Of a stretch of DNA of 64,000 nt, positions 1 through 64,000 are shown in pieces. Source of the stretch: Flavobacteriales bacterium (GTDB lineage: Bacteria; Bacteroidota; Bacteroidia; Flavobacteriales; Flavobacteriaceae); assembly GCA_011524905.1 (NCBI GenBank), contig WTJI01000041.1, forward strand, positions 1 through 64,000, in the 5' to 3' direction. Every line of letters begins with the position of its first letter. Within the stretch, counting starts at the first letter, position 1. The notes under the pieces were generated by a model. The model did not search any database. It saw nothing but the letters and a program-made list of their open reading frames with translations, and was not told where the DNA came from. The position numbers were made by a program, and so were the translations under genes.

Positions 1-54
1 ACCCAGGACCCTCTCCTTAAAAGGGAGATGCTCTACCAACTGAGCTATCGAATC
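1..54 (-). tRNA. tRNA-Lys(UUU), 3' part cut off by the window start
   Basis: On the minus strand the 5' acceptor strand (GATTCGA), T8-A9, the D arm with AGCTCAGTTGGTAGAGC, and the anticodon arm are all present. The anticodon stem TCTCC/GGAGA encloses loop CTTTTAA, so the anticodon is TTT (plus positions 19-21), reading lysine codons. The sequence ends in the T arm at base 1, so the T loop and 3' acceptor strand lie outside the window. A promoter-like element sits just upstream at 68-75. Confidence 0.93.
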
Positions 55-67
55 GGTTTTCAGGCTG

Positions 68-75
68 CAAATATA
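68..75 (-). promoter_or_regulatory. -7 element TATATTTG for tRNA-Lys
   Basis: TATATTTG on the minus strand matches the Bacteroidota -7 consensus TAnnTTTG. A TTG lies exactly 19 nt further upstream (plus 95-97), the expected position of the -33 element, making this the best two-part promoter in the window. It lies 13 nt before the tRNA 5' end. Confidence 0.65.
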
Positions 76-109
76 AACCCAATTCCCAAACTATCAATTC
101 CTATTTCTA

Positions 110-117
110 TAAATTTG
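110..117 (+). promoter_or_regulatory. -7 element TAAATTTG for aroK
   Basis: Exact TAnnTTTG match 19 nt before the aroK ATG, implying a leader of roughly 14 nt. No clear -33 TTG at the ideal distance. Confidence 0.5.
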
Positions 118-136
118 TAATTCTTGAATTGGAAAT

Positions 137-661
137 ATGACAAAGCAAATTTTTCTGCTTGGCTACATGGGGGTTGGTAAATCTACTGCAGGCAAGGCAT
201 TAGCAAGTGCCAATGACATTGCTTTTTATGACTTAGATGCGGTTATTGAAAAAGGAGAAGGCGCCTCTGTGCGTGCTATTTTTAAAGAATACGGAGAACT
301 TTATTTTCGAAAAAAAGAATACGACTACCTCCAAAAACTCATACAAATTCCTGAACAAAAGGTCGTTGCTCTGGGGGGTGGTACACCTTGTTACTTTAAT
401 ACGATGAATGAACTGAATGATAACAAACTGATAAAAACAGTTTACCTAAAGGCTTCTGTAGCATTTTTGACACAAAGATTATGGCCTGAGCGTTATCAAA
501 GACCTATGATCAGCCATCTTGAAACTGAATCCTTGCTTACTGAGTTTATCGGTAAACATATTTTTGATCGAAACCCATTTTATCTAAAGGCGGAGCATCA
601 ATTACAAGTAGAAGGGAAGTCGATCAGGCAAATCGTTACAGAAATTCAAAATTTAACTTAA
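137..661 (+). CDS. aroK: shikimate kinase
   Basis: Phosphorylates shikimate at the 3-hydroxyl with ATP in the chorismate pathway, in the cytoplasm. The 174-residue length is normal. The P-loop GYMGVGKST is at residues 9-17, the shikimate-binding DLD at 32-34, the FR..E segment near 57-61, the GGG shikimate loop at 80-82, and the lid with its catalytic arginine near RYQRP (119-123). The ATG is preceded by a good -7 element and no Shine-Dalgarno sequence, which is normal in this phylum. Its 3' end overlaps the convergent phosphoribosyltransferase gene by 9 bp. Identification is secure. Confidence 0.95.
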   Translation: MTKQIFLLGYMGVGKSTAGKALASANDIAFYDLDAVIEKGEGASVRAIFKEYGELYFRKKEYDYLQKLIQIPEQKVVALGGGTPCYFNTMNELNDNKLIKTVYLKASVAFLTQRLWPERYQRPMISHLETESLLTEFIGKHIFDRNPFYLKAEHQLQVEGKSIRQIVTEIQNLT

Positions 662-1162
662 ATAAGCACCTGCCCCAGGACCTTCCATGCTAACACTAAC
701 GTGCTCTTTGTAAGAAGTAGATAGTGAAATTCCCTTAAAATCTGCTTTGATAGGAAAACGTTTGTGGTTTCGATTAACCAACACCGCTGTTTGAATTTTT
801 TTCAATGGAACCTTTAAAAAATGGTGAACAGCATAAACCAAAGTACTGCCAGTATTGAGGACATCATCGATAATGACAACCGTATGATCTTCACATTCTG
901 ATACGTTTAATGACGTTTTGATTGAACCCAATGGCTTGGATTTGTCTATTTGTAATTCCATTAAAACGATTTCGGTCATCGTCATTGAATCCTTTAAGAA
1001 ATTAGCTATTTTTTTGGCCAGGATATTACCTTTATTGGCAATTCCAACGATGAATAGTTGTTTTTCTTCAATATTCGATTCATGGATTTGAAGTGCTATC
1101 CGTTTTATGATAGCATCCATTTTAATTTGATCAAAAAGCTGATGTTTTTTGGATTTATCCAT
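653..1162 (-). CDS. PyrR-like phosphoribosyltransferase
   Basis: Type I PRTase fold protein of 169 residues. The PRPP-binding signature VVIIDDVLNTGST is at residues 95-107 and a PPi-loop-like segment VGIANKG at 39-45. Proteins of this length are usually annotated as PyrR bifunctional regulator/uracil phosphoribosyltransferase or simply phosphoribosyltransferase; the sequence does not settle whether it binds RNA or which base it uses. It is not next to pyrimidine genes. A one-mismatch -7 element (TATATTTA, plus 1167-1174) ends 4 nt before the ATG. The stop codon lies inside the end of convergent aroK. Confidence 0.85.
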   Translation of the reverse strand: MDKSKKHQLFDQIKMDAIIKRIALQIHESNIEEKQLFIVGIANKGNILAKKIANFLKDSMTMTEIVLMELQIDKSKPLGSIKTSLNVSECEDHTVVIIDDVLNTGSTLVYAVHHFLKVPLKKIQTAVLVNRNHKRFPIKADFKGISLSTSYKEHVSVSMEGPGAGAYLS

Positions 1163-1188
1163 ACTGTAAATATAGGAATAGTCTTTTT

Positions 1189-1563
1189 TTATTCGGATTC
1201 ATCATCCAAAAAGCCTTCCATACTTCTTCGGTCTTTTTTGGTAGGGCGACCCAAGCCTTTTTCCCGGGGCTGAAAAGCGTCAAGTGCCTGCATCTCTTTT
1301 TGTTCAAAAGCGGTTTTTGGGGTTGTATCCTGACGGTAGATATCCACTAGTTTTGCGCCAACTCTACTTTTCGGGATGTCCAATACTGTCATTTGATACC
1401 AAATTTGTTCTTTACGTACCTCGATGCGATCTAGTGGTAATACCTCGCGTGAGGGTTTTACCGTTGCATTATTTATTTTAATGGCACCCTTCCGACAGGC
1501 CTGACTGGCCAAACTTCTCGACTTGAAGTAACGCACACACCATAAATACTGATCAATACGCAT
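1189..1563 (-). CDS. S4-domain RNA-binding protein (Hsp15/RlmH-associated type)
   Basis: Begins MRIDQYLWCVRYFKSRS, the classic start of the heat-shock protein 15-like S4 family, giving 124 residues. The frame stays open to 1584, but the ATG at 1563 puts the conserved MRIDQYLW at the N-terminus, so that start is preferred. The S4 fold covers about residues 1-60 with the RNA-binding pattern RSLASQACRKGAIKIN. The tail is lysine/arginine rich and then acidic. In E. coli, Hsp15 rescues stalled 50S subunits carrying nascent chains; whether this homologue does so is inference. It lies 26 bp upstream of the phosphoribosyltransferase and is probably cotranscribed with it. Confidence 0.88.
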   Translation of the reverse strand: MRIDQYLWCVRYFKSRSLASQACRKGAIKINNATVKPSREVLPLDRIEVRKEQIWYQMTVLDIPKSRVGAKLVDIYRQDTTPKTAFEQKEMQALDAFQPREKGLGRPTKKDRRSMEGFLDDESE

Positions 1564-1600
1564 CTGCAACAATTTAAAATCCAAAAGTACAGGAATATTG

Positions 1601-1608
1601 TATATTTG
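1601..1608 (+). promoter_or_regulatory. -7 element TATATTTG for the FKBP lipoprotein gene
   Basis: Exact TAnnTTTG match 30 nt before the ATG at 1639, located between divergent genes. No convincing -33 element. Confidence 0.5.
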
Positions 1609-1638
1609 CAGCGTTTAATCTTTAAGATCTAGCGGTAC

Positions 1639-2541
1639 ATGCTACAACCCAAATACTTTTTCCATTGGTCTTTGTTTTCATTCTTTACCCTGATACTATT
1701 TGCTTGTAATCAAGAAGATGTAGAGAGCGTTGAAATAAGAGATGTGCAAACACAGTTTGAGGAAGATGATACAGATTTACTCAGTTTTTTGCAGACTCAC
1801 TTTTATAATTACGAAGATTTTGTTGCTGCACCAGACGATTACAACTTGCGTATTCAAATCGATACTTTGGCTGGAGAGAACGCTGGATATACCCCACTAA
1901 TTGATCAAGTTCGAAGTAAACAAATTGAAATTACAAACAGTGACGGTCAAGTCATAGATCATACGCTTTACTATCTTGTGGTCCGTGAGGGTAAAGGACA
2001 AAAACCTTCAGAAGTCGATTCTACTTACGTTAGATATACTGGTCGTCTGCTAGATGGTGCTATTTTTGACAGTCGTGAACTGCCCGTCTGGTTCAATCTT
2101 CCCGATGTAGTTCCTGGCTTTAGAGAGGGTATTCCAGAATTTCGCTCTGGTAGTTTCCAAGAAAATGCTGATGGAACCTATACATTTTTTGACTACGGTC
2201 AAGGTGCCTTGTTCATTCCCTCTGGCTTGGGATATTACGCTTCTTCTCAACCAGGTATACCTGCTTATTCGCCACTCGTTTTCACTTTTTCCTTGTTTGT
2301 AATGAAAGCTACTGATCATGATGGCGATAGTGTACTTTCCGCTGAAGAAGATATCAATCAGGATGGAAACCCATTCAATGATGATACAGATGGGGATGGC
2401 ACGGCAAACATGTATGATAGTGACGATGATGGTGATGGTGTTCCAACCCGTGACGAAATTGATCGAGATGAAAATGGTGTTCCAGGCGATTCAGATGGTG
2501 ATGGTACACCAAATTATTTAGATCCCGACTCGGCTACTTAA
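1639..2541 (+). CDS. FKBP-type peptidyl-prolyl isomerase lipoprotein with C-terminal calcium-binding repeats
   Basis: A 300-residue exported lipoprotein: hydrophobic signal 10-21 and lipobox LFAC with lipidated Cys23. An FKBP-like domain spans about 108-224 (VRYTGRLLDGAIFDS, IPSGLGYY, LVFTFSLFVMKA), expected to catalyse prolyl isomerisation of envelope proteins. Residues 226-297 are a run of DxDGDG motifs (DHDGDS, DTDGDG, DDDGDG, DSDGDG) resembling thrombospondin type-3 calcium-binding repeats. FKBP lipoproteins are common in Flavobacteriia (GldI is one), but the repeats make this a different architecture. It ends with an 8-bp tail-to-tail overlap with the barrel gene. Confidence 0.85.
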   Translation: MLQPKYFFHWSLFSFFTLILFACNQEDVESVEIRDVQTQFEEDDTDLLSFLQTHFYNYEDFVAAPDDYNLRIQIDTLAGENAGYTPLIDQVRSKQIEITNSDGQVIDHTLYYLVVREGKGQKPSEVDSTYVRYTGRLLDGAIFDSRELPVWFNLPDVVPGFREGIPEFRSGSFQENADGTYTFFDYGQGALFIPSGLGYYASSQPGIPAYSPLVFTFSLFVMKATDHDGDSVLSAEEDINQDGNPFNDDTDGDGTANMYDSDDDGDGVPTRDEIDRDENGVPGDSDGDGTPNYLDPDSAT

Positions 2542-3115
2542 AAGAAAAAGAAATTCCTAAAATCCATTTTTCTCCACGGCTATCGAATTGGCCTTCGATA
2601 CCATTTTCATTTAAAAATTCGATTTCTCTACTATTTAATCCTCTTTCATAGCGTAGCTCTAATGCTATGCCTCCAAATGACACCCGAGTTCCAATGTGTG
2701 CACCCATAGAAGTTTTGGATTGTATGTCCTCAAATGTAAGATCAATTTCCTCACTTAAACGATAGCGAAAACTGGGACCAGCAAATAGACTGGTGCTAGG
2801 AAAAATAGTGTATCCAAAAGAAACCGGTGCTTCCAAATTAATTGTTGAAAGATTAAATGTTTCGTATTCAGATTGCAGTTGATTAAGGTGAATTTCAGGT
2901 CGTATGTAAAACGCTAAAACATTCACTTTGCCATACACGCCAGCAAAATAGCCTGCTTTTCTTTTGGCGGTTTCACGAAAATTTCCAACATCAGAAATTG
3001 ATGTTTTGAGAGGTCCTGTAGCGTGGAAATTCAGCCCGCCAACGACACCGTAGTCAAATTGTGCTGTAGCAAAAAAACCAAATAAAAAAACGGGGATAAT
3101 AAGTAGGTGTTTCAT
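2534..3115 (-). CDS. outer-membrane beta-barrel protein, porin/OmpX-like
   Basis: A 193-residue protein with a signal peptide (MKHLLIIPVFLFGFFATA, cleavage predicted after Ala18) and alternating hydrophobic/polar strands typical of an eight-stranded barrel: YGVVGGLNFH, YFAGVYGKVNV, FGYTIFPSTSLFAGPSFRYR, IALELRYERGL. It ends with the aromatic strand WILGISFSFK. This fits the family annotated as porin family/outer membrane beta-barrel protein in Bacteroidota, of unknown substrate. It starts 3 bp after the transketolase gene on the same strand and is probably at the end of that operon. Confidence 0.75.
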   Translation of the reverse strand: MKHLLIIPVFLFGFFATAQFDYGVVGGLNFHATGPLKTSISDVGNFRETAKRKAGYFAGVYGKVNVLAFYIRPEIHLNQLQSEYETFNLSTINLEAPVSFGYTIFPSTSLFAGPSFRYRLSEEIDLTFEDIQSKTSMGAHIGTRVSFGGIALELRYERGLNSREIEFLNENGIEGQFDSRGEKWILGISFSFK

Positions 3116-3118
3116 AGG

Positions 3119-4078
3119 TTATGATTTACGTTGAATAACTTGTTTGGCTTTAGCTTGGATTGCGTCCCGATCAATGCCATATTTTTTCATGAGCTGGGCG
3201 GGGGTTCCTGATTCTCCGAATGTATCTTGTGTAGCAACAAACTCCTGTGGGGTAGGGAGTAAGGTACTGAGCGTTCGCGCGACACTTTCGCCCAATCCGC
3301 CTAGAAAATTATGTTCCTCTGCCGTTACTATACAACCCGTTTTTGAAACAGAATTGAGAATGATCTCGGTATCCAGCGGTTTGATGGTATGTATATTGAT
3401 TACCTCGGCAGCAATTCCCTCTTCGGCAAGGCTTTTGGCAGCTTCAAGGGCCTCCCACACCAAATGTCCCGTTGCAACTATCGTCACGTCAGTCCCAGCG
3501 GTGAGTTGTATGCCTTTTCCAATCTCAAATGGGGTGGTGTCAATAGATGTGAAATTTGGGACTTTTGGGCGCCCAAAACGCAAATAGACAGGTCCTTGAT
3601 GATCCGCAATAGCAATCGTTGCAGCCTTGGTTTGATTAAAATCACAGGGATTGATTACAGTCATCCCTGGAAGCATTTTCATCAGCCCAATATCCTCAAG
3701 AATTTGATGCGTAGCACCATCTTCTCCAAGCGTAATACCTGCATGGGATGCACATATTTTAACATTTTTGTCAGAGTAAGCTATGGACTGGCGTATTTGA
3801 TCGTAAACCCGACCTGTAGAAAAATTAGCAAAGGTACCCGTAAATGGAATTTTACCACCTATGGTAAGACCAGCCGCTAGACCCATCATGTTGGCTTCGG
3901 CAATGCCTACTTGAAAAAAACGATCTGGATTTTCTGCAATAAACTCATCCATTTTGAGTGAGCCAATTAGATCTGCACAAAGTGCTACTACATTGGCATT
4001 GGTTCTTCCGAGCTCGGCAAGTCCTGCTCCAAATCCTGAACGGGTGTCTTTACTGCCTTGATTGGTATATGTCTGCAT
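3119..4078 (-). CDS. transketolase, C-terminal subunit
   Basis: A 319-residue protein carrying the pyrimidine-binding and C-terminal domains of transketolase as a separate polypeptide. Visible features are the cofactor-contact segment GIAEANMMGLAAGL (about 77-90), QIRQSIAYSDKNVKI and the C-terminal VTAEEHNFLGGLGESVA. With its partner it moves two-carbon units between sugar phosphates in the non-oxidative pentose phosphate pathway. The N-terminal half lies 24 bp upstream in the same operon, so the gene is split rather than broken. Start at the ATG of MQTYTNQGSKDTRSG is well supported. Confidence 0.93.
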   Translation of the reverse strand: MQTYTNQGSKDTRSGFGAGLAELGRTNANVVALCADLIGSLKMDEFIAENPDRFFQVGIAEANMMGLAAGLTIGGKIPFTGTFANFSTGRVYDQIRQSIAYSDKNVKICASHAGITLGEDGATHQILEDIGLMKMLPGMTVINPCDFNQTKAATIAIADHQGPVYLRFGRPKVPNFTSIDTTPFEIGKGIQLTAGTDVTIVATGHLVWEALEAAKSLAEEGIAAEVINIHTIKPLDTEIILNSVSKTGCIVTAEEHNFLGGLGESVARTLSTLLPTPQEFVATQDTFGESGTPAQLMKKYGIDRDAIQAKAKQVIQRKS

Positions 4079-4102
4079 TTTTATGTCTTTGTGAGGATGA
4101 AT

Positions 4103-4948
4103 TTAATAATCACCTAAAGTGACTGGATTTTGTGAAAGCGCATCTGCTAGTTGTTCGTCGTTAGGGGCTTTACCATGCCATGCATGGGTGTGCATCATAA
4201 AGTCAACGCCATTTCCCATTTCTGTTCGCATCAGGATGGCTACTGGTTTTCCTTGACCCAAAAGTGATTGCGCTTCTTTAAGACAGCTTATAACTGTTGC
4301 CATCTTATTGCCTTCCTCTAAATCTAAAACGGTCCAACCAAAAGCTTGAAACTTATGTTTTAGATTTCCCATAGGAAGAACCTGGTCAGTAGCGCCATCA
4401 ATCTGTTTTCCATTCAAATCTACTGTGGCAATTAAGTTGTCGACTTTATTGGCAGCAGCATACATTAAAGCTTCCCAGTTTTGACCTTCTTGCAATTCAC
4501 CGTCGCCCATCAAGGCGAAAACTGTTCTCGGGTCATTATTTAATTTTTTGGCCAAGGCAGCACCAATGGCAACGGAGAGTCCCTGTCCTAAAGAACCTGA
4601 TGCAACTCGTATACCTGGCAGACCTTCGTGAGTCGTAGGGTGACCTTGTAAACGAGAATCAATCAATCTGAAAGTATTTAACTCTTCGACTGGAAAATAC
4701 CCACTACGTGCCAAAACACTGTAGAAAACTGGAGAGATGTGTCCGTTGGACAAGAAAAAAAGATCTTCGTTTTTCCCATCCATTTCAAACTTGGGATGGT
4801 GAGTCATTACTTCTTGATACAGGGCCACAAAAAATTCTGTACAACCCAGAGAGCCACCTGGGTGACCCGAGTTTACTTTGTGGACCATTCGTAGGATATC
4901 TCGACGCACTTGCTGAACGAATGCCTCGAGCTGCTTTATGTCAGCCAT
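4103..4948 (-). CDS. transketolase, N-terminal subunit
   Basis: A 281-residue subunit with the thiamine diphosphate-binding domain. The GDG motif is seen in MGDGELQEGQNWEAL followed by ANKVDNLIATVDLN, and the sugar-phosphate region in SGHPGGSLGC. The frame is open back to 4999, but an exact -7 element at 4970-4977 lies between that upstream ATG and the one at 4948, so translation from MADIKQLEAF is preferred. It forms the first gene of an operon with the C-terminal subunit and the barrel protein. Transketolase encoded as two chains is known in Bacteroidota and archaea. Confidence 0.93.
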   Translation of the reverse strand: MADIKQLEAFVQQVRRDILRMVHKVNSGHPGGSLGCTEFFVALYQEVMTHHPKFEMDGKNEDLFFLSNGHISPVFYSVLARSGYFPVEELNTFRLIDSRLQGHPTTHEGLPGIRVASGSLGQGLSVAIGAALAKKLNNDPRTVFALMGDGELQEGQNWEALMYAAANKVDNLIATVDLNGKQIDGATDQVLPMGNLKHKFQAFGWTVLDLEEGNKMATVISCLKEAQSLLGQGKPVAILMRTEMGNGVDFMMHTHAWHGKAPNDEQLADALSQNPVTLGDY

Positions 4949-4969
4949 AAGGTTAATTTGCTTTAGATG

Positions 4970-4977
4970 CAAAAGTA
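4970..4977 (-). promoter_or_regulatory. -7 element TACTTTTG for the transketolase operon
   Basis: Exact TAnnTTTG match on the minus strand, 21 nt before the chosen ATG at 4948. Its position excludes the longer open frame starting at 4999. Confidence 0.55.
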
Positions 4978-5076
4978 GGAGATGCCCATGTTGCAACAAA
5001 GTAATGACTCAGCTATTTTATGATTTTTTTCTACAATGCATCAACAAAAATTGTGTTTGTCTTTGCGGAAAGATGG

Positions 5077-5084
5077 TATCTTTG
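5077..5084 (+). promoter_or_regulatory. -7 element TATCTTTG for tgt-lptG operon
   Basis: Exact TAnnTTTG match with a TTTG at 5056-5059, 17 nt upstream, as a possible -33 element. The ATG at 5100 follows 15 nt later. Confidence 0.55.
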
Positions 5085-5099
5085 TATCAACTTTAGAAG

Positions 5100-6230
5100 A
5101 TGAATTTTTCGCTGCAAGCAACCGATCCAAAATCTCAAGCCCGCGCGGGTACCCTCACTACAGATCACGGCAGCATTCAAACTCCTATTTTCATGCCAGT
5201 TGGTACGGCTGCAACGGTTAAAGGTGTTCATCAACGCGAATTGAAAGAAGCAGTAAATCCTGATATTATTTTAGGGAACACCTATCATTTATACCTGAGA
5301 CCGGGCACCGATATTTTGGAGGCGGCTGGCGGTTTGCACGCTTTTATGAATTGGGATAAGCCTATTTTGACAGATTCAGGAGGTTATCAAGTTTATTCAC
5401 TTTCTGCCAATCGCAAAATTAAGGAAGAAGGTGTCAAGTTCAAATCACATATTGATGGGTCATACCATACATTTACACCTGAAAATGCGATATCAATCCA
5501 ACGTAAAATTGGAGCCGATATCATCATGGCTTTTGATGAATGTACTCCCTATCCCTGCGAATATGAGTACGCCAAAACCTCAATGCATCGTACGCACCGA
5601 TGGCTACAACGATGTATGGAGCAAGACAAGAAAGAACCGCATTTATACGGCTATTCACAAACTCTTTTTCCTATTGTCCAAGGAAGTGTTTATACAGATT
5701 TGCGGCAGGAATCTGCTGCTTTTATTGCGGAGCAAAATGCTCCTGCCAATGCTATTGGAGGGCTCTCCGTTGGAGAGCCTGCACCAGAAATGTATGCTAT
5801 GACAGATGTGGTCTGTCAAATCCTTCCAAAGGACAAACCACGCTATCTCATGGGGGTAGGAACGCCCATCAATTTGCTTGAAAACATTGCCCTTGGTGTT
5901 GACATGTTTGATTGTGTGATGCCTACTCGAAATGCACGCAATGGCATGCTGTTTACTGCCAATGGAACGATCAATATCAAAAATAAAAAATGGGAGCGGG
6001 ATTTTTCACCTATTGACAAGCAAGGATATTGCTTTGCAGATTTAGACTATTCTAAGGCCTATGTGCGTCATCTTTTTACAGTCAATGAAATGTTGGGGAA
6101 ACAAATATGCACTTTACACAACTTGTCTTTCTATCTTTGGCTGGTGCGACAAGCTCGTAAACATATATTAGCAGGCGATTTTGCACAGTGGAAAAATCAA
6201 ATGGTTCAACAACTCAATAAGCGGCTGTAA
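5100..6230 (+). CDS. tgt: queuine tRNA-ribosyltransferase (tRNA-guanine transglycosylase)
   Basis: Exchanges guanine 34 of GUN-anticodon tRNAs for preQ1 during queuosine synthesis. The 376-residue length is normal. The base-binding DSGGYQ with catalytic Asp92 and the nucleophile segment VDMFDCVMPTR (Asp271, equivalent to E. coli Asp264) are intact. The zinc site is not: with a constant offset of 7 from E. coli numbering, the ligands Cys302, Cys304, Cys307 and His333 become Gly309, Cys311, Asp314 and His340, so two of the three cysteines are missing. I recall flavobacterial homologues being similar, so this may be a lineage trait. It is followed 2 bp later by the LptF/G-type gene. Confidence 0.96.
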   Translation: MNFSLQATDPKSQARAGTLTTDHGSIQTPIFMPVGTAATVKGVHQRELKEAVNPDIILGNTYHLYLRPGTDILEAAGGLHAFMNWDKPILTDSGGYQVYSLSANRKIKEEGVKFKSHIDGSYHTFTPENAISIQRKIGADIIMAFDECTPYPCEYEYAKTSMHRTHRWLQRCMEQDKKEPHLYGYSQTLFPIVQGSVYTDLRQESAAFIAEQNAPANAIGGLSVGEPAPEMYAMTDVVCQILPKDKPRYLMGVGTPINLLENIALGVDMFDCVMPTRNARNGMLFTANGTINIKNKKWERDFSPIDKQGYCFADLDYSKAYVRHLFTVNEMLGKQICTLHNLSFYLWLVRQARKHILAGDFAQWKNQMVQQLNKRL

Positions 6231-6232
6231 TT

Positions 6233-7306
6233 ATGCATTTATTGGATAAATACATCATTAAAAAGTATCTCAGTACGTTTTTTGTGATGATTCTTTTGTT
6301 TATTCCTATTGGCATCTTGGTAGATATGGCCGAAAAAATCGATAAGTTCAAGGAGAAGGAAGTTCCTTTTATCGAGCTTGTGAATTATTATTTTGACTTT
6401 ACGCTCTATTTCTCCAACATGCTATTTCCCATTTTCTTGTTTTTGGCAGTCATTTGGTTTACTTCAAAGCTTGCCAATAATACAGAAGTTATCGCCATTT
6501 TGAGTTCTGGAATTTCTTTTACTCGATTTCTGCGCCCATATATATTGGCTGCTGGGTTAATTGCTGGAATAGCCTTTTTTGGCGGTATGTTTGTTGTTCC
6601 CAAGTCCAATGAAGGATTTAATGCCTTTAATTATAAATATATTACCAAAAATAAAGCCCAAGAAACGACCGAGCTCTACAAACAAATTAATGACAATGAA
6701 TTTATTTATGTGTCCAATTACAATCCTGTGAGGAAAAGGGCCACGAATTTTTCTTTGGAGCATTTTGATGGCAATCAATTGGTGGCAAAACTCACAGCTA
6801 ATACCCTACGTTGGGTCGATCGTGATAGTACTTTCCGCCTTTCATCAATGGTCAAACGAACTTTTGAGGGGGACAAAGAGCTTTTGGAAAAAGCGAGTCG
6901 TAAAGACACACTTTTTGACTTTAAAATTGAAGAATTATCTCCCGTTACCTACAAAGCCGAAACCTTAAATTTTAGTGAGCTCAATGCATTCATTAAAAAA
7001 GAAAAGCAAAGTGGTTCAAAATTGATTAACACGCACTTGCTGGTTCGTCACAAGCGCTGGAGCTTACCTATGTCTGCATTTGTTTTAACGATTATCGCTG
7101 TGGCTATGTCTTCATTTAAGAGAAGAGGAGGGATGGGAGTCAATTTGGCTTTTGGTATTACGTTGGGCTTCTTGTACATATTTTTTGATAAAATTTTTGG
7201 TGTCTTGGTTTTGAAAGCCAATTTCAATGCCATGGTGGCCGCATGGTTACCCCTAGTTTTATTTAGTTTGCTTGCCATTTATCTTTTGAATCATGCCAAG
7301 CGTTAG
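6233..7306 (+). CDS. LptF/LptG family lipopolysaccharide export permease
   Basis: A 357-residue YjgP/YjgQ-family protein: three N-terminal membrane helices (about 15-33, 58-77, 103-122), a soluble periplasmic jelly-roll domain (about 125-265), and three C-terminal helices (about 275-295, 305-322, 330-352). The ending LDKYIIKKYLSTFF near the N-terminus and RHKRWSLPMSAFVLTIIAVAMS before the fourth helix are typical. LptF/G proteins form the transmembrane part of the LptB2FG exporter that extracts lipopolysaccharide from the inner membrane. Which of F or G it corresponds to cannot be decided; LptG is likely. It overlaps the next gene by 14 bp. Confidence 0.88.
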   Translation: MHLLDKYIIKKYLSTFFVMILLFIPIGILVDMAEKIDKFKEKEVPFIELVNYYFDFTLYFSNMLFPIFLFLAVIWFTSKLANNTEVIAILSSGISFTRFLRPYILAAGLIAGIAFFGGMFVVPKSNEGFNAFNYKYITKNKAQETTELYKQINDNEFIYVSNYNPVRKRATNFSLEHFDGNQLVAKLTANTLRWVDRDSTFRLSSMVKRTFEGDKELLEKASRKDTLFDFKIEELSPVTYKAETLNFSELNAFIKKEKQSGSKLINTHLLVRHKRWSLPMSAFVLTIIAVAMSSFKRRGGMGVNLAFGITLGFLYIFFDKIFGVLVLKANFNAMVAAWLPLVLFSLLAIYLLNHAKR

Positions 7307-8186
7307 AACAAAAAACCTGCTCCACTTTCATTTAATTGTCTTCCTATTTGGTTTCACTTCTATTTTAGGGGCATTAATTCAATTGGGAGCCATCCCATTG
7401 GTCGCCCATAGAATGTTATGGGCAACTGGATTTATTGGTTTGTATATTTTATTACGCCGTCCAGCTGACTTTGTTGTTTCTAAAAGCAACATAAAACTCC
7501 TATTGTTAGGGGGTATTTTTATTGCCTTTCATTGGATGTGTTTTTTTTATGCAATCAAAGTAGCAGGTGTTTCTTTGACCCTTTCCATGCTGTCAATGGG
7601 TGCCTTTTTTACTGCCCTCCTAGAACCCATCTTTTTTGACAGAAAAATCATTGTCTATGAATTAGTTTTTGGCGGTTTTGCAATTTTCGGCTTGTTGTTG
7701 ATTTTTCAATCAGAGTGGGATCAATTCTGGGGTATGTTAATTGCTTTGTTGTCTACATTGTTGGGCGTGTTTTTCACATTAGTTAATGGAAAATTAGCCA
7801 ATAGGGTACCCGCAGCAGCAGTTTCTTTTTATGAACTAGGTTTTGGTGCTTTAGTTACCTGGATTGTTGTTTTTTTCAATCCTAATGGGTTCGATCAAGC
7901 GTTTGATTTAGTGGCTCAAGATATTATCCTGCTCTTAGTTCTAAGTTTGATTTGTACGGCATATGCTTTTGTAGGTTCTGTACACGTAATGAAAGTCCTT
8001 TCTCCGTTTTCAATTATGATAAGTATTAACATGGAACCTATATATGGAATTGTACTGTCTGTAATTGTTTTTGGGGAAAAAGAGTTGCTGAATGTAAATT
8101 TTTACATTGGAGTGTTTCTCATTTTAGCGGCTGTATTGGGAAATGGTTATTTCAAAATTCGATCTGATGCCCGTCAAAATGTATAG
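7293..8186 (+). CDS. EamA/DMT-family transporter
   Basis: A 297-residue integral membrane protein with about ten hydrophobic helices arranged as two EamA repeats. The first repeat contains LGAIPLVAHRMLWATG and AFHWMCFFYAIKVAGVSLTL; the second contains FYELGFGALVTWIV and ICTAYAFVGSVHVMKVLSPF followed by MEPIYGIVLSVIVFGE, a hallmark of this superfamily. Members export or import small metabolites such as amino acids; the substrate here is unknown. The start codon lies within the end of the LptF/G-type gene, so the two are probably translationally coupled. Confidence 0.88.
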   Translation: MPSVRTKNLLHFHLIVFLFGFTSILGALIQLGAIPLVAHRMLWATGFIGLYILLRRPADFVVSKSNIKLLLLGGIFIAFHWMCFFYAIKVAGVSLTLSMLSMGAFFTALLEPIFFDRKIIVYELVFGGFAIFGLLLIFQSEWDQFWGMLIALLSTLLGVFFTLVNGKLANRVPAAAVSFYELGFGALVTWIVVFFNPNGFDQAFDLVAQDIILLLVLSLICTAYAFVGSVHVMKVLSPFSIMISINMEPIYGIVLSVIVFGEKELLNVNFYIGVFLILAAVLGNGYFKIRSDARQNV

Positions 8187-8191
8187 TTTAT

Positions 8192-8199
8192 TACATTTG
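8192..8199 (+). promoter_or_regulatory. -7 element TACATTTG for accA
   Basis: Exact TAnnTTTG match just after the EamA stop and 20 nt before the accA ATG. Confidence 0.5.
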
Positions 8200-8219
8200 T
8201 AATTGATAGAATTGAATCC

Positions 8220-9173
8220 ATGGAATATTTAGAATTTGAAACCCCTATAAAAGTTCTTGTAGAACAGATTGAACAATGCAAAGAGTTAGGGGATCAGAGT
8301 CAAGTAGATGTTAGCGAAACCTGTAAAAAACTTGAAATAAAGTTAGAAGAAACCAAAAAAGAAATTGCTTCTCAATTAACGGCTTGGCAAAAAGTGCAGT
8401 TGTCACGACATCCTTCTCGCCCTTATGCCCTTGATTATATAAACGCCCTAACTGAAGGAACTTTTATGGAGTTACACGGTGACCGTCAATTTGCCGATGA
8501 CAAAGCTATGGTAGGCGGTTTTGGAAAAATAGGTAGGCAAAGCTACTTATTTGTAGGAACGCAAAAGGGGTATAATACAAAGACTCGTCAATATCGAAAT
8601 TTTGGAATGGCCAACCCAGAGGGATATCGTAAAGCCCTTCGATTGATGCAATCAGCCAACAAATTTCAAGTTCCTATTGTTTGCCTAATTGATACCCCTG
8701 GTGCTTATCCTGGATTGGAGGCTGAGGAGCGTGGACAAGGCGAAGCTATCGCTAGAAATATTATGGAAATGATGGCGATTGAAGTACCTATTATCGTGGT
8801 TATCATTGGTGAAGGTGCCTCGGGTGGCGCCTTAGGCATTGGGGTTGGTGATCATGTCTGTATGCTTGAAAATACTTGGTATTCTGTTATTTCGCCTGAA
8901 TCTTGTTCTTCCATTCTATGGCGGAGTTGGGAGTACAAAGAACAAGCTGCCGAAGTTTTAAATCTGACTTCTTCAGACATGTTGAAAGCAAAATTAATTG
9001 ACAAAATTATCGAAGAACCCCTTGGTGGTGCTCACTTTGACCACGAACAAACTTTTGATTCTGTTAAAAAAGAAATCCAAGCTGCCTACAGACGTTTAAA
9101 TAAAATGGAAGGGAAGGATCGAATCCGAGCTAGGCGAGAAAAGTTCTACAGCATGGGTATCTTTTCCGAATAA
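8220..9173 (+). CDS. accA: acetyl-CoA carboxylase carboxyltransferase subunit alpha
   Basis: With AccD it transfers CO2 from carboxybiotin to acetyl-CoA, making malonyl-CoA for fatty acid synthesis. The 317-residue length is normal. An N-terminal helical region ([17 protein letters not shown]) is followed by the crotonase-fold domain with [41 protein letters not shown] and the oxyanion-hole stretch [15 protein letters not shown]. No other acc gene is in the window. It has its own -7 element; dnaB follows after 118 bp. Confidence 0.96.
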
Positions 9174-9291
9174 GACATTTATCAGTTGTAAACATTTTTT
9201 GGGCGTTTATTAACAGCCATTTTTGACAGTTATTAGATATCTATATCTAAAATTTTATCTTTTCAATGTTCTGTTGACTTACCTTTAAACC

Positions 9292-10824
9292 ATGGAAGAA
9301 ACCAAATCACTTAAAACGAAAACATATACTGGAGGCAATGTTATTCCCTTAGAAAAAGGAAAGCTCCCGCCGCAAGCTGTTGAATTAGAGGAGGCAGTAC
9401 TTGGCGCTATGTTGATTGATAAAAAAGGGGTTGACGAAGTCATTGATATTTTACAAGCTGATGCTTTTTATAAAACCGCGCATCAATACATTTTTGAATC
9501 CATTTTCGAATTGTTTGAAGCTTCAGAACCAGTTGATCTACTCACCGTCTCCAATGATTTGAAAAAAAAGGGGAAATTAGACCAAGCTGGTGGCAATACC
9601 TATTTGGTTAACCTCACTCAAAAAGTGGCGAGCTCGGCTCATATTGAGTTTCATGCTCGGATTATTTTACAGAAATATATCCAAAGGAGTTTGATCAAGA
9701 TCTCCAATGAAATCATTGAGAATTCCTACAAAGAGTCTATTGACGTATTTGATTTGTTAGATGAAGCTGAATCCAAACTTTACGATGTTACTCAGGGCAA
9801 CATCAAAAAGTCTTCAGAGACAGCACAAAGCCTTGTAATTCAGGCGAAAAAGCGTATCGAAGACATCTCAAAGCGAGAAGGATTAAGCGGTATCAGTACA
9901 GGTTTTGAAAAGCTTGATCAACTCACTTCGGGATGGCAGCCCAGCGATTTAATTATTATTGCAGCACGCCCCGGGATGGGTAAAACAGCCCTTACCCTCT
10001 CTATGGCCAGAAACATAGCTGTCTTAAAACAGATTCCAGTGGCTTTCTTTTCTCTAGAAATGTCTTCCGTACAATTAATTACCCGTTTGATATCTGCTGA
10101 AACAGGCTTGTCTTCTGAAAAGCTGCGAACCGGAAAGCTTGCCGACCATGAGTGGGAACAATTGAACGTTAAAGTAAGTGACCTTGAAAAAGCGCCACTC
10201 TACATTGATGATACCCCATCTTTATCCATTTTCGATTTGCGTGCCAAGGCCCGTCGTTTGGCTTCACAGCATGGCATCAAACTCCTTTTTATAGACTATT
10301 TACAACTGATGACGGCCGCAACTTCTAGTAAATCAGGGAATCGAGAGCAAGAAATATCTACCATATCTAGAAACCTAAAAGCGCTGGCCAAAGAATTGGA
10401 TATTCCTGTTATCGCTCTGTCTCAGTTGTCCCGTGCAGTGGAAACACGTGGTGGTACTAAAAGACCCTTACTTTCTGATCTGAGAGAATCTGGTGCTATT
10501 GAACAGGATGCAGATATTGTTTCCTTTATCTATCGACCCGAGTATTATGGCATTGACGAATGGGATGACGAAGAGCGTAGCCCTTCTACAGGTCAAGCAG
10601 AGTTCATTGTTGCCAAACATCGTAATGGAGGCCTCGATAACATACGTATGAAGTTTATAGGAAGTCTAGGTAAGTTTGAAGACTTGACACAGTTTGATAG
10701 TGCTTATGAATTTCCTTCTAAAATGAATGCTGCAGACACTCCAGAAACAATCGATCCCAATAATTTTGCCAGCCCTAGTCAAGCGTTTGGTCTTGATGAT
10801 GATCCAGATGATGCGCCTTTCTAA
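9292..10824 (+). CDS. dnaB: replicative DNA helicase
   Basis: Hexameric 5'-3' helicase that unwinds the fork ahead of the replisome. Of its 510 residues, about 25-175 form the N-terminal collar (LPPQAVELEEAVLGAML) and about 195 onward the RecA-like motor. Walker A is AARPGMGKT at 224-232, Walker B is LLFIDYLQLM, and the downstream KELDIPVIALSQLSR and DLRESGAIEQDAD motifs are intact. The C-terminus is acidic (DDDPDDAPF). A TACCTTTA sequence at 9280-9287 is one base off the -7 consensus and ends 4 nt before the ATG. Its stop shares a 4-bp CTAA overlap with the convergent HAD gene. Confidence 0.97.
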   Translation: MEETKSLKTKTYTGGNVIPLEKGKLPPQAVELEEAVLGAMLIDKKGVDEVIDILQADAFYKTAHQYIFESIFELFEASEPVDLLTVSNDLKKKGKLDQAGGNTYLVNLTQKVASSAHIEFHARIILQKYIQRSLIKISNEIIENSYKESIDVFDLLDEAESKLYDVTQGNIKKSSETAQSLVIQAKKRIEDISKREGLSGISTGFEKLDQLTSGWQPSDLIIIAARPGMGKTALTLSMARNIAVLKQIPVAFFSLEMSSVQLITRLISAETGLSSEKLRTGKLADHEWEQLNVKVSDLEKAPLYIDDTPSLSIFDLRAKARRLASQHGIKLLFIDYLQLMTAATSSKSGNREQEISTISRNLKALAKELDIPVIALSQLSRAVETRGGTKRPLLSDLRESGAIEQDADIVSFIYRPEYYGIDEWDDEERSPSTGQAEFIVAKHRNGGLDNIRMKFIGSLGKFEDLTQFDSAYEFPSKMNAADTPETIDPNNFASPSQAFGLDDDPDDAPF

Positions 10825-11435
10825 AGGATACCTCTTTCATTTAAGTCAGTAGCTAAAGCCTGGGGGTTACTGAAATGGTGTGTCTGAATCCCCAGTTTTT
10901 GAGCACCTTCTATATTGCGGAAATTGTCGTCTATAAACAAACAATTTTCTGCAGTTAAGTCAAACCTGTCTAGGGTTATTTGATAAATTTCACGAAAGGG
11001 TTTGCGCGTCTTTTCTTCACCAGAAACGACAATGCCCTCAAACCAATGTAAAAATTCAAAGCGCTCTAGAGCAATAGGAAAGGTCTCAGCACTCCAGTTG
11101 GTCAAAGCCACTACTTTGTAGCGTGGGTCTTCAATTAGTAATCGCAATATTTCAACAGATGCCCCTATGGCACCACCTAACATTTCTTCCCACCGACCGT
11201 AGTACATGCGTATCCAGTTTTCATACTGGGGAAATAAGGCGACTCTATCCGCTGTTGCTTGTTGTAATGGATATCCTGCATCCTGGTTTTCATTCCAGTC
11301 CATTGTACAGATTTCTGTAAAAAACCAGTCCATTTTTTTTCGATTGCCTTCGAATACATCTAAATAAACATATTCAGGATTCCAATCGATGAGAACATTG
11401 CCCAGATCAAAAATAATCGTATTAATCGTTTTCAT
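10821..11435 (-). CDS. HAD-superfamily phosphatase, YihX-like
   Basis: A 204-residue haloacid dehalogenase-type hydrolase. Motif I is [10 protein letters not shown] with nucleophile Asp10; the usual second acid is replaced as in the YihX subgroup (DLGNV). Motif II is ALTNWS, motif III includes a lysine in [10 protein letters not shown], and motif IV is FIDDNFRN. YihX itself is an alpha-glucose-1-phosphate phosphatase, but the substrate here is not predictable. The open frame begins at 11456; the ATG at 11435 places the motif at the usual distance. Either start lies inside the end of prfB, so the gene is probably translated from the prfB message. Confidence 0.87.
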
Positions 11436-12532
11436 TGTCTTTTGTAGATTGACCATTATGCATGAGATAGCCTTTTAAAAATGGGTCTAATTGTCCATTC
11501 ATTACGGCATCAATATCTGCTGTTTCTATTTGTGAACGTACATCTTTGACCAGTTTGTAGGGATGCATCACATAATTACGAATTTGTGAACCCCATTCAA
11601 TTTTCTTTTTGGTCGCTTCGATTTCACTTCGTGCTGCTCTTTTTTTCTCCATTTCCAATTCATATAATTGGGATTTGAGTAGCAGCATTGCCTTGTTTTT
11701 ATTCTCTAATTGAGAACGCGTTTCTGAATTTTCTATCATGATTCCTGTAGGATGGTGGCGAAGTCTAACTGCTGTTTCTACTTTATTGACATTTTGACCA
11801 CCGGCCCCACTAGCTCGCATGGTTTCCCAGCTAATTTCAGATGGGTTTACATGTATTTCAATGCTTTCATCGACAAGGGGATACACATAAACTGAGGCAA
11901 ATGAAGTATGGCGTTTGGCATTTGAATCGAAAGGGGAAATGCGAACCAATCGATGAACCCCGTTTTCACCTTTGAGCCAGCCAAAAGCATAATCCCCTTG
12001 CAGTTCGAGTGTTACTGTTTTGATTCCAGCAACATCCCCCGATTGGTGATTTAATTCTCTGATCTTATAACCATTCTTTTCGCCCCACATGAGGTACATT
12101 CGCATCAACATGGCAGCCCAATCACAGCTTTCCGTTCCTCCAGCACCTGCCGTAATTTGAAGAATGGCATGCATCGGATCACTTTCATCTGATAGCATAT
12201 TTCGAAATTCAAGGGCCTCTAGGGCATCGAGGATTTCAATGTAGCTTGCCTCAAGCTCTTCCTCAGTGGCTTCTCCAGCTTTTTGAAATTCGTATAATAC
12301 CTCTAAGTCCCCAATTTGGCTTTCAACCGCTACATAATCATCCACCCATTTTTTGAGTGTGCGTAGCTTTTTCATATGTTGTTCGGCCACATCAGGTTGG
12401 TCCCAAAAGTCAGGGGCCAGTGTTTTTTCTTCTTGGTTGCTAATTTCTATGCGTTTGGCATCTATGTCAAAGATACCTCCTTAACGCACCAAGGCGTTCC
12501 ATTAAACTCTTAATTTGATCGACTTGGACCAT
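11422..12532 (-). CDS. prfB: peptide chain release factor 2, with programmed +1 frameshift
   Basis: Releases nascent chains at UGA and UAA. Translation starts at ATG 12532; a 21-codon first frame ends at an in-frame TGA (12467-12469). A +1 shift at CTTTGAC continues into the long frame, giving 369 residues and joining [21 protein letters not shown] to [12 protein letters not shown] exactly as in other RF2 proteins. The long frame alone would lack about the first 50 residues. The stop-recognition tripeptide SPF ([15 protein letters not shown]) and the catalytic GGQ ([12 protein letters not shown]) are present. The gene ends in TAA. A -7 element lies at 12548-12555. Confidence 0.97.
12466..12481 (-). 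promoter_or_regulatory. RF2 programmed frameshift site: internal Shine-Dalgarno plus CTTTGAC
   Basis: On the minus strand AGGAGG (plus 12476-12481) is followed after TAT by CTT TGA C (plus 12466-12472). This is the canonical autoregulatory slip site: low RF2 makes the ribosome pause at TGA, and pairing of AGGAGG with the 16S 3' end promotes slippage of the CUU-decoding tRNA by +1. It is the only perfect AGGAGG acting on a gene that I noticed in the window. Confidence 0.96.
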
Positions 12533-12547
12533 GAATATTTGTTTTTA

Positions 12548-12555
12548 CAAACATA
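12548..12555 (-). promoter_or_regulatory. -7 element TATGTTTG for prfB
   Basis: Exact TAnnTTTG match on the minus strand, 15 nt before the frameshifted prfB start at 12532. It supports that start rather than the internal ATG of the long frame. Confidence 0.5.
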
Positions 12556-12665
12556 CTAGATTTTTGTCCCTGTCGCAGCGAAATTTTTTTTATTATGACC
12601 TCGTTTAATCTAAAATTCAAAAAAAATTAGCTGCAAAAATTCTTACATTGAGCAAAATTTATTGG

Positions 12666-15131
12666 ATGAAAAATTTGCAACTTATATTCCTTGGTTTTTT
12701 GTTATTAACAACATCTGTATCCTTTTCAGCTCAAAAAAAACATATTGAATTCAGAAAAGCGAAAAAAGAAAAACAGCAGCAAAAAAAAGACAGCAAACAG
12801 TCTTCAAGTGACTCATTTCAAGGTTTTTTCAACTTTAAATACATTGAGAATAAAGACCAATTGTTGTTGGATATAGCCAGTCTGGATAAAGAATTTTTAT
12901 ATGTCAATAGCTTATCAGAAGGAATTGGTAGCAATGACATAGGATTAGATAGAGGACAGTTGGGTGGACGTAGGATTGTCAAATTTCAGAAGGCTGGAAA
13001 CAAATTATTACTTGTACAGCCCAATTACACTTATCGCGCTACGACAGACAACAAGCTTGAAAAAAAATCTGTAACTCAAGCTTTTGCCAAATCAGTACTT
13101 TATGGATTTCCAATACTTTCAGAGCAAGAGGGTATTTATACGATAGATCTGACTCCATTTTTGAAGCAAGATGCCCATGGTGTAGCCAAAAGATTAAAAG
13201 ACCGTAAACAAGGAAGCTATACATTAGATAAAAGTCGATCTGCCTTATCAATGGATCGAACCAAGGCGTTTCCCAAAAATATCGAAATGGAGGTTTTGTT
13301 AACCTTCAAGGGTACTCCCTCAGGTAGTTGGGTACGCTCGGTCACACCCAGTCCAGATGCCATAACAGTGCAGCAGCACCATTCATTTATTGCTTTACCC
13401 GATAATAATTACGTAAAAAGAAAATTTGACCCAAGAGCTGGAGTCAATGCCTTACGTTACTATGACTATGCAACGCCTGTAGATAAGCCTACATTACAAG
13501 AATTTATCGTGCGTCACCGATTGGAGAAAAAGGATCCAAATGCAGCCGTTAGTGAAGCAGTAAATCCAATCGTTTATTATTTAGACAATGGTACGCCTGA
13601 GCCCGTAAGATCGGCATTATTGGAAGGAGGCCGTTGGTGGAATCAAGCCTTTGAATCGATTGGTTTTAAAGATGCTTTTCAAGTAAAAATGTTACCCAAG
13701 GGCGCTGATCCTCTTGATGTGCGCTACAATGTAATTCAGTGGGTACATCGTTCCACCAGAGGCTGGAGCTATGGAGCCAGTGTGGTAGATCCGAGAACTG
13801 GAGAAATCATCAAAGGTCACGTAAGTTTGGGTAGTTTACGTATCCGTCAAGACTATATGATTGCCCTGGGGTTGACAGAGAGCCCTTTTGAAGGCGGATC
13901 CCCCAAACCCGATATGCTGGCCATGGCATTAGCAAGAATTCGACAATTATCGGCCCATGAAATTGGTCATACCTTGGGTTTTGCGCACAATTTTGCAGCG
14001 AGTACAAAAAATAGGTCTTCCGTAATGGATTATCCCCATCCAACGCTTTCTCTTGAATCGGGTAAGATTTCCTACGCTGATGCGTATGATACAGGAATAG
14101 GGGAGTGGGATAAAGTAGCAGTTGCTTATGCCTACAGTGATTTTCCAGATCATGTAGATGCCGATCAGGCCCTAACCAACATACTTGAATCTAGTGCGAA
14201 AAATGGATTGCCATTTATTAGTGATCAAGATGCCCGCCCCCTAGGTGGCGCACACCCAAAAGCCCATTTGTGGGACAATGGCGAAAATGCGGTAGAAGAA
14301 CTCCAGAACCTCATGGTCATTCGACAAGTAGCCTTGCGACAATTAGGCTTAAATCATTTGCAAAAGGGAGAATCTTATAATATGCTCGAAGCACGTTTGG
14401 TACCCATCTTTTTGTTACACCGTTATCAGATGGAAGCTGTTAGTAAACTCATCGGCGGGCTAAGCTATCAATATGCGGTGAAAGGGAATTTAGATTACAA
14501 TACCCAACCTGTAGCTGTTGCTCAACAAAAGAAAGCCCTCCAAGCCTACTTGGCAACATTGGCTCCAGAACAATTAAAGCTGCCCGAAAAGTTATTACCA
14601 TTATTACCTCCACCTGCCTTCGGAAATAATAGAGGTAGAGAGTATTTCAAAAGTAAAACAGGAGTGGCTTTTGACCACCTTCAACTAGCACAGTCCCTGG
14701 CTGCACTTCAATTAAATATTTTATTTCATCCTGATCGCATCAACCGTTTGGTTCAGCAAGCTGCTTTTGACGCTCAGCAATTGAGTGTAAATGATATGTT
14801 AGAACAAATTTGGAATCAATTTTTCAAGAGTGATACAATCGACACTTTTGACAAAAACTTGAAACAAATACTACAGGATGAAATAGTTAATCGTTTAATT
14901 TACACATATTTAAACAAATATATATACCCGCAGGCTACGGCTGCTACTTTTGCTTTTTTGAAAAAAATAGAAGCCGAAGGCGAAAAAAAGATTGCCTCGA
15001 CATGGCAAAAGTTTTTAACGCATCGAATCCAATCATTTTGGCAACGACCAACCGATTTTAAAGTGACAAAATCAATCCCCTTACCCGATGGCTCGCCAAT
15101 AGGTTCATACAATTGTAACAGTTTGCCCTAA
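12666..15131 (+). CDS. secreted zinc-dependent metalloprotease (DUF5117/DUF4953 type)
   Basis: An 821-residue exported protein. The ATG at 12666 gives a clean signal peptide (MKNLQLIFLGFLLLTTSVSFSA); an in-frame TTG at 12648 is less likely. A lysine-rich linker follows, then a long N-terminal domain matching the DUF5118/DUF5117 pattern and a metzincin-like catalytic domain with HEIGHTLGFAHN at about 431-442 (HExxHxxGxxH zinc ligands) followed by SSVMDYPHP, the expected Met-turn. The C-terminal 300 residues are helical. Substrates are unknown; such proteins are abundant in marine Bacteroidota and are periplasmic or surface peptidases. The S9 peptidase gene follows after 13 bp, suggesting one peptide-degrading operon. 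Confidence 0.87.
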   Translation: MKNLQLIFLGFLLLTTSVSFSAQKKHIEFRKAKKEKQQQKKDSKQSSSDSFQGFFNFKYIENKDQLLLDIASLDKEFLYVNSLSEGIGSNDIGLDRGQLGGRRIVKFQKAGNKLLLVQPNYTYRATTDNKLEKKSVTQAFAKSVLYGFPILSEQEGIYTIDLTPFLKQDAHGVAKRLKDRKQGSYTLDKSRSALSMDRTKAFPKNIEMEVLLTFKGTPSGSWVRSVTPSPDAITVQQHHSFIALPDNNYVKRKFDPRAGVNALRYYDYATPVDKPTLQEFIVRHRLEKKDPNAAVSEAVNPIVYYLDNGTPEPVRSALLEGGRWWNQAFESIGFKDAFQVKMLPKGADPLDVRYNVIQWVHRSTRGWSYGASVVDPRTGEIIKGHVSLGSLRIRQDYMIALGLTESPFEGGSPKPDMLAMALARIRQLSAHEIGHTLGFAHNFAASTKNRSSVMDYPHPTLSLESGKISYADAYDTGIGEWDKVAVAYAYSDFPDHVDADQALTNILESSAKNGLPFISDQDARPLGGAHPKAHLWDNGENAVEELQNLMVIRQVALRQLGLNHLQKGESYNMLEARLVPIFLLHRYQMEAVSKLIGGLSYQYAVKGNLDYNTQPVAVAQQKKALQAYLATLAPEQLKLPEKLLPLLPPPAFGNNRGREYFKSKTGVAFDHLQLAQSLAALQLNILFHPDRINRLVQQAAFDAQQLSVNDMLEQIWNQFFKSDTIDTFDKNLKQILQDEIVNRLIYTYLNKYIYPQATAATFAFLKKIEAEGEKKIASTWQKFLTHRIQSFWQRPTDFKVTKSIPLPDGSPIGSYNCNSLP

Positions 15132-15144
15132 TACTTACCCAAGC

Positions 15145-17271
15145 ATGACAAAATCTACATTAATTATCTTAATTATCATTCTATTGACCGCTTGTCAATC
15201 CAATCCAAACATGACACAACCCAAAGACCTAGAGCCACCCAAAGCAGATAAAGTTTCTTACCAACATAAAATGCACGGCGATATCCGTATCGACAATTAC
15301 TATTGGCTCAGAGAAAGAGACAACCCGGAAGTGATAGATTATTTGGAGCGAGAAAATGACTACTATCAAAAAATGACCGCCCATGCTGAAGCAGAAAAAA
15401 AGTCGCTTTTTGAAGAAATGAAAGCACGAATCAAAGAAGACGACGAATCAGTTCCTTATTTCTACAATGGTTATTGGTACATTACCCGCTTTGAAGAAGG
15501 CAAAGATTATCCCATTTATACACGTAAAAAAGACAGTCTGACAGCAGCAGAAGAAATTTTATTTGATTGCAATCAGATGGCAGCAGGCCATGATTTTTTC
15601 CAGCTTCGTGGCATTAATGTTAGCCCAGACAACACCAAGGTAGCTTTTGGGGTTGACTTGGTTTCTCGCCGACAATATACCCTTCAAATCAAAGATCTTT
15701 CTACACAAAAAATATTAGCCACCAATATTGTCAATACGAGTGGAAGTAGTGTTTGGGATGCGAGTGGGCGCTATTTGTTCTATACCCATGTAGACCCAAC
15801 AACGCTTAGGACAGAAAAAATTTTCAGACATGACAGCCAGCAAACTGATGCGGATGATGTATTGGTATATCATGAGAAAGATGCGACTTTTTCTGTGAGT
15901 GTTGGGAGCACCAAATCACGCCAGTATATTACCATTTTTTCCTATAGTACATTAACTTCCGAGCAATGGTTTTTGGAAGCTGCAAATCCTTTGGCTGATT
16001 TCAAGCTGATACAAGAAAGACAACATGGATTAGAATATAGCGCCGCACATTTCGGCGACTATTTTTACATCACAACCAATGCAGACGATGCCTCCAATTT
16101 TAAAGTGATGAAAGCGCCTGTGTTAAATCCTTCCAAAGCAAATTGGGAAGAATGGATTCCCTACCGTAAAGATGTATTGATTGAGGATTTGGATTTATTT
16201 GAAAAATATTGGGTGCTTACCGAACGAAAGAATGGTTTGACTCAAATTAAAATCGAAAGTTGGGACGGAACGGCCTCTTACTACCTGCCGCTTGAAGGTG
16301 AAACCTATACCGCTTATACAGGTTACAACCCCCAATTTGAGACTACCCGTCTTCGATTTATCTACAACTCGCTGAAAACACCAAATTCAGTTTTTGACTT
16401 TGACATGGACAATCGTACCAAGGAATTACTCAAATCCCAAGCTGTTTTGGATTCAAATTTTAGTGTTTCAAATTATGTTGAAGAGCGCTTGTGGGCAACG
16501 GCAAGAGATGGTACAAAAATTCCAATTTCCTTAGTTTACCATAAAGATACCAAGCTCGGTGCCAATACGCCACTTTTGCAATATGCTTATGGCTCTTATG
16601 GAAGCACCATCGATCCTAATTTTTCCTCCACTCGACTTAGCTTGCTTGATAGAGGTTTTGTTTATGCTATTGCACATGTCAGAGGGGGAGAATATCTTGG
16701 CAGGCAATGGTATGAACAAGGTAAGCTTCTGCACAAGAAGAATACCTTTACCGATTTTATTGACTGTTCAAAGTATTTGATTGAAAAGGCTTATACTTCC
16801 TCTCAACATCTTTATGCCTATGGTGGATCGGCTGGAGGGCTATTGATTGGCGCTGTTATTAACGAAGCGCCAGCATTGTATCATGGTGCCATAGCTGCTG
16901 TTCCTTTTGTTGATGTAGTCACCACCATGTTAGATGATAGTATTCCGTTGACAACTTATGAATACGATGAGTGGGGTAATCCTAACAAGAAGGAGTTCTA
17001 CGACTATATGAAATCTTATTCCCCCTATGATCAAGTCAAAGATCAAGCCTATCCCAATTTACTAGTCACAACAGGTTATCACGATTCTCAGGTGCAATAT
17101 TGGGAGCCAGCGAAATGGGTTGCATTGCTGAGAGAACACAAAACCGACAACAGCCTTTTGTTTTTAGATACCAATATGAAAGCCGGACATGGGGGAGCTT
17201 CAGGCAGATTTGCCTATTTAGAAGAATTGGCAAAAAAGTATTCTTTCATTCTTCAATTGGAAGTATATTAG
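15145..17271 (+). CDS. S9 family prolyl oligopeptidase/oligopeptidase B, lipoprotein
   Basis: A 708-residue lipoprotein (signal MTKSTLIILIIILL, lipobox LLTAC with Cys17). Residues about 30-430 form a seven-bladed propeller and the rest an alpha/beta-hydrolase domain. The triad is visible: Ser562 in YGGSAGG, Asp647 in GYHDSQV, His682 in AGHGGASGR. The SAGG form and the RGGEYLGRQWYEQGK stretch point to oligopeptidase B (PtrB), which cleaves short peptides after basic residues; prolyl specificity is the alternative. Being downstream of an exported metalloprotease, it may finish peptides produced by that enzyme (inference). Confidence 0.92.
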   Translation: MTKSTLIILIIILLTACQSNPNMTQPKDLEPPKADKVSYQHKMHGDIRIDNYYWLRERDNPEVIDYLERENDYYQKMTAHAEAEKKSLFEEMKARIKEDDESVPYFYNGYWYITRFEEGKDYPIYTRKKDSLTAAEEILFDCNQMAAGHDFFQLRGINVSPDNTKVAFGVDLVSRRQYTLQIKDLSTQKILATNIVNTSGSSVWDASGRYLFYTHVDPTTLRTEKIFRHDSQQTDADDVLVYHEKDATFSVSVGSTKSRQYITIFSYSTLTSEQWFLEAANPLADFKLIQERQHGLEYSAAHFGDYFYITTNADDASNFKVMKAPVLNPSKANWEEWIPYRKDVLIEDLDLFEKYWVLTERKNGLTQIKIESWDGTASYYLPLEGETYTAYTGYNPQFETTRLRFIYNSLKTPNSVFDFDMDNRTKELLKSQAVLDSNFSVSNYVEERLWATARDGTKIPISLVYHKDTKLGANTPLLQYAYGSYGSTIDPNFSSTRLSLLDRGFVYAIAHVRGGEYLGRQWYEQGKLLHKKNTFTDFIDCSKYLIEKAYTSSQHLYAYGGSAGGLLIGAVINEAPALYHGAIAAVPFVDVVTTMLDDSIPLTTYEYDEWGNPNKKEFYDYMKSYSPYDQVKDQAYPNLLVTTGYHDSQVQYWEPAKWVALLREHKTDNSLLFLDTNMKAGHGGASGRFAYLEELAKKYSFILQLEVY

Positions 17272-17288
17272 GAAGGATATATTTTTTG

Positions 17289-17296
17289 TAAATTTG
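17289..17296 (+). promoter_or_regulatory. -7 element TAAATTTG for the PLP enzyme pair
   Basis: Exact TAnnTTTG match 17 nt after the S9 peptidase stop and about 35 nt before the non-ATG start of the next gene. Confidence 0.5.
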
Positions 17297-17330
17297 CACC
17301 CAGCATGATATCAAACCAAAAAATAGCATC

Positions 17331-18350
17331 TTGGTGAAGATTCACGATTCAATACTGGAACTGGTAGGAAACACTCCGATAATCCGTCTCAATTCCGTTG
17401 TCCAAAATTTTCCTGGGAATTATTACACCAAGTTCGAAGCTTTCAATCCGGGACACTCCAATAAAGACAGGATTGCCATTCATATTATAGAACAAGCAGA
17501 AAAGCAAGGTTTGCTCAAACCAGGTAGTACCATTATAGAAACTACCTCTGGCAATACTGGATTCAGCTTAGCAATGGTTTGTCAAATTAAAGGTTACCAA
17601 TGCATATTAGCCGTAACTTCTAAATCAAGTAAAGATAAAATAGAAATGCTACGCTCGCTAGGAGCCAAAGTTTATGTTTGCCCCGCCAACGTAAAAGCAG
17701 ATGACCCTCGTTCCTATTATCAAGTAGCCAAAAGATTGCACAATGAAATAAATGATTCGATTTACATCAATCAATATTTCAATCACCTCAATACAGAAGC
17801 ACATTACCTTACAACAGGCCCTGAGATTTGGCAACAAACTGAGGGGCGAATCACACATTTAGTAGCTAGTAGTGGTACTGGAGGAACTATTTCTGGCTCA
17901 GCACGATATCTGAAGGAACAAAACCCAAATATCCAAATCATTGGGGTAGATGCCTACGGTTCAGTCTTAAAAAAATACCATGAAACGGGAGAATTAGACA
18001 CAAACGAAATATATCCCTACAGAATTGAGGGCTTGGGAAAAAATCTAATTCCCACGGCAACTGATTTTAGTGCTATTGACTTATTTGAAAAAGTCACTGA
18101 TGAAGACAGTGCTCATACAGCAAGAGAAATTACTCAAAAAGAAGGCATGTTTGTGGGCTACACTTCTGGTGCCGCTTTCCAGGCAGTAAAACAACTCAAC
18201 GATCGCAACTATTTCAATGATCAAAGCCAAGTGGTCATTATTTTCCCTGACCATGGCTCTAAATATATTAGTAAGATTTATAATGAAGAATGGATGATTG
18301 CACAAGGCTTTTTAGATGCCGTTCATAGCAATCAGCAAAATGAAGTTTGA
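17331..18350 (+). CDS. cysteine synthase-family PLP enzyme, probable cysteate synthase (CapA-type)
   Basis: A fold-type II PLP enzyme of about 339 residues. The Schiff-base lysine is Lys45 in GHSNKDRIA, the cofactor O3'/carboxylate loop is ETTSGNTGF, and the phosphate cup is [11 protein letters not shown]. Standard annotation would be cysteine synthase or cystathionine beta-synthase. The partner 16 bp downstream is an alpha-oxoamine synthase, and this pair matches the capnine pathway, in which CapA makes L-cysteate from O-phosphoserine and sulfite. There is no ATG at the right place; TTG (17331) or GTG (17334) must initiate, since the upstream ATG at 17305 is out of frame. The specific function is inference; the fold is certain. 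Confidence 0.85.
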
Positions 18351-18366
18351 TTGAAAACCAAATACA

Positions 18367-19617
18367 ATGAAAGATTTATTCGATAGAATCATACAAAATA
18401 AAGGGCCATTAGGAAAATGGGCCGACCAAGCAGAAGGTTATTTTGTTTTTCCAAAGTTGGAAGGACCCATTTCTAACCGAATGCAATTTAAAGGGAAAGA
18501 AGTTATTACATGGAGTGTCAATGATTATTTAGGGTTAGCCAACCATCCGGAGGTACGAGAAGTTGACGCTGCTGCTGCTGCTGAATATGGCTCAGCCTAC
18601 CCAATGGGAGCCCGCATGATGTCTGGCCATACCGAGCTTCATGAGCAGTTGGAAAATGAATTGGCTGAATTTGTGAACAAAGAAGCTGCCTATCTCCTTA
18701 ATTTTGGTTACCAAGGCATACTATCTACAATCGACACACTAGTTTCTAAAAACGACGTCATTGTATATGATGTTGATGCCCACGCTTGTATTATTGATGG
18801 GGTTCGCCTCCACATGGGGAAACGATTTACTTACAAGCACAACGATATTGAGAGTTTAGAGAAGAATTTGATTCGTGCGACCAAGGTTGCAGCACAAACA
18901 GATGGTGGTATTTTAGTAATCTCTGAAGGTGTTTTTGGTATGCGTGGCGAGCAAGGTCGTTTAAAAGAAATTGCTGCTCTGAAAAGCAAATATAACTTTC
19001 GATTTTTGGTCGATGATGCACACGGTTTTGGAACCTTGGGTAAAAATGGTGCTGGAGCTGGTTTCGAGCAAGGTATCCAAGACGATATCGATGTTTATTT
19101 TGCCACTTTTGCCAAATCAATGGCATCCACTGGTGCCTTTATCGCAGCCGATCGTGAAATTATCAATTTCTTGAAGTACAATATGCGATCTCAAATGTTC
19201 GCCAAATCATTACAAATGGTTTTGGTTAAAGGTGCTTTAAAGCGATTGGATATGCTGCGTAATCGCCCCGAGATAAAAGCCAAGCTATGGGAAAACGTCA
19301 ATGCGCTTCAAACGGGCCTTAAAGATCGCGGTTTTGATATTGGTTCTACACAAAGTTGTGTTACTCCTGTCTACCTGAAAGGATCAATACCAGAAGCCAT
19401 GGTTTTAGTCCGTGACTTGAGAGAAAATTTTGGCATTTTTTGTTCGATAGTTGTTTATCCAGTGATTCCAAAAGGACTAATCTTACTTCGATTAATTCCA
19501 ACAGCTTCTCACAACTTGGAAGATGTGGCCATTACATTGGATGCTTTTTCAAGTATTAGAGAGCGACTTGAACAGGGTGTTTATCAACGTCAATCAGAAA
19601 CTATCCAAGCGGTGTAG
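18367..19617 (+). CDS. alpha-oxoamine synthase, probable cysteate-C fatty acyltransferase (CapB/SulA-type)
   Basis: A 416-residue fold-type I PLP enzyme of the family containing KAPA synthase, 2-amino-3-ketobutyrate CoA ligase and serine palmitoyltransferase. Seen are SVNDYLGLANHP, the cofactor Asp/His in VDDAHGFGTLG (215-225) and Schiff-base Lys250 in ATFAKSMAST, where canonical members often have a TLSKS-like motif. It decarboxylatively condenses an acyl thioester with an amino acid. Next to the putative cysteate synthase, the likely amino acid is cysteate, giving 3-ketocapnine, precursor of sulfonolipids. No ketoreductase is adjacent. Serine palmitoyltransferase is the main alternative. 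A hairpin spans its stop codon. Confidence 0.82.
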   Translation: MKDLFDRIIQNKGPLGKWADQAEGYFVFPKLEGPISNRMQFKGKEVITWSVNDYLGLANHPEVREVDAAAAAEYGSAYPMGARMMSGHTELHEQLENELAEFVNKEAAYLLNFGYQGILSTIDTLVSKNDVIVYDVDAHACIIDGVRLHMGKRFTYKHNDIESLEKNLIRATKVAAQTDGGILVISEGVFGMRGEQGRLKEIAALKSKYNFRFLVDDAHGFGTLGKNGAGAGFEQGIQDDIDVYFATFAKSMASTGAFIAADREIINFLKYNMRSQMFAKSLQMVLVKGALKRLDMLRNRPEIKAKLWENVNALQTGLKDRGFDIGSTQSCVTPVYLKGSIPEAMVLVRDLRENFGIFCSIVVYPVIPKGLILLRLIPTASHNLEDVAITLDAFSSIRERLEQGVYQRQSETIQAV

Positions 19618-19623
19618 CCGCTT
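19607..19623. terminator. hairpin across the stop codon between convergent PLP enzyme and dnaN
   Basis: AAGCGG and CCGCTT form a perfect 6-bp stem with loop TGTAG that contains the upstream gene's TAG stop. dnaN ends only 14 bp away on the other strand. There is no T-tract on the plus side, so a bidirectional terminator role is tentative. Confidence 0.3.
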
Positions 19624-19630
19624 TAAGCCA

Positions 19631-20749
19631 TTAATCGTTTAGCATGACAGGCATCACTAGCATGGTGACTTCTTCACCTTCTTGCGTGCCATCCATGGGT
19701 GTAAGAATGCCTGCACGGTTAGGCAATGACATTGCCAATTGGATGCTTTCGGAGTGAAGGTTGCTTAACATTTCTAATAAAAAGCGAGAATTGAAGCCGA
19801 TTTGGATGTCATCTCCTCTGTAATCGCAGTCCAATCTTTCTTCAGCTTTATTGCTGTAATCAAAATCTTCAGCAGATATTTGGAGGGCCGTTCCTGCTAG
19901 CTTTAATCGTATTTGGTGTGTTGTTTTATTAGAAAAAATGCTTACCCTACGAACAGAATTCAACAAAACATTTCGGTCAATTTCTAAGATATTGGGGTTT
20001 TCTTTTGGGATCACCGCTTCATAGTTGGGATATTTTCCTTCCACCAGTCGGCAAGTTAGGATTGTGTCGGCGAAACGAAATTGTGCATTGGTTTCATTAA
20101 ACTCAATGGTAATCATATCTTCACTCCCTTGTAAAATCGTTTTGAGTAATTGCAGCGGTTTTTTGGGCATGATGAATTCAGAGGCCTGGGTCGCTGCCAT
20201 ATCAGTACGTCGGTATTTTACTAGTTTATGGGCATCGGTAGCTACAAAAGTCAGACCTGTTGTATCGAATTGAAAAAAGACACCACTCATGACGGGACGC
20301 AAGTCGTCGTTACCTGAAGCGAATAATGTCATATTTATGGCTTCTGCCAGTGAATCACCTAAGATGTCTGTCTGAACAGGATCTGATACAGTAGCAGCGC
20401 GAGGAAATTCATCACCTGGGACATAGGCCACGGCATATTTTCCATTATTTGCACTGATTTCAATCGTGTTATTATCTGTTCTCACAAAAGTCAAGGGTTG
20501 CTCAGGAAATGTTTTGAGCGTATCAATGATTAACCTTGCGGGAAGCGCCATGGCGCCGCTATCATTGGAGTCAATGGATAATTTGGTTGACAATGTGGTT
20601 TCTAAATCTGAAGCGGTAAGGGTCAACAATCCTTCCTGTACTTCAAATAAAATATTATCTAGGATGGGGAGGGTGTTGGTATTGTTGATTACGCCACCTA
20701 AAACCTGCAATTCTTTGAGCAGGGCCGAACTGGAAACGATGAATTTCAT
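19631..20749 (-). CDS. dnaN: DNA polymerase III sliding clamp, beta subunit
   Basis: Ring-shaped processivity clamp of 372 residues, normal length. The start MKFIVSSSALLKELQVLGGVINN matches the family, and the three repeated clamp domains are discernible, with LPARLIIDTLKTFP and GVFFQFDTTGLTFVATDAHKL in the first two. The C-terminal VMPVMLND resembles the usual clamp ending (MPxRL type). It is not next to dnaA or recF here; linkage to gldG-gldF is the arrangement I recall from other Flavobacteriia. A -7 element is at 20763-20770. Confidence 0.96.
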   Translation of the reverse strand: MKFIVSSSALLKELQVLGGVINNTNTLPILDNILFEVQEGLLTLTASDLETTLSTKLSIDSNDSGAMALPARLIIDTLKTFPEQPLTFVRTDNNTIEISANNGKYAVAYVPGDEFPRAATVSDPVQTDILGDSLAEAINMTLFASGNDDLRPVMSGVFFQFDTTGLTFVATDAHKLVKYRRTDMAATQASEFIMPKKPLQLLKTILQGSEDMITIEFNETNAQFRFADTILTCRLVEGKYPNYEAVIPKENPNILEIDRNVLLNSVRRVSIFSNKTTHQIRLKLAGTALQISAEDFDYSNKAEERLDCDYRGDDIQIGFNSRFLLEMLSNLHSESIQLAMSLPNRAGILTPMDGTQEGEEVTMLVMPVMLND

Positions 20750-20762
20750 ACTTGATTTTTAC

Positions 20763-20770
20763 CAAATATA
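20763..20770 (-). promoter_or_regulatory. -7 element TATATTTG for dnaN
   Basis: Exact TAnnTTTG match on the minus strand with a TTG 18 nt upstream (plus 20789-20791), 13 nt before the dnaN ATG. Confidence 0.6.
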
Positions 20771-20812
20771 GCAGATTGATAAAGCCTCCAAAAATAAAAT
20801 TATCCGAACTTA

Positions 20813-22465
20813 TTAACTGTTTTTGAGCTTGCGGATTCCTTTTTGTAAAAGGGCTAAACCAAGTAACAACAACAATGGGAGTACTACTGCCAACAATTGA
20901 ATGAATGATCGCTTGCTTTCGACTTTTTGACCATCCAATAGTGGAATTTCTATGGGCCTTGAACGCAGTTGAACCAAGCTAGTATTCCCCATTAGATAAT
21001 GAATGGCGTTTTGGAGAAATCGTTTGTTTTGGTAGAAATTATTTGTCCATTTATCATAACCTAATTGAAGGGGTTGGCCTTGATCAAGCTGACTCTCGGC
21101 AAAATTGCCATCTGAAATAAATACAGTTTTTGACATCCCTTCTTTTATTTGTTGCGCAACGTCAAAAGGGGGAATTCTATTTTTGAATAAAGACTCAAAT
21201 TGACCTTCTACAAGAACTGCCAATGGCTGTTTGGTCCCTTTATAGTCATCTGGATTTTTCTTTTTTGTAGCTTCTGATAATTCGATGATGACAGGTACAC
21301 CTAAGATTTTATTTAAAGGCGAAGAGGTTGCTAAAAGCTTCTTTTTTAATCCATTGGCTAATGTATCAATGGGGGTTGTAAATTGAAACAATACATTTCC
21401 GACACCTTTACTAATCGGATGACTTTCTTCAGTAGTTGGAATAGGATAATAAGGCCATGGAAATGGGAGATATTGGGTTTGTTCATTTTCACCTTTTGCC
21501 ATGACAATAGGCGCACAGTAAAGGTCAAAAAGTAAACCATTGGTCAATCGCAATCCTTGCTTGAAAAAGTAATCATCCATCGCTATGCTTTTTGGGAAAG
21601 TGATAGCACGGCCAGTTCTGTTAAATAAGCTATCTCGATCTAATGCCAAGGCATCAATTGTCCAAAGCGTGTGCCCACCCTGCATTTGATACTGATCCAA
21701 AATAAATTTTTCCCGATTAGAAAAAGTAGTTTTGGGATTGGAAACAAATAGTAAATCAAAGCGATTTAAATTTTCCAAAGTTTTCGCTGGATTGTCAGAC
21801 AATGCTTTTAAGTCAAAAGAGGCCAGATTATAGTAAGGCTTTAAACTTTGAAGTAAATCAGCAATCAAAACAGCATCAGACGTTTTGTGAGAAGTCAAAA
21901 CCGCTAGGTTTTTCTTTTCTTTAAGTGTCAACCGCTTAATTCCATCGATGAGTTGGAATTCTAACTGTGACAATGATCTAAATAGCTTATCACGGGGGGT
22001 ATCACCGATGTTTTTTTGCCACAGTGAAACCCGAACAGACTGGTTCCCATTGCTCACTATGGCCCAAGGAAAAACGAAGGTTTGATCAACCGATTGATTG
22101 TTGCCAGCCACGACAGTTTCTGGTAGTAAGCCAAAACCACGCATATCTTCCAAAACTTCATTCCGACTTTGCTCACTATCAAATGGATCGATAAATTCAA
22201 TGTAGATTTTATTGTTTTGGCGGTGCATATTGTCCAATACGGTCTCCAATTCGGCTCGCAGGCGTTGAAATTCAGCAGGCAATTTTCCAGCCAAAAAAAC
22301 ATCTATTTTAATGTCTTGTTCAACAGCTTCTAATTCCTCAAGGGCTAATGATGATAGGCTATAGCGCTGGTCTGTTGTCAAATCAAATGACACAGGAACC
22401 CAACAACCGAAAATGAGAACAAGAAATAATGCGGCTAATTGAATGATTGCAGGTCGCTGTTTCAT
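20813..22465 (-). CDS. gldG: gliding motility-associated ABC transporter auxiliary protein GldG
   Basis: A 550-residue protein with an N-terminal membrane anchor (IIQLAALFLVLIFGCWVPVSFD), a large extracytoplasmic region, and a C-terminal helix (LAVVLPLLLLLGLALL). The opening DLTTDQRYSLSSLALEEL is typical of the GldG/ABC_transp_aux family. GldA, GldF and GldG form an ABC transporter linked to gliding in Flavobacterium johnsoniae. It lies 2 bp after gldF in the same operon; gldA (the ATPase) is not in the window, consistent with its usual unlinked position. Whether this organism glides cannot be told from these genes alone. Confidence 0.92.
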   Translation of the reverse strand: MKQRPAIIQLAALFLVLIFGCWVPVSFDLTTDQRYSLSSLALEELEAVEQDIKIDVFLAGKLPAEFQRLRAELETVLDNMHRQNNKIYIEFIDPFDSEQSRNEVLEDMRGFGLLPETVVAGNNQSVDQTFVFPWAIVSNGNQSVRVSLWQKNIGDTPRDKLFRSLSQLEFQLIDGIKRLTLKEKKNLAVLTSHKTSDAVLIADLLQSLKPYYNLASFDLKALSDNPAKTLENLNRFDLLFVSNPKTTFSNREKFILDQYQMQGGHTLWTIDALALDRDSLFNRTGRAITFPKSIAMDDYFFKQGLRLTNGLLFDLYCAPIVMAKGENEQTQYLPFPWPYYPIPTTEESHPISKGVGNVLFQFTTPIDTLANGLKKKLLATSSPLNKILGVPVIIELSEATKKKNPDDYKGTKQPLAVLVEGQFESLFKNRIPPFDVAQQIKEGMSKTVFISDGNFAESQLDQGQPLQLGYDKWTNNFYQNKRFLQNAIHYLMGNTSLVQLRSRPIEIPLLDGQKVESKRSFIQLLAVVLPLLLLLGLALLQKGIRKLKNS

Positions 22466-22467
22466 TT

Positions 22468-23202
22468 TTATTGAGATTGAAGCAAACGGATTCTATATTG
22501 TGTTGCCATTAAAAATAGAAGCGTCCCACCCAAAAAATAGGCGACATCTTCCAGGCGAATGACACCCCTGTTGAGGCTACTATAATGAGATTGCATTCCA
22601 ATAGATGCTATCCAATCATACCAATAAAAACTAGCGCTTACATTAGCCAATTGTCCCCACAAATAGAATTGACTAAAGCCAACAAATAATGCTAGGATAA
22701 ATGCTGTGGTTTGCTGCCGGCTTAAACTGGACATCAAGACACTTAGAGCTGTTAACATGGATACAAAAAGAAACAAACCCAAATAGCCCCCCCATAACAT
22801 ACCTATGTCTAAAGTATTTCCTTCGGGAAGAAGGGTGTGAAGCAAGTATACATAGCCTAAAGTCGGAAGTAAAGCCATAATCCCTACGAATAAAAGGCCT
22901 AAAAACTTGCCCCACACTAAGGCCGTCACTCCAATTGGTTTGGTAAGCATAAGTTCCAGCGTTCCTGATTTGATTTCTTCAGAGAAACTGCGCATACTCA
23001 AAGTAGGTACAACCAAAAAAAGCAACCAAGGTGCTAGCTCGAAAAAAAGTGTCAAATCAGCGAAGCCAGCTTGGATTATATTAAAGGAGCCCTCTAATAG
23101 CCAGAGAAATAATGCACTGAGGGTCAAAAATAATCCTATTGCCAAAAATCCAATGGTGTCGGAGAAAACAGTTCGTACTTCTTTAATAAAAATGGGCCAC
23201 AT
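22468..23202 (-). CDS. gldF: gliding motility-associated ABC transporter permease GldF
   Basis: A 244-residue ABC-2 type permease with six predicted helices. Landmarks are FIKEVRTVFSDTIGFLAIGLFL at the N-terminus, the family motif TLSMRSFSEEIKSGTLELMLTKP at about 66-88, and the final MATQYRIRLLQ. The name follows from the immediately downstream GldG and the close match to the GldF pattern. It starts 3 bp after the SAM hydroxide adenosyltransferase stop, so the three genes are cotranscribed. Confidence 0.92.
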   Translation of the reverse strand: MWPIFIKEVRTVFSDTIGFLAIGLFLTLSALFLWLLEGSFNIIQAGFADLTLFFELAPWLLFLVVPTLSMRSFSEEIKSGTLELMLTKPIGVTALVWGKFLGLLFVGIMALLPTLGYVYLLHTLLPEGNTLDIGMLWGGYLGLFLFVSMLTALSVLMSSLSRQQTTAFILALFVGFSQFYLWGQLANVSASFYWYDWIASIGMQSHYSSLNRGVIRLEDVAYFLGGTLLFLMATQYRIRLLQSQ

Positions 23203-23205
23203 GGA

Positions 23206-24036
23206 TTAATAAAATTCTATAGTAATGGGATCACGGTAATCCAAACCAAATAGGCTATGAGCACTACCCACAGTTTGTGGATTACTTTTATAAATGGCCA
23301 ATTCCAAATGGCCTGCTGTATTGAACAATGCAATTTTTTTACCGTCTTCTTCTCGTTTTTCACGAGGAAGATCGAAATCAATGGCTTCTCCATAATGGGC
23401 AACGATTCTTCTAAATTTTACGGTCCTTGCAAAAATGGTAAAATCTCGAGATTTCCCAATCGAATCAAAAATTTTTTTTGTGATGTTAGTTACTACATTG
23501 CCATAATTGTCGATGTAAATGACGCTCCCTAATAGTGCATTACTATCTGGATTGACAACGGGTTTGATGTCAGTCAGTTCTTTGATATGAGAAATTGTTT
23601 TTCCAATAACTTCCAAAGTACCTTTGCGTGATATGTGTCCAGCTACTTTTACAAAGACATCTAAAACAGGGAAGCTACTAACAATATTTTGATGAATATT
23701 TATTTCAACAATTTTTTCAGCTTTCGCACCGCTGGTGACCAGTGAAAAAACCCCATTGTCAGCACCGATAAAATAGTGGCCATCGTAACTCATGGCAATA
23801 TGTCTGTTTTCAGGTGTCCATTCTGAATCGACCCCAAGAATGTGGATAGATCCCTTAGGAAAAGCTGAATAAGCATTTTTTAGAACATAACCTGCCTCGG
23901 TGTGGTTAAAAGGACTGATTTGGTGGCTGATATCAATTACAGGACAGCTTGGGGCTTCTATTTGAAGAGAGGCTTTAATCGCCGAAACAAAATAATCTTT
24001 CTGTCCAAAATCGGTTGTAAGGCTAACTATCGGCAT
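23206..24036 (-). CDS. SAM hydroxide adenosyltransferase (DUF62 family)
   Basis: A 276-residue protein starting MPIVSLTTDFGQKDYFVSAIK, the signature of the DUF62/chlorinase-fluorinase superfamily. Core motifs are DISHQISPFNHTEAGYVLKNAY, GVDSEW and FIGADNGVFSLV, and the second domain contains IYIDNYGNVVTNI. Non-halogenating members hydrolyse S-adenosylmethionine to adenosine and methionine. The insertion loop found in halogenases is not evident, supporting the hydroxide-dependent type. It heads the gldFG operon, a linkage that I recall as common in Flavobacteriia but whose meaning is unknown. Confidence 0.9.
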   Translation of the reverse strand: MPIVSLTTDFGQKDYFVSAIKASLQIEAPSCPVIDISHQISPFNHTEAGYVLKNAYSAFPKGSIHILGVDSEWTPENRHIAMSYDGHYFIGADNGVFSLVTSGAKAEKIVEINIHQNIVSSFPVLDVFVKVAGHISRKGTLEVIGKTISHIKELTDIKPVVNPDSNALLGSVIYIDNYGNVVTNITKKIFDSIGKSRDFTIFARTVKFRRIVAHYGEAIDFDLPREKREEDGKKIALFNTAGHLELAIYKSNPQTVGSAHSLFGLDYRDPITIEFY

Positions 24037-24070
24037 GTTGAATTATACAAATGGTTTCTTTTAAAATATG

Positions 24071-24078
24071 TACATTTG
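24071..24078 (+). promoter_or_regulatory. -7 element TACATTTG for phoH-purC
   Basis: Exact TAnnTTTG match in the divergent gap, 46 nt before the TTG start of phoH. Confidence 0.45.
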
Positions 24079-24124
24079 ATAAGGAACTTTTCGTAAAAAT
24101 AATCCTTTTTAATGCGATATACCT

Positions 24125-25078
24125 TTGAATGAAATTAAAATTGAACTCACCGAAGTAAATCCAAGGGAGTTCTTTGGACAGCAAAATGTCCATATTGACC
24201 AGATTAAATCTTATTTTCCAAAACTTAAAATCGTTGCAAGAGGCACGACTATAAAGGCCTATGGCGAAGAAAGCTTACTCAACGAATTCGACAAGCGCAT
24301 AGATATGCTTCAAGCACATTTCGGTAAGTACAATGTGCTAGATAAGGAAACCATAGATCGTGTCATTCAAGCCAATGGCGCTGAAGAATATGACCCTGCT
24401 TTAGAAACTGAAGCATTTATTTTGCACGGCGTTGGTGGGAGAACGATAAAAGCCAAAACACTCAATCAATTCAAATTGGTTGAGGCGGTTAATCAAAATG
24501 ACATGGTTTTTGCAATTGGACCAGCGGGTACTGGAAAAACCTACACAGGTGTAGCCTTGGCTGTACGTGCCCTAAAAGCAAAGCAAGTAAAGCGAATCAT
24601 ACTAACCCGACCAGCAGTAGAAGCAGGAGAAAATTTGGGCTTTCTTCCTGGTGACTTAAAGGAAAAGCTTGATCCTTACATGCAGCCACTCTATGATGCA
24701 CTACGTGATATGATTCCTCACGAAAAACTCAACAAATACATAGAAGAAGGTATAATTCAAATTGCGCCTTTGGCCTTTATGCGTGGCCGTACCCTGGACA
24801 ATGCCTTTGTAATATTGGATGAAGCGCAAAATACCACCCATGCTCAAATGAAAATGTTTTTAACAAGAATGGGACCGAATGCTAAGTTTGTTCTTACTGG
24901 TGATCCAGGTCAAATTGATCTACCTAGACGCGTAATATCTGGGCTCAAGGAAGCCTTATTGATCCTTAAACAAACAGAAGGCATAGAAATTATTTATCTC
25001 GATGACAAGGACGTAATCCGCCACCAACTGGTCAAAAAAGTGATTGCCGCCTATAAAAACATAGAGCACCAAAATTAA
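24125..25078 (+). CDS. PhoH family ATPase
   Basis: A 317-residue P-loop protein. An N-terminal KH-like region (IKSYFPKLKIVARGTTIKAYG) precedes the PhoH domain with Walker A GPAGTGKTYTG and Walker B VILDEAQNTTHAQMKMFLTRMG. The RNA-binding region and helicase-like motor suggest a role in RNA metabolism or ribosome maturation (PhoL/YbeZ type); ybeY is not adjacent here. Initiation must be at TTG 24125: the frame has a stop just upstream and no ATG nearby, and the ATG at 24129 is out of frame. purC follows 3 bp later. Confidence 0.92.
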   Translation: MNEIKIELTEVNPREFFGQQNVHIDQIKSYFPKLKIVARGTTIKAYGEESLLNEFDKRIDMLQAHFGKYNVLDKETIDRVIQANGAEEYDPALETEAFILHGVGGRTIKAKTLNQFKLVEAVNQNDMVFAIGPAGTGKTYTGVALAVRALKAKQVKRIILTRPAVEAGENLGFLPGDLKEKLDPYMQPLYDALRDMIPHEKLNKYIEEGIIQIAPLAFMRGRTLDNAFVILDEAQNTTHAQMKMFLTRMGPNAKFVLTGDPGQIDLPRRVISGLKEALLILKQTEGIEIIYLDDKDVIRHQLVKKVIAAYKNIEHQN

Positions 25079-25081
25079 CAG

Positions 25082-26026
25082 ATGCGGACACTTATTTCTA
25101 CCGATTTTAAATTACCAGGGCAACAATCCAAATACACAGGTAAAGTTCGGGATGTGTACACATTGGATAATGATCGACTCGTTATGATTGCGACAGATCG
25201 CCTATCGGCATTCGATGTAGTTTTACCTAAGGGCATTCCATTTAAAGGACAAATTCTCAATCAGATTGCGTATAAAATGCTGCAATCTACTGCCGATATT
25301 GTTCCCAATTGGGTTGAGGCTTCTCCTGATCCCAATGTGACAATTGGCCAAGCATGTACGCCCTTTAAGATAGAAATGGTAATCCGAGGTTATCTGGTCG
25401 GTCATGCTTCTAGAGAATATAACAAAGGGAAACGCATTTTATGTGGGGTCCGACTTCCAGAGGGGATGCAGGAAAATGAAGCCTTTCCTCAACCTATAAT
25501 CACTCCAGCGACTAAAGCCGAAACCGGACATGATGAAGATATTTCCCGAGAAGCCATCCTCGAAAAAGGGATTGTCTCAGAGTCTGATTATTTGGAATTG
25601 GAGAAATATACCTATGCGTTATTCGAAAGAGGAACAAAACTAGCACATGAGCAAGGTCTAATCTTAGTAGACACCAAATACGAATTTGGTAAAAACAAAA
25701 ACGGGCAGATTGTTCTCATCGATGAAGTTCATACGCCAGATTCTTCACGTTATTTTTATCAAAAAGGATATGCAGAACGTCAAGCTGCTGGTGTGCCACA
25801 AAAACAACTATCTAAGGAGTTTGTTCGCCGCTGGCTAATATCTCATGGATTTCAAGGGCTAGCAGATCAACAATTACCACCCATGGATGATGCTTACATC
25901 GATTCTGTTAGTGCTCGCTATATAGAGTTATATGAAAATATTACAGGTACGACTTTTATGCCTGAAACCAGCACAGACATAAATAGAAGAATCGAAACCA
26001 ATGTATTAAACTATCTTAATAATTAG
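25082..26026 (+). CDS. purC: phosphoribosylaminoimidazole-succinocarboxamide synthase (SAICAR synthetase)
   Basis: Joins CAIR and aspartate with ATP in purine synthesis. At 314 residues it is the long form seen in Bacteroidota and yeast rather than the roughly 240-residue form. Motifs are [32 protein letters not shown] (read in two parts: the ATP loop GKVRDVY and SAFDV), [14 protein letters not shown] and [10 protein letters not shown]. It is cotranscribed with phoH, and its TTAG stop overlap joins it to convergent miaA. Confidence 0.95.
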
Positions 26027-26928
26027 TCGTCAGTACTTTCAATAAGTTGCGCAATTTCAGTTACTGGTGTGTTAGCGGGAAATAATGCCTCTTTGCCAAA
26101 TCGGTTAAACCATGTTATCTGTCTTTTGGCATAGCGGCGGCTGTTACGCTTTATATCACCTATTGTTTTTTCTTTGTCCTGCTCTCCATCAAAATAGGGC
26201 CACCATTCTTGATAACCTACCGATCTCATACTGCTCAATTCACGGTATTTTAGTAGACTTTTGACTTCAGCTTCTAAACCAGCTTCAATCATTTGGTCAA
26301 CACGGCTATTGATTCGGTCATATAGCCTTTCTCGCGGTTGGTGTAAAACGAATGTTTGGGTTTTAAATGGGCGGGTTACTTTATTTTTGCCCAGGAAAGA
26401 AGAATAGGGGGCTGCAGCAGCAAAACAAACTTCCAACGCACGTAAAAGTCGCAAAGGATTTTGCCGATCTACCGTTCGATAATGTTTGGGGTCTTGGTCT
26501 CGAAGCAAGTCTTGTAACCCCGTAATGCCATGTGTTTCATAAAAAACAGACAATTGAGATTTTACCTCTGCTGGGATGGGGGGGAATTGATCTAACCCTT
26601 CAATCACTGCTTGTGCAAATAGCCCTGACCCGCCAGTCAAAACAACGTAGTCTTTTTTCTTGAAAAGTTGGTCTAGGACAGTAAGTGCTTCTTTTTCATA
26701 ATCGCCAACATTTAGCGGATGTGTTACACTGCGGTGTTGGATAAAATGATGGGGTACAGTGGCCAAATCTTCAGCCGTTGGTGCTGCGGTACCAATTTGC
26801 ATTTCTTTGTAAAACTGGCGCGAGTCACAGGATACTATTTCAGTGTTGTAATGTTGGGCCAAGGCAATACTTAGGGCAGTTTTGCCAACCCCAGTGGGGC
26901 CAGCAATGTAGATTAACTTAGGTGTCAT
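26023..26928 (-). CDS. miaA: tRNA dimethylallyltransferase
   Basis: Adds a dimethylallyl group to N6 of A37 in tRNAs reading UNN codons. It has 301 residues with P-loop [12 protein letters not shown] near the N-terminus, the SCDSRQFY substrate segment, [15 protein letters not shown], and the C-terminal [13 protein letters not shown] that contacts tRNA. It is the last gene of the minus-strand operon, 52 bp after the ion-channel gene, and shares a 4-bp stop overlap with purC. Confidence 0.96.
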
Positions 26929-26980
26929 TTAGGCTTTATGTTTTTGAAATTTGTGATTGTTTAATTTTAGTTGAAAGGAA

Positions 26981-27817
26981 TTATATGGCGGTTTCATCAT
27001 TTAGTAATGTACCACATTGATGACAAAATAGCGCATCATCTTTGTGATCATCATTCATGCAAGTTTTGCACATTTGAGTATTGGTGTCAATTTTTTTGTT
27101 TTGTTCGTTGAGTTCAGCGGTTACAATACCCGTGGGTACGGCAATAATACCATAACCCAAAACCATAATAATTGCTGCAATAAACTGCCCCAAGGATGTG
27201 ACAGGCGCAATATCACCATAGCCTACGGTAGTCAATGTTACGATGCACCAATAAATACTCCGCGGAATACTCGTAAAACCACTTTCATCTGACTCAATCA
27301 GATACATGATGGTCCCGAATATAATACATAAAATAAGCACACTAAAGAGAAAAACGCCTATTTTGGCGCGACTGGCAATTAGTGCTTTTGCTAAGGTGTT
27401 TGAAGCTCCAATATAACGGGTGAGTTTTAAGATTCGAAAAATACGGAGTAATCGCAGGGCACGAAGCGCAATCAGAGACTGAGTACCCACCATAAACAAA
27501 GAGATATATTTCGGCAAGGTAGAAAGCAAATCAATGATCCCATAAAAGCTGAAAACATAGTTTTGGGGTTTGTGAACTGCAATCAATCGTAAAATATATT
27601 CAACTGAAAATATAAAAGTAATCCCCCATTCAATAGCGTTAAACAATTCATAGTATTGGCTGTTGATACTTGGAACGCTTTCTAAGCATACCAATATGAC
27701 ACTCAGTAGGATGAGGATAAGTAATATTACATCAAAGAGTCGTCCCATTGGGGTATCTGCCTCATAGATAATTTCATGCAGGCGGTGTCTCCAAGATACT
27801 TTGTTGTTGGATTCCAA
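26981..27817 (-). CDS. voltage-gated potassium channel with C-terminal zinc ribbon
   Basis: A 278-residue six-helix ion-transport-family channel. Helix S4 carries positive charges every third residue (Arg119, 122, 125, 128, Lys131, Arg134), the voltage-sensor pattern. The selectivity filter TTVGYGD at 196-202 specifies potassium. The cytoplasmic tail ends with CKTC (250-253) and CHQC (265-268), a four-cysteine zinc-ribbon-like module that may tetramerise or sense zinc or redox (inference). The physiological role is unknown; it sits between the exonuclease fusion and miaA, apparently as an operon passenger. Confidence 0.9.
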   Translation of the reverse strand: MESNNKVSWRHRLHEIIYEADTPMGRLFDVILLILILLSVILVCLESVPSINSQYYELFNAIEWGITFIFSVEYILRLIAVHKPQNYVFSFYGIIDLLSTLPKYISLFMVGTQSLIALRALRLLRIFRILKLTRYIGASNTLAKALIASRAKIGVFLFSVLILCIIFGTIMYLIESDESGFTSIPRSIYWCIVTLTTVGYGDIAPVTSLGQFIAAIIMVLGYGIIAVPTGIVTAELNEQNKKIDTNTQMCKTCMNDDHKDDALFCHQCGTLLNDETAI

Positions 27818-27824
27818 GATCGAT

Positions 27825-29210
27825 TTAATTTGGGTTGTGAGCGACTGCTTTTAAGGGTATCAATTTATGATATTTTTCATTTTTGATAAAATGATAAACT
27901 AAAGCCTGACAATCTGGGTTTGTCTCCATGGGAACCAGACGGTTTTTAATCTTTTCCAGACTGTTTATTTGGTGGTTTAATTCATAATATCCATACCCCT
28001 TAAATTGGCCTAGTTGCATAAAAATAAAACTATAATTGCCTTTTTCACGGCCACGGCTGGTAATAATAAAATCCTCTTGGGGCAGTTGACAATCTGCAAC
28101 AAGCTTGTCTAGCTTTTCATTGTAGGCTGCAACAGTTTCCTTGTTTTCACATGCCCCTTGGCATTTGCCCAATTCGATTCGGCTACAGCGCATTTTGTCA
28201 TTTTTTAAACTCGTCTTATTTTGACATAATTCATATTTTTCGAGCCAGTAAAACAAATTATTCACAGCAGCTTTTTTATGACGGAATAGTTTGAGATAAT
28301 CTCTATTTGTTCGGACCTGCTCGGCTAGTAATACCTGGTAACCATCGGGATCTTTTTCTATTCTTATTCCTATTGGAAACACCCGATATTTGAAGGCATG
28401 ATTCAGGGTTGGTTGATTGCTTTTGATTTCATGTTGTTCTTTGAGCAGTGCTATAAACTCGCAGCCGGTTTTTTCAAAACTAACGCTGGTTATTTGCTGC
28501 TGTATTTTCCGACTTTTTGAAGCCTTCCCTGTTAAGTGTGAACGAACTCTTTTGCGAATGTTTTTGCTTTTACCGATATAGATGATCTCATTTTGCTGTC
28601 CGTACATGTAATAAACCCCAGTTTCTGTAGGAAGCGAATCAATCAGCTCGTGGAAGGCCTGGGATAGATTTTTCTTGTGAAGTGTTTGTATCTGTTCTGT
28701 AATGATGGTTTTATGACTGTCTTTTTCCAATAATAATTGAAATAATTTCAGGGTTGCCAGGGCATCGCCCTTCGCACGATGTCTGTCACTGATTGGTATA
28801 CCCAAGGAACGAACAAGTTTCCCTAGCTTAAATGAAGTTTGTTCAGGTAAAAGCAATTGGGATAACTGAACAGTGCAGAGGGATTTTCTATTAAAATTAT
28901 ACCCCAACCGGCGGAACTCTGTCCGTAAAATACGGTAATCGAATTCTGCATTGTGTGCTACCAAAACACAGTTTTCCGTAAGTTCAATGATGCGTTTGGC
29001 AACTTCAAAAAACTTTGGCGCTGTCTTTAGCATGGCAGCATTAATACCCGTTAGTTTTTCTACAAAAGGCTGAATGGGGCGTTCTGGGTTAATCAAGCTA
29101 GAAAACTGATCAACGACCTGATGACCATCGTAGCGGTATATCGCTATTTCAGTGATACCTTCCTCATCAAATTTCCCTCCAGTAGTTTCAATATCTAATA
29201 CGGCAAACAT
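27825..29210 (-). CDS. DnaQ-like exonuclease fused to a UvrC-type GIY-YIG nuclease (Cho-like)
   Basis: A 461-residue fusion. The N-terminal 3'-5' exonuclease domain has ExoI VLDIETTGG (Asp6, Glu8), ExoII VAHNAEFDYRIL and ExoIII HRAKGDALAT. The second half has a GIY-YIG domain (GVYYMYGQQNEIIYIGKSKNIRKRVRSHL, split as GVYYMYG and IYIGKS) followed by a cysteine cluster and helices. The exonuclease part resembles polymerase III epsilon; the nuclease part resembles the N-terminus of UvrC and Cho. A repair role is likely. Starting at 29210 leaves one base after the yggS stop; the alternative ATG at 29231 overlaps yggS by 20 bp. Confidence 0.9.
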   Translation of the reverse strand: MFAVLDIETTGGKFDEEGITEIAIYRYDGHQVVDQFSSLINPERPIQPFVEKLTGINAAMLKTAPKFFEVAKRIIELTENCVLVAHNAEFDYRILRTEFRRLGYNFNRKSLCTVQLSQLLLPEQTSFKLGKLVRSLGIPISDRHRAKGDALATLKLFQLLLEKDSHKTIITEQIQTLHKKNLSQAFHELIDSLPTETGVYYMYGQQNEIIYIGKSKNIRKRVRSHLTGKASKSRKIQQQITSVSFEKTGCEFIALLKEQHEIKSNQPTLNHAFKYRVFPIGIRIEKDPDGYQVLLAEQVRTNRDYLKLFRHKKAAVNNLFYWLEKYELCQNKTSLKNDKMRCSRIELGKCQGACENKETVAAYNEKLDKLVADCQLPQEDFIITSRGREKGNYSFIFMQLGQFKGYGYYELNHQINSLEKIKNRLVPMETNPDCQALVYHFIKNEKYHKLIPLKAVAHNPN

Positions 29211-29211
29211 A

Positions 29212-29859
29212 CTAGTAGTTTCTAGCTCCAAATATTAAACTGCCTACTCGAATCATATTACTGCCAGTAGCTATGGCCAGTGGATAATCACCACTCATCC
29301 CCATGGATAAAACGGGATTGGGCTTCGATGCAAACAATTCATCAAACAGAGATTTTAGTTGTTGAAATTCACGTTTGATTTGTTCTTTGTCATCAGTAAG
29401 TGTAGCCATGCCCATGAGCCCTATGATATTTACATGAGATAGTGATTGATTTTGTTTTAATACTGCAGCTACTTCATTGGGCTCAAAGCCGAACTTACTA
29501 CTTTCTTCGGCAATATGCACTTGAAGCAAACAGTTTATTACTCGGTCGTTTTTCGCAGCTTGTTTTTCTATTTCAAGTAGTAGCTTTTGAGTGTCTACCC
29601 CATGAATCAGATGCACAAAGGGTGCCATATATTTAACTTTGTTTCGCTGTACATGACCAATCATATGCCACTGAATGTCTCGTGGGAGCGCTTCCCACTT
29701 TTGGACCATTTCTTGCACTTTGTTTTCTCCAAAGTCACGTTGTCCTGCATTGTAGGCCTCCTGAATTGATTCTACAGATTTTGTTTTTGAGACCGCTACT
29801 AGGGAAACTTTTTCGGGTATTTCTTTTTTAAGTTGTTTGAGGTTTTCAGCAATTTTCAT
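29212..29859 (-). CDS. YggS/PROSC-type pyridoxal phosphate homeostasis protein
   Basis: A 215-residue single-domain protein of the alanine-racemase-like barrel family. The PLP lysine lies in VAVSKTKSVE (about residue 25), followed by DFGENKVQEM and WHMIGHVQRNKVKY. The C-terminal phosphate-binding portion includes LSMGMSGDYPLAIATGSNMIRVGSLIFG. Family members buffer free PLP and have no known catalytic activity. It lies in the minus-strand operon upstream of the exonuclease fusion. Confidence 0.94.
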   Translation of the reverse strand: MKIAENLKQLKKEIPEKVSLVAVSKTKSVESIQEAYNAGQRDFGENKVQEMVQKWEALPRDIQWHMIGHVQRNKVKYMAPFVHLIHGVDTQKLLLEIEKQAAKNDRVINCLLQVHIAEESSKFGFEPNEVAAVLKQNQSLSHVNIIGLMGMATLTDDKEQIKREFQQLKSLFDELFASKPNPVLSMGMSGDYPLAIATGSNMIRVGSLIFGARNY

Positions 29860-29885
29860 TTGAGCAAAGGTAATGAAAACCCCTG

Positions 29886-30986
29886 CTACATTAATTGCAA
29901 AAATAATCCTGTCAATATTTTGGGTTCCATATAAGTTGTTTTAGCTGGTAAACACAACTTTTCTTTGGACCAATGCAACAGTTGATAGGCACTTATCGGA
30001 GTAAAAAATATCAATAAAGGGGTATTTGGATTTTTTTGATCTATATCTTGAATACTTTCAATTTGGGGATGCTTGTTGATCTTTATTTTTTCATGTTTTA
30101 GTTTGCTATCAGTGACCAAAAGTGTTTCCTGTAATTGTTGGGTTTTAATTTTATACCACTTTCCATAAACGCGAAAAAGAACGATTGGGGATTTGGTTAA
30201 CTGTTTTGGGGCGCTTTCGACGATTTCTGCCACATTTTGAATCCAGTCCACCATACCAGGTGTAATTTTTTGACTAGACCAAACGAAGCTTTTGGATTTG
30301 ATAGCGGTGTGGGGTAGGCAATAGCTCAGTAAATCGGCGCTGTTGATTTCGCGATTGAAATGGTGAATGGCTTGTTTGCGATGGTGACCATCGATTAGAA
30401 CATACGGTTTATCTGACTGCCGAAAGAACATGTAGATCCTATTAAATACATCGTATTGATTTTGTTCAATTAACCATATTCTATGTGGTACTCCTTGTAT
30501 TTCAAAACTTCGGTAAGGTTTTAGTTTACGAATAATGACTTCAATTTCTTGCCATTCTATTGTGTATTTAAAAGCAATTACACAGGGTTCGGCTTGTAAG
30601 CCCACGGTCTCCAAATAAGAAGTAAATGCATTGACCCGATGGGTATGCGTGGCCTCATGTTCAACAATTTTTATTTTCAAATCCTTATCAGAAATACATC
30701 CAATGACACCTATATTTGAAGAATTAGACCCAATTTCATAGGCGAAATAGGCGTTTGAATGAGGAGAATAATGACCCTGATCGACGCAAGAATGAATGTT
30801 TTTTTTTACAAGTGCCCAGCGAGCTTTTTCTTCAATGTCAGTTGGTGGACTATTTAGAATGTCGTTATAGGATAGCGGTATGCTAAAATCAATATGACTG
30901 TCGGATACGGATTTCCTTTTAAAGCCATAACATGCTTGCTTTGCAGGATCATTGGCTAGTAGGGCATGGGTAGGTAGGAGCGGCAT
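29886..30986 (-). CDS. DUF1015 family protein, N-terminally short
   Basis: A 366-residue protein whose middle contains the DUF1015 hallmarks IVEHEATHTHRVNAF, GLQAEPCVI and LIDGHHRKQAIHHFN. Typical members run to about 400 residues and start with a longer segment before the first conserved block; here the N-terminus (MPLLPTHALLANDP) is divergent and shorter. The family's function is unknown; HxxH and DGHHR motifs suggest a metal or phosphate site (inference). It is 9 bp downstream of the Gfo/Idh gene and 26 bp upstream of yggS. Confidence 0.8.
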   Translation of the reverse strand: MPLLPTHALLANDPAKQACYGFKRKSVSDSHIDFSIPLSYNDILNSPPTDIEEKARWALVKKNIHSCVDQGHYSPHSNAYFAYEIGSNSSNIGVIGCISDKDLKIKIVEHEATHTHRVNAFTSYLETVGLQAEPCVIAFKYTIEWQEIEVIIRKLKPYRSFEIQGVPHRIWLIEQNQYDVFNRIYMFFRQSDKPYVLIDGHHRKQAIHHFNREINSADLLSYCLPHTAIKSKSFVWSSQKITPGMVDWIQNVAEIVESAPKQLTKSPIVLFRVYGKWYKIKTQQLQETLLVTDSKLKHEKIKINKHPQIESIQDIDQKNPNTPLLIFFTPISAYQLLHWSKEKLCLPAKTTYMEPKILTGLFLQLM

Positions 30987-30995
30987 ACATCCATT

Positions 30996-31958
30996 TTAAG
31001 AATAAGAATCAATGATTTGGTAAGCCAGGGTAAGGGCTTTTGTTCCGTCTTCCAAACTTACTGCCGTAGGTTGGTCCTTAGCGATACTGTTAGCCAAACT
31101 TTCAAGTTCTTCAAGAATGGCGTTATTACTGGCAATAGTTGGGTTTTCAAAATAGATTTGCTTTTTTTGACCTTCAGCATTTTCCAAAATAAGGGCAAAG
31201 TCATCGGTTTTAGGGGCTGGAGTTTTCATCTTTACTATCTCAACTTTTTTAGCTAAAAAGTCTACTGATACATAAGCATCCTTTTGAAAAAAGCGACTTT
31301 TTCTCATATTCTTTAGAGAAATTCGACTGGCGGTAAGATTGGCTACACAGCCATTTTCAAAAGTTATACGGGCGTTTGCGATATCTGGTGTTTCGCTAAT
31401 CACTGCAACACCAGAGGCTTCTACTTTTTTAACCGGTGACTGAACGGTACTTAAAATGATATCTAGATCATGAATCATCAAATCCAAAACAACGGGAACA
31501 TCTGTACCTCTCGGATTGAATTCAGCCAATCGGTGGGTTTCAATAAACATGGGTTGCGTAATATGGGGAAGAGCAGATTTAAATGCTGGGTTGAAACGCT
31601 CTACATGACCTACCTGTCCTTTAAGTCCCATGTTATGCGCCAATGTAGTTATGTTTTGTGCTTCAATAACTGAATTAGCAATGGGTTTTTCTATGAAAAT
31701 ATGTTTCCCGGCACGCAAGCATTTTTCGGCTAATTCGGCATGAGAAAGGGTAGGGGTAACAATATCGACAACTTCGACTTTTTCTAGTAAATCATCGATT
31801 TGTTCAAAAAAGGTATAATTTTTTTCTCTGGCCAACTGCTGCCCGCTGGCAATATCAGTGTCATAAAAACCAATCAGCTCATAATGGGGCGATTCCTGTA
31901 ACAATCGTAAATGAATTTTTCCCAAGTGGCCTGCACCAATAACACCAATTTTTAACAT
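30996..31958 (-). CDS. Gfo/Idh/MocA family NAD(P)-dependent oxidoreductase
   Basis: A 320-residue protein with an N-terminal Rossmann fold (GVIGAGHLGKIHLR) and the family's EKPIA motif (about residues 92-96), which carries the catalytic lysine. The C-terminal domain holds DLMIHDLDIILS, which supplies the usual Asp/His. The substrate, probably a sugar or cyclitol, is unknown. It is the first gene of a six-gene operon, with an exact -7 element 13 nt before its ATG. Confidence 0.92.
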   Translation of the reverse strand: MLKIGVIGAGHLGKIHLRLLQESPHYELIGFYDTDIASGQQLAREKNYTFFEQIDDLLEKVEVVDIVTPTLSHAELAEKCLRAGKHIFIEKPIANSVIEAQNITTLAHNMGLKGQVGHVERFNPAFKSALPHITQPMFIETHRLAEFNPRGTDVPVVLDLMIHDLDIILSTVQSPVKKVEASGVAVISETPDIANARITFENGCVANLTASRISLKNMRKSRFFQKDAYVSVDFLAKKVEIVKMKTPAPKTDDFALILENAEGQKKQIYFENPTIASNNAILEELESLANSIAKDQPTAVSLEDGTKALTLAYQIIDSYS

Positions 31959-31971
31959 GCTGTTTTTCTTT

Positions 31972-31979
31972 CAAATATA
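31972..31979 (-). promoter_or_regulatory. -7 element TATATTTG for the Gfo/Idh-miaA operon
   Basis: Exact TAnnTTTG match on the minus strand, 13 nt before the ATG at 31958. It heads six same-strand genes (31958 down to 26023) with gaps of 52 bp or less. Confidence 0.55.
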
Positions 31980-32028
31980 TCAAACTAAAACAGCACACGA
32001 AATATGTGGTGAAATGTTTCTGACTTAA

Positions 32029-32036
32029 TAACTTTG
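32029..32036 (+). promoter_or_regulatory. -7 element TAACTTTG for pcm
   Basis: Exact TAnnTTTG match that ends 6 nt before the ATG at 32043, so the transcript may begin at or next to the start codon. Confidence 0.5.
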
Positions 32037-32042
32037 TCAACT

Positions 32043-32684
32043 ATGATTGACAGTACCAAACATCAGGGATTACGGCGACAATTGGTTGCACAACTCAAGG
32101 AGAAAGCCATTACCGATTCGGCTGTGTTACAAGCCATAGGAGACACTCCCCGCCAATGGTTTATGGATCCAGGATTAGCAGCCTATGCCTATGAAGACAA
32201 AGCCTACCCGATCGCAGCCGACCAGACCATCTCACAACCCTACACTGTGGCTTTTCAAAGTCAATTACTAGCACTAGCTGCTGGAGCAAAAGTGCTTGAA
32301 ATTGGTACAGGATCAGGTTATCAAACTGCTATTTTACTGGCGCTTGGCTATCAAGTCTACACCATTGAGCGGCAAGGTGAATTGTTTAAAAAAACAGAGC
32401 GACTATTTCGAAAACTCGGTTTACGACCCAAACGTCAAATTTTTGGCGATGGCTATAAAGGTTGGCCCGAAGCAGCCCCTTTTGACGGGATTATTGTAAC
32501 GGCAGGAGCCCCTGAAGTGCCCAATGCTTTACTCGCACAACTTAAGATAGGTGGGAAACTAATTATCCCCGTAGGTACAGAAGATCAGATTATGACTCGA
32601 TTGATACGTAAAAGTGAAAAAGAGTTTGACAGGACGACTTACGGGTCTTTTCGTTTTGTTCCTTTATTGGAGAATAAAAACTAA
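32043..32684 (+). CDS. pcm: protein-L-isoaspartate O-methyltransferase
   Basis: Repairs isoaspartyl residues in damaged proteins using S-adenosylmethionine. It has 213 residues. The SAM-binding motif I is VLEIGTGSGYQTAIL, post-I is VYTIERQGEL, and the family-specific DQTISQPYTVAFQ precedes it. An in-frame TTG at 32034 overlaps the -7 element, so the ATG at 32043 is preferred. It is divergent from the Gfo/Idh gene and convergent with smpB across 142 bp in which I see no good terminator. Confidence 0.94.
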   Translation: MIDSTKHQGLRRQLVAQLKEKAITDSAVLQAIGDTPRQWFMDPGLAAYAYEDKAYPIAADQTISQPYTVAFQSQLLALAAGAKVLEIGTGSGYQTAILLALGYQVYTIERQGELFKKTERLFRKLGLRPKRQIFGDGYKGWPEAAPFDGIIVTAGAPEVPNALLAQLKIGGKLIIPVGTEDQIMTRLIRKSEKEFDRTTYGSFRFVPLLENKN

Positions 32685-32826
32685 TAGACTGACATTAAAA
32701 TAGACTAGTGATCAATGAAATACGATCATTCTTGAAACTTAATTTAATTCAGACCTCAAAACACAGGCGATAAAAAATTAATTGTAAGTGTGTACGCAGC
32801 TAATCCTACTTAGATTAAATCATCAC

Positions 32827-33288
32827 TTATTTCCTAAAATCCTTTTTGATACGTGCCAGATTGCGTTGGTTGTCTCTGTCTTTGATGGTTTCGCGTTTGT
32901 CATAAAGTTTTTTACCTCGTGCAAGGGCGATGTTGAGTTTGGCAAAACCCTTTTCGTTGATAAATAACTTGACCGGCACAATTGTTAGCCCTACATTTTG
33001 AACTTCTCGATGTAGCTTTTTGAGTTCTCTTTTGTTTAGCAGCAATTTACGACTACCTCTAGGTGCGTGGTTGTAGCGAGTGCCAAAGGCATATACCTCA
33101 ATGTACATATTGACTACAAACAATTCACCCTTATCATTGAATTCACAAAAGCATTCACTGATAGACGCCTGGCTATTGCGAATAGACTTGATTTCGGTTC
33201 CAGTCAAAACGATACCGGCTGTGTACTGGTCGAGTAGATCATACTCAAATCGAGCCCTTTTGTTTTGAATGTTTATCTTTTTTTGCAC
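32827..33288 (-). CDS. smpB: SsrA-binding protein, trans-translation factor
   Basis: Carries tmRNA to stalled ribosomes. It has 153 residues starting [18 protein letters not shown]; that start is conserved in flavobacterial SmpB proteins as I recall them, so initiation is at GTG 33288. The beta-barrel core contains [19 protein letters not shown], and the basic C-terminal tail ([25 protein letters not shown]) is the part that mimics the mRNA path. The ssrA gene is not in the window. A -7 element ends only 4 nt upstream. Confidence 0.96.
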
Positions 33289-33292
33289 GGCC

Positions 33293-33300
33293 CAAATTTA
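33293..33300 (-). promoter_or_regulatory. -7 element TAAATTTG for smpB
   Basis: Exact TAnnTTTG match on the minus strand, ending 4 nt before the GTG start of smpB, suggesting a leaderless or nearly leaderless mRNA. Confidence 0.5.
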
Positions 33301-33372
33301 AGACTAAAAATTCGTTGATGCTTTACGATTATCAAGTGCTTTATTCATTACAGTTTTTCAATTAGGGGTGTA

Positions 33373-35964
33373 TTATTTAGAATTTCTAAATACAATACGC
33401 CCTTCAAATGCATCGACTACGACTTTTTGATCAGATTGAATGTCTCCTGCAAGCAAGGATTTACTCAATTCATTTATTAGCTGTTTTTGCAATACTCTTT
33501 TGACGGGGCGTCCGCCATATTCTGGATCAAAACCTTGCTTTGCTAGTTCGGCTATGGCTTCTGAAGTTGCCGTTAGTTCTATATTTTGATCAAGCAAGTG
33601 TTTGACTAAAGCATCGAATTGCAAGGTAACGATTTGTTGAATTTCGTCCCGAGTGAGCGGTGAAAAAACCAAAGTATCGTCAATGCGATTTAGAAACTCA
33701 GGTCTAACTTGGTGTTTGAGAAGTTCCAAAACTGTTTTTTTGGCTTCCCTTTCAGCTTCATCAAAGTCTGTGTACGTTTCAAAAGCAACTTGAATTTCTT
33801 GACTGCCTAGGTTGGAAGTCATAATAATGATTGAATTTTTAAAATCAGCCACACGGCCTTTGTTATCGGTTAATCGACCTTCGTCCAATACTTGTAGAAG
33901 AATATTAAAAGTATCGGGATGCGCTTTTTCGATCTCGTCCAGCAGTATGACTGAATACGGTTTTCTTCGAATAGCTTCAGTGAGTTGGCCTCCTTCGTCA
34001 TATCCTACATAGCCTGGAGGGGCTCCAATCAATCGACTAACAGCATGCCGCTCTTGATATTCACTCATATCAATGCGTGTCAGGTTGTTTTCATCATCAA
34101 ATAAAACTTCAGCCAATGCTTTAGCCAATTCGGTTTTACCAACCCCTGTGGTACCCAAAAACAGAAAACTACCTATGGGACGTTGCTGATCTTGCAATCC
34201 AGCTCTGCTTCGACGAATGGCATCACTAACTGCACGAACAGCAGTATCTTGACCCACCAATCGTTGATGAAGTTGTTGCTCCAAGTGGAGTAATTTGTCT
34301 TTATCGCTTTGTAGCATCTTTTGAACAGGTATGCCAGTCCACTTGGCAACTACTTCGGCAATATCATCAAAAGCGACTTCCTCCTTAATGAGTTGTTCAC
34401 CACTCTGTTGTTGCTGTTGCAATTCATTTTGCTGTTTGTCAAGCTTTTCTTGTGCTACTTTAAGTTGGCCATACCGAATTTCAGCCACACGGCCATAGTC
34501 CCCATCCCGTTCAGCTCTATCGGCTTGAAGCTTGAGTTGCTCGATCTCGCTCTTGCTTTGTTGGATGTTATCAATGACTGACTTCTCACTATTCCATTGT
34601 GTAAATATGACAGCTCTTTTGTCTTTAAGATCGGCCAGCTCTTTCGAGATAAATCCAATTTTTGTTTTATCTTTTTCCCGAGTGATCGCGACAAGTTCAA
34701 TTTCCAATTGTCGTATTTTCCGATCCAATGCATCTAATTCTTCCGGTTTTGAATTGATTTCCATGCGAAGTTTTGCTGCAGCTTCATCCATTAAATCAAT
34801 GGCCTTGTCAGGTAAAAATCGATTGGATATATAGCGGTGTGACAATTGAACTGCCCCTACGATTGCCTCGTCTTTGATCCGCACTTTGTGATGGGTTTCA
34901 TATTTTTCTTTCAAACCACGAAGAATGGAAATAGCACTATCTATATGCGGTTCTTCGACAACAACTTTTTGAAAACGGCGTTCCAATGCTTTGTCTTTTT
35001 CAAAATATTTTTGGAATTCGTCGAGGGTTGTAGCGCCAATGGCACGCAATTCACCCCTTGCTAAAGCAGGTTTTAAAATATTGGCGGCATCCATTGCGCC
35101 ATCACCACCTCCTGCACCTACGAGGGTGTGAATTTCATCAATAAATAGAAGAAGTTGTCCATCACTTTGGGTTACTTCTTTGATGACACTTTTTAGTCGT
35201 TCTTCAAACTCCCCTTTATATTTGGCACCAGCAATCAGTGCGCCCATATCTAGGGCATATAGCGATTTGTCTTTCAGGTTTTCAGGAACATCACCCGCCA
35301 CAATTCGATGGGCGAGTCCTTCTGCGATGGCTGTTTTTCCTGTGCCGGGTTCACCCACTAGGATAGGATTATTTTTGGTCCTCCGAGACAGAATTTGCAG
35401 CAATCGACGTATTTCTTCATCCCTACCAATAACGGGATCCAACTGACCATCCAGTGCTTGTTTGTTTAGGTCACGTGCATATTTTTCCAATGCGCCATAG
35501 CTGTTTTCAGAAGAAGCAGAGGTTACTTTTTCACCCTGCCGTAACTGATCAATAGCTGATTGTAAATCATTTTTTATAACACCTTGATCTTTGAGTAAGC
35601 GTCCTACAACATCCTTATTGTCGAAGAGTGACAACAAAATATGATCAGTAGCTACAAAGTCGTCTTTTTGCTTTTTGGCAAGTGTAGTAGCAGAAAAAAG
35701 GGTTTTGGAAGCAGCTGAAGAAAAGGCAATTTCAGTTCCTGAAACCTTTGGAAGTTTTTGAATTTCAGCATCGATTAATTGTTCAAGTAGGTTGGTGTTC
35801 AGCTCTAATTTTTTTGACACAAATGGAAAAACAGCCGAGTCTTTTGTCAGCAGTGCTTTGAATAAGTGTACATTTTCAACATACTGATGACCTAATTCAT
35901 GCGTCTTTTCTTGTGCCGCTTGTAATACCTCTTGAGCTTTAATGGTAAATTGGTTGGCGTTCAT
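33373..35964 (-). CDS. clpB: ATP-dependent disaggregase ClpB
   Basis: Hexameric AAA+ chaperone that, with DnaK, extracts polypeptides from aggregates. The 863-residue length is normal. In order: Clp N-domain ([15 protein letters not shown]), first AAA+ with GEPGTGKT and [18 protein letters not shown], the coiled-coil middle domain (about 405-525, rich in E/K/Q, which distinguishes ClpB from ClpA and ClpC), second AAA+ with GTTGVGKT and [13 protein letters not shown], and the C-terminal [11 protein letters not shown]. No CIRCE element is visible upstream. A near-match TAACTTTTG (35987-35995, minus) could be the -7 element. Confidence 0.97.
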
Positions 35965-36267
35965 TTTCTTTTTTGAATACCAGCGGCAAAAGTTATACCT
36001 ACTTCAATAAACCGTCATTAAGGCAGTTTTTGATTTCTTTTGCCTGACGAGATGACAGTTGTACCATAGATGTCAATTGAAAACACGAATTGTGTCATTT
36101 GTGAAATCAACAGCCTATCTCATTATACTTTGATGCACTGAGAAAAATTTATTTTTTTTTATTCAAACTTGTTTGGGTTCCATCTTTGGGTAAAATATCA
36201 AATTCTATAGCCATTATGGTTTAAAAGCCAAATGGAAATTCTTAATTTTGTGCTTTAATTTTTGACT
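35965..36267. other. 303-bp divergent intergenic region between clpB and glyA
   Basis: Holds the glyA -7 element (36243-36250) and a near-match for clpB (35987-35995). It also has three imperfect copies of TGWCADTTG on the plus strand at 36053-36061, 36071-36079 and 36093-36101. No ORF, CIRCE element or terminator is evident. Confidence 0.5.
36243..36250 (+). promoter_or_regulatory. -7 element TAATTTTG for glyA
   Basis: Exact TAnnTTTG match 17 nt before the ATG at 36268; an imperfect -33 TTTA lies about 19 nt upstream. Confidence 0.55.
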
Positions 36268-37542
36268 ATGCAGAAAGACAGTGCAATTTTTGATTTGATT
36301 CAACAAGAAGAATCCCGACAACTACATGGTATAGAGTTAATTGCTTCAGAAAACTTTACCAGTCCAGCGGTGATGGAAGCTACTGGCTCTGTTTTGACGA
36401 ATAAATATGCTGAGGGCTACCCTGGTAAGCGGTATTATGGCGGTTGTGAAGTTGTGGACCAAGTTGAACAATTGGCGATCGAAAGGGCCAAGCAGCTTTT
36501 TGGGGCTGCTTATGCTAATGTACAACCGCATTCAGGGTCACAAGCCAATACAGCAGTTTTTCATGCTTTTCTCAAGCCCGGTGATAAAATTTTAGGATTT
36601 GACTTGTCTCACGGCGGACACTTAACCCACGGATCGCCAGTAAACTTTTCTGGCCGATTGTATGAAGCCCATTTTTATGGTGTTCAAAAGGAGTCAGGAC
36701 GCCTAGACTATGATAATATTCTCAGTATAGCAAAGGAAGTTCGTCCTCATATGATAATCGCGGGTGCTTCTGCCTATTCGCGTGATATCGATTTTGCAGC
36801 GTTTCGTTCCATAGCTGATGAAGTGGGCGCATTTTTGTTGGCCGATATCTCCCATCCATCAGGGATGATCGCAACTGGTTTACTATCAAACCCTATCCCA
36901 CACTGCCATGTGGTAACTACGACTACCCACAAAACACTACGTGGGCCCCGCGGTGGCCTTATCCTAATGGGTGAAGATTTTGATAATCCATTTGGATTAA
37001 AATTGAAAAACGGCACCACACGAAAAATGTCTCATTTACTTGATATGGCCGTATTTCCAGGAAATCAAGGCGGTCCTCTCATGCATGTCATTGCGGCAAA
37101 AGCAATAGCCTTTGGTGAGTGTTTAGACCCAAGCTTTAAAGAATATGTTACTCAAGTACGGAACAATGCGCAAGCCATGGCAAAAGCTTTTGTTGCCAAG
37201 GGTTATCATTTGATATCAGACGGAACAGACAACCATTTGATGTTAATCGACTTGAGAAATAAAAATATTACAGGCAAAGCGGCAGAGGAAGCTCTGGTTA
37301 AAGCCGATATCACTGCCAATAAAAACATGGTACCCTTCGATGATAAATCGCCTTTTGTCACTTCAGGAATTCGAGTTGGAACGCCAGCGATCACCACTCG
37401 TGGTTTGAAGGAAGCAGACATGGAAAAAGTTGTGGATTTGATAGATAGGGTAATCATGCATCATGAGGATGATACCATCTTGGAAGCCGTTGCACAGGAA
37501 GTACATCAAATGATGGCTGGCCGCCCGCTGTTTGTTGCTTAG
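36268..37542 (+). CDS. glyA: serine hydroxymethyltransferase
   Basis: Interconverts serine and glycine with tetrahydrofolate, supplying one-carbon units. It has 424 residues from the ATG at 36268 (an in-frame TTG at 36262 is disfavoured). Conserved motifs are [48 protein letters not shown] and the PLP-lysine segment [13 protein letters not shown]. Its TAG stop overlaps the stop of the convergent thioesterase by 4 bp. Confidence 0.97.
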
Positions 37543-37949
37543 GTTTGCACGTTAGGCAATAATAGATCTTGGAAGTTCTTGGGGACAGCAATCAGCTTTC
37601 TAGTCTGTAAAGCTATATAGCACCAAGAGGTGGTGCATTGCACAAGTAGCTTGTTTGTATCCGCATTTTTGATCCATACCTCTCTTTCTGAGAGTGGGCC
37701 ACGGATGTTGTTGACTTGCGTTTGTATGAGCAAACGGTCACCCAAAAAAGCAGGTTTTTTATATTCAATAAAATGATTTCTGACAACCCAAACACCCTCA
37801 ACATCAGATAAATTTGCTGTCAGCTTATTCCAATGGGCTTTGGCCACCTCTTGTACCCAATAGAGGTACTGCACATTGTTGACGTGGTTGAGCCCATCTA
37901 TATGTTTGGGTAACACTTCTTCAATCATTTCAAATTGCGCTTGTTTCAT
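37539..37949 (-). CDS. acyl-CoA thioesterase, hotdog fold (4HBT family)
   Basis: A 136-residue YbgC/FadM-like hotdog protein. The family pattern [25 protein letters not shown] holds the catalytic-region residues DGLNHVNN, and [24 protein letters not shown] forms the central sheet. Substrate chain length is unknown. Its ATG overlaps the stop of the upstream glutaminyl cyclotransferase gene in an ATGA arrangement, so the two are translationally coupled. Confidence 0.9.
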
Positions 37950-38971
37950 GGCTCGTAAAATTCAACTTCAAAAAGAGTATTCCACAATTTTCCTGTCACA
38001 AAAAAAGTGTTACGCTTTGGATGATAGGCGATCCCGTTGAGCACTTCTGCTTTGGGATTGTTTTTTAGTTTTTCGCGTAACCCAGTAAAATCAATAACTC
38101 CTTCAATTACACCTGTTTCTGGATGGATAACTACAGCAACATCTTTACCAAATTGATACGTGTTGGCATAAATCAACCCTTTAGCATATTCAAGTTCATT
38201 GATCTTATTGATAGGCTTGTTGTGGGTCATTACTTGGATTTTTCCTCTTTCGGTTAAGGTGTTTTTGTCTAAAAACCATATTTGATGAGTTCCATCAGAT
38301 TTGAATAGTTTTTGGTCGTTGTGGCACAAACCCCACCCTTGCTGGCTATCAGTGTAAGCAAATGTGTCTAGCATTTGTAAACTTTCCTTGTCATACACAA
38401 AACCCATTTGTGCTTTCCAAGTAAGTTGAATCACTTTTTTATCCACTACAGTCAATCCCTCTCCAAAATAAACTTGATCAAGTTTTTGCTCCTGTAAAAT
38501 CTCTCCAGTTTTGTAGTTAACTCTTCTTAGGGATGAGCGACCATTGAGTCCAGTACTTTCATACAAATCTTCTCCATCAAACTCCAAACCCTGTGTATAT
38601 GCTTTGGGATCATGAGGATATTGATTACGTATGCGATACTTGAGAAGTTTAGGCTCTTTGCTAGCGTAGACCCAAAAGTCTTTGGTAAAATTGAAGGATT
38701 TTCCTCCGACATAAGCTATGGCTTTAATTTGGTGTTTTCCCAAGTTGAAGTCTGATAAAGCTAGAGGAGATTGAACGCGCTTATTATTTGAATTAAAATG
38801 AACGGAATCAATTGTCGTTTGACCTTTGGCTTTCAATGTGAACGATAGGCTGTCTTTTTGAGAAGGATAAGTTGACGAAGCATTCAATTTGATGCGTGCA
38901 TTCACAGATTTCTGTCCACCACATTGGAGAGAAATAACAGCTAAACTAAAATACATAAGGGCTTTGAACAT
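37946..38971 (-). CDS. glutaminyl-peptide cyclotransferase, lipoprotein
   Basis: The frame is open to 39109, but that extension runs through the SRP RNA gene. The ATG at 38971 gives a clean lipoprotein signal (MFKALMYFSLAVISLQC, lipobox SLQC) and 341 residues. The plant-type (papaya) glutaminyl cyclase propeller is recognised from YPHDPKAYTQGLEFDGEDLYESTGLNGRSSLR (notably TQGL and ESTG), FGEGLTVVDKK and LTWK. It converts N-terminal glutamine to pyroglutamate, probably on the periplasmic side. An N-terminal Ig-like stretch (about 20-120) precedes the propeller. The thioesterase gene follows with a 4-bp overlap. Confidence 0.9.
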   Translation of the reverse strand: MFKALMYFSLAVISLQCGGQKSVNARIKLNASSTYPSQKDSLSFTLKAKGQTTIDSVHFNSNNKRVQSPLALSDFNLGKHQIKAIAYVGGKSFNFTKDFWVYASKEPKLLKYRIRNQYPHDPKAYTQGLEFDGEDLYESTGLNGRSSLRRVNYKTGEILQEQKLDQVYFGEGLTVVDKKVIQLTWKAQMGFVYDKESLQMLDTFAYTDSQQGWGLCHNDQKLFKSDGTHQIWFLDKNTLTERGKIQVMTHNKPINKINELEYAKGLIYANTYQFGKDVAVVIHPETGVIEGVIDFTGLREKLKNNPKAEVLNGIAYHPKRNTFFVTGKLWNTLFEVEFYEP

Positions 38972-39040
38972 AGGACAATTTTTATGTGTACAATTTATAA
39001 AAATTAGCGCATCGGGCGTTATTGACAGAATCAGATGTTT

Positions 39041-39048
39041 TATATTTG
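39041..39048 (+). promoter_or_regulatory. -7 element TATATTTG for the SRP RNA gene
   Basis: Exact TAnnTTTG match ending 4 nt before the predicted RNA 5' end, with TTGAC at 39022-39026 as a possible -33 element (16-nt spacing). Confidence 0.6.
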
Positions 39049-39052
39049 CGTT

Positions 39053-39149
39053 GGGCAAGTTCTGCACAACCAGCTCCTGCCGAATCCCCCCAGGGCGGGA
39101 ACGCAGCAAGGGTAGGCGGTTGTAGCGGTGTGATGTGGGTCGCTTGCCC
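39053..39149 (+). ncRNA. ffs: signal recognition particle RNA, small bacterial type (4.5S)
   Basis: Pairs with Ffh to target inner-membrane and secreted proteins. The outer stem is GGGCAAG (39053-39059) with CTTGCCC (39143-39149). The apical hairpin has stem GCG/CGC around the GGAA tetraloop (39098-39101), flanked by AGG on the 5' side and AGCA on the 3' side, which is the conserved Ffh-binding symmetric loop of helix 8. A run of eight T (39150-39157) follows directly. Length about 97 nt fits the short form lacking an Alu domain. Confidence 0.93.
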
Positions 39150-39157
39150 TTTTTTTT
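39143..39157 (+). terminator. 3' end of SRP RNA: stem strand plus T8 tract
   Basis: The closing strand CTTGCCC of the SRP RNA is followed by eight T, so the RNA's own long hairpin can act as the intrinsic terminator. The next base, 39158, is the A of the ATG of the SDR gene. Confidence 0.65.
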
Positions 39158-39964
39158 ATGGGTTTTACAATAGTTATTACAGGTGCATCTTCGGGTTTAG
39201 GCAAGGCTACAGCCAACTTCCTTGCCCAAAAAGGACATAAGGTTATTGGTACCTGTCGCCAACCCGATGCATACGCAACTCCCGAAAACTTTGAAATGCT
39301 AGCCTTGGATATGAACTTGCCTGAGAGTATCGAGCAATTTACCCAAAAAATACAATCTCAAAAACAGAAAATTGACGTCCTGATTAACAATGCAGGTGTT
39401 GGTATAACAGGGCCAGCAGAAGAAATAAAATTAGATGCAATACGACAACACTTTGAAACAAATTTTTTTGGTCCTATTGCACTTACACAGGCTTTACTTC
39501 CATTGTTGCGATTGTCAAAGCAGGCTTGCATTGTCAATGTAACTTCTATTGCAGGTTATTCAGGTTTGCCATTTCGTTCAATATACTCAGCCTCCAAAAG
39601 TGCTTTTTCAATTTTCAGTGAAGCACTTAGAATGGAATTGCGCAGTGCAAACATCAGAGTAGCAACCATTGCCCCAGGAGATTACGCAACAGCGATTGCT
39701 ACCCGTCGCCACCATGCGCCTGTAAAAAAGGGATCAGCTTATGAAACTATTTATGGCGCAGCATTGGCAACAATGGACGACCATGTTGATTCGGGGAGCG
39801 ATCCTATTATAATTGCGCAGCAAATAGAAAAAATCATCCATCATCCCCATCCTAAAGTGCATTATTTGTCAGGCAAATGGCTGCAGAAATTTTCAGTAAC
39901 TTTAAAGGGGATTCTACCCAGTAGATGGTATGAAAAACTACTCCGTAATCATTATAAAATATAA
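39158..39964 (+). CDS. short-chain dehydrogenase/reductase (SDR family)
   Basis: A 268-residue classical SDR. Cofactor loop TGASSGLGKATA (8-19), NNAGVG, catalytic Ser in VTSIAGYSG and the YxxxK pair in YSASKSAF. An arginine just after strand 2 (GTCRQPD) suggests NADP preference. The substrate is unknown. A 3-ketocapnine reductase would be an SDR, but nothing links this gene, 20 kb from the PLP pair, to that role. The ATG touches the SRP RNA T-tract, so it has no room for its own promoter after the RNA gene. Confidence 0.9.
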   Translation: MGFTIVITGASSGLGKATANFLAQKGHKVIGTCRQPDAYATPENFEMLALDMNLPESIEQFTQKIQSQKQKIDVLINNAGVGITGPAEEIKLDAIRQHFETNFFGPIALTQALLPLLRLSKQACIVNVTSIAGYSGLPFRSIYSASKSAFSIFSEALRMELRSANIRVATIAPGDYATAIATRRHHAPVKKGSAYETIYGAALATMDDHVDSGSDPIIIAQQIEKIIHHPHPKVHYLSGKWLQKFSVTLKGILPSRWYEKLLRNHYKI

Positions 39965-39973
39965 CTGAGGTTT

Positions 39974-40627
39974 ATGAAATTTTTTATCGATACAGCCAAT
40001 TTAGATCAAATAAAAGAAGCACAAGATATGGGCATTTTGGATGGGGTGACAACCAATCCTTCGTTGATGGCCAAAGAGGGCATTACTGGGTCGGACAATA
40101 TCATGCAGCATTATTTAGACATTTGCAATGCCGTGGATGGCGATGTATCTGCAGAAGTTATTGCCGTGGACTTAGAAGGGATGATTCGAGAGGGAGAGAA
40201 TTTGGCAGCCCTACATCCGCAAATTGTAGTAAAAATTCCGATGATCAAAGAAGGGGTAAAGGCTTTGCGCTATTTCTCGCAAAAAGGAATCAAAACAAAC
40301 TGCACGCTGGTGTTTTCTTCTGGTCAAGCGCTCTTAGCCGCTAAAGCAGGTGCAACTTATGTTTCGCCCTTTATTGGACGTTTAGATGATATTGGTTTTG
40401 ATGGTATGGAACTCATCGAAGAAATCCGTCATATATATGACAACTATGCATTCGAAACCGAAATTTTAGCGGCATCAGTAAGGCATACCCGCCACTTGAT
40501 TGCTTGTGCGCAAATTGGTGCCGATGTGATGACTGGACCACTCAGTGCTATCGCAGGCTTACTCAACCACCCCCTTACTGACAAGGGTTTGGCGCAGTTT
40601 TTGGCAGATCATAAAAAAGGAAACTAA
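39974..40627 (+). CDS. transaldolase/fructose-6-phosphate aldolase family protein
   Basis: A 217-residue short class I aldolase. The family start [30 protein letters not shown] and the Schiff-base region [14 protein letters not shown] (catalytic lysine near residue 86) are clear. Proteins of this length include both fructose-6-phosphate aldolase and true small transaldolases; in Flavobacteriia it is usually annotated as transaldolase, which would complement the split transketolase in the pentose phosphate pathway. It lies 9 bp after the SDR gene and shares a 4-bp CTAA stop overlap with the next gene. Confidence 0.93.
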
Positions 40628-41988
40628 AGGCTCTTTTCAAAGTCAGCCGATATTAGATTAGCAAAACCATTTTTTATTTTGCCCTGACTGTCCAAAATGA
40701 TGGTTTTATTCAAAAGTGTAATGACCCATTTTTTACTTGCAGCACCAAAATCAGCAATGGCATATTGATCTTTTGGATCTAAAGCCATCATTTTATACAC
40801 TTCCAGAGCAATTGGGTTTAGGGGTTGTATAGAAATACCAATAAAACGGTATTCGGGGTGTTTTTTTTGGAGCTGTTGCACGCGCTCCAAAGTAGTCTTG
40901 TAACGACTCATTTGGGTTTGCGACCAAAAATAGAGCACGGTGGGGCGGGTGGCGATTGTATCACTTGATATCAGATCGAGTTGGGTGTTTTGTAGCAAAA
41001 CAGTAGGGAGCGCTTTTCCCACCTCCATTTGCTTGATATCCTTGTGCAAGGCCGTAATTTCTTCGGCATATGATGGGGAGCTATTGATTTTAAAATAGGC
41101 ATTTAAAAAATTGTCATGATTTTGATGGTTTTCGAAATTGAGCATTTCTTCATAGGCTACTGCTCGTGCTAAATTATTTCGAACTCTATTTCCCTTAATG
41201 TACTTATCGATAAGCTTGAGACGCTTCATATTGAAGTCTGTGTTTTGTCTGGCTTCCATAAAGTTGCCATTTTTTGGTAACGCCTCTTTATTTAAAAAAT
41301 TAATTAAATAAGAAATATATGGCTCGAAGAAAGCCAAATCGTTTTCGCCATAGTTTAGATATTTTCTATAGCCAAAAAAATCTTTTGTTTGTATGGAGTC
41401 CCAGTTTGATCCTCTTAATAAGGCATAACGTTCGCGAATACCAGCGTAGGAGTAAACGTAGGCAGATTGGGTTAGTTTTTGTGCGTAGGGACTCAGCGAA
41501 TTCAAAGAATCCATCTGTATCCAACGCATTTTCTTTTCGCGCAACAAAGAATCAATTTGTTGCTTAAAAAGAGTTGGTTTTGCAGCATATTGTGAGGCAA
41601 TAAATTTAGTTTCCTTACCCAAAGCATCATCGATATCAGTTAAAAAATTATTCTTGCTGGCTCCACGACCCGAAAAATATATTGATTTTTGAAAATCAGC
41701 AGCATTTATTCTAACCCACATGCTGTCACCAGGTTCTAATAATACTGAGGTGAAATCAGGAATGTGTTCTAATTTGTAAATGCCAGGGAGTAGTGAATCA
41801 TAATTGCGATAAAAACGTGTGTTGTTGTTTAATAAAAAAGTATCGAGAACTCGGTTTCCAAAATACAAACGGACCGATGAGGCCGATGGATTGACTATCT
41901 GCCCACCAAAGAAAACTTTTTGTTTTTCGTCAGGCTGGCAGCCAATCAACGCAAGCAAAGCAAATACGATAATGAATCTTATTCTCAT
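40624..41988 (-). CDS. lipoprotein with cysteine-less thioredoxin-like domain
   Basis: A 454-residue lipoprotein ([17 protein letters not shown], lipidated Cys17). Residues about 25-100 look like a DUF4369-type beta domain ([18 protein letters not shown]), the middle is helical, and about 345-454 follow a TlpA/thioredoxin pattern ([36 protein letters not shown]). At the usual WCxxC position the sequence is WSQTQM, so the redox cysteines are missing and disulfide chemistry is unlikely. Similar fusions in Bacteroidota have unknown function. The -7 element ends 4 nt before the ATG. Confidence 0.75.
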
Positions 41989-41992
41989 CTTT

Positions 41993-42000
41993 CAAATGTA
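41993..42000 (-). promoter_or_regulatory. -7 element TACATTTG for the thioredoxin-like lipoprotein gene
   Basis: Exact TAnnTTTG match on the minus strand, 4 nt before the ATG at 41988, suggesting a leaderless or nearly leaderless mRNA. Confidence 0.5.
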
Positions 42001-42068
42001 CTGTAAGAAGTAAATACTTTGGCGTTAAACCGCTGTTAAAAAAGAAAGAATAAGCCAATGCTTTTTGG

Positions 42069-42076
42069 TATTTTTG
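42069..42076 (+). promoter_or_regulatory. -7 element TATTTTTG for the ABC-F gene
   Basis: Exact TAnnTTTG match 17 nt before the ATG at 42094. Confidence 0.5.
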
Positions 42077-42084
42077 CGCTTTAA

Positions 42085-43716
<1,632 letters not shown>

Positions 43717-43754
43717 ATTTTTAAGCTTTTTGTCGTTGGGTTTTATATATTCGA

Positions 43755-44627
43755 ATGATGACTTTAAAAGCATGGCAAAGCACCGGAGATTTTTTTACAT
43801 ACGGCAAGCACCGTATATTTTATAAGAAAGCAGGGCAGGGGCCTGCACTTCTTTTGCTTCACGGTTTTCCCACGGCTTCTTGGGACTGGCATCTTATTTG
43901 GCAACCCTTACAAAAACATTTTACAGTATTTACTTTGGACTTATTGGGTTTTGGCTTTTCAGATAAACCAAAGCAAAACTATCTAATACACCAACAGGCA
44001 GATATAGTAATAGCTTTTTTATCAGATCAGAAGGTTGTTTCCTACCATCTTCTGGCGCATGATTACGGAGACACTGTGGCACAAGAAATATTAGCAAGAG
44101 CCAACAAAGGAGTCAAGATTAAAAAAAACAATGCCCCCAAGCTCCTTTCTCTTTGTTTACTTAACGGCGGATTGTTCCCTGAAACCCACCACCCCCTATT
44201 GGTGCAAAAAGTACTGATGAGTCCAATAGGGTGGCTGGTTGCAAAATTATTTACAAAGAAAAAATTGCAGCAAAACCTGGAAGGGATATTCGGATCTAAC
44301 ACACAGCCTACAAGGAAGAATATTACAGATTTCTGGACACTAATGACTCACAACCAAGGTAAACGTGTTTTTCATTTGCTTATTCGTTATATGCAACAAC
44401 GAAAAAAATACCGAAGTCGATGGGTGGGTGCCCTTCAGCAGACTCTTATTCCCATACAATTGATCAATGGTGTTGCAGATCCTATTTCTGGGGCACACAT
44501 GGTAGATCGGTATTGCGAATTGATTCCTCAACCCAATGTAGTGACTTTAGAAGATATTGGTCATTACCCACAAATTGAAGCACCAGAAGTAGTTTTACAG
44601 CATTATCTATCATTTGTGTTAAAATAG
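43755..44627 (+). CDS. alpha/beta hydrolase resembling vertebrate MEST (epoxide hydrolase/dehalogenase-like)
   Basis: A 290-residue alpha/beta hydrolase (start at 43755 or the adjacent ATG at 43758). The oxyanion segment is LLHGFPTASWDW, and the nucleophile elbow AHDYGDTVAQE has Asp103 rather than Ser, as in epoxide hydrolases and haloalkane dehalogenases. The acid is probably Asp in NGVADPISG and the base His in DIGHYPQIEAP. Motifs LLGFGFSDKP, NGGLFPETHHPLL and QQRKKYRSRWVGAL closely resemble what I recall of vertebrate MEST/PEG1. The substrate is unknown. It lies 38 bp after the ABC-F gene. Confidence 0.85.
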   Translation: MMTLKAWQSTGDFFTYGKHRIFYKKAGQGPALLLLHGFPTASWDWHLIWQPLQKHFTVFTLDLLGFGFSDKPKQNYLIHQQADIVIAFLSDQKVVSYHLLAHDYGDTVAQEILARANKGVKIKKNNAPKLLSLCLLNGGLFPETHHPLLVQKVLMSPIGWLVAKLFTKKKLQQNLEGIFGSNTQPTRKNITDFWTLMTHNQGKRVFHLLIRYMQQRKKYRSRWVGALQQTLIPIQLINGVADPISGAHMVDRYCELIPQPNVVTLEDIGHYPQIEAPEVVLQHYLSFVLK

Positions 44628-44771
44628 AAGCGCATTTAAGTTTATCGTTTGGCTTTAATTTTGATTAAACTGCTTGTTTTCTTGAATGCCACATTCATAC
44701 AATTTGATTATGGTACATTAAAGCAACAAGATTTAATGTTCATCCTGATTTTTTTCAAAGCGTTTACATGA

Positions 44772-45806
44772 TTACTCTTCTAAAATTAAAAAATGATTAT
44801 CCATGACATTTCCAGTCAGAATACCACCAGAGAAAGGGATTGCTACGGTTGATCCAGACATATTATTCCCTGTGTCTACCCAAATGCTTTCCACTTTATA
44901 ATTTCCTTTTTCTCGATAATCCAAGGTGATAATTTCAGATGGAGCTGTTTTGTATTTCCCTTGGGCATAGGCTGAAAATCGCAACAAATTGGGGTGTGCC
45001 CCAATCCATATTTTTCCCTGCTTATCAAGTGTTAGATTGTCGACACCTGTTCCACAATCAACATCTTCTATTGGTATAAGATCGCCGCCCTGTTGATATT
45101 GATAGACTGTAACACTAAAGTGCCTTGGGGATGCGACAAAAACCAACTTTCGTTGTCGATCAAAGGCAATTCCGTTGGCATAGGCAATTCCTGAAGCCAC
45201 TTCTCGATATGATGTTTCGTCTGCATAAATCACATTGGAGAGTGCCAAGCCACTATATTCTTCAATTAGTTTCATAGTACCCGCAGTATAACCGTGATCA
45301 TTGGTGAAATAAAATGCATTGGCACTGATTTGCACCAGATCATTGGGTTGGACCATAGTAGAATGCCGAAGTGATGCTACATGTGTTAGTTTTTGTTGGC
45401 TTAGAATGAATTTTTCAATGCTATGCTGTTTACCAATATGATTAATCGCCAGAATTTGATAGGTACTATCATTTAGTGGGAGTAGATCGATGCCATGCGG
45501 AGCAAAGTCAAAATCAAGGCTTGAGGTAAGTCGTATAGGGGTATAGGCAGTATCCTTAAGACTCAAATAATACAACCCCCCTTGCGCCATTTTCTGAGGT
45601 GGGTAGGTCCCTCTGTCCGTTGCAGAGATAAGGGCAAACGTTTCATCGGGGCTGATTACAATATCCTCTGCACCTCTTAAGGGAATCTTTGCAACTATGG
45701 CTCGGTTATTCGAAGAAGTGATCTTTCTAAAGAAACCAGTTGACAATAAGGTATAGGCTACAAAAGCCAGCAAAATGGTCAACAGTAAGATTCCAGTCTT
45801 TTTCAT
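44772..45806 (-). CDS. paraoxonase/arylesterase-like propeller protein, membrane-anchored
   Basis: A 344-residue protein with an uncleaved-looking N-terminal hydrophobic segment (ILLLTILLAFVAYTLLSTGF, about 5-25) and a six-bladed propeller. Compared with PON1 as I recall it, the calcium and catalytic residues are all present: Glu47-Asp48 (GAEDIV), His104 (PHGID), Asn155-Asp156 (PNDLV), Asn211 (ANGIAFD) and Asp256-Asn257 (VDNLTLD), plus FTNDHG. PON enzymes hydrolyse lactones and aryl esters, so a lactonase role is plausible but unproven. The SMP-30 family is a wider alternative. Confidence 0.82.
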   Translation of the reverse strand: MKKTGILLLTILLAFVAYTLLSTGFFRKITSSNNRAIVAKIPLRGAEDIVISPDETFALISATDRGTYPPQKMAQGGLYYLSLKDTAYTPIRLTSSLDFDFAPHGIDLLPLNDSTYQILAINHIGKQHSIEKFILSQQKLTHVASLRHSTMVQPNDLVQISANAFYFTNDHGYTAGTMKLIEEYSGLALSNVIYADETSYREVASGIAYANGIAFDRQRKLVFVASPRHFSVTVYQYQQGGDLIPIEDVDCGTGVDNLTLDKQGKIWIGAHPNLLRFSAYAQGKYKTAPSEIITLDYREKGNYKVESIWVDTGNNMSGSTVAIPFSGGILTGNVMDNHFLILEE

Positions 45807-45873
45807 GCAGTACGAATGAGTAGTAAATTACAACAAATAGACTGAATCATATAAGATATGACTGTGAAATAGT

Positions 45874-47535
45874 CTACCAAAAAATGCTATATAAAGCCAC
45901 TAAAACAAGCATTAGCGCAAAGGCTCCGATATTGTATACGGCAGGTGTATCAAACAAATTAGGTGAAATCGGTATGCCTTTTGGATCATCAGTTTTGGGG
46001 TTGCTACGCAGGCTTACAGATATGATCACAATCATTGACAAAATGGCGGTCAGTCCCATTTGATCTAAAAAAGGCAGGGAAGGAAAGAAATTCGCTACAG
46101 CGGTATCAGCTAACCAGCCCTTGGGACCAATTTTAAAGAACATAGCAATAGGAATAGAGGCTAGTGCTCCCCATATTGCCCCTTTGTTTGATGTTTTTTT
46201 CCAAAATAATCCCAGCACAAATACGGCTAATATCCCAGGACTGACAACCCCCGTGTATTCTTGAATAAATTGAAATGCTTGATCAATACCTCCTAACAAT
46301 GGGGCCATGATAGTAGCAATAATTAGGGCAATAAGGGCAGAAATGCGCCCAGTATTCACCGTTTGACTTTCACTGGCTTTGGGTCGAATCAACGCCTTAT
46401 ATATATCCATCGTAAAGATAGTAGCGGTTGAATTGAGCATAGAAGCTAGTGAAGAAACAATAGCAGCTGCCAAAGCCGCGACAGCCACACCCTTAAGACC
46501 CGAAGGGAGAAATTGCATCAGCCAGGGAAAAGCTTTGTCTGAGTTACCAGCTGTGGGCATGTTCTGTAAACCTGCTTCACCCAAACTTCCCAATAGATTT
46601 GGATCGTTGACAATCACATACGCAGCAATCCCAGGAATTACTACAATCAAAGGAATAATCATTTTAAGCCCTGCAGCAAACAATATCCCTTTTTGTGATT
46701 CTGCCAAAGATTTTGCCGCCAGAGTGCGTTGAATTATATATTGATTGAATCCCCAATAATATAAATTAGCAATCCACATTCCACCAATAAGGACGCCGAT
46801 ACCTGGCAGATTCATAAATTCTGGGTTGTTTTTCTCTAAAATCATATCAAATCGTTCTGGAACGGTTTGGTAAACGGTTTGCAAACCATTAAAAAAACCT
46901 GTTCCCCCAGAAACAGTATCTAAGGCAAGATAGGTGGTGATCAAACCGCCCAGCACCAAAACAACCACTTGGATAATATCTGTCCATGCCACGGCAGAAA
47001 GCCCACCATAGAGTGAATAGGCGGCTGCAAATAGCGCCAAGCCAATCACACCAGTCATCAACTCAATACCTAAAATTGTCTGTAGGGCCAAGCCCCCCAA
47101 ATAGAGTACTGATGCTAAATTGACAAAAACATACAGTCCTATCCAAAAAACCGCTAGTATGGTTTTGAGTTGGCTTGAAAATCTTTTTTCCACAAACTCT
47201 GGAATGGTGTAAAGCTCTTTTTCTATGAATATGGGCAAAAAAAACTTCCCTACGACAATTAATGTTAAAGCAGCCATCCATTCATAGGTAGCAATAGCCA
47301 AGCCCCCAGCAAAACCAGACCCTGACATCCCGATAAATTGTTCTGCGGAGATATTTGCTGCAATCAATGAAGCACCTATCGCCCACCATGGCAATGACTT
47401 ACTTGCCAAAAAATAATCTTCTGCACTTTTATTACTCCCTTTTTTGTTTCGAGAGACCCATAAGCCTACAGATAGAATTAAAAGGGCATATAAGGCAAAT
47501 ATGACATAATCGAGAGTGGCGAAGTTTGCTTCCAT
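45874..47535 (-). CDS. sodium:solute symporter (SSS family), sugar transporter-like
   Basis: A 553-residue membrane protein with about 14 helices. The sodium/solute motif is seen in SLPWWAIGASLIAANISAEQFIGMSGSGFAGGLAIA (for example AANISAEQ) and YGGLSAVAWTDIIQ, both typical of the vSGLT/SGLT branch. Substrate is probably a sugar or sugar-like compound. The frame is open to 47610, but MEANFATLDYVIFALYALL at 47535 is the usual N-terminus, leaving 79 bp after the DUF2007 gene. Confidence 0.92.
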   Translation of the reverse strand: MEANFATLDYVIFALYALLILSVGLWVSRNKKGSNKSAEDYFLASKSLPWWAIGASLIAANISAEQFIGMSGSGFAGGLAIATYEWMAALTLIVVGKFFLPIFIEKELYTIPEFVEKRFSSQLKTILAVFWIGLYVFVNLASVLYLGGLALQTILGIELMTGVIGLALFAAAYSLYGGLSAVAWTDIIQVVVLVLGGLITTYLALDTVSGGTGFFNGLQTVYQTVPERFDMILEKNNPEFMNLPGIGVLIGGMWIANLYYWGFNQYIIQRTLAAKSLAESQKGILFAAGLKMIIPLIVVIPGIAAYVIVNDPNLLGSLGEAGLQNMPTAGNSDKAFPWLMQFLPSGLKGVAVAALAAAIVSSLASMLNSTATIFTMDIYKALIRPKASESQTVNTGRISALIALIIATIMAPLLGGIDQAFQFIQEYTGVVSPGILAVFVLGLFWKKTSNKGAIWGALASIPIAMFFKIGPKGWLADTAVANFFPSLPFLDQMGLTAILSMIVIISVSLRSNPKTDDPKGIPISPNLFDTPAVYNIGAFALMLVLVALYSIFW

Positions 47536-47614
47536 AGTTTGGTTCCAGTTGTTCTGTGGCAAAAAAATGCACAAAGTTTCCAGGAAAAATATAAAATGTT
47601 TAGAAAACAAAAAA

Positions 47615-47845
47615 CTATACGCCCTGTTCGTATAGGGTTTTTAAAATTCGATTGGCTTTGTCCAATTCGTCCTGGTGTACAAAGACTTGCTGCTGGTCAT
47701 GTGAAAAACCAAATCCAGCTAGGCGAGCCGAATGAGATTCGTCTTTGATTACTGGGATTATATTTTCAGCTTGTAAAGCATTTTTAAGAGCCAAAACTTC
47801 TACAGAGGAAGCTGTAAGTATTCGTACAAAAGTCTGACTCATCAA
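47615..47845 (-). CDS. DUF2007 family small protein
   Basis: A 76-residue protein with a ferredoxin-like alpha/beta pattern: FVRILTASSVEVLALKNALQAENIIPVI, and the C-terminal VFVHQDELDKANRIL characteristic of DUF2007 (putative signal-transducing protein). Start is ATG 47845 or the next codon, also ATG. Function unknown. It begins 4 bp after the upstream membrane protein gene and is surely cotranscribed with it. Confidence 0.85.
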   Translation of the reverse strand: MMSQTFVRILTASSVEVLALKNALQAENIIPVIKDESHSARLAGFGFSHDQQQVFVHQDELDKANRILKTLYEQGV

Positions 47846-47849
47846 TAAC

Positions 47850-48536
47850 TTAGGATTTGTTGTATTTGCTGTTCCAAATAGCAGGATTGAAATTTTTTCC
47901 TAAAGCAATCCCGCAAAATAAGACTACAGAGGCAACGGCTTTGAACATAAAAAAATACAACATCCAAAAAGCAGTAGCATCCGCATTTTTAGTAAAAAGC
48001 CCCATCGGTGTAATCACTGTTAGCCCATAACTAATGATCAATAAGAACAATAGCAAATTCCAAATATTGCGAAATGGAAGCATGCGAAGTTTTCGTAGGG
48101 GGTGTAAATCTTTCCCCCATTTATGGATCAAATAAAAATAATCATTACCCAGCGGTGCAAATAGTAAGGGATCGTCTGTTTTAGCCAAACGGAACATCAC
48201 AGAGGGCGCCATGATTTTGAAGCCATCGATTGATGTTTGATGCGCATTTTCAAGGTCAGCAATCTTGTCTTTAGCAGCCTGTGGAATGGTGCCTTTGAAG
48301 TACTTTACATCCAAAAATCGCAAACGGTAATCGATACATACTTCTTTAATTTCTTCGAGGTGATATATTTTATCAGTTTCAAGAAGATCGAAATGAAAAT
48401 GATTAGTTGTATCGTGGGTGGCGGTTTGTAACCAATCTTGAATATTTGCAATAAATATCTCTGCTTGTCGGTTGGCTAACACGCTTTCTTTTAATACAGA
48501 TTCGAGATTGGTAGGGGTAAGAGGATTCAGCTTCAT
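47850..48536 (-). CDS. uncharacterised membrane protein
   Basis: I do not recognise this family. The frame is open to 48596; the ATG at 48536 (MKLNPLTPTN) or 48548 is the more natural start because a near -7 sequence (TAAATTTA, plus 48557-48564) lies just upstream. It gives about 228 residues: a soluble N-terminal part with helices and strands (HFHFDLLETDKIYHLEEIKEVCIDYRLRFLDVKYF region, DKIADLENAHQ), then two membrane helices near the C-terminus (IWNLLLFLLIISYGLTVI and FWMLYFFMFKAVASVVLFCGIAL). The N-terminal part may be cytosolic. It is followed by DUF2007. Confidence 0.65.
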   Translation of the reverse strand: MKLNPLTPTNLESVLKESVLANRQAEIFIANIQDWLQTATHDTTNHFHFDLLETDKIYHLEEIKEVCIDYRLRFLDVKYFKGTIPQAAKDKIADLENAHQTSIDGFKIMAPSVMFRLAKTDDPLLFAPLGNDYFYLIHKWGKDLHPLRKLRMLPFRNIWNLLLFLLIISYGLTVITPMGLFTKNADATAFWMLYFFMFKAVASVVLFCGIALGKNFNPAIWNSKYNKS

Positions 48537-48608
48537 AATCATTTCCATTTTCAGAGTAAATTTAGGCAATCTTCTCTGAAACACAAATCTCATCAAACAA
48601 AAAATAAG

Positions 48609-51032
48609 CTAGCGTAAGGTCGCTTGCAATTCTTGAGCGAACTGCTGCTCAAGTTTTTTCATTATTTTATCTACCTGTTTATCTGTCATTGTTCGTTTCG
48701 CATCTTGAAATTCAAAACTGACTCCGTAGGACTTTTGATTGGCTGCTAAATTTTTTCCTTCGTACACATCAAATAATCCTACTTTTCGCAAAAGTTTTCG
48801 TTCTGTTTTGTAAGCCAGATTTTCGATGGTCTTAAATGACACCTCTTTATCAACCAACAACGCAAAATCCCGACGCATACTTGGGTATTTAGGAATATCC
48901 TCCAATGAAACGGTTTTTCTATTTGCTTGGTCAATAAGTAAATCCAAGTTCATTTCTATGTAATACACGGACTTTTCAATTGAAAAAGCTTCACATATTT
49001 CCTTTTTGATAATGCCTAGTCTGGCCCATTCATTATCCGATGTTGTCCAACAAATGCCTTCGGAAAATGTTGGATGATCTGAGGTGTTACAGTCCGATAT
49101 TGAGATACCCAACCTCAATAGTAAGCTTTCCACAGTACCTTTGGCGTAGGAGAAAGTACTCGGCCCAGATTGGCTGTTCCAATTTTCAGCATAAGGTTTG
49201 CCTACAAGTACCAGAGACAGAATCTTGCTTTCCTTGTAGCCTTGATTATCGTGACGATATACCTTGCCCATTTCAAAAAGTTTAAGGGTTTTGGCTTGGC
49301 GATTCAGGTTAAAACCAACACTTTCTAGACAAGAAAACAGTAAACTACTCCTTAGTTGGGACAATTCTTGACCTAAAGGATTAATGAGATGAACTCCTTG
49401 TAGCTCCTTTAAGCTGGAATCCAATTGTTGGTAGGCAGGAGAAGTCAGCGAATTATTCATAATTTCCTGATAGCCAAAGCCGACTAAAATTTTCGCTATT
49501 TCCTCACCGATGCGATGCGGGCTTCTTTCTTCATGCTGTGGGAAGGGCATTTGAAGAGCTGGCGTAGCTGTAATGTTATTGTAGCCATAAACCCTCAGGA
49601 TTTCCTCGATAACATCAGAAGGGCGAGTGACGTCTACTCTGTAAGGCGGTATAGACAAACCAATTCCTGCTTCTGATACAGAGTCTAGGGTCATCTCTAA
49701 AGCATTTAATATTATTGTTAATTTTTCTTTTGGAATTTCCTGACCAACAGTACTATTAAGCTGATCAAAATTAACAAAAACTTTAAGTGGTTCTGGTGCG
49801 GGTTCTGATACTTCAATGAGTTCACTACTGATGGAACCCCCAGCCAATTCTTTGATTAAAAGTCCAGCACGTTTTAAGGCGTATGCTGTGATATTTGGGT
49901 CAATCCCTCTTTCAAAACGAAAAGAGGCATCGGTATTTAAACCATGGCGTTTCGCAGTTTTACGAATACTGACGGGATTGAAATAAGCACTTTCTAAAAA
50001 TATATGCTGTGTGTTATCCGTTACCCCAGAGTGAAGGCCACCAAATACACCAGCAATACAAAGCGGCGTATCCCCATCACAAATCATCAAGTCCTCAGCA
50101 TTGAGTTTTCTATTTTCCCCGTCAAGCGTTACAAAAGGAGTGTCTTGGGGTAAGCATTGTACAACAACTTTATCTTGGATTTTTCCTGCGTCAAAGGCAT
50201 GTAGTGGTTGCCCCAGGTCATGTAAAACATAATTAGTGATATCCACAACATTATTTTTTGGGGTCAATCCAAGTGCTTTGAGGCGATTTTGTAGCCAAGC
50301 AGGGGAGGGAGCAATGGTGACGTTTCGAATCATTAGACCCAGATAGCTAGGACATTTGTCTGTGTCCTTTACCTCGATCGTTATTGGATGGGTATTTTGA
50401 TCAATACTGAAAGAACTGATTTCAGGGGTATTCCATTCGGTTTTGATATCATGGAGCACACACGCCGCCCGCAAGTCTCTAGCGACACCCAAATGGCTCA
50501 TCGCATCAGCACGATTGGGCGTCAATCCAATCTCAAAAACCGTATCAGTCTCTACAGAAAAAACTGTACTGCAGGGCGTACCTGGCTGAAGGGCGGCATC
50601 TAGGACCATAATCCCATCATGACTCGTCCCCAAGCTCAGTTCATCTTCAGCACAGATCATTCCTTGACTGACTTCCCCACGAATTTTACTTTTTTTAATC
50701 ACAAAACTATCCCCTTGTGAATCATAAAGAGTAGTGCCTACGGTTGCTACAGGAACTTTTTGACCCGCGGCTACATTGGGTGCGCCACAAACAATAGGCA
50801 AAGGCTCATCAGTGCCAATATCTACTGTGGTCACCTTAAGTCGGTCCGCATTTGGATGTGGTGAACAGCTCAGGACTTCTCCTACAACAACGCCAGATAA
50901 ACCGCCAGGGATTGAGGAAAAATGACTTGTACCCTCTACTTCCAAGCCTAAATCTGTTAGCATTTCTGCTATTTTATCAATGCTCAAATCAACTTTTAAA
51001 AACTGTTGAAGCCAGTTGTGTGATATTTTCAA
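48609..51032 (-). CDS. pheT: phenylalanyl-tRNA synthetase beta subunit
   Basis: Pairs with PheS to charge tRNA-Phe. Its 807 residues follow the normal order: MKISHNWLQQFL start, EMAP-like tRNA-binding domain (VVVGEVLSCSPHPNADRLKVTTVDIG region, 45-155), B3/B4 editing module with GLTPNRADAMSHLGVARDL, B5 domain with RVDVTRPSDVIEEILRVYGY, catalytic-like domain and C-terminal ferredoxin-like anticodon-binding domain (PSMRRDFALLVDKEVSF). pheS is not in the window. An exact -7 element lies 42 nt upstream. Confidence 0.97.
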   Translation of the reverse strand: MKISHNWLQQFLKVDLSIDKIAEMLTDLGLEVEGTSHFSSIPGGLSGVVVGEVLSCSPHPNADRLKVTTVDIGTDEPLPIVCGAPNVAAGQKVPVATVGTTLYDSQGDSFVIKKSKIRGEVSQGMICAEDELSLGTSHDGIMVLDAALQPGTPCSTVFSVETDTVFEIGLTPNRADAMSHLGVARDLRAACVLHDIKTEWNTPEISSFSIDQNTHPITIEVKDTDKCPSYLGLMIRNVTIAPSPAWLQNRLKALGLTPKNNVVDITNYVLHDLGQPLHAFDAGKIQDKVVVQCLPQDTPFVTLDGENRKLNAEDLMICDGDTPLCIAGVFGGLHSGVTDNTQHIFLESAYFNPVSIRKTAKRHGLNTDASFRFERGIDPNITAYALKRAGLLIKELAGGSISSELIEVSEPAPEPLKVFVNFDQLNSTVGQEIPKEKLTIILNALEMTLDSVSEAGIGLSIPPYRVDVTRPSDVIEEILRVYGYNNITATPALQMPFPQHEERSPHRIGEEIAKILVGFGYQEIMNNSLTSPAYQQLDSSLKELQGVHLINPLGQELSQLRSSLLFSCLESVGFNLNRQAKTLKLFEMGKVYRHDNQGYKESKILSLVLVGKPYAENWNSQSGPSTFSYAKGTVESLLLRLGISISDCNTSDHPTFSEGICWTTSDNEWARLGIIKKEICEAFSIEKSVYYIEMNLDLLIDQANRKTVSLEDIPKYPSMRRDFALLVDKEVSFKTIENLAYKTERKLLRKVGLFDVYEGKNLAANQKSYGVSFEFQDAKRTMTDKQVDKIMKKLEQQFAQELQATLR

Positions 51033-51356
51033 ATCGCATGTAATTAAAAACCAAAAGGTCGATTATCAGATTGCAAATATAAAGCAACTGGGCTAGGAAT
51101 TGACTATTTAAAGGAAATAGAAAAAAGTAAATTATCAATTGAATTTGCTGGGGTTTGGTAGGTTCTGATCCTTTCACTTTCCATTAAATTGTATAGCCTA
51201 GTAGTTATGGGATTCATGAAATGAATATTAGACTGCCAGCATTTGGAATTGCTATGGTTCTAGCACCTGTTTTGTTGGGGTAATTTTTAACAGCTTCAAA
51301 AATTATTTAACATTGAATATCAATTATTTACAAAAAATCTAATGTGATTTTTTTGT
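51033..51356. other. 324-bp intergenic region between recG and pheT
   Basis: Both flanking genes are on the minus strand. The region holds the pheT -7 element (51074-51081). The only other thing seen is a 20-codon plus-strand ORF (51221-51283) with hydrophobic residues and no supporting promoter, not called as a gene. No RNA gene or terminator hairpin is recognisable. Confidence 0.5.
51074..51081 (-). promoter_or_regulatory. -7 element TATATTTG for pheT
   Basis: Exact TAnnTTTG match on the minus strand, 41 nt before the pheT ATG. Confidence 0.5.
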
Positions 51357-53456
51357 TTAACTAATGAAATTCCAAATGGCTTTGTTTTGTGTTAGGCCTT
51401 GTAGGGCTGTTTTGAGTCCTTGATGGTCATTTTGTTGCAAATTAGGGTCAGCACTTAAAATATTTTGAGCCCAGGTTCGGGCTTGTTGCAAAAGATCTTG
51501 GTCTTTAACCAAATTGGCAATATGAAGTTGTAAAACACCACTTTGCTGTGTGCCCATTAAATCACCTGGTCCCCGGAGTTTCAGATCTACTTCTGCGATT
51601 TCAAAGCCATCGTTGGTGCGAACCATGGTATCCAAACGGGTACGACTATCTTCCGATAATTTATCGCCACTCATTAAGATACAATAACTTTGCGTATTGC
51701 CTCGCCCAACTCGTCCACGAAGTTGGTGCAATTGTGACAAACCAAATCGTTCTGCACTTTCAATCACCATCACAGAGGCATTGGGAACGTTAACACCAAC
51801 TTCAATAACTGTAGTAGCAATCATAATTTGCGTTTGATTTTTTAGAAAACGCTGCATCTCGTACTCCTTGGCATCGGGTTTCATGCGACCATGTACAATA
51901 CTTATTTGGTAGTTTGGTCTCGGAAATGAACGCTGTAAACTCGCATAACCGTCCATCAGATCCTTGTAATCCATTTTTTCAGATTCCTCAATGAGCGGAT
52001 AAACAACATACACTTGTCGCCCTTTTTGTATTTCTTCTTTAATAAATTGAAATACCTGAAGACGGTTACTGTCTCTTCGCCAAACTGTTTTAATGGGTTT
52101 ACGCCCTGGAGGAAGGCTGTCTATTACAGAAATATCCAGATCACCATAAAGACTCATTGCCAATGTTCTTGGGATTGGGGTTGCGGTCATAACTAAAATG
52201 TGGGGTGGCAGCTTATTTTTACGCCATAATTTGGCTCGCTGTGCTACTCCAAATCGATGTTGCTCATCTATAATAGCCAATCCTAGGTTGGCAAATTGCA
52301 CCTTGTCTTCTAGCAAAGCATGAGTGCCTACTAAAAGATCTAAGCTTCCATTTTCTAGCGCTTCGTGAAGGAGAATGCGTTCTGATTTTTTTGTTGAACC
52401 TGTCAGCAATGCAATACGAACGGTTGTATTTTTAAGGAATTCCTGGAGGCTATTGAAATGTTGCTGTGCTAATATTTCTGTAGGCGCCATCAAACAAGCC
52501 TGAAAACCATTATCTACCCCAATCAGCATGCTCATCAATGCGATAATTGTTTTCCCAGAACCTACATCGCCTTGTAGCAATCGATTCATTTGAATACCTG
52601 TCCCCAGATCTTTCCGTATTTCTTTAAGGACTCTCTTTTGCGCATCGGTCAAGCTGAAGGGGAGCGCATTCTTGTAAAACTGATTGAAAACAGCCCCCAC
52701 TTTTTGGAAAGGATAGCCTTTTATTTGTTGCTTACGCATTATTTTTTTTTGCAGCAGTTGCATTTGAATAAAAAACAACTCCTCAAATTTTAGTCGATAT
52801 TGAGCGGCACTGAGTTGTTGGTGGTTTTCAGGGAAGTGAATATATCGATAAGCACTGTTTTTATCAATCAACTGTTGCTTTTGAATCAATATCTTGGGGA
52901 GACTTTCAGAAAATTTTCCAGTAAGGGTTTGAAACAACTGATGTTGCGCTTGTTTGATTACTTTTTGGCTGACCCCTCGTTGCAGCAATTTTTCTGTAGA
53001 TGGATAGATGGGGTGGAGGCCTAGAAAAGCATTTTTTTCAAAATGGCTCATGGGTGTCAGCTCGGGGTGGGGCATACTCACCTTATTACCATACCAGTTT
53101 AATCGACCAAAAGCCACATAATCTGTTTCTAAACGCAATTGGTCTTGTATCCACTGTTGTCCTCGAAACCAAACCAATTCTATCTGTCCTTGTTGATCTT
53201 CCAAGATCGCTACCAAGCGGCTGCCGCGCTTTTGGGGAATATTTTTAATCTGTATTAACCTACCTTTAATTTGAATTTCTGCACTATTACGGGCCAACTG
53301 TCCAAGGGAATGAAACTGGCTTCTATCAACATAGCGATTCGGGAAAAAGTGTAGTAAGTCGTGATAGGTACGAATGCCCAATTCCTCACGCAAGAGTTGT
53401 GCCCTGTTGGGGCCAATACCTTTGAGATATTCAATACCAGTATCTAATTTATTCAC
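51357..53456 (-). CDS. recG: ATP-dependent DNA helicase RecG
   Basis: Branch-migration helicase acting on stalled forks and Holliday junctions. The wedge/OB domain contains IEYLKGIGPNRAQLLREELGIRTYHDLLHFFPNRY (notably LKGIGPNRA), followed by motor motifs RLLQGDVGSGKTIIA, AIIDEQHRFGV, VMTATPIPRTLAM and QLRGRVGRGN. The frame is open to 53519, but the GTG at 53456 gives MNKLDTGIEYLKGIGP, matching the usual N-terminus (699 residues) and avoiding overlap with the divergent patatin gene; both starts remain possible. Confidence 0.95.
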   Translation of the reverse strand: MNKLDTGIEYLKGIGPNRAQLLREELGIRTYHDLLHFFPNRYVDRSQFHSLGQLARNSAEIQIKGRLIQIKNIPQKRGSRLVAILEDQQGQIELVWFRGQQWIQDQLRLETDYVAFGRLNWYGNKVSMPHPELTPMSHFEKNAFLGLHPIYPSTEKLLQRGVSQKVIKQAQHQLFQTLTGKFSESLPKILIQKQQLIDKNSAYRYIHFPENHQQLSAAQYRLKFEELFFIQMQLLQKKIMRKQQIKGYPFQKVGAVFNQFYKNALPFSLTDAQKRVLKEIRKDLGTGIQMNRLLQGDVGSGKTIIALMSMLIGVDNGFQACLMAPTEILAQQHFNSLQEFLKNTTVRIALLTGSTKKSERILLHEALENGSLDLLVGTHALLEDKVQFANLGLAIIDEQHRFGVAQRAKLWRKNKLPPHILVMTATPIPRTLAMSLYGDLDISVIDSLPPGRKPIKTVWRRDSNRLQVFQFIKEEIQKGRQVYVVYPLIEESEKMDYKDLMDGYASLQRSFPRPNYQISIVHGRMKPDAKEYEMQRFLKNQTQIMIATTVIEVGVNVPNASVMVIESAERFGLSQLHQLRGRVGRGNTQSYCILMSGDKLSEDSRTRLDTMVRTNDGFEIAEVDLKLRGPGDLMGTQQSGVLQLHIANLVKDQDLLQQARTWAQNILSADPNLQQNDHQGLKTALQGLTQNKAIWNFIS

Positions 53457-53506
53457 AAGGGCAAGATAATTTTTTTGCCCTATATTTAGGTACCCAAACC
53501 AATGAA

Positions 53507-54400
53507 ATGAAACGCGCATTAGTTATTTCTGGTGGAGGCGCAAAAGGTGCTTTTGCAGGAGGAATTGCCCAATTTCTCTTAGAAAACGCTACCAGTCCGT
53601 ACAATCTTTTTCTAGGAACTTCCACAGGTAGTTTATTGGTTTCTCATTTAGCACTGGGGCGAATAGACGAAATCCAGCAAGTTTTTACACATGTAAATCA
53701 AAAGCAGATTTTTGACAACAATCCGTTTTATATCTATGAGCGAAAAGGCATTAAGAAAATCAAAATTCACCACCTCAATATTTTAAAAAACTTCTTACGC
53801 GGTAAGAAAACTTTTGGAGACAGTAGGGCTCTTCGTCGACTGATTGCCAAGGAATTACCTCTGACTTATTTTAACGCCCTAAAAAGTGAAGGACCTGAGG
53901 TTGTGGTTAGCGTTTCTAACTTAACGCTTAATCGAACCGAATTTAAACATCTCAAGAATTGTAGTTATGATGACTTTTTAGATTGGATTTGGATTTCATG
54001 CAACTATGTACCCTTTATGAGCTTAACGGTCAAAAACAAGTATGAATATGCAGATGGCGGACTTGGCTGTGTAGTTGCCATAGAAGAAGCTATCCGCCAA
54101 GGAGCAAAGCATATTGATGCTATTGTATTAACAACTGAAAAACAGCAAAGCAATCGATTGCGATCCCGCAATGCTTTCGATGCCCTAACAACCACTTTCG
54201 AATTTATGGCCGAACAAATTGAAAATCAAAATGTTGAAATCGGTCGGCTTAAGGCACGGGAAAATGACTGTCAATTGCGCCTGTTCTTTACACCCAGAGT
54301 CTTGACAACAAATTCTCTAGTATTTGAAACCAAGCAAATGAAATCTTGGTGGCAAGAGGGTTATGAATTTGCTGCGGGCCAAGTTGACAAGGATATTTAA
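53507..54400 (+). CDS. patatin-like phospholipase
   Basis: A 297-residue protein with the patatin dyad: oxyanion loop GGGAKG (9-14), nucleophile Ser39 in GTSTGS and Asp183 in YADGGLG. There is no signal peptide, so it is probably a cytoplasmic lipid acyl hydrolase. The ATG at 53507 is in frame with MKRALVISGGGAKGAF; an earlier ATG at 53502 reads only two codons. A TATATTTA sequence (53481-53488) is one base off the -7 consensus. It ends 2 bp from the convergent amidohydrolase gene. Confidence 0.92.
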   Translation: MKRALVISGGGAKGAFAGGIAQFLLENATSPYNLFLGTSTGSLLVSHLALGRIDEIQQVFTHVNQKQIFDNNPFYIYERKGIKKIKIHHLNILKNFLRGKKTFGDSRALRRLIAKELPLTYFNALKSEGPEVVVSVSNLTLNRTEFKHLKNCSYDDFLDWIWISCNYVPFMSLTVKNKYEYADGGLGCVVAIEEAIRQGAKHIDAIVLTTEKQQSNRLRSRNAFDALTTTFEFMAEQIENQNVEIGRLKARENDCQLRLFFTPRVLTTNSLVFETKQMKSWWQEGYEFAAGQVDKDI

Positions 54401-54402
54401 AT

Positions 54403-55674
54403 TTATTTAGCCAAATAGTCTAAAGTCAATTGAGAAAGGGCTTTCACTCCTAGTAACATGCCACTATCATCGACAAAAAAATCTGGTGTGTGATGTGAAG
54501 GTGCTAGTTTGGGATCCATGTCCAAGGGTGTACCACCTAAGAAGAAAAACAAACCAGGTACTTCTTGTTGATAGTAAGAAAAGTCTTCAGCTCCGGTAAT
54601 GGCATTGATAAGATTGACATTTTCTTTTCCAGCTACTTTTACAAGCGTTGGTAGCATTTGTTTTGTCAATGCTTTGTCATTATATGTTATGGCAGTACCA
54701 TCTTGAATGTCTACTGTTGCTTTAGCACCATAAGCTTCGGCTATTGAAGGAACTAACACTTTCATCCGCTCACGGATAACCTCTTTCATATCAGGGTCAA
54801 GAGTGCGAATGGTTCCGATCATTTCAACATCTTCGGGTATAATATTAAATCGAACGCCGCCATGGATAGAACCTACCGAGACAACAGCGGCTTCTTTGGT
54901 CAATTCAGAATTTCGACTAACGAGGGTTTGGAGTCCATCGACGATTTGTGCAGCGACAACAATGGGATCGATAGACTGCCAGGGTGTTGACCCATGGGCT
55001 TGTTTTCCTTTGATTTGAATTACAAATCGTTGGGAAGCGGCCATCGTACCTCCAGGTTTGTAATTGATTTGCCCAACGGGTGTTCCTGAACTGATATGCA
55101 AACCAAATATGGCATCCACGTCAGGATTTTTGAGTACCCCTTGTTCAACCATCATCTTTGCTGCTCCCGTTTCTCCAGGAGGAGGGCCTTCTTCAGCAGG
55201 TTGGAAGATAAACTTGACCGATCCCGCAAAATCATTGTTCTGAGACAACACTTCTGCGACACCCATCAAAATTGCTACGTGTGTATCATGCCCACAAGCA
55301 TGCATAACAGGTACTGTTTTGCCCATAAACTCACCTGTTTCTTTTGAACGGTACGGGAGGTCATTTCGTTCTTCAACTGGTAGTGCATCCATATCTGCTC
55401 TTAAAGCAACAACTTTCCCTGGTTTTTTCCCTTTGAGCAGCCCAATAACACCTGTGTGTGCTACACCAGTTTCTACCTCCAAACCTAGAGATTGTAAGTG
55501 TTCGGCTACTTTCTTGGCCGTTCTAAATTCTCGATTGGATAATTCTGGGTGCTGATGGATGTCATGACGCCATTCAATCACTTTGGATTCAATTTTTTGA
55601 TAGGCTTTATCCGGAATTTGTGCATTCATTGTCAAACTACCTCCAATGAATAATAGGGCTACTATATATTTCAT
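54403..55674 (-). CDS. secreted M20D amidohydrolase (IAA-amino acid/hippurate hydrolase-like)
   Basis: A 423-residue metal-dependent amidohydrolase with signal peptide MKYIVALLFIGGSLTMNA. Metal-binding motifs are MHACGHDTHVA, FQPAEEGPPPGETGA (Glu-Glu) and GLHISSGTPVG; the lid/dimerisation domain lies about 215-330, and the late ITGAEDFSYY supplies a further ligand. Family members cleave N-acyl amino acids such as hippurate or indole-acetyl conjugates. Export suggests scavenging of acylated amino acids or peptides. A one-mismatch -7 element (TATATTTA, 55694-55701, minus) precedes it. Confidence 0.92.
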   Translation of the reverse strand: MKYIVALLFIGGSLTMNAQIPDKAYQKIESKVIEWRHDIHQHPELSNREFRTAKKVAEHLQSLGLEVETGVAHTGVIGLLKGKKPGKVVALRADMDALPVEERNDLPYRSKETGEFMGKTVPVMHACGHDTHVAILMGVAEVLSQNNDFAGSVKFIFQPAEEGPPPGETGAAKMMVEQGVLKNPDVDAIFGLHISSGTPVGQINYKPGGTMAASQRFVIQIKGKQAHGSTPWQSIDPIVVAAQIVDGLQTLVSRNSELTKEAAVVSVGSIHGGVRFNIIPEDVEMIGTIRTLDPDMKEVIRERMKVLVPSIAEAYGAKATVDIQDGTAITYNDKALTKQMLPTLVKVAGKENVNLINAITGAEDFSYYQQEVPGLFFFLGGTPLDMDPKLAPSHHTPDFFVDDSGMLLGVKALSQLTLDYLAK

Positions 55675-55764
55675 ACTTACTGAATTCGAAAGCTAAATAT
55701 AAGATGTTTATAATTAAAACAAAGGGGAGTTCAGTTCAGATTAATTATACCTTACTTTTATCCC

Positions 55765-58095
55765 ATGAAGCTAGAGAACAACTATCTCGAAGAACTGAAT
55801 GAAGCCCAACTCAAACCGGTACTTCACAAGGATGGTCCGTTGATGGTAATTGCAGGAGCAGGGTCAGGTAAAACGCGTGTTTTGACTTATCGAATTGCCT
55901 ATTTGATGCAACAAGGGGTGGATTCTTTTTCCATTTTATCGCTCACATTTACGAATAAGGCGGCACGCGAAATGAAAAATCGAATCGCAGAGTTGGTTGG
56001 TGAAAGTGAAGCCAAGAATCTTTGGATGGGCACCTTTCACTCTGTGTTTGCTCGTTTGTTGCGCGCAGAAGCCGATAAACTCGGATTTCCTAGTAATTTC
56101 ACTATCTACGACACCCAAGATTCCGATAGACTAATCGCCTCTATTATCAAGGAAATGGGTCTCGACAAAGACGTTTACAAATACAAACAAGTTCGCAATC
56201 GGATTTCTTCTTTCAAAAATAGCTTAATCACAGTCAATGCTTACTTCAAAAATCCTGAGCTAATTGAATCAGATACGCAAGCTAGGCGCCCAAAGATGGG
56301 TGAAATTTACCATGAGTATGTGGAGCGTTGTTTCAAAGCTGGTGCTATGGACTTTGATGACTTACTGTTGCGAACCAACGAATTACTCAATCGTTTTCCT
56401 GATGTTTTGGCAAAATACCAAGACCGCTTTCGTTATATCATGGTTGACGAATACCAAGATACAAACCATTCTCAGTATTTAATTGTCAGAGCCTTATCCG
56501 ACAAATTCCAAAATATCTGTGTTGTCGGGGATGATGCGCAAAGCATTTATGCTTTCAGGGGAGCCAACATCAATAATATTCTCAATTTTCAAAAAGATTA
56601 TGAGGAAGTAGCTCTTTACCGACTTGAGCAAAACTACCGCTCTACAAAAACCATTGTTCAGGCGGCCAATTCCATCATTGCCCACAATCAAAATAAAATT
56701 GACAAAGAGGTTTGGACGTCGAATACTCAGGGGCCAAAAATTAAAGTGCAACGACTGCCTACCGATGCCGAGGAAGGTCGAGCCGTAGCCGCATCTATTT
56801 TTGACATCAAAATGCAAGAGCAACGTAACAATGCAGATTTTGCCATTCTTTATCGCACCAATGCCCAATCGCGAGCCATGGAAGACGCTTTGCGTAAAAG
56901 AGATATCCCCTATCGGATTTACGGGGGACTTTCCTTTTATCAACGCAAAGAAATCAAAGATGTATTGGCTTATTTACGAGTTATTATAAATCCGAAAGAC
57001 GAGGAAAGTCTAAAGAGAATTATCAATTATCCCGCACGCGGTATTGGCCAAACAACAATTGACAAACTTTTGGTGGGCGCCAAGCAACACAATGTTTCTA
57101 TTTTTGAATTACTGCAAAAGGCAACCACATATCAGTTGCCAGTTAACGCTGGAACACTTACCAAACTGACCAATTTCGTTCGACTCATTGAAGCATTCCA
57201 AATAGAAAATGAAAAGCTAAATGCTTTTGAAATAGCAGATTTGGTCACCAAAAAAGCTGGTTTAGTCAATGAGCTAAAAAAAGATGGGACTCCTGAGGGG
57301 GTTGCTCGGATAGAAAATATAGAAGAACTGTTGAACGGGATTCGCGATTTTACGGAAGGACAAAGAGAGTTGGCCGACGCTAAGGGCGATTTGACCGAAT
57401 TTTTGGAAGACGTGGCTCTTGCTACAGATTTTGACAAAGACAACGAAGCTGACAGTGATCGAGTGGCATTGATGACAATACACTTGGCCAAAGGATTAGA
57501 GTTTCCTTTTGTGTATATCGTAGGAATGGAAGAAGATTTATTTCCCTCCGCCATGAGTATGAACACGCGTAGCGAATTGGAGGAGGAGCGACGATTGTTT
57601 TATGTAGCGCTAACGCGTGCCGAAGAGCGGGCATTTTTGACTTACACCCTTTCTCGATACCGTTGGGGAAAATTAATCGATGCCGAACCCAGTCGATTTA
57701 TAGAGGAAATTGATGAACAGTTTATTGAAAAAGATATTCCAGAAGATACATACGCTTTTAAGCCACTCCTGGATACTTCCATTTTTGGTGATCCGGTTCG
57801 ACCCCAAAAAGCTGTTAAGTCAATTCCTAAAGATATTAAACTCAATACCCAACCAACAGCGGCTCAATTAGGTAAATTACGTAAAATTAGTGCCTCACAA
57901 TCAAATGCAGCCCCAACATCAGAAATTTTAAATTTGGAAGTTGGTATGCGTGTATCTCACAGTCGCTTTGGCCATGGAACCGTTACGGCTCTGGAAGGTA
58001 ACGGCATTGACAAAAAGGCTATCATTGCTTTTCAAAAACCGCATGGAAATAAAAATTTACTGTTGCGATTTGCTAAGCTTCAAATTCTATCTTAG
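55765..58095 (+). CDS. UvrD/PcrA-type superfamily 1 DNA helicase
   Basis: A 776-residue 3'-5' helicase. Motif order: QLKPVLHKDGPLMVIAGAGSGKT (Q motif and Walker A, AGAGSGKT), TFTNKAAREMK, VDEYQDTNHSQY, VVGDDAQSIYAFRGA, EQNYRS, VALMTIHLAKGLEFPFV and VALTRAEERAFLTYT. The C-terminal 60 residues (VGMRVSHSRFGHGTVTALEG) form a Tudor-like module that in PcrA/UvrD binds RNA polymerase. It is involved in repair and fork maintenance. Its TAG stop abuts the ATG of the next gene. Confidence 0.95.
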   Translation: MKLENNYLEELNEAQLKPVLHKDGPLMVIAGAGSGKTRVLTYRIAYLMQQGVDSFSILSLTFTNKAAREMKNRIAELVGESEAKNLWMGTFHSVFARLLRAEADKLGFPSNFTIYDTQDSDRLIASIIKEMGLDKDVYKYKQVRNRISSFKNSLITVNAYFKNPELIESDTQARRPKMGEIYHEYVERCFKAGAMDFDDLLLRTNELLNRFPDVLAKYQDRFRYIMVDEYQDTNHSQYLIVRALSDKFQNICVVGDDAQSIYAFRGANINNILNFQKDYEEVALYRLEQNYRSTKTIVQAANSIIAHNQNKIDKEVWTSNTQGPKIKVQRLPTDAEEGRAVAASIFDIKMQEQRNNADFAILYRTNAQSRAMEDALRKRDIPYRIYGGLSFYQRKEIKDVLAYLRVIINPKDEESLKRIINYPARGIGQTTIDKLLVGAKQHNVSIFELLQKATTYQLPVNAGTLTKLTNFVRLIEAFQIENEKLNAFEIADLVTKKAGLVNELKKDGTPEGVARIENIEELLNGIRDFTEGQRELADAKGDLTEFLEDVALATDFDKDNEADSDRVALMTIHLAKGLEFPFVYIVGMEEDLFPSAMSMNTRSELEEERRLFYVALTRAEERAFLTYTLSRYRWGKLIDAEPSRFIEEIDEQFIEKDIPEDTYAFKPLLDTSIFGDPVRPQKAVKSIPKDIKLNTQPTAAQLGKLRKISASQSNAAPTSEILNLEVGMRVSHSRFGHGTVTALEGNGIDKKAIIAFQKPHGNKNLLLRFAKLQILS

Positions 58096-58716
58096 ATGGT
58101 TCCCCTTATTTCCTTGCGTTCAGATGACATCAATCTCAGGCAGGTAGACCAAGTCGTATCAGTATTGGAAAATGGCGGCATCATTATTTATCCAACAGAC
58201 ACTGTTTATGCTATGGGTTGTCTGGCCAATCAATCCAAAGCAGTAAGTCGATTGGCACAGCTCAAAGGACTTAAAATAGAAAAAGCAAGATTTAGCTTTA
58301 TTTTCCCTAATATCAGCGACTTATCAGCCTATGTAAAACCTTTTGACACGCCGACTTTTAAACTCCTCAATCGTTGTTTACCAGGACCATATACTTTTTT
58401 ACTACAGGCCGTCAAAAAACTCCCAAAACCCTTCGATAAGAGAAAACGTATCGGCGTGCGGATAATTGATTCACCTTTTGTCAATGTGCTTTTGGAAAAA
58501 TTATCAATTCCATTGATTACTACTTCCATTCACCATGAAGACAAATTGGTAGACTATGAAACAGATCCAAATGCTATTTATGAACTCTGGTGTGACCAGA
58601 TTGATCTAATGGTTGAAACAGGCTATGGTGGAAATCAGCCCTCCACAATAGTTGATTTGTCCACTTCGGCACCTGTGGTAATTCGTGAAGGAAAAGGTTC
58701 TATAACAGTACTATAA
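58096..58716 (+). CDS. L-threonylcarbamoyladenylate synthase (Sua5/YciO/YrdC family)
   Basis: A 206-residue protein whose IIIYPTDTVYAMGCLANQSKAVSRLAQLKGL (for example YPTDTVYAMG) is the nucleotide/threonine-binding signature of the YrdC domain. It also contains FIFPNISDLSAYVK and LPGPYTFLL. The length corresponds to a YrdC/YciO-type single-domain protein without the C-terminal Sua5 domain; true TsaC activity for t6A37 synthesis versus the YciO paralogue cannot be settled. It is coupled to the helicase gene and followed by a clear terminator. Confidence 0.9.
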   Translation: MVPLISLRSDDINLRQVDQVVSVLENGGIIIYPTDTVYAMGCLANQSKAVSRLAQLKGLKIEKARFSFIFPNISDLSAYVKPFDTPTFKLLNRCLPGPYTFLLQAVKKLPKPFDKRKRIGVRIIDSPFVNVLLEKLSIPLITTSIHHEDKLVDYETDPNAIYELWCDQIDLMVETGYGGNQPSTIVDLSTSAPVVIREGKGSITVL

Positions 58717-58717
58717 A

Positions 58718-58740
58718 AAAAACGCCCCGAAGGGCGTTTA
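58718..58740. terminator. bidirectional intrinsic terminator
   Basis: Stem AAACGCCC/GGGCGTTT around loop CGAA, with an A-run before it and T-rich sequence after it, between the convergent Sua5-type and OmpA genes. It is the clearest intrinsic terminator in the window apart from the SRP RNA end. Confidence 0.88.
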
Positions 58741-58756
58741 TATTTTTCTGTGGCGA

Positions 58757-59614
58757 TTAATTTCCGCCCATGCCTTGGCTGATCAAATCGTAAAATTGAT
58801 CTAGCTTCGGAAGAACAACAATACGGGTTCTTCTATTTTTAGCTCGGTTTTGAGCTGTATTGTTATCATACAGAGGTATGTATTGACTGCGTCCTGCAGC
58901 GGTCATTCGTTCAGGAGAAACATTGAAATCGTTTTGCAAAATTCGCACGACAGCAGTTGCTCTTTTAACACTTAAGTCCCAGTTGTCTATAATACCCGTT
59001 TCTGGTTTACTGATGGGAACAGTGTCTGTGTGACCTTCTACCATAAATTCAATATCCGGTTTGTCATTAACAACCTGTGCTACTTTACCAAGGACTTCCT
59101 TAGCTCTTTTTGTGACTGTAAAACTACCACTTCTGAATAGTAATTTGTCAGAAATTGAGACATAAACCACACCTTTTTCAACATTGATTTCAATATCATC
59201 ATCGCTCATATTACCAAGTACACCCTTCAAGCTAGTTACCAGCGCTAGGGTAACAGAATCTTTACGCGTCACTGCATCTTGCATGGATTGGATACGCACA
59301 TCTTTTTCTTTCATGCTTTCCAAAGACTTTTCAAGATTCTCAGCACCTTTTTGAGAAAGGGTAGTCAAATTACCGATATTGTTGATTAAGTCTTGGTTAT
59401 TAGATTTCAAAAAGCTAATACGCTCTTGCAAAGAGGCAATGGTCGCTTCTGCAGCACTTTTCTCATCATTGCAAGTATTTAACTTCAATGTGGTGCTGTC
59501 CAAGGCATTTTTTGTCTCTTGTTGGAGTTGTTCAAGTTCCGTAAACTTTTTTTGTGAAACACATGAGCTCAATAGGAGAGCTCCTGTCGCTAAAATGGAT
59601 AAGTACTTTTTCAT
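58757..59614 (-). CDS. OmpA family peptidoglycan-binding lipoprotein
   Basis: A 285-residue lipoprotein (MKKYLSILATGALLLSSC, lipidated Cys18). Residues about 25-115 are a heptad-rich coiled coil (LEQLQQETKNALDS, LKSNNQDLINNIG, LEKSLESMKEKDVR), and about 140-275 form an OmpA C-terminal domain with EGHTDTVPISK, NWDLSVKRATAVVRIL and NRRTRIVVLPKL. It probably tethers the outer membrane to peptidoglycan. The coiled coil could bridge the periplasm like a Pal/Lpp hybrid (inference). Confidence 0.93.
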   Translation of the reverse strand: MKKYLSILATGALLLSSCVSQKKFTELEQLQQETKNALDSTTLKLNTCNDEKSAAEATIASLQERISFLKSNNQDLINNIGNLTTLSQKGAENLEKSLESMKEKDVRIQSMQDAVTRKDSVTLALVTSLKGVLGNMSDDDIEINVEKGVVYVSISDKLLFRSGSFTVTKRAKEVLGKVAQVVNDKPDIEFMVEGHTDTVPISKPETGIIDNWDLSVKRATAVVRILQNDFNVSPERMTAAGRSQYIPLYDNNTAQNRAKNRRTRIVVLPKLDQFYDLISQGMGGN

Positions 59615-59638
59615 GGTAAATATTAAATCGTTTCGAAA

Positions 59639-60646
59639 TTACAGATTTATCCTTGAATCCAAAGGGAGGTCACTAAATTTTTTGATTTTTTTAATAAAGT
59701 AGCTGTAAACAACAGAGAAATTGTAGTTGTGGGTATTTGGACCAATTTCCTTCCGTGCTCGCCAGTATGTGAAAAAACGATAATAAAAATGAAAATGTGC
59801 TTTGAGAATAGCACCTGTATGACTCCATTTTCCCTTTAAAATAAAACGAAATCCTGCCAAACCGTCCAGAACAAGTCGAAAAAGCAATTTGGGCATCAGT
59901 GAAGTGGAAGGGAGGTTTTTGGTTAGCAATGCGAGTGAGTTTCTATAATTCAAATATGTTTTAAACGGACTAGGCGCTAGTGTTCCACCACCAACGTGCC
60001 ACACTTTAACCTGACTTATAGATTGAATTTCATACCCCATATTCCTAGCACGCCAACACAAATCAATTTCTTCTTGATGGGCAAAAAAACTTGGATCAAA
60101 TCCTCCTAGTTCATCAAAAATAGATTTACGAATAAAAAAACAAGCGCCACTGGCCCAGTGTACAACTGCCGTCTGGTCATATTGCCCCGTGTCCTTTTCT
60201 GTACATTCAAATAGCCTGCCTCTGCAAAATGCGTAGCCCAACATGTCTAAATATCCGCCTGCTGCTCCAGCATATTCAAAGGAGTCAGGTTTATTGAAAT
60301 CCAATAAATGAGGCTGAGCTATGGCTAAGTTGGGGTTTTGATTAAATTTTTCCCAAAAGGGAGAAATCCAATCTTTATTGACTTTTACATCGGTATTCAT
60401 CAGACAATAAATTTCAGCATCAATTTGCCTTAAGCCCAAATTATAACCCCCTGCAAATCCATAATTTTTATCAAGCTCAATCAATTGAATACCATTAACC
60501 TGCTTGAGGTATGCTACCGAATCGTCGGTTGAACCATTGTCAATTACATACACGCAAGCTGCCTTAGAATGCTCTATTGTGGTTGGAAGAAATTGCTTTA
60601 GATAGGTTAAACCATTCCAATTGAGAAGTACAACCGCTATATTCAT
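59639..60646 (-). CDS. family 2 glycosyltransferase
   Basis: A 335-residue GT-A enzyme. The frame is open to 60718, but MNIAVVLLNWNGLTYL at 60646 is the standard start. Motifs are VIDNGSTDDSV, YCLMNTDVKV (the DxD-like metal site as NTDV), GACFFIRKSIFDELGGFD and QEEIDLCWRARNMGYEI. The C-terminal 80 residues are basic and helical. Resembles rhamnosyltransferase-type enzymes that act on surface polysaccharides; the acceptor is unknown. Its ATG overlaps the stop of the upstream HsdR_N gene as ATGA. Confidence 0.9.
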   Translation of the reverse strand: MNIAVVLLNWNGLTYLKQFLPTTIEHSKAACVYVIDNGSTDDSVAYLKQVNGIQLIELDKNYGFAGGYNLGLRQIDAEIYCLMNTDVKVNKDWISPFWEKFNQNPNLAIAQPHLLDFNKPDSFEYAGAAGGYLDMLGYAFCRGRLFECTEKDTGQYDQTAVVHWASGACFFIRKSIFDELGGFDPSFFAHQEEIDLCWRARNMGYEIQSISQVKVWHVGGGTLAPSPFKTYLNYRNSLALLTKNLPSTSLMPKLLFRLVLDGLAGFRFILKGKWSHTGAILKAHFHFYYRFFTYWRARKEIGPNTHNYNFSVVYSYFIKKIKKFSDLPLDSRINL

Positions 60647-61098
60647 GTTGTCTTGTTGGAATAGGGTGGAAGCTCTGGGATAAATGTATAACGTTGTTCT
60701 GCCATATTCATCTGACAAAAATAATGATTCAATCCATTGGTTACCATTAAATACTGACTATTCAAGACAAGATTGTATCGCGCAATTTGATCAAAACTAG
60801 ACTGAGAAATAGAGATACTAGGCGCTTTGCATTCAATTAATAAAAAAGGACGACCAGAGGATTGATAAACTATCACATCATAGCGCTTGGACTGACCATT
60901 GATTAATACTTTTTTTTCAACATTGATCATACTTTTGGGGTACGCTTTGCTTTCAATTAGGTAAGATATGCAATGTTGCCGCACCCATTCTTCTGGCTGC
61001 AACAATACCCACTTTTTTCGAATTTGATCAAATATGTAGGGTTTATTTTCTCTATTTTTAAGGTCGAATCGATATGCTGGAAAATTTAATGTATCCAT
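60643..61098 (-). CDS. stand-alone HsdR N-terminal domain protein (PD-(D/E)xK nuclease-like)
   Basis: A 151-residue protein consisting only of the type I restriction enzyme R-subunit N-terminal (HSDR_N) fold. The putative nuclease residues are Asp74 (KRYDVIVY), Glu89-x-Lys91 (LLIECKAP), and Gln104 (FDQIARYN). No helicase part, HsdM or HsdS lies nearby. The ATG at 61098 (MDTLNFPAYRF) is preferred over the open frame to 61140. As I recall, this gene is conserved beside holA in Bacteroidota. Function unknown; a restriction role is unlikely in isolation. Confidence 0.85.
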   Translation of the reverse strand: MDTLNFPAYRFDLKNRENKPYIFDQIRKKWVLLQPEEWVRQHCISYLIESKAYPKSMINVEKKVLINGQSKRYDVIVYQSSGRPFLLIECKAPSISISQSSFDQIARYNLVLNSQYLMVTNGLNHYFCQMNMAEQRYTFIPELPPYSNKTT

Positions 61099-61125
61099 GC
61101 TACAAAATTGCAGATATTTTTTAAG

Positions 61126-62124
61126 ATGCAGGATTATCAAAAGCTCTTACTACAAATCAAAGATCAGAAATATGCCCCTTTTTACCTGTTATCAGGATTA
61201 GAATCTTATTTTATTGACCAATTAGTCGAAACCTTGACTGAGCAGTTGGTTGATGAACAATCGGCTGCTTTTGATCATACAATTTTATATGGTAAAGAAT
61301 GTAGTGTAGCTCAGATTATTGAAACAGCAAAGCGTTTCCCCATGGTAGGAGCAACGCAATTGGTTGTAGTCAAAGAAGCGCAGTATCTAGACAAGCAGCT
61401 TGATGATCTCGCTGATTACGTTTCACAAGCCACCCCCACAACAGTTTTAGTGTTGTGTTGGAAAAATAAAACTTTTGACAAACGGAAAAAACTTTACAAA
61501 GCCACACAAAAATACGGGTTGTTTTTAGATAGTAAGCCTCTGTATGACAACCAGATAGGTCCTTGGTTAAGTGCACAATCCAAGGCCATGAATTTGCAAT
61601 TGACCCCAGAATCAAATGCCTTGTTACAGGAATATTTGGGTAGTGATTTACAGCGTATCGAAAAAGCACTTGAAAAACTAAAACTGGTAATAAAAGACGG
61701 AGAACCTATTGTCCCATCTACTATTGAATACCACATAGGTATCAGTAAAGCTTACAATAACTTTGAACTGCAAAAAGCCATTGGTCAGAGGAATTTTAGT
61801 CAAGCGATCAAAATCTGTAATTATTTAGCAGAAAACCAAAAGCAATATCCATTGGTTGTTACCATCAGTAGTTTATTCCGCTATTTTGAACGCATCATGT
61901 TATTCCATGCACTGGATAATCCACAAGAAGCCCCAAAGGTTTTAGGAGTTTCTCCCTATTTTATAAAAGAATACCAACAGGCAGCCCGCCATTTTTCGAT
62001 GAAAAAATGTAGCAAAGCACTAGAATCAGTCTATGAAGCTGATTTACGAAGTAAAGGAATAAAAGGAAATAACCACAGTAGTAGTGCCATCCTAAAACAG
62101 TTGATGTTATCGCTTTGGACTTAA
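61126..62124 (+). CDS. holA: DNA polymerase III subunit delta
   Basis: Clamp-loader wrench subunit that opens the beta ring. It has 332 residues; the ATG at 61126 (MQDYQKLLLQIKDQKYAPFYLLSG) is preferred over the in-frame TTG at 61108. The AAA+-like N-terminal part has YLLSGLESYFIDQLVETL, QLVVVKEAQYL and VLVLCWKNKTFDKRKKLYK; the C-terminal collar has YFERIMLFHALDN and SRSKG-like DLRSKGIKGN. The ATP site is degenerate as expected for delta. It shares a 4-bp TTAA stop overlap with the E1 gene. Confidence 0.93.
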   Translation: MQDYQKLLLQIKDQKYAPFYLLSGLESYFIDQLVETLTEQLVDEQSAAFDHTILYGKECSVAQIIETAKRFPMVGATQLVVVKEAQYLDKQLDDLADYVSQATPTTVLVLCWKNKTFDKRKKLYKATQKYGLFLDSKPLYDNQIGPWLSAQSKAMNLQLTPESNALLQEYLGSDLQRIEKALEKLKLVIKDGEPIVPSTIEYHIGISKAYNNFELQKAIGQRNFSQAIKICNYLAENQKQYPLVVTISSLFRYFERIMLFHALDNPQEAPKVLGVSPYFIKEYQQAARHFSMKKCSKALESVYEADLRSKGIKGNNHSSSAILKQLMLSLWT

Positions 62125-64000
62125 AACAAACTGGGATATGCTTCTGGGTTAACCTCGTGCATCATTTGATATAGGGCTTCAAAAATGTCGTCAGTTGAAG
62201 GCTTTGAGGTATAATCACCATCATTACCATAAGCAGGTCGATGATCCTTAGCACTTAACATTCGTGGTGCACTATCAAGATATTGATAAATCGATTGTTT
62301 TTCAAGGAGTTGCTGCAATAAATAGCCAGAGGCACCTCCTGATACATCTTCATCAACAATCAGTAAACGATTCGTTTTTTGAATACTTTCACCAACTTTT
62401 TTTCCTTGATCAAAGGGTAGGAGGGATTGGGCATCGATAACTTCAACATCAATACCCAATTTGCCTAAGGCCACTGCGGCTTCTTCTAGTAATCGTAAAG
62501 TAGAACCGTAGCTTAATGCCGTAATATCGGTACCTTGACGTAGAATTTCAACTTCACCCAAAGGCACGGTAAATTCGCCTAAATTTAGTGGCATTTTTTC
62601 TTTAAGCCGATAGCCGTTGAGTGATTCAATTACCATAGCAGGTTGATTGATTTGCAAAAGGGCATTGTACATTCCAGCTGCCTGTGTCATGTTCCTGGGC
62701 ACTAAAAGAAATATCCCTCGGAGTGCATTGATTAAAGTACCCATTGGTGAGCCAGAATGCCATATCCCTTCCAATCGATGTCCTCTAGTTCTGATAATCA
62801 GAGGCGCAATTTGTTGTCCGTTAGTGCGGTAATTCATTGTGGCTAGATCATCACTCAAAGTAGTCAAGGCATAAAGAATGTAGTCGGCATACTGAATTTC
62901 GGCAATAGGTCTCAAGCCGCGTAGAGCCATTCCAATGCCTTGACCAATAATACTGGCTTCGCGAATCCCTGTGTCGAAAATACGCTGGTCACCATATTTT
63001 TTTTGCAAACCTTCAGTTCCTTGATTGACGTCACCAATTTTACCTACGTCTTCTCCAAAAATGAGTAATGATTTATGCTGCTCGAGTAAGGCGTCAAAAT
63101 TATCTCGCAGGATAAGTCTCCCATCAACCCATTGCGCCTCTTCAGGGTAAGATGGAGCGTTATGCTTAATGGGGGTTAGATTGTCATTGTACAAATGGGT
63201 GCTATAAACTTCATGTAGCTTTTTATAACTCGTATTAATCCAGTCTAACAAAGGCTGTTTAGAATCCGAAGGAAGCTCTCTAATGGCTATAAGGGCTTGA
63301 CGAGCGTGTTGCATCAGTTCTCTTCTACCAAAATCTGCTGTTAGTGCTTCTACAGATTGTTGCGAAAGGGAATAGGCAACATCATTTCGGGTGTGCGGTG
63401 CTACTTTTTTAAGTACTTGGATCAACCCTTGTTGTTCGTTTTTCATCAGGTTTCGATAGGCCTCCCATGCCTTTTTTTTACCTTCACGAACTTCTTGATC
63501 TATTTTTTTTTCTAATTTGTTGATGGCTTGTTCAGTTGCAATTCCTTGGCTGCATATCCAAGCACGAAACTGTTTGTTACAATCATATTCACTTTCCCAT
63601 TGGAGACGCTCTTTGGATTTGTAACGTTCATGAGATCCTGAAGTGGAGTGACCAAGCGGTTGCGTCAATTCTTCTACATGGACCAGTACTGGGATATGTT
63701 GTTCACGAGCGATTTTTTCAGCCTGAGCGTAGGTTTTCATTAAGGCATTGTAATCCCATCCATTAACATTTAAAATTTCAATTCCCTGCTGCTCAGTATT
63801 TCGCTGCATACCCCGTAATGCCTCAGATACGCTACCTTTGGTCATTTGATCTTCGTTAGCGACAGAAATTCCATACCCGTCGTCATAAACAGTCAACACC
63901 ATAGGAATTTGAAGAACACCAGCCGCATTAACTGCTTCAAAGAAAAGCCCTTCTGCGGCACTAGCATTGCCGATGGTACCCCATGCGATTTCATTTCCAT
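62121..64000 (-). CDS. 2-oxoacid dehydrogenase E1, fused alpha and beta subunits (N-terminus outside window)
   Basis: Decarboxylates 2-oxoacids with thiamine diphosphate and passes the acyl group to E2. The frame continues past the ATG at 63902 to the window end: upstream codons read WGTIGNASAAEGLFFEAV, the alpha-subunit cofactor site, so about 625 codons are visible and the gene starts beyond 64000. The alpha part ends about 63100; the beta part follows with FGEDVGKIGDVNQGTEGLQ, DTGIREASIIGQGIGMAL and VDEDVSGGASG. Fused E1 proteins are common in Bacteroidota; substrate (pyruvate versus branched-chain oxoacids) is not decidable here, though branched-chain is likely. Confidence 0.9.
   Translation of the reverse strand, partial: GNEIAWGTIGNASAAEGLFFEAVNAAGVLQIPMVLTVYDDGYGISVANEDQMTKGSVSEALRGMQRNTEQQGIEILNVNGWDYNALMKTYAQAEKIAREQHIPVLVHVEELTQPLGHSTSGSHERYKSKERLQWESEYDCNKQFRAWICSQGIATEQAINKLEKKIDQEVREGKKKAWEAYRNLMKNEQQGLIQVLKKVAPHTRNDVAYSLSQQSVEALTADFGRRELMQHARQALIAIRELPSDSKQPLLDWINTSYKKLHEVYSTHLYNDNLTPIKHNAPSYPEEAQWVDGRLILRDNFDALLEQHKSLLIFGEDVGKIGDVNQGTEGLQKKYGDQRIFDTGIREASIIGQGIGMALRGLRPIAEIQYADYILYALTTLSDDLATMNYRTNGQQIAPLIIRTRGHRLEGIWHSGSPMGTLINALRGIFLLVPRNMTQAAGMYNALLQINQPAMVIESLNGYRLKEKMPLNLGEFTVPLGEVEILRQGTDITALSYGSTLRLLEEAAVALGKLGIDVEVIDAQSLLPFDQGKKVGESIQKTNRLLIVDEDVSGGASGYLLQQLLEKQSIYQYLDSAPRMLSAKDHRPAYGNDGDYTSKPSTDDIFEALYQMMHEVNPEAYPSLF

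Follow-up and report, generated by a model that had tools for sequence, protein, structure and literature searches.

The question raised by this locus is whether a bacterium encodes a true relative of MEST/PEG1, the product of a vertebrate imprinted gene, and what chemistry such a relative would perform. The molecular function of MEST is still called unknown in a 2025 paper (PMC12609188), and activity data for any MEST-like member were not found in the literature searched. Within the window, by which we mean the whole 64,000-nucleotide stretch of Flavobacteriales DNA analysed, the gene concerned is:

43755..44627, + strand: MEST-family alpha/beta hydrolase, 290 aa (ATG-start ORF; Abhydrolase_1; MEST alignment; predicted model)

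The open reading frame is confirmed as originally placed, with an ATG start, and its product matches Abhydrolase_1 at 72.4 bits in a Pfam scan. Pfam and NCBIfam otherwise yielded general hydrolase models and matches far below cut-off, with no NCBIfam model over its cut-off. The human MEST sequence used here was written out rather than taken from a database record and was checked at one point, namely that it puts Ser-His-Asp at 145-147 as numbered in PMC5481029; residues 3-288 of the window protein align to it with 43% identity (219 bits; E 1e-74 for the single pair, well outside chance), and the match begins at human residue 39, indicating that the bacterial protein lacks an N-terminal stretch of about 38 residues. 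All four blocks that the original prediction quoted as shared with MEST are present and stand opposite near-identical blocks of the human sequence (LGFGFSDKP in both, FPETHHPLL against FPETHRPLL, QRKKYRSRWVGAL against QRKKFRRRWVGAL, and HYPQIEAP against HYPQLEDP), with LGFGFSDKP, FPETH, QRKK..RWVGAL and HYPQ.E.P common to the two in the alignment.

The proposal that MEST is closer to this protein than are other hydrolases also holds when judged by score: human MEST reaches 219 bits, as against 68.7 bits for an isobutylene epoxide hydrolase, which came top among 177635 distinct PDB sequences. Human MEST itself finds its best PDB match in a haloalkane dehalogenase, at 44.8 bits. For known members of these two enzyme classes the comparison is one of scores. 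On a bacterial profile of 66 sequences, built from the window protein together with 65 of the best 80 loci found in a species-genome scan, human MEST scores 305.9 bits, and the non-family hydrolases of the set, taken from the window's own and related genomes, score at most 91.5 bits. A further 36 family matches from outside the source loci of the profile, three of them the window gene itself and one (L127) the genome of L065 again, score 252.6-454.8 bits, and actinobacterial family matches extend down to 195.4 bits, which leaves a gap of 195 versus 92 between family and non-family proteins. A 98-row tree, made from 88 loci, the window protein, human MEST and eight outgroup hydrolases, separates the outgroup from the family with 100/97 support, in a bootstrap that had not settled; the rows closest to the window protein in it are from Bacteroidota. 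On this evidence the window protein is a member of the MEST family and a close, soluble relative of MEST. A quick tree nests human MEST among bacterial rows with weak support, from one animal sequence, and with that same single sequence an AU test did not establish the nesting (p-AU 0.407).

The predicted model of the hydrolase (mean pLDDT 95.1) and conservation across the family both bear on its catalytic residues. Row counts below refer to the 66-sequence profile and, where given, to a 90-row set comprising the 88 loci, the window protein and human MEST:

43860..43871, + strand: HGFP oxyanion-hole motif, residues 36-39 (H36, G37 and P39 in 66/66 rows, F38 in 54/66; putative role taken from the fold family)
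44061..44063, + strand: Asp103, proposed nucleophile, human Asp147 (D in 66/66 and 88/90 rows; strand-helix elbow in the model)
44388..44390, + strand: Tyr212, conserved lid tyrosine, human Tyr254 (Y in 64/66 and 82/90 rows; profile alignment with epoxide hydrolase)
44478..44480, + strand: Asp242, proposed triad acid, human Asp284 (D in 66/66 and 90/90 rows)
44562..44564, + strand: His270, proposed triad base, human His314 (H in 66/66 and 90/90 rows)

In the model Asp103, the D of HDYGD, ends strand 96-103 immediately before helix 104-119 and so forms a nucleophile elbow, Asp242 follows strand 234-239, and His270 lies in the loop after strand 262-265; these are the usual triad sites of the alpha/beta hydrolase fold. 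The elbow and the conservation of the residue support the earlier assignment of Asp103 as nucleophile. Two MEST-like proteins, L122 and L151, have Gly or Ala at this position (HGYG and HAYG) and may be changed or inactive paralogues.

The lid was examined in a profile alignment with five epoxide-hydrolase-like plasmid proteins, four of which we chose as epoxide-hydrolase-like and the fifth of which, from Mycobacterium dioxanotrophicus, agrees with aligned stretches of 8zp6. In it Tyr212, 109 residues past Asp103, falls on the latter of the two Tyr in NYYR, which stands 108 residues past the nucleophile; one of the five has Phe at this position. The human counterpart, Tyr254, we take to be the epoxide-coordinating tyrosine of the published work on MEST. 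Alpha/beta epoxide hydrolases carry two lid tyrosines, or a His and a Tyr, as described in PMC8244358. The other epoxide-hydrolase lid Tyr falls on Met155 of the window protein in this alignment, which is weak in the cap, with conserved His145 and Gln151 nearby. The epoxide-hydrolase core set of Asp nucleophile, His, acid and HGxP is present.

Structural comparison by VIA-align placed the model closest to the epoxide hydrolase MdEH (Z 31.9, rmsd 2.4, 274 aligned), with isobutylene epoxide hydrolase at Z 31.3, and epoxide hydrolases, a dehalogenase and C-C hydrolases all at Z of about 30-32. The first Foldseek match was 6i8w, a phospholipase A (E 2.0e-20, TM-score 0.75, rmsd 4.1), and 6i8w also came first in a profile search of the PDB (90.7 bits, with MdEH at 89.9). 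Since the Z values are close and a phospholipase A comes first, fold and score cannot settle the reaction.

We consider it probable that the protein is a soluble, cap-bearing hydrolase of the MEST family working through a covalent aspartyl intermediate, most likely in the opening of an epoxide or in a near variant such as a strained lactone, with epoxide-type chemistry our best guess. In such a two-step mechanism, Asp103 would attack an electrophilic carbon of the substrate while the residue next in sequence, together with the HGFP loop, holds the oxyanion, Tyr212 may polarise the leaving oxygen, and His270 together with Asp242 would activate water and free the product. It is supported by the fold of the model, the similarity to MEST and the conservation of the Asp/His/Asp set, as well as by the first place of MdEH in VIA-align and the alignment of Tyr212 on a lid-Tyr position. 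Against it stand the first place of phospholipase A elsewhere, the close Z values, the other lid Tyr on Met155, the absence of Tyr212 from 8/90 rows and of Asp103 from 2/90, and the pairing with an aldolase described below, which taken alone is no sign of epoxides.

Gene neighbourhoods in other genomes bear on the substrate. When the surroundings of the MEST-like gene were searched directly, 34 of the best 80 loci proved to have a same-strand class II aldolase upstream, and in 32 of the 80 the matched stretches of aldolase and hydrolase lie 11-53 bases apart; the distance is 1683 bases in L078, and in L039, a Saprospiraceae contig, a distant aldolase (35% identity) lies 203 bases from the MEST-like gene. 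The aldolase belongs to PF00596, and NF005451 was over cut-off in both proteins scanned. A sample of Pseudomonadota has the aldolase upstream in 11/26 cases, one being the genome of L065 again. This upstream arrangement was seen at 45 loci altogether (for example L088:5202-5993), mostly as a tight unit and in gammaproteobacteria, and in some Psychrobacter loci a Crp-type regulator on the opposite strand adjoins the unit. In Pseudomonas aeruginosa a hydrolase-aldolase pair bears the names PA3429/PA3430.

The pairing is not a constant of the family. On the tree the trait, carried by 16/88 rows with L039 counted and L078 left out, requires at least 6 changes. Among 20 carrier genomes, NF005451 is over cut-off in four, gives only weaker matches in five and is absent from 11; in G456, G459 and G460 the match over cut-off lies away from the MEST-like gene. 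These counts speak against a strict link between aldolase and hydrolase. A neighbour scan outside the gammaproteobacterial pattern, covering 20 proteins from 15 of 30 loci, found Radical_SAM proteins near the MEST-like gene in L066 and L074, the remaining neighbours being single cases save for the L039 aldolase. In a Flavobacteriales MAG (L044:3392-3943) an Mpo1-like (2-hydroxy fatty acid dioxygenase) gene lies directly upstream on the same strand, with no second case among the loci.

The aldolase gives some weight to another substrate class for an Asp-nucleophile hydrolase of the MEST family, namely a lactone, beta-lactone or activated ester tied to aldolase chemistry. The close same-strand spacing in 32/80 loci fits such a role, as does the recognition of one lid Tyr only, itself missing from 8/90 rows. 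We nevertheless regard this alternative as rather unlikely, given that proven epoxide hydrolases are among the close fold neighbours and that the window genome, in an assembly about 90% complete, has no match to NF005451.

An ordinary haloalkane or fluoroacetate dehalogenase is very improbable. Haloalkane dehalogenases share the Asp nucleophile and a similar fold, and NF002938, an NCBIfam model for haloalkane dehalogenases, gives the window protein 68.7 bits, but its curated cut-off, at 241, is far higher. Haloalkane dehalogenases also have a halide-binding Trp after the nucleophile and an Asn in HGNP, where the window protein has Tyr104 and Phe38, and the Arg pair that follows the nucleophile of fluoroacetate dehalogenases is absent.

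A serine hydrolase or acyltransferase using Ser-His-Asp 145-147 would accord with PMC5481029, which gives the MEST triad as Ser145-His146-Asp147 and draws attention, too, to a conserved tyrosine that coordinates epoxides. In the window protein the position of human Ser145 holds Ala, as it does in 67 of the 90 rows, with Ser in 14, Thr in five, Val in two and Cys in one. Moreover, by what is established for the alpha/beta hydrolase fold, three adjacent residues cannot make a triad, and we judge a serine-based mechanism extremely improbable. The family data thus fit the conserved tyrosine and speak against the serine. As Asp, His and Asp are near-invariant and the Ser position is mostly Ala, the MEST triad is likely Asp147/His314/Asp284, and the alignment suggests that Ser145 as catalytic residue is wrong.

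The ESTHER database includes a MEST-like group. Among the matches listed in the literature searched, no bacterial MEST relative was found in print, and MEST or PEG1 appears nowhere in a 2026 review of epoxide hydrolases. MEST-like genes are nonetheless common among bacteria and the window copy is no rarity: at a permissive tblastn cut-off (E 1e-3) the species-genome scan found 576 stretches that encode a relative, the best 80 of which are 48-58% identical to the window protein in their best segment and represent Bacteroidota, Pseudomonadota, Actinomycetota, Myxococcota, Acidobacteriota, Spirochaetota and other phyla. Phylum samples at E 1e-50, counted with the centre genome, showed relatives in at least 7/395 genomes of the window's own phylum, at least 26/398 around a Pseudomonas, at least 11/246 around a Nocardia and at least 2/118 around a deltaproteobacterial MAG, these four samples including genomes of which only some candidates were scored, and in 4/100 around a Leptospiraceae MAG. 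Of the expectation that a soluble bacterial homologue could serve as a model for MEST, the homologue stands, and with relatives so common it becomes one of many possible models. Two MEST-like genes each were seen in genomes G453, G455, G459 and G1268. A virus scan gave 62 pattern matches to the family alignment, none a relative by tblastn, and 338 plasmid records matched, all below 60% identity; the 20 listed are only 23-27% identical and were therefore set aside as general hydrolases rather than MEST-family members.

The surroundings of the window gene comprise:

42094..43716, + strand: ABC-F ATPase upstream, part of the older neighbourhood and no conserved partner of the hydrolase (NCBIfam ABC-F models; two congeners have it at the site but no hydrolase there)
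44772..45806, - strand: arylesterase/SMP-30-like gene sharing the lineage-specific stretch with the hydrolase (PF01731, 53.1 bits; absent at the site in two congeners)

The ABC-F stop codon lies 38 bases from the hydrolase start. Contigs of two congeners cover the site and show in series a gene for a 454-residue protein outside all Pfam families, the ABC-F gene and a symporter, the last two lying 103 and 46 bases apart in the two genomes. In the window positions 43717-45873 contain the MEST-like and arylesterase-like pair between ABC-F and a sodium:solute symporter. The hydrolase gene is thus lineage-specific at this site, and since the pair fills the place where the congeners have ABC-F beside the symporter, it was either gained in the window lineage or lost in the congeners. 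Conservation of the ABC-F neighbour, raised in the original prediction, did not materialise: no locus save the window's own copies has an ABC-F match above 150 bits beside the hydrolase, in a search where loci from the genome scan extend about 1.5 kb to either side and a number of contigs break off sooner. A set of 59 other genomes close to that of the window gave one family-level match to the hydrolase, in G012 (42%, 257 bits; next best 60 bits). Of 59 other genomes, two have a strong match to the arylesterase-like gene (52% and 49%) and another a weak one; among the family loci this gene matched the window itself only. The hydrolase gene has a GC content of 39.7%, the same as the window. That this bacterium recently acquired a MEST gene from an animal, as the patchy occurrence (1/59) and the lineage-specific stretch might suggest, is scarcely credible, the nearest rows being other bacteria up to 58% identical (best 80 of 576) versus 43% for human MEST, and the GC and GC3 of the gene being like those of its neighbours.

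A wider reading is tentative, and we put it forward as a possibility short of an even chance: that MEST is a branch of an old, mainly bacterial Asp-nucleophile family, that the printed Ser-His-Asp triad is wrong, that animals obtained the gene from bacteria, and that a pathway paired with the aldolase may offer a clue to the MEST substrate. The soluble relatives in bacteria, some of which are closely coupled to an aldolase in a unit of two genes, provide material for enzymology and genetics, and family conservation points to Asp147, not Ser145, as the first MEST residue to mutate.

Compared with known systems, phospholipase A 6i8w comes first in Foldseek and in the profile search of the PDB but has a Ser-type elbow, and its aligned stretch shows no Asp where the nucleophile would stand. 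Haloalkane dehalogenases (for example subfamily III, 8ooh) share the fold at Z 31.2, whereas the window protein is far below the NF002938 cut-off and lacks the halide-stabilising residues. The bacterial epoxide hydrolases 8zp6, 9c2g and 1ehy resemble the window protein in fold (Z 30.6-31.9), HGxP, the position of the Asp nucleophile and one lid Tyr, but structural alignments give 18-20% identity, and in the profile alignment their other lid Tyr is without a counterpart. Vertebrate MEST/PEG1 differs from the bacterial protein in its N-terminal stretch, in Ser145, where the latter has Ala, and in a few short gaps, and resembles it in 43% identity over window residues 3-288 with the same catalytic set and cap motifs.
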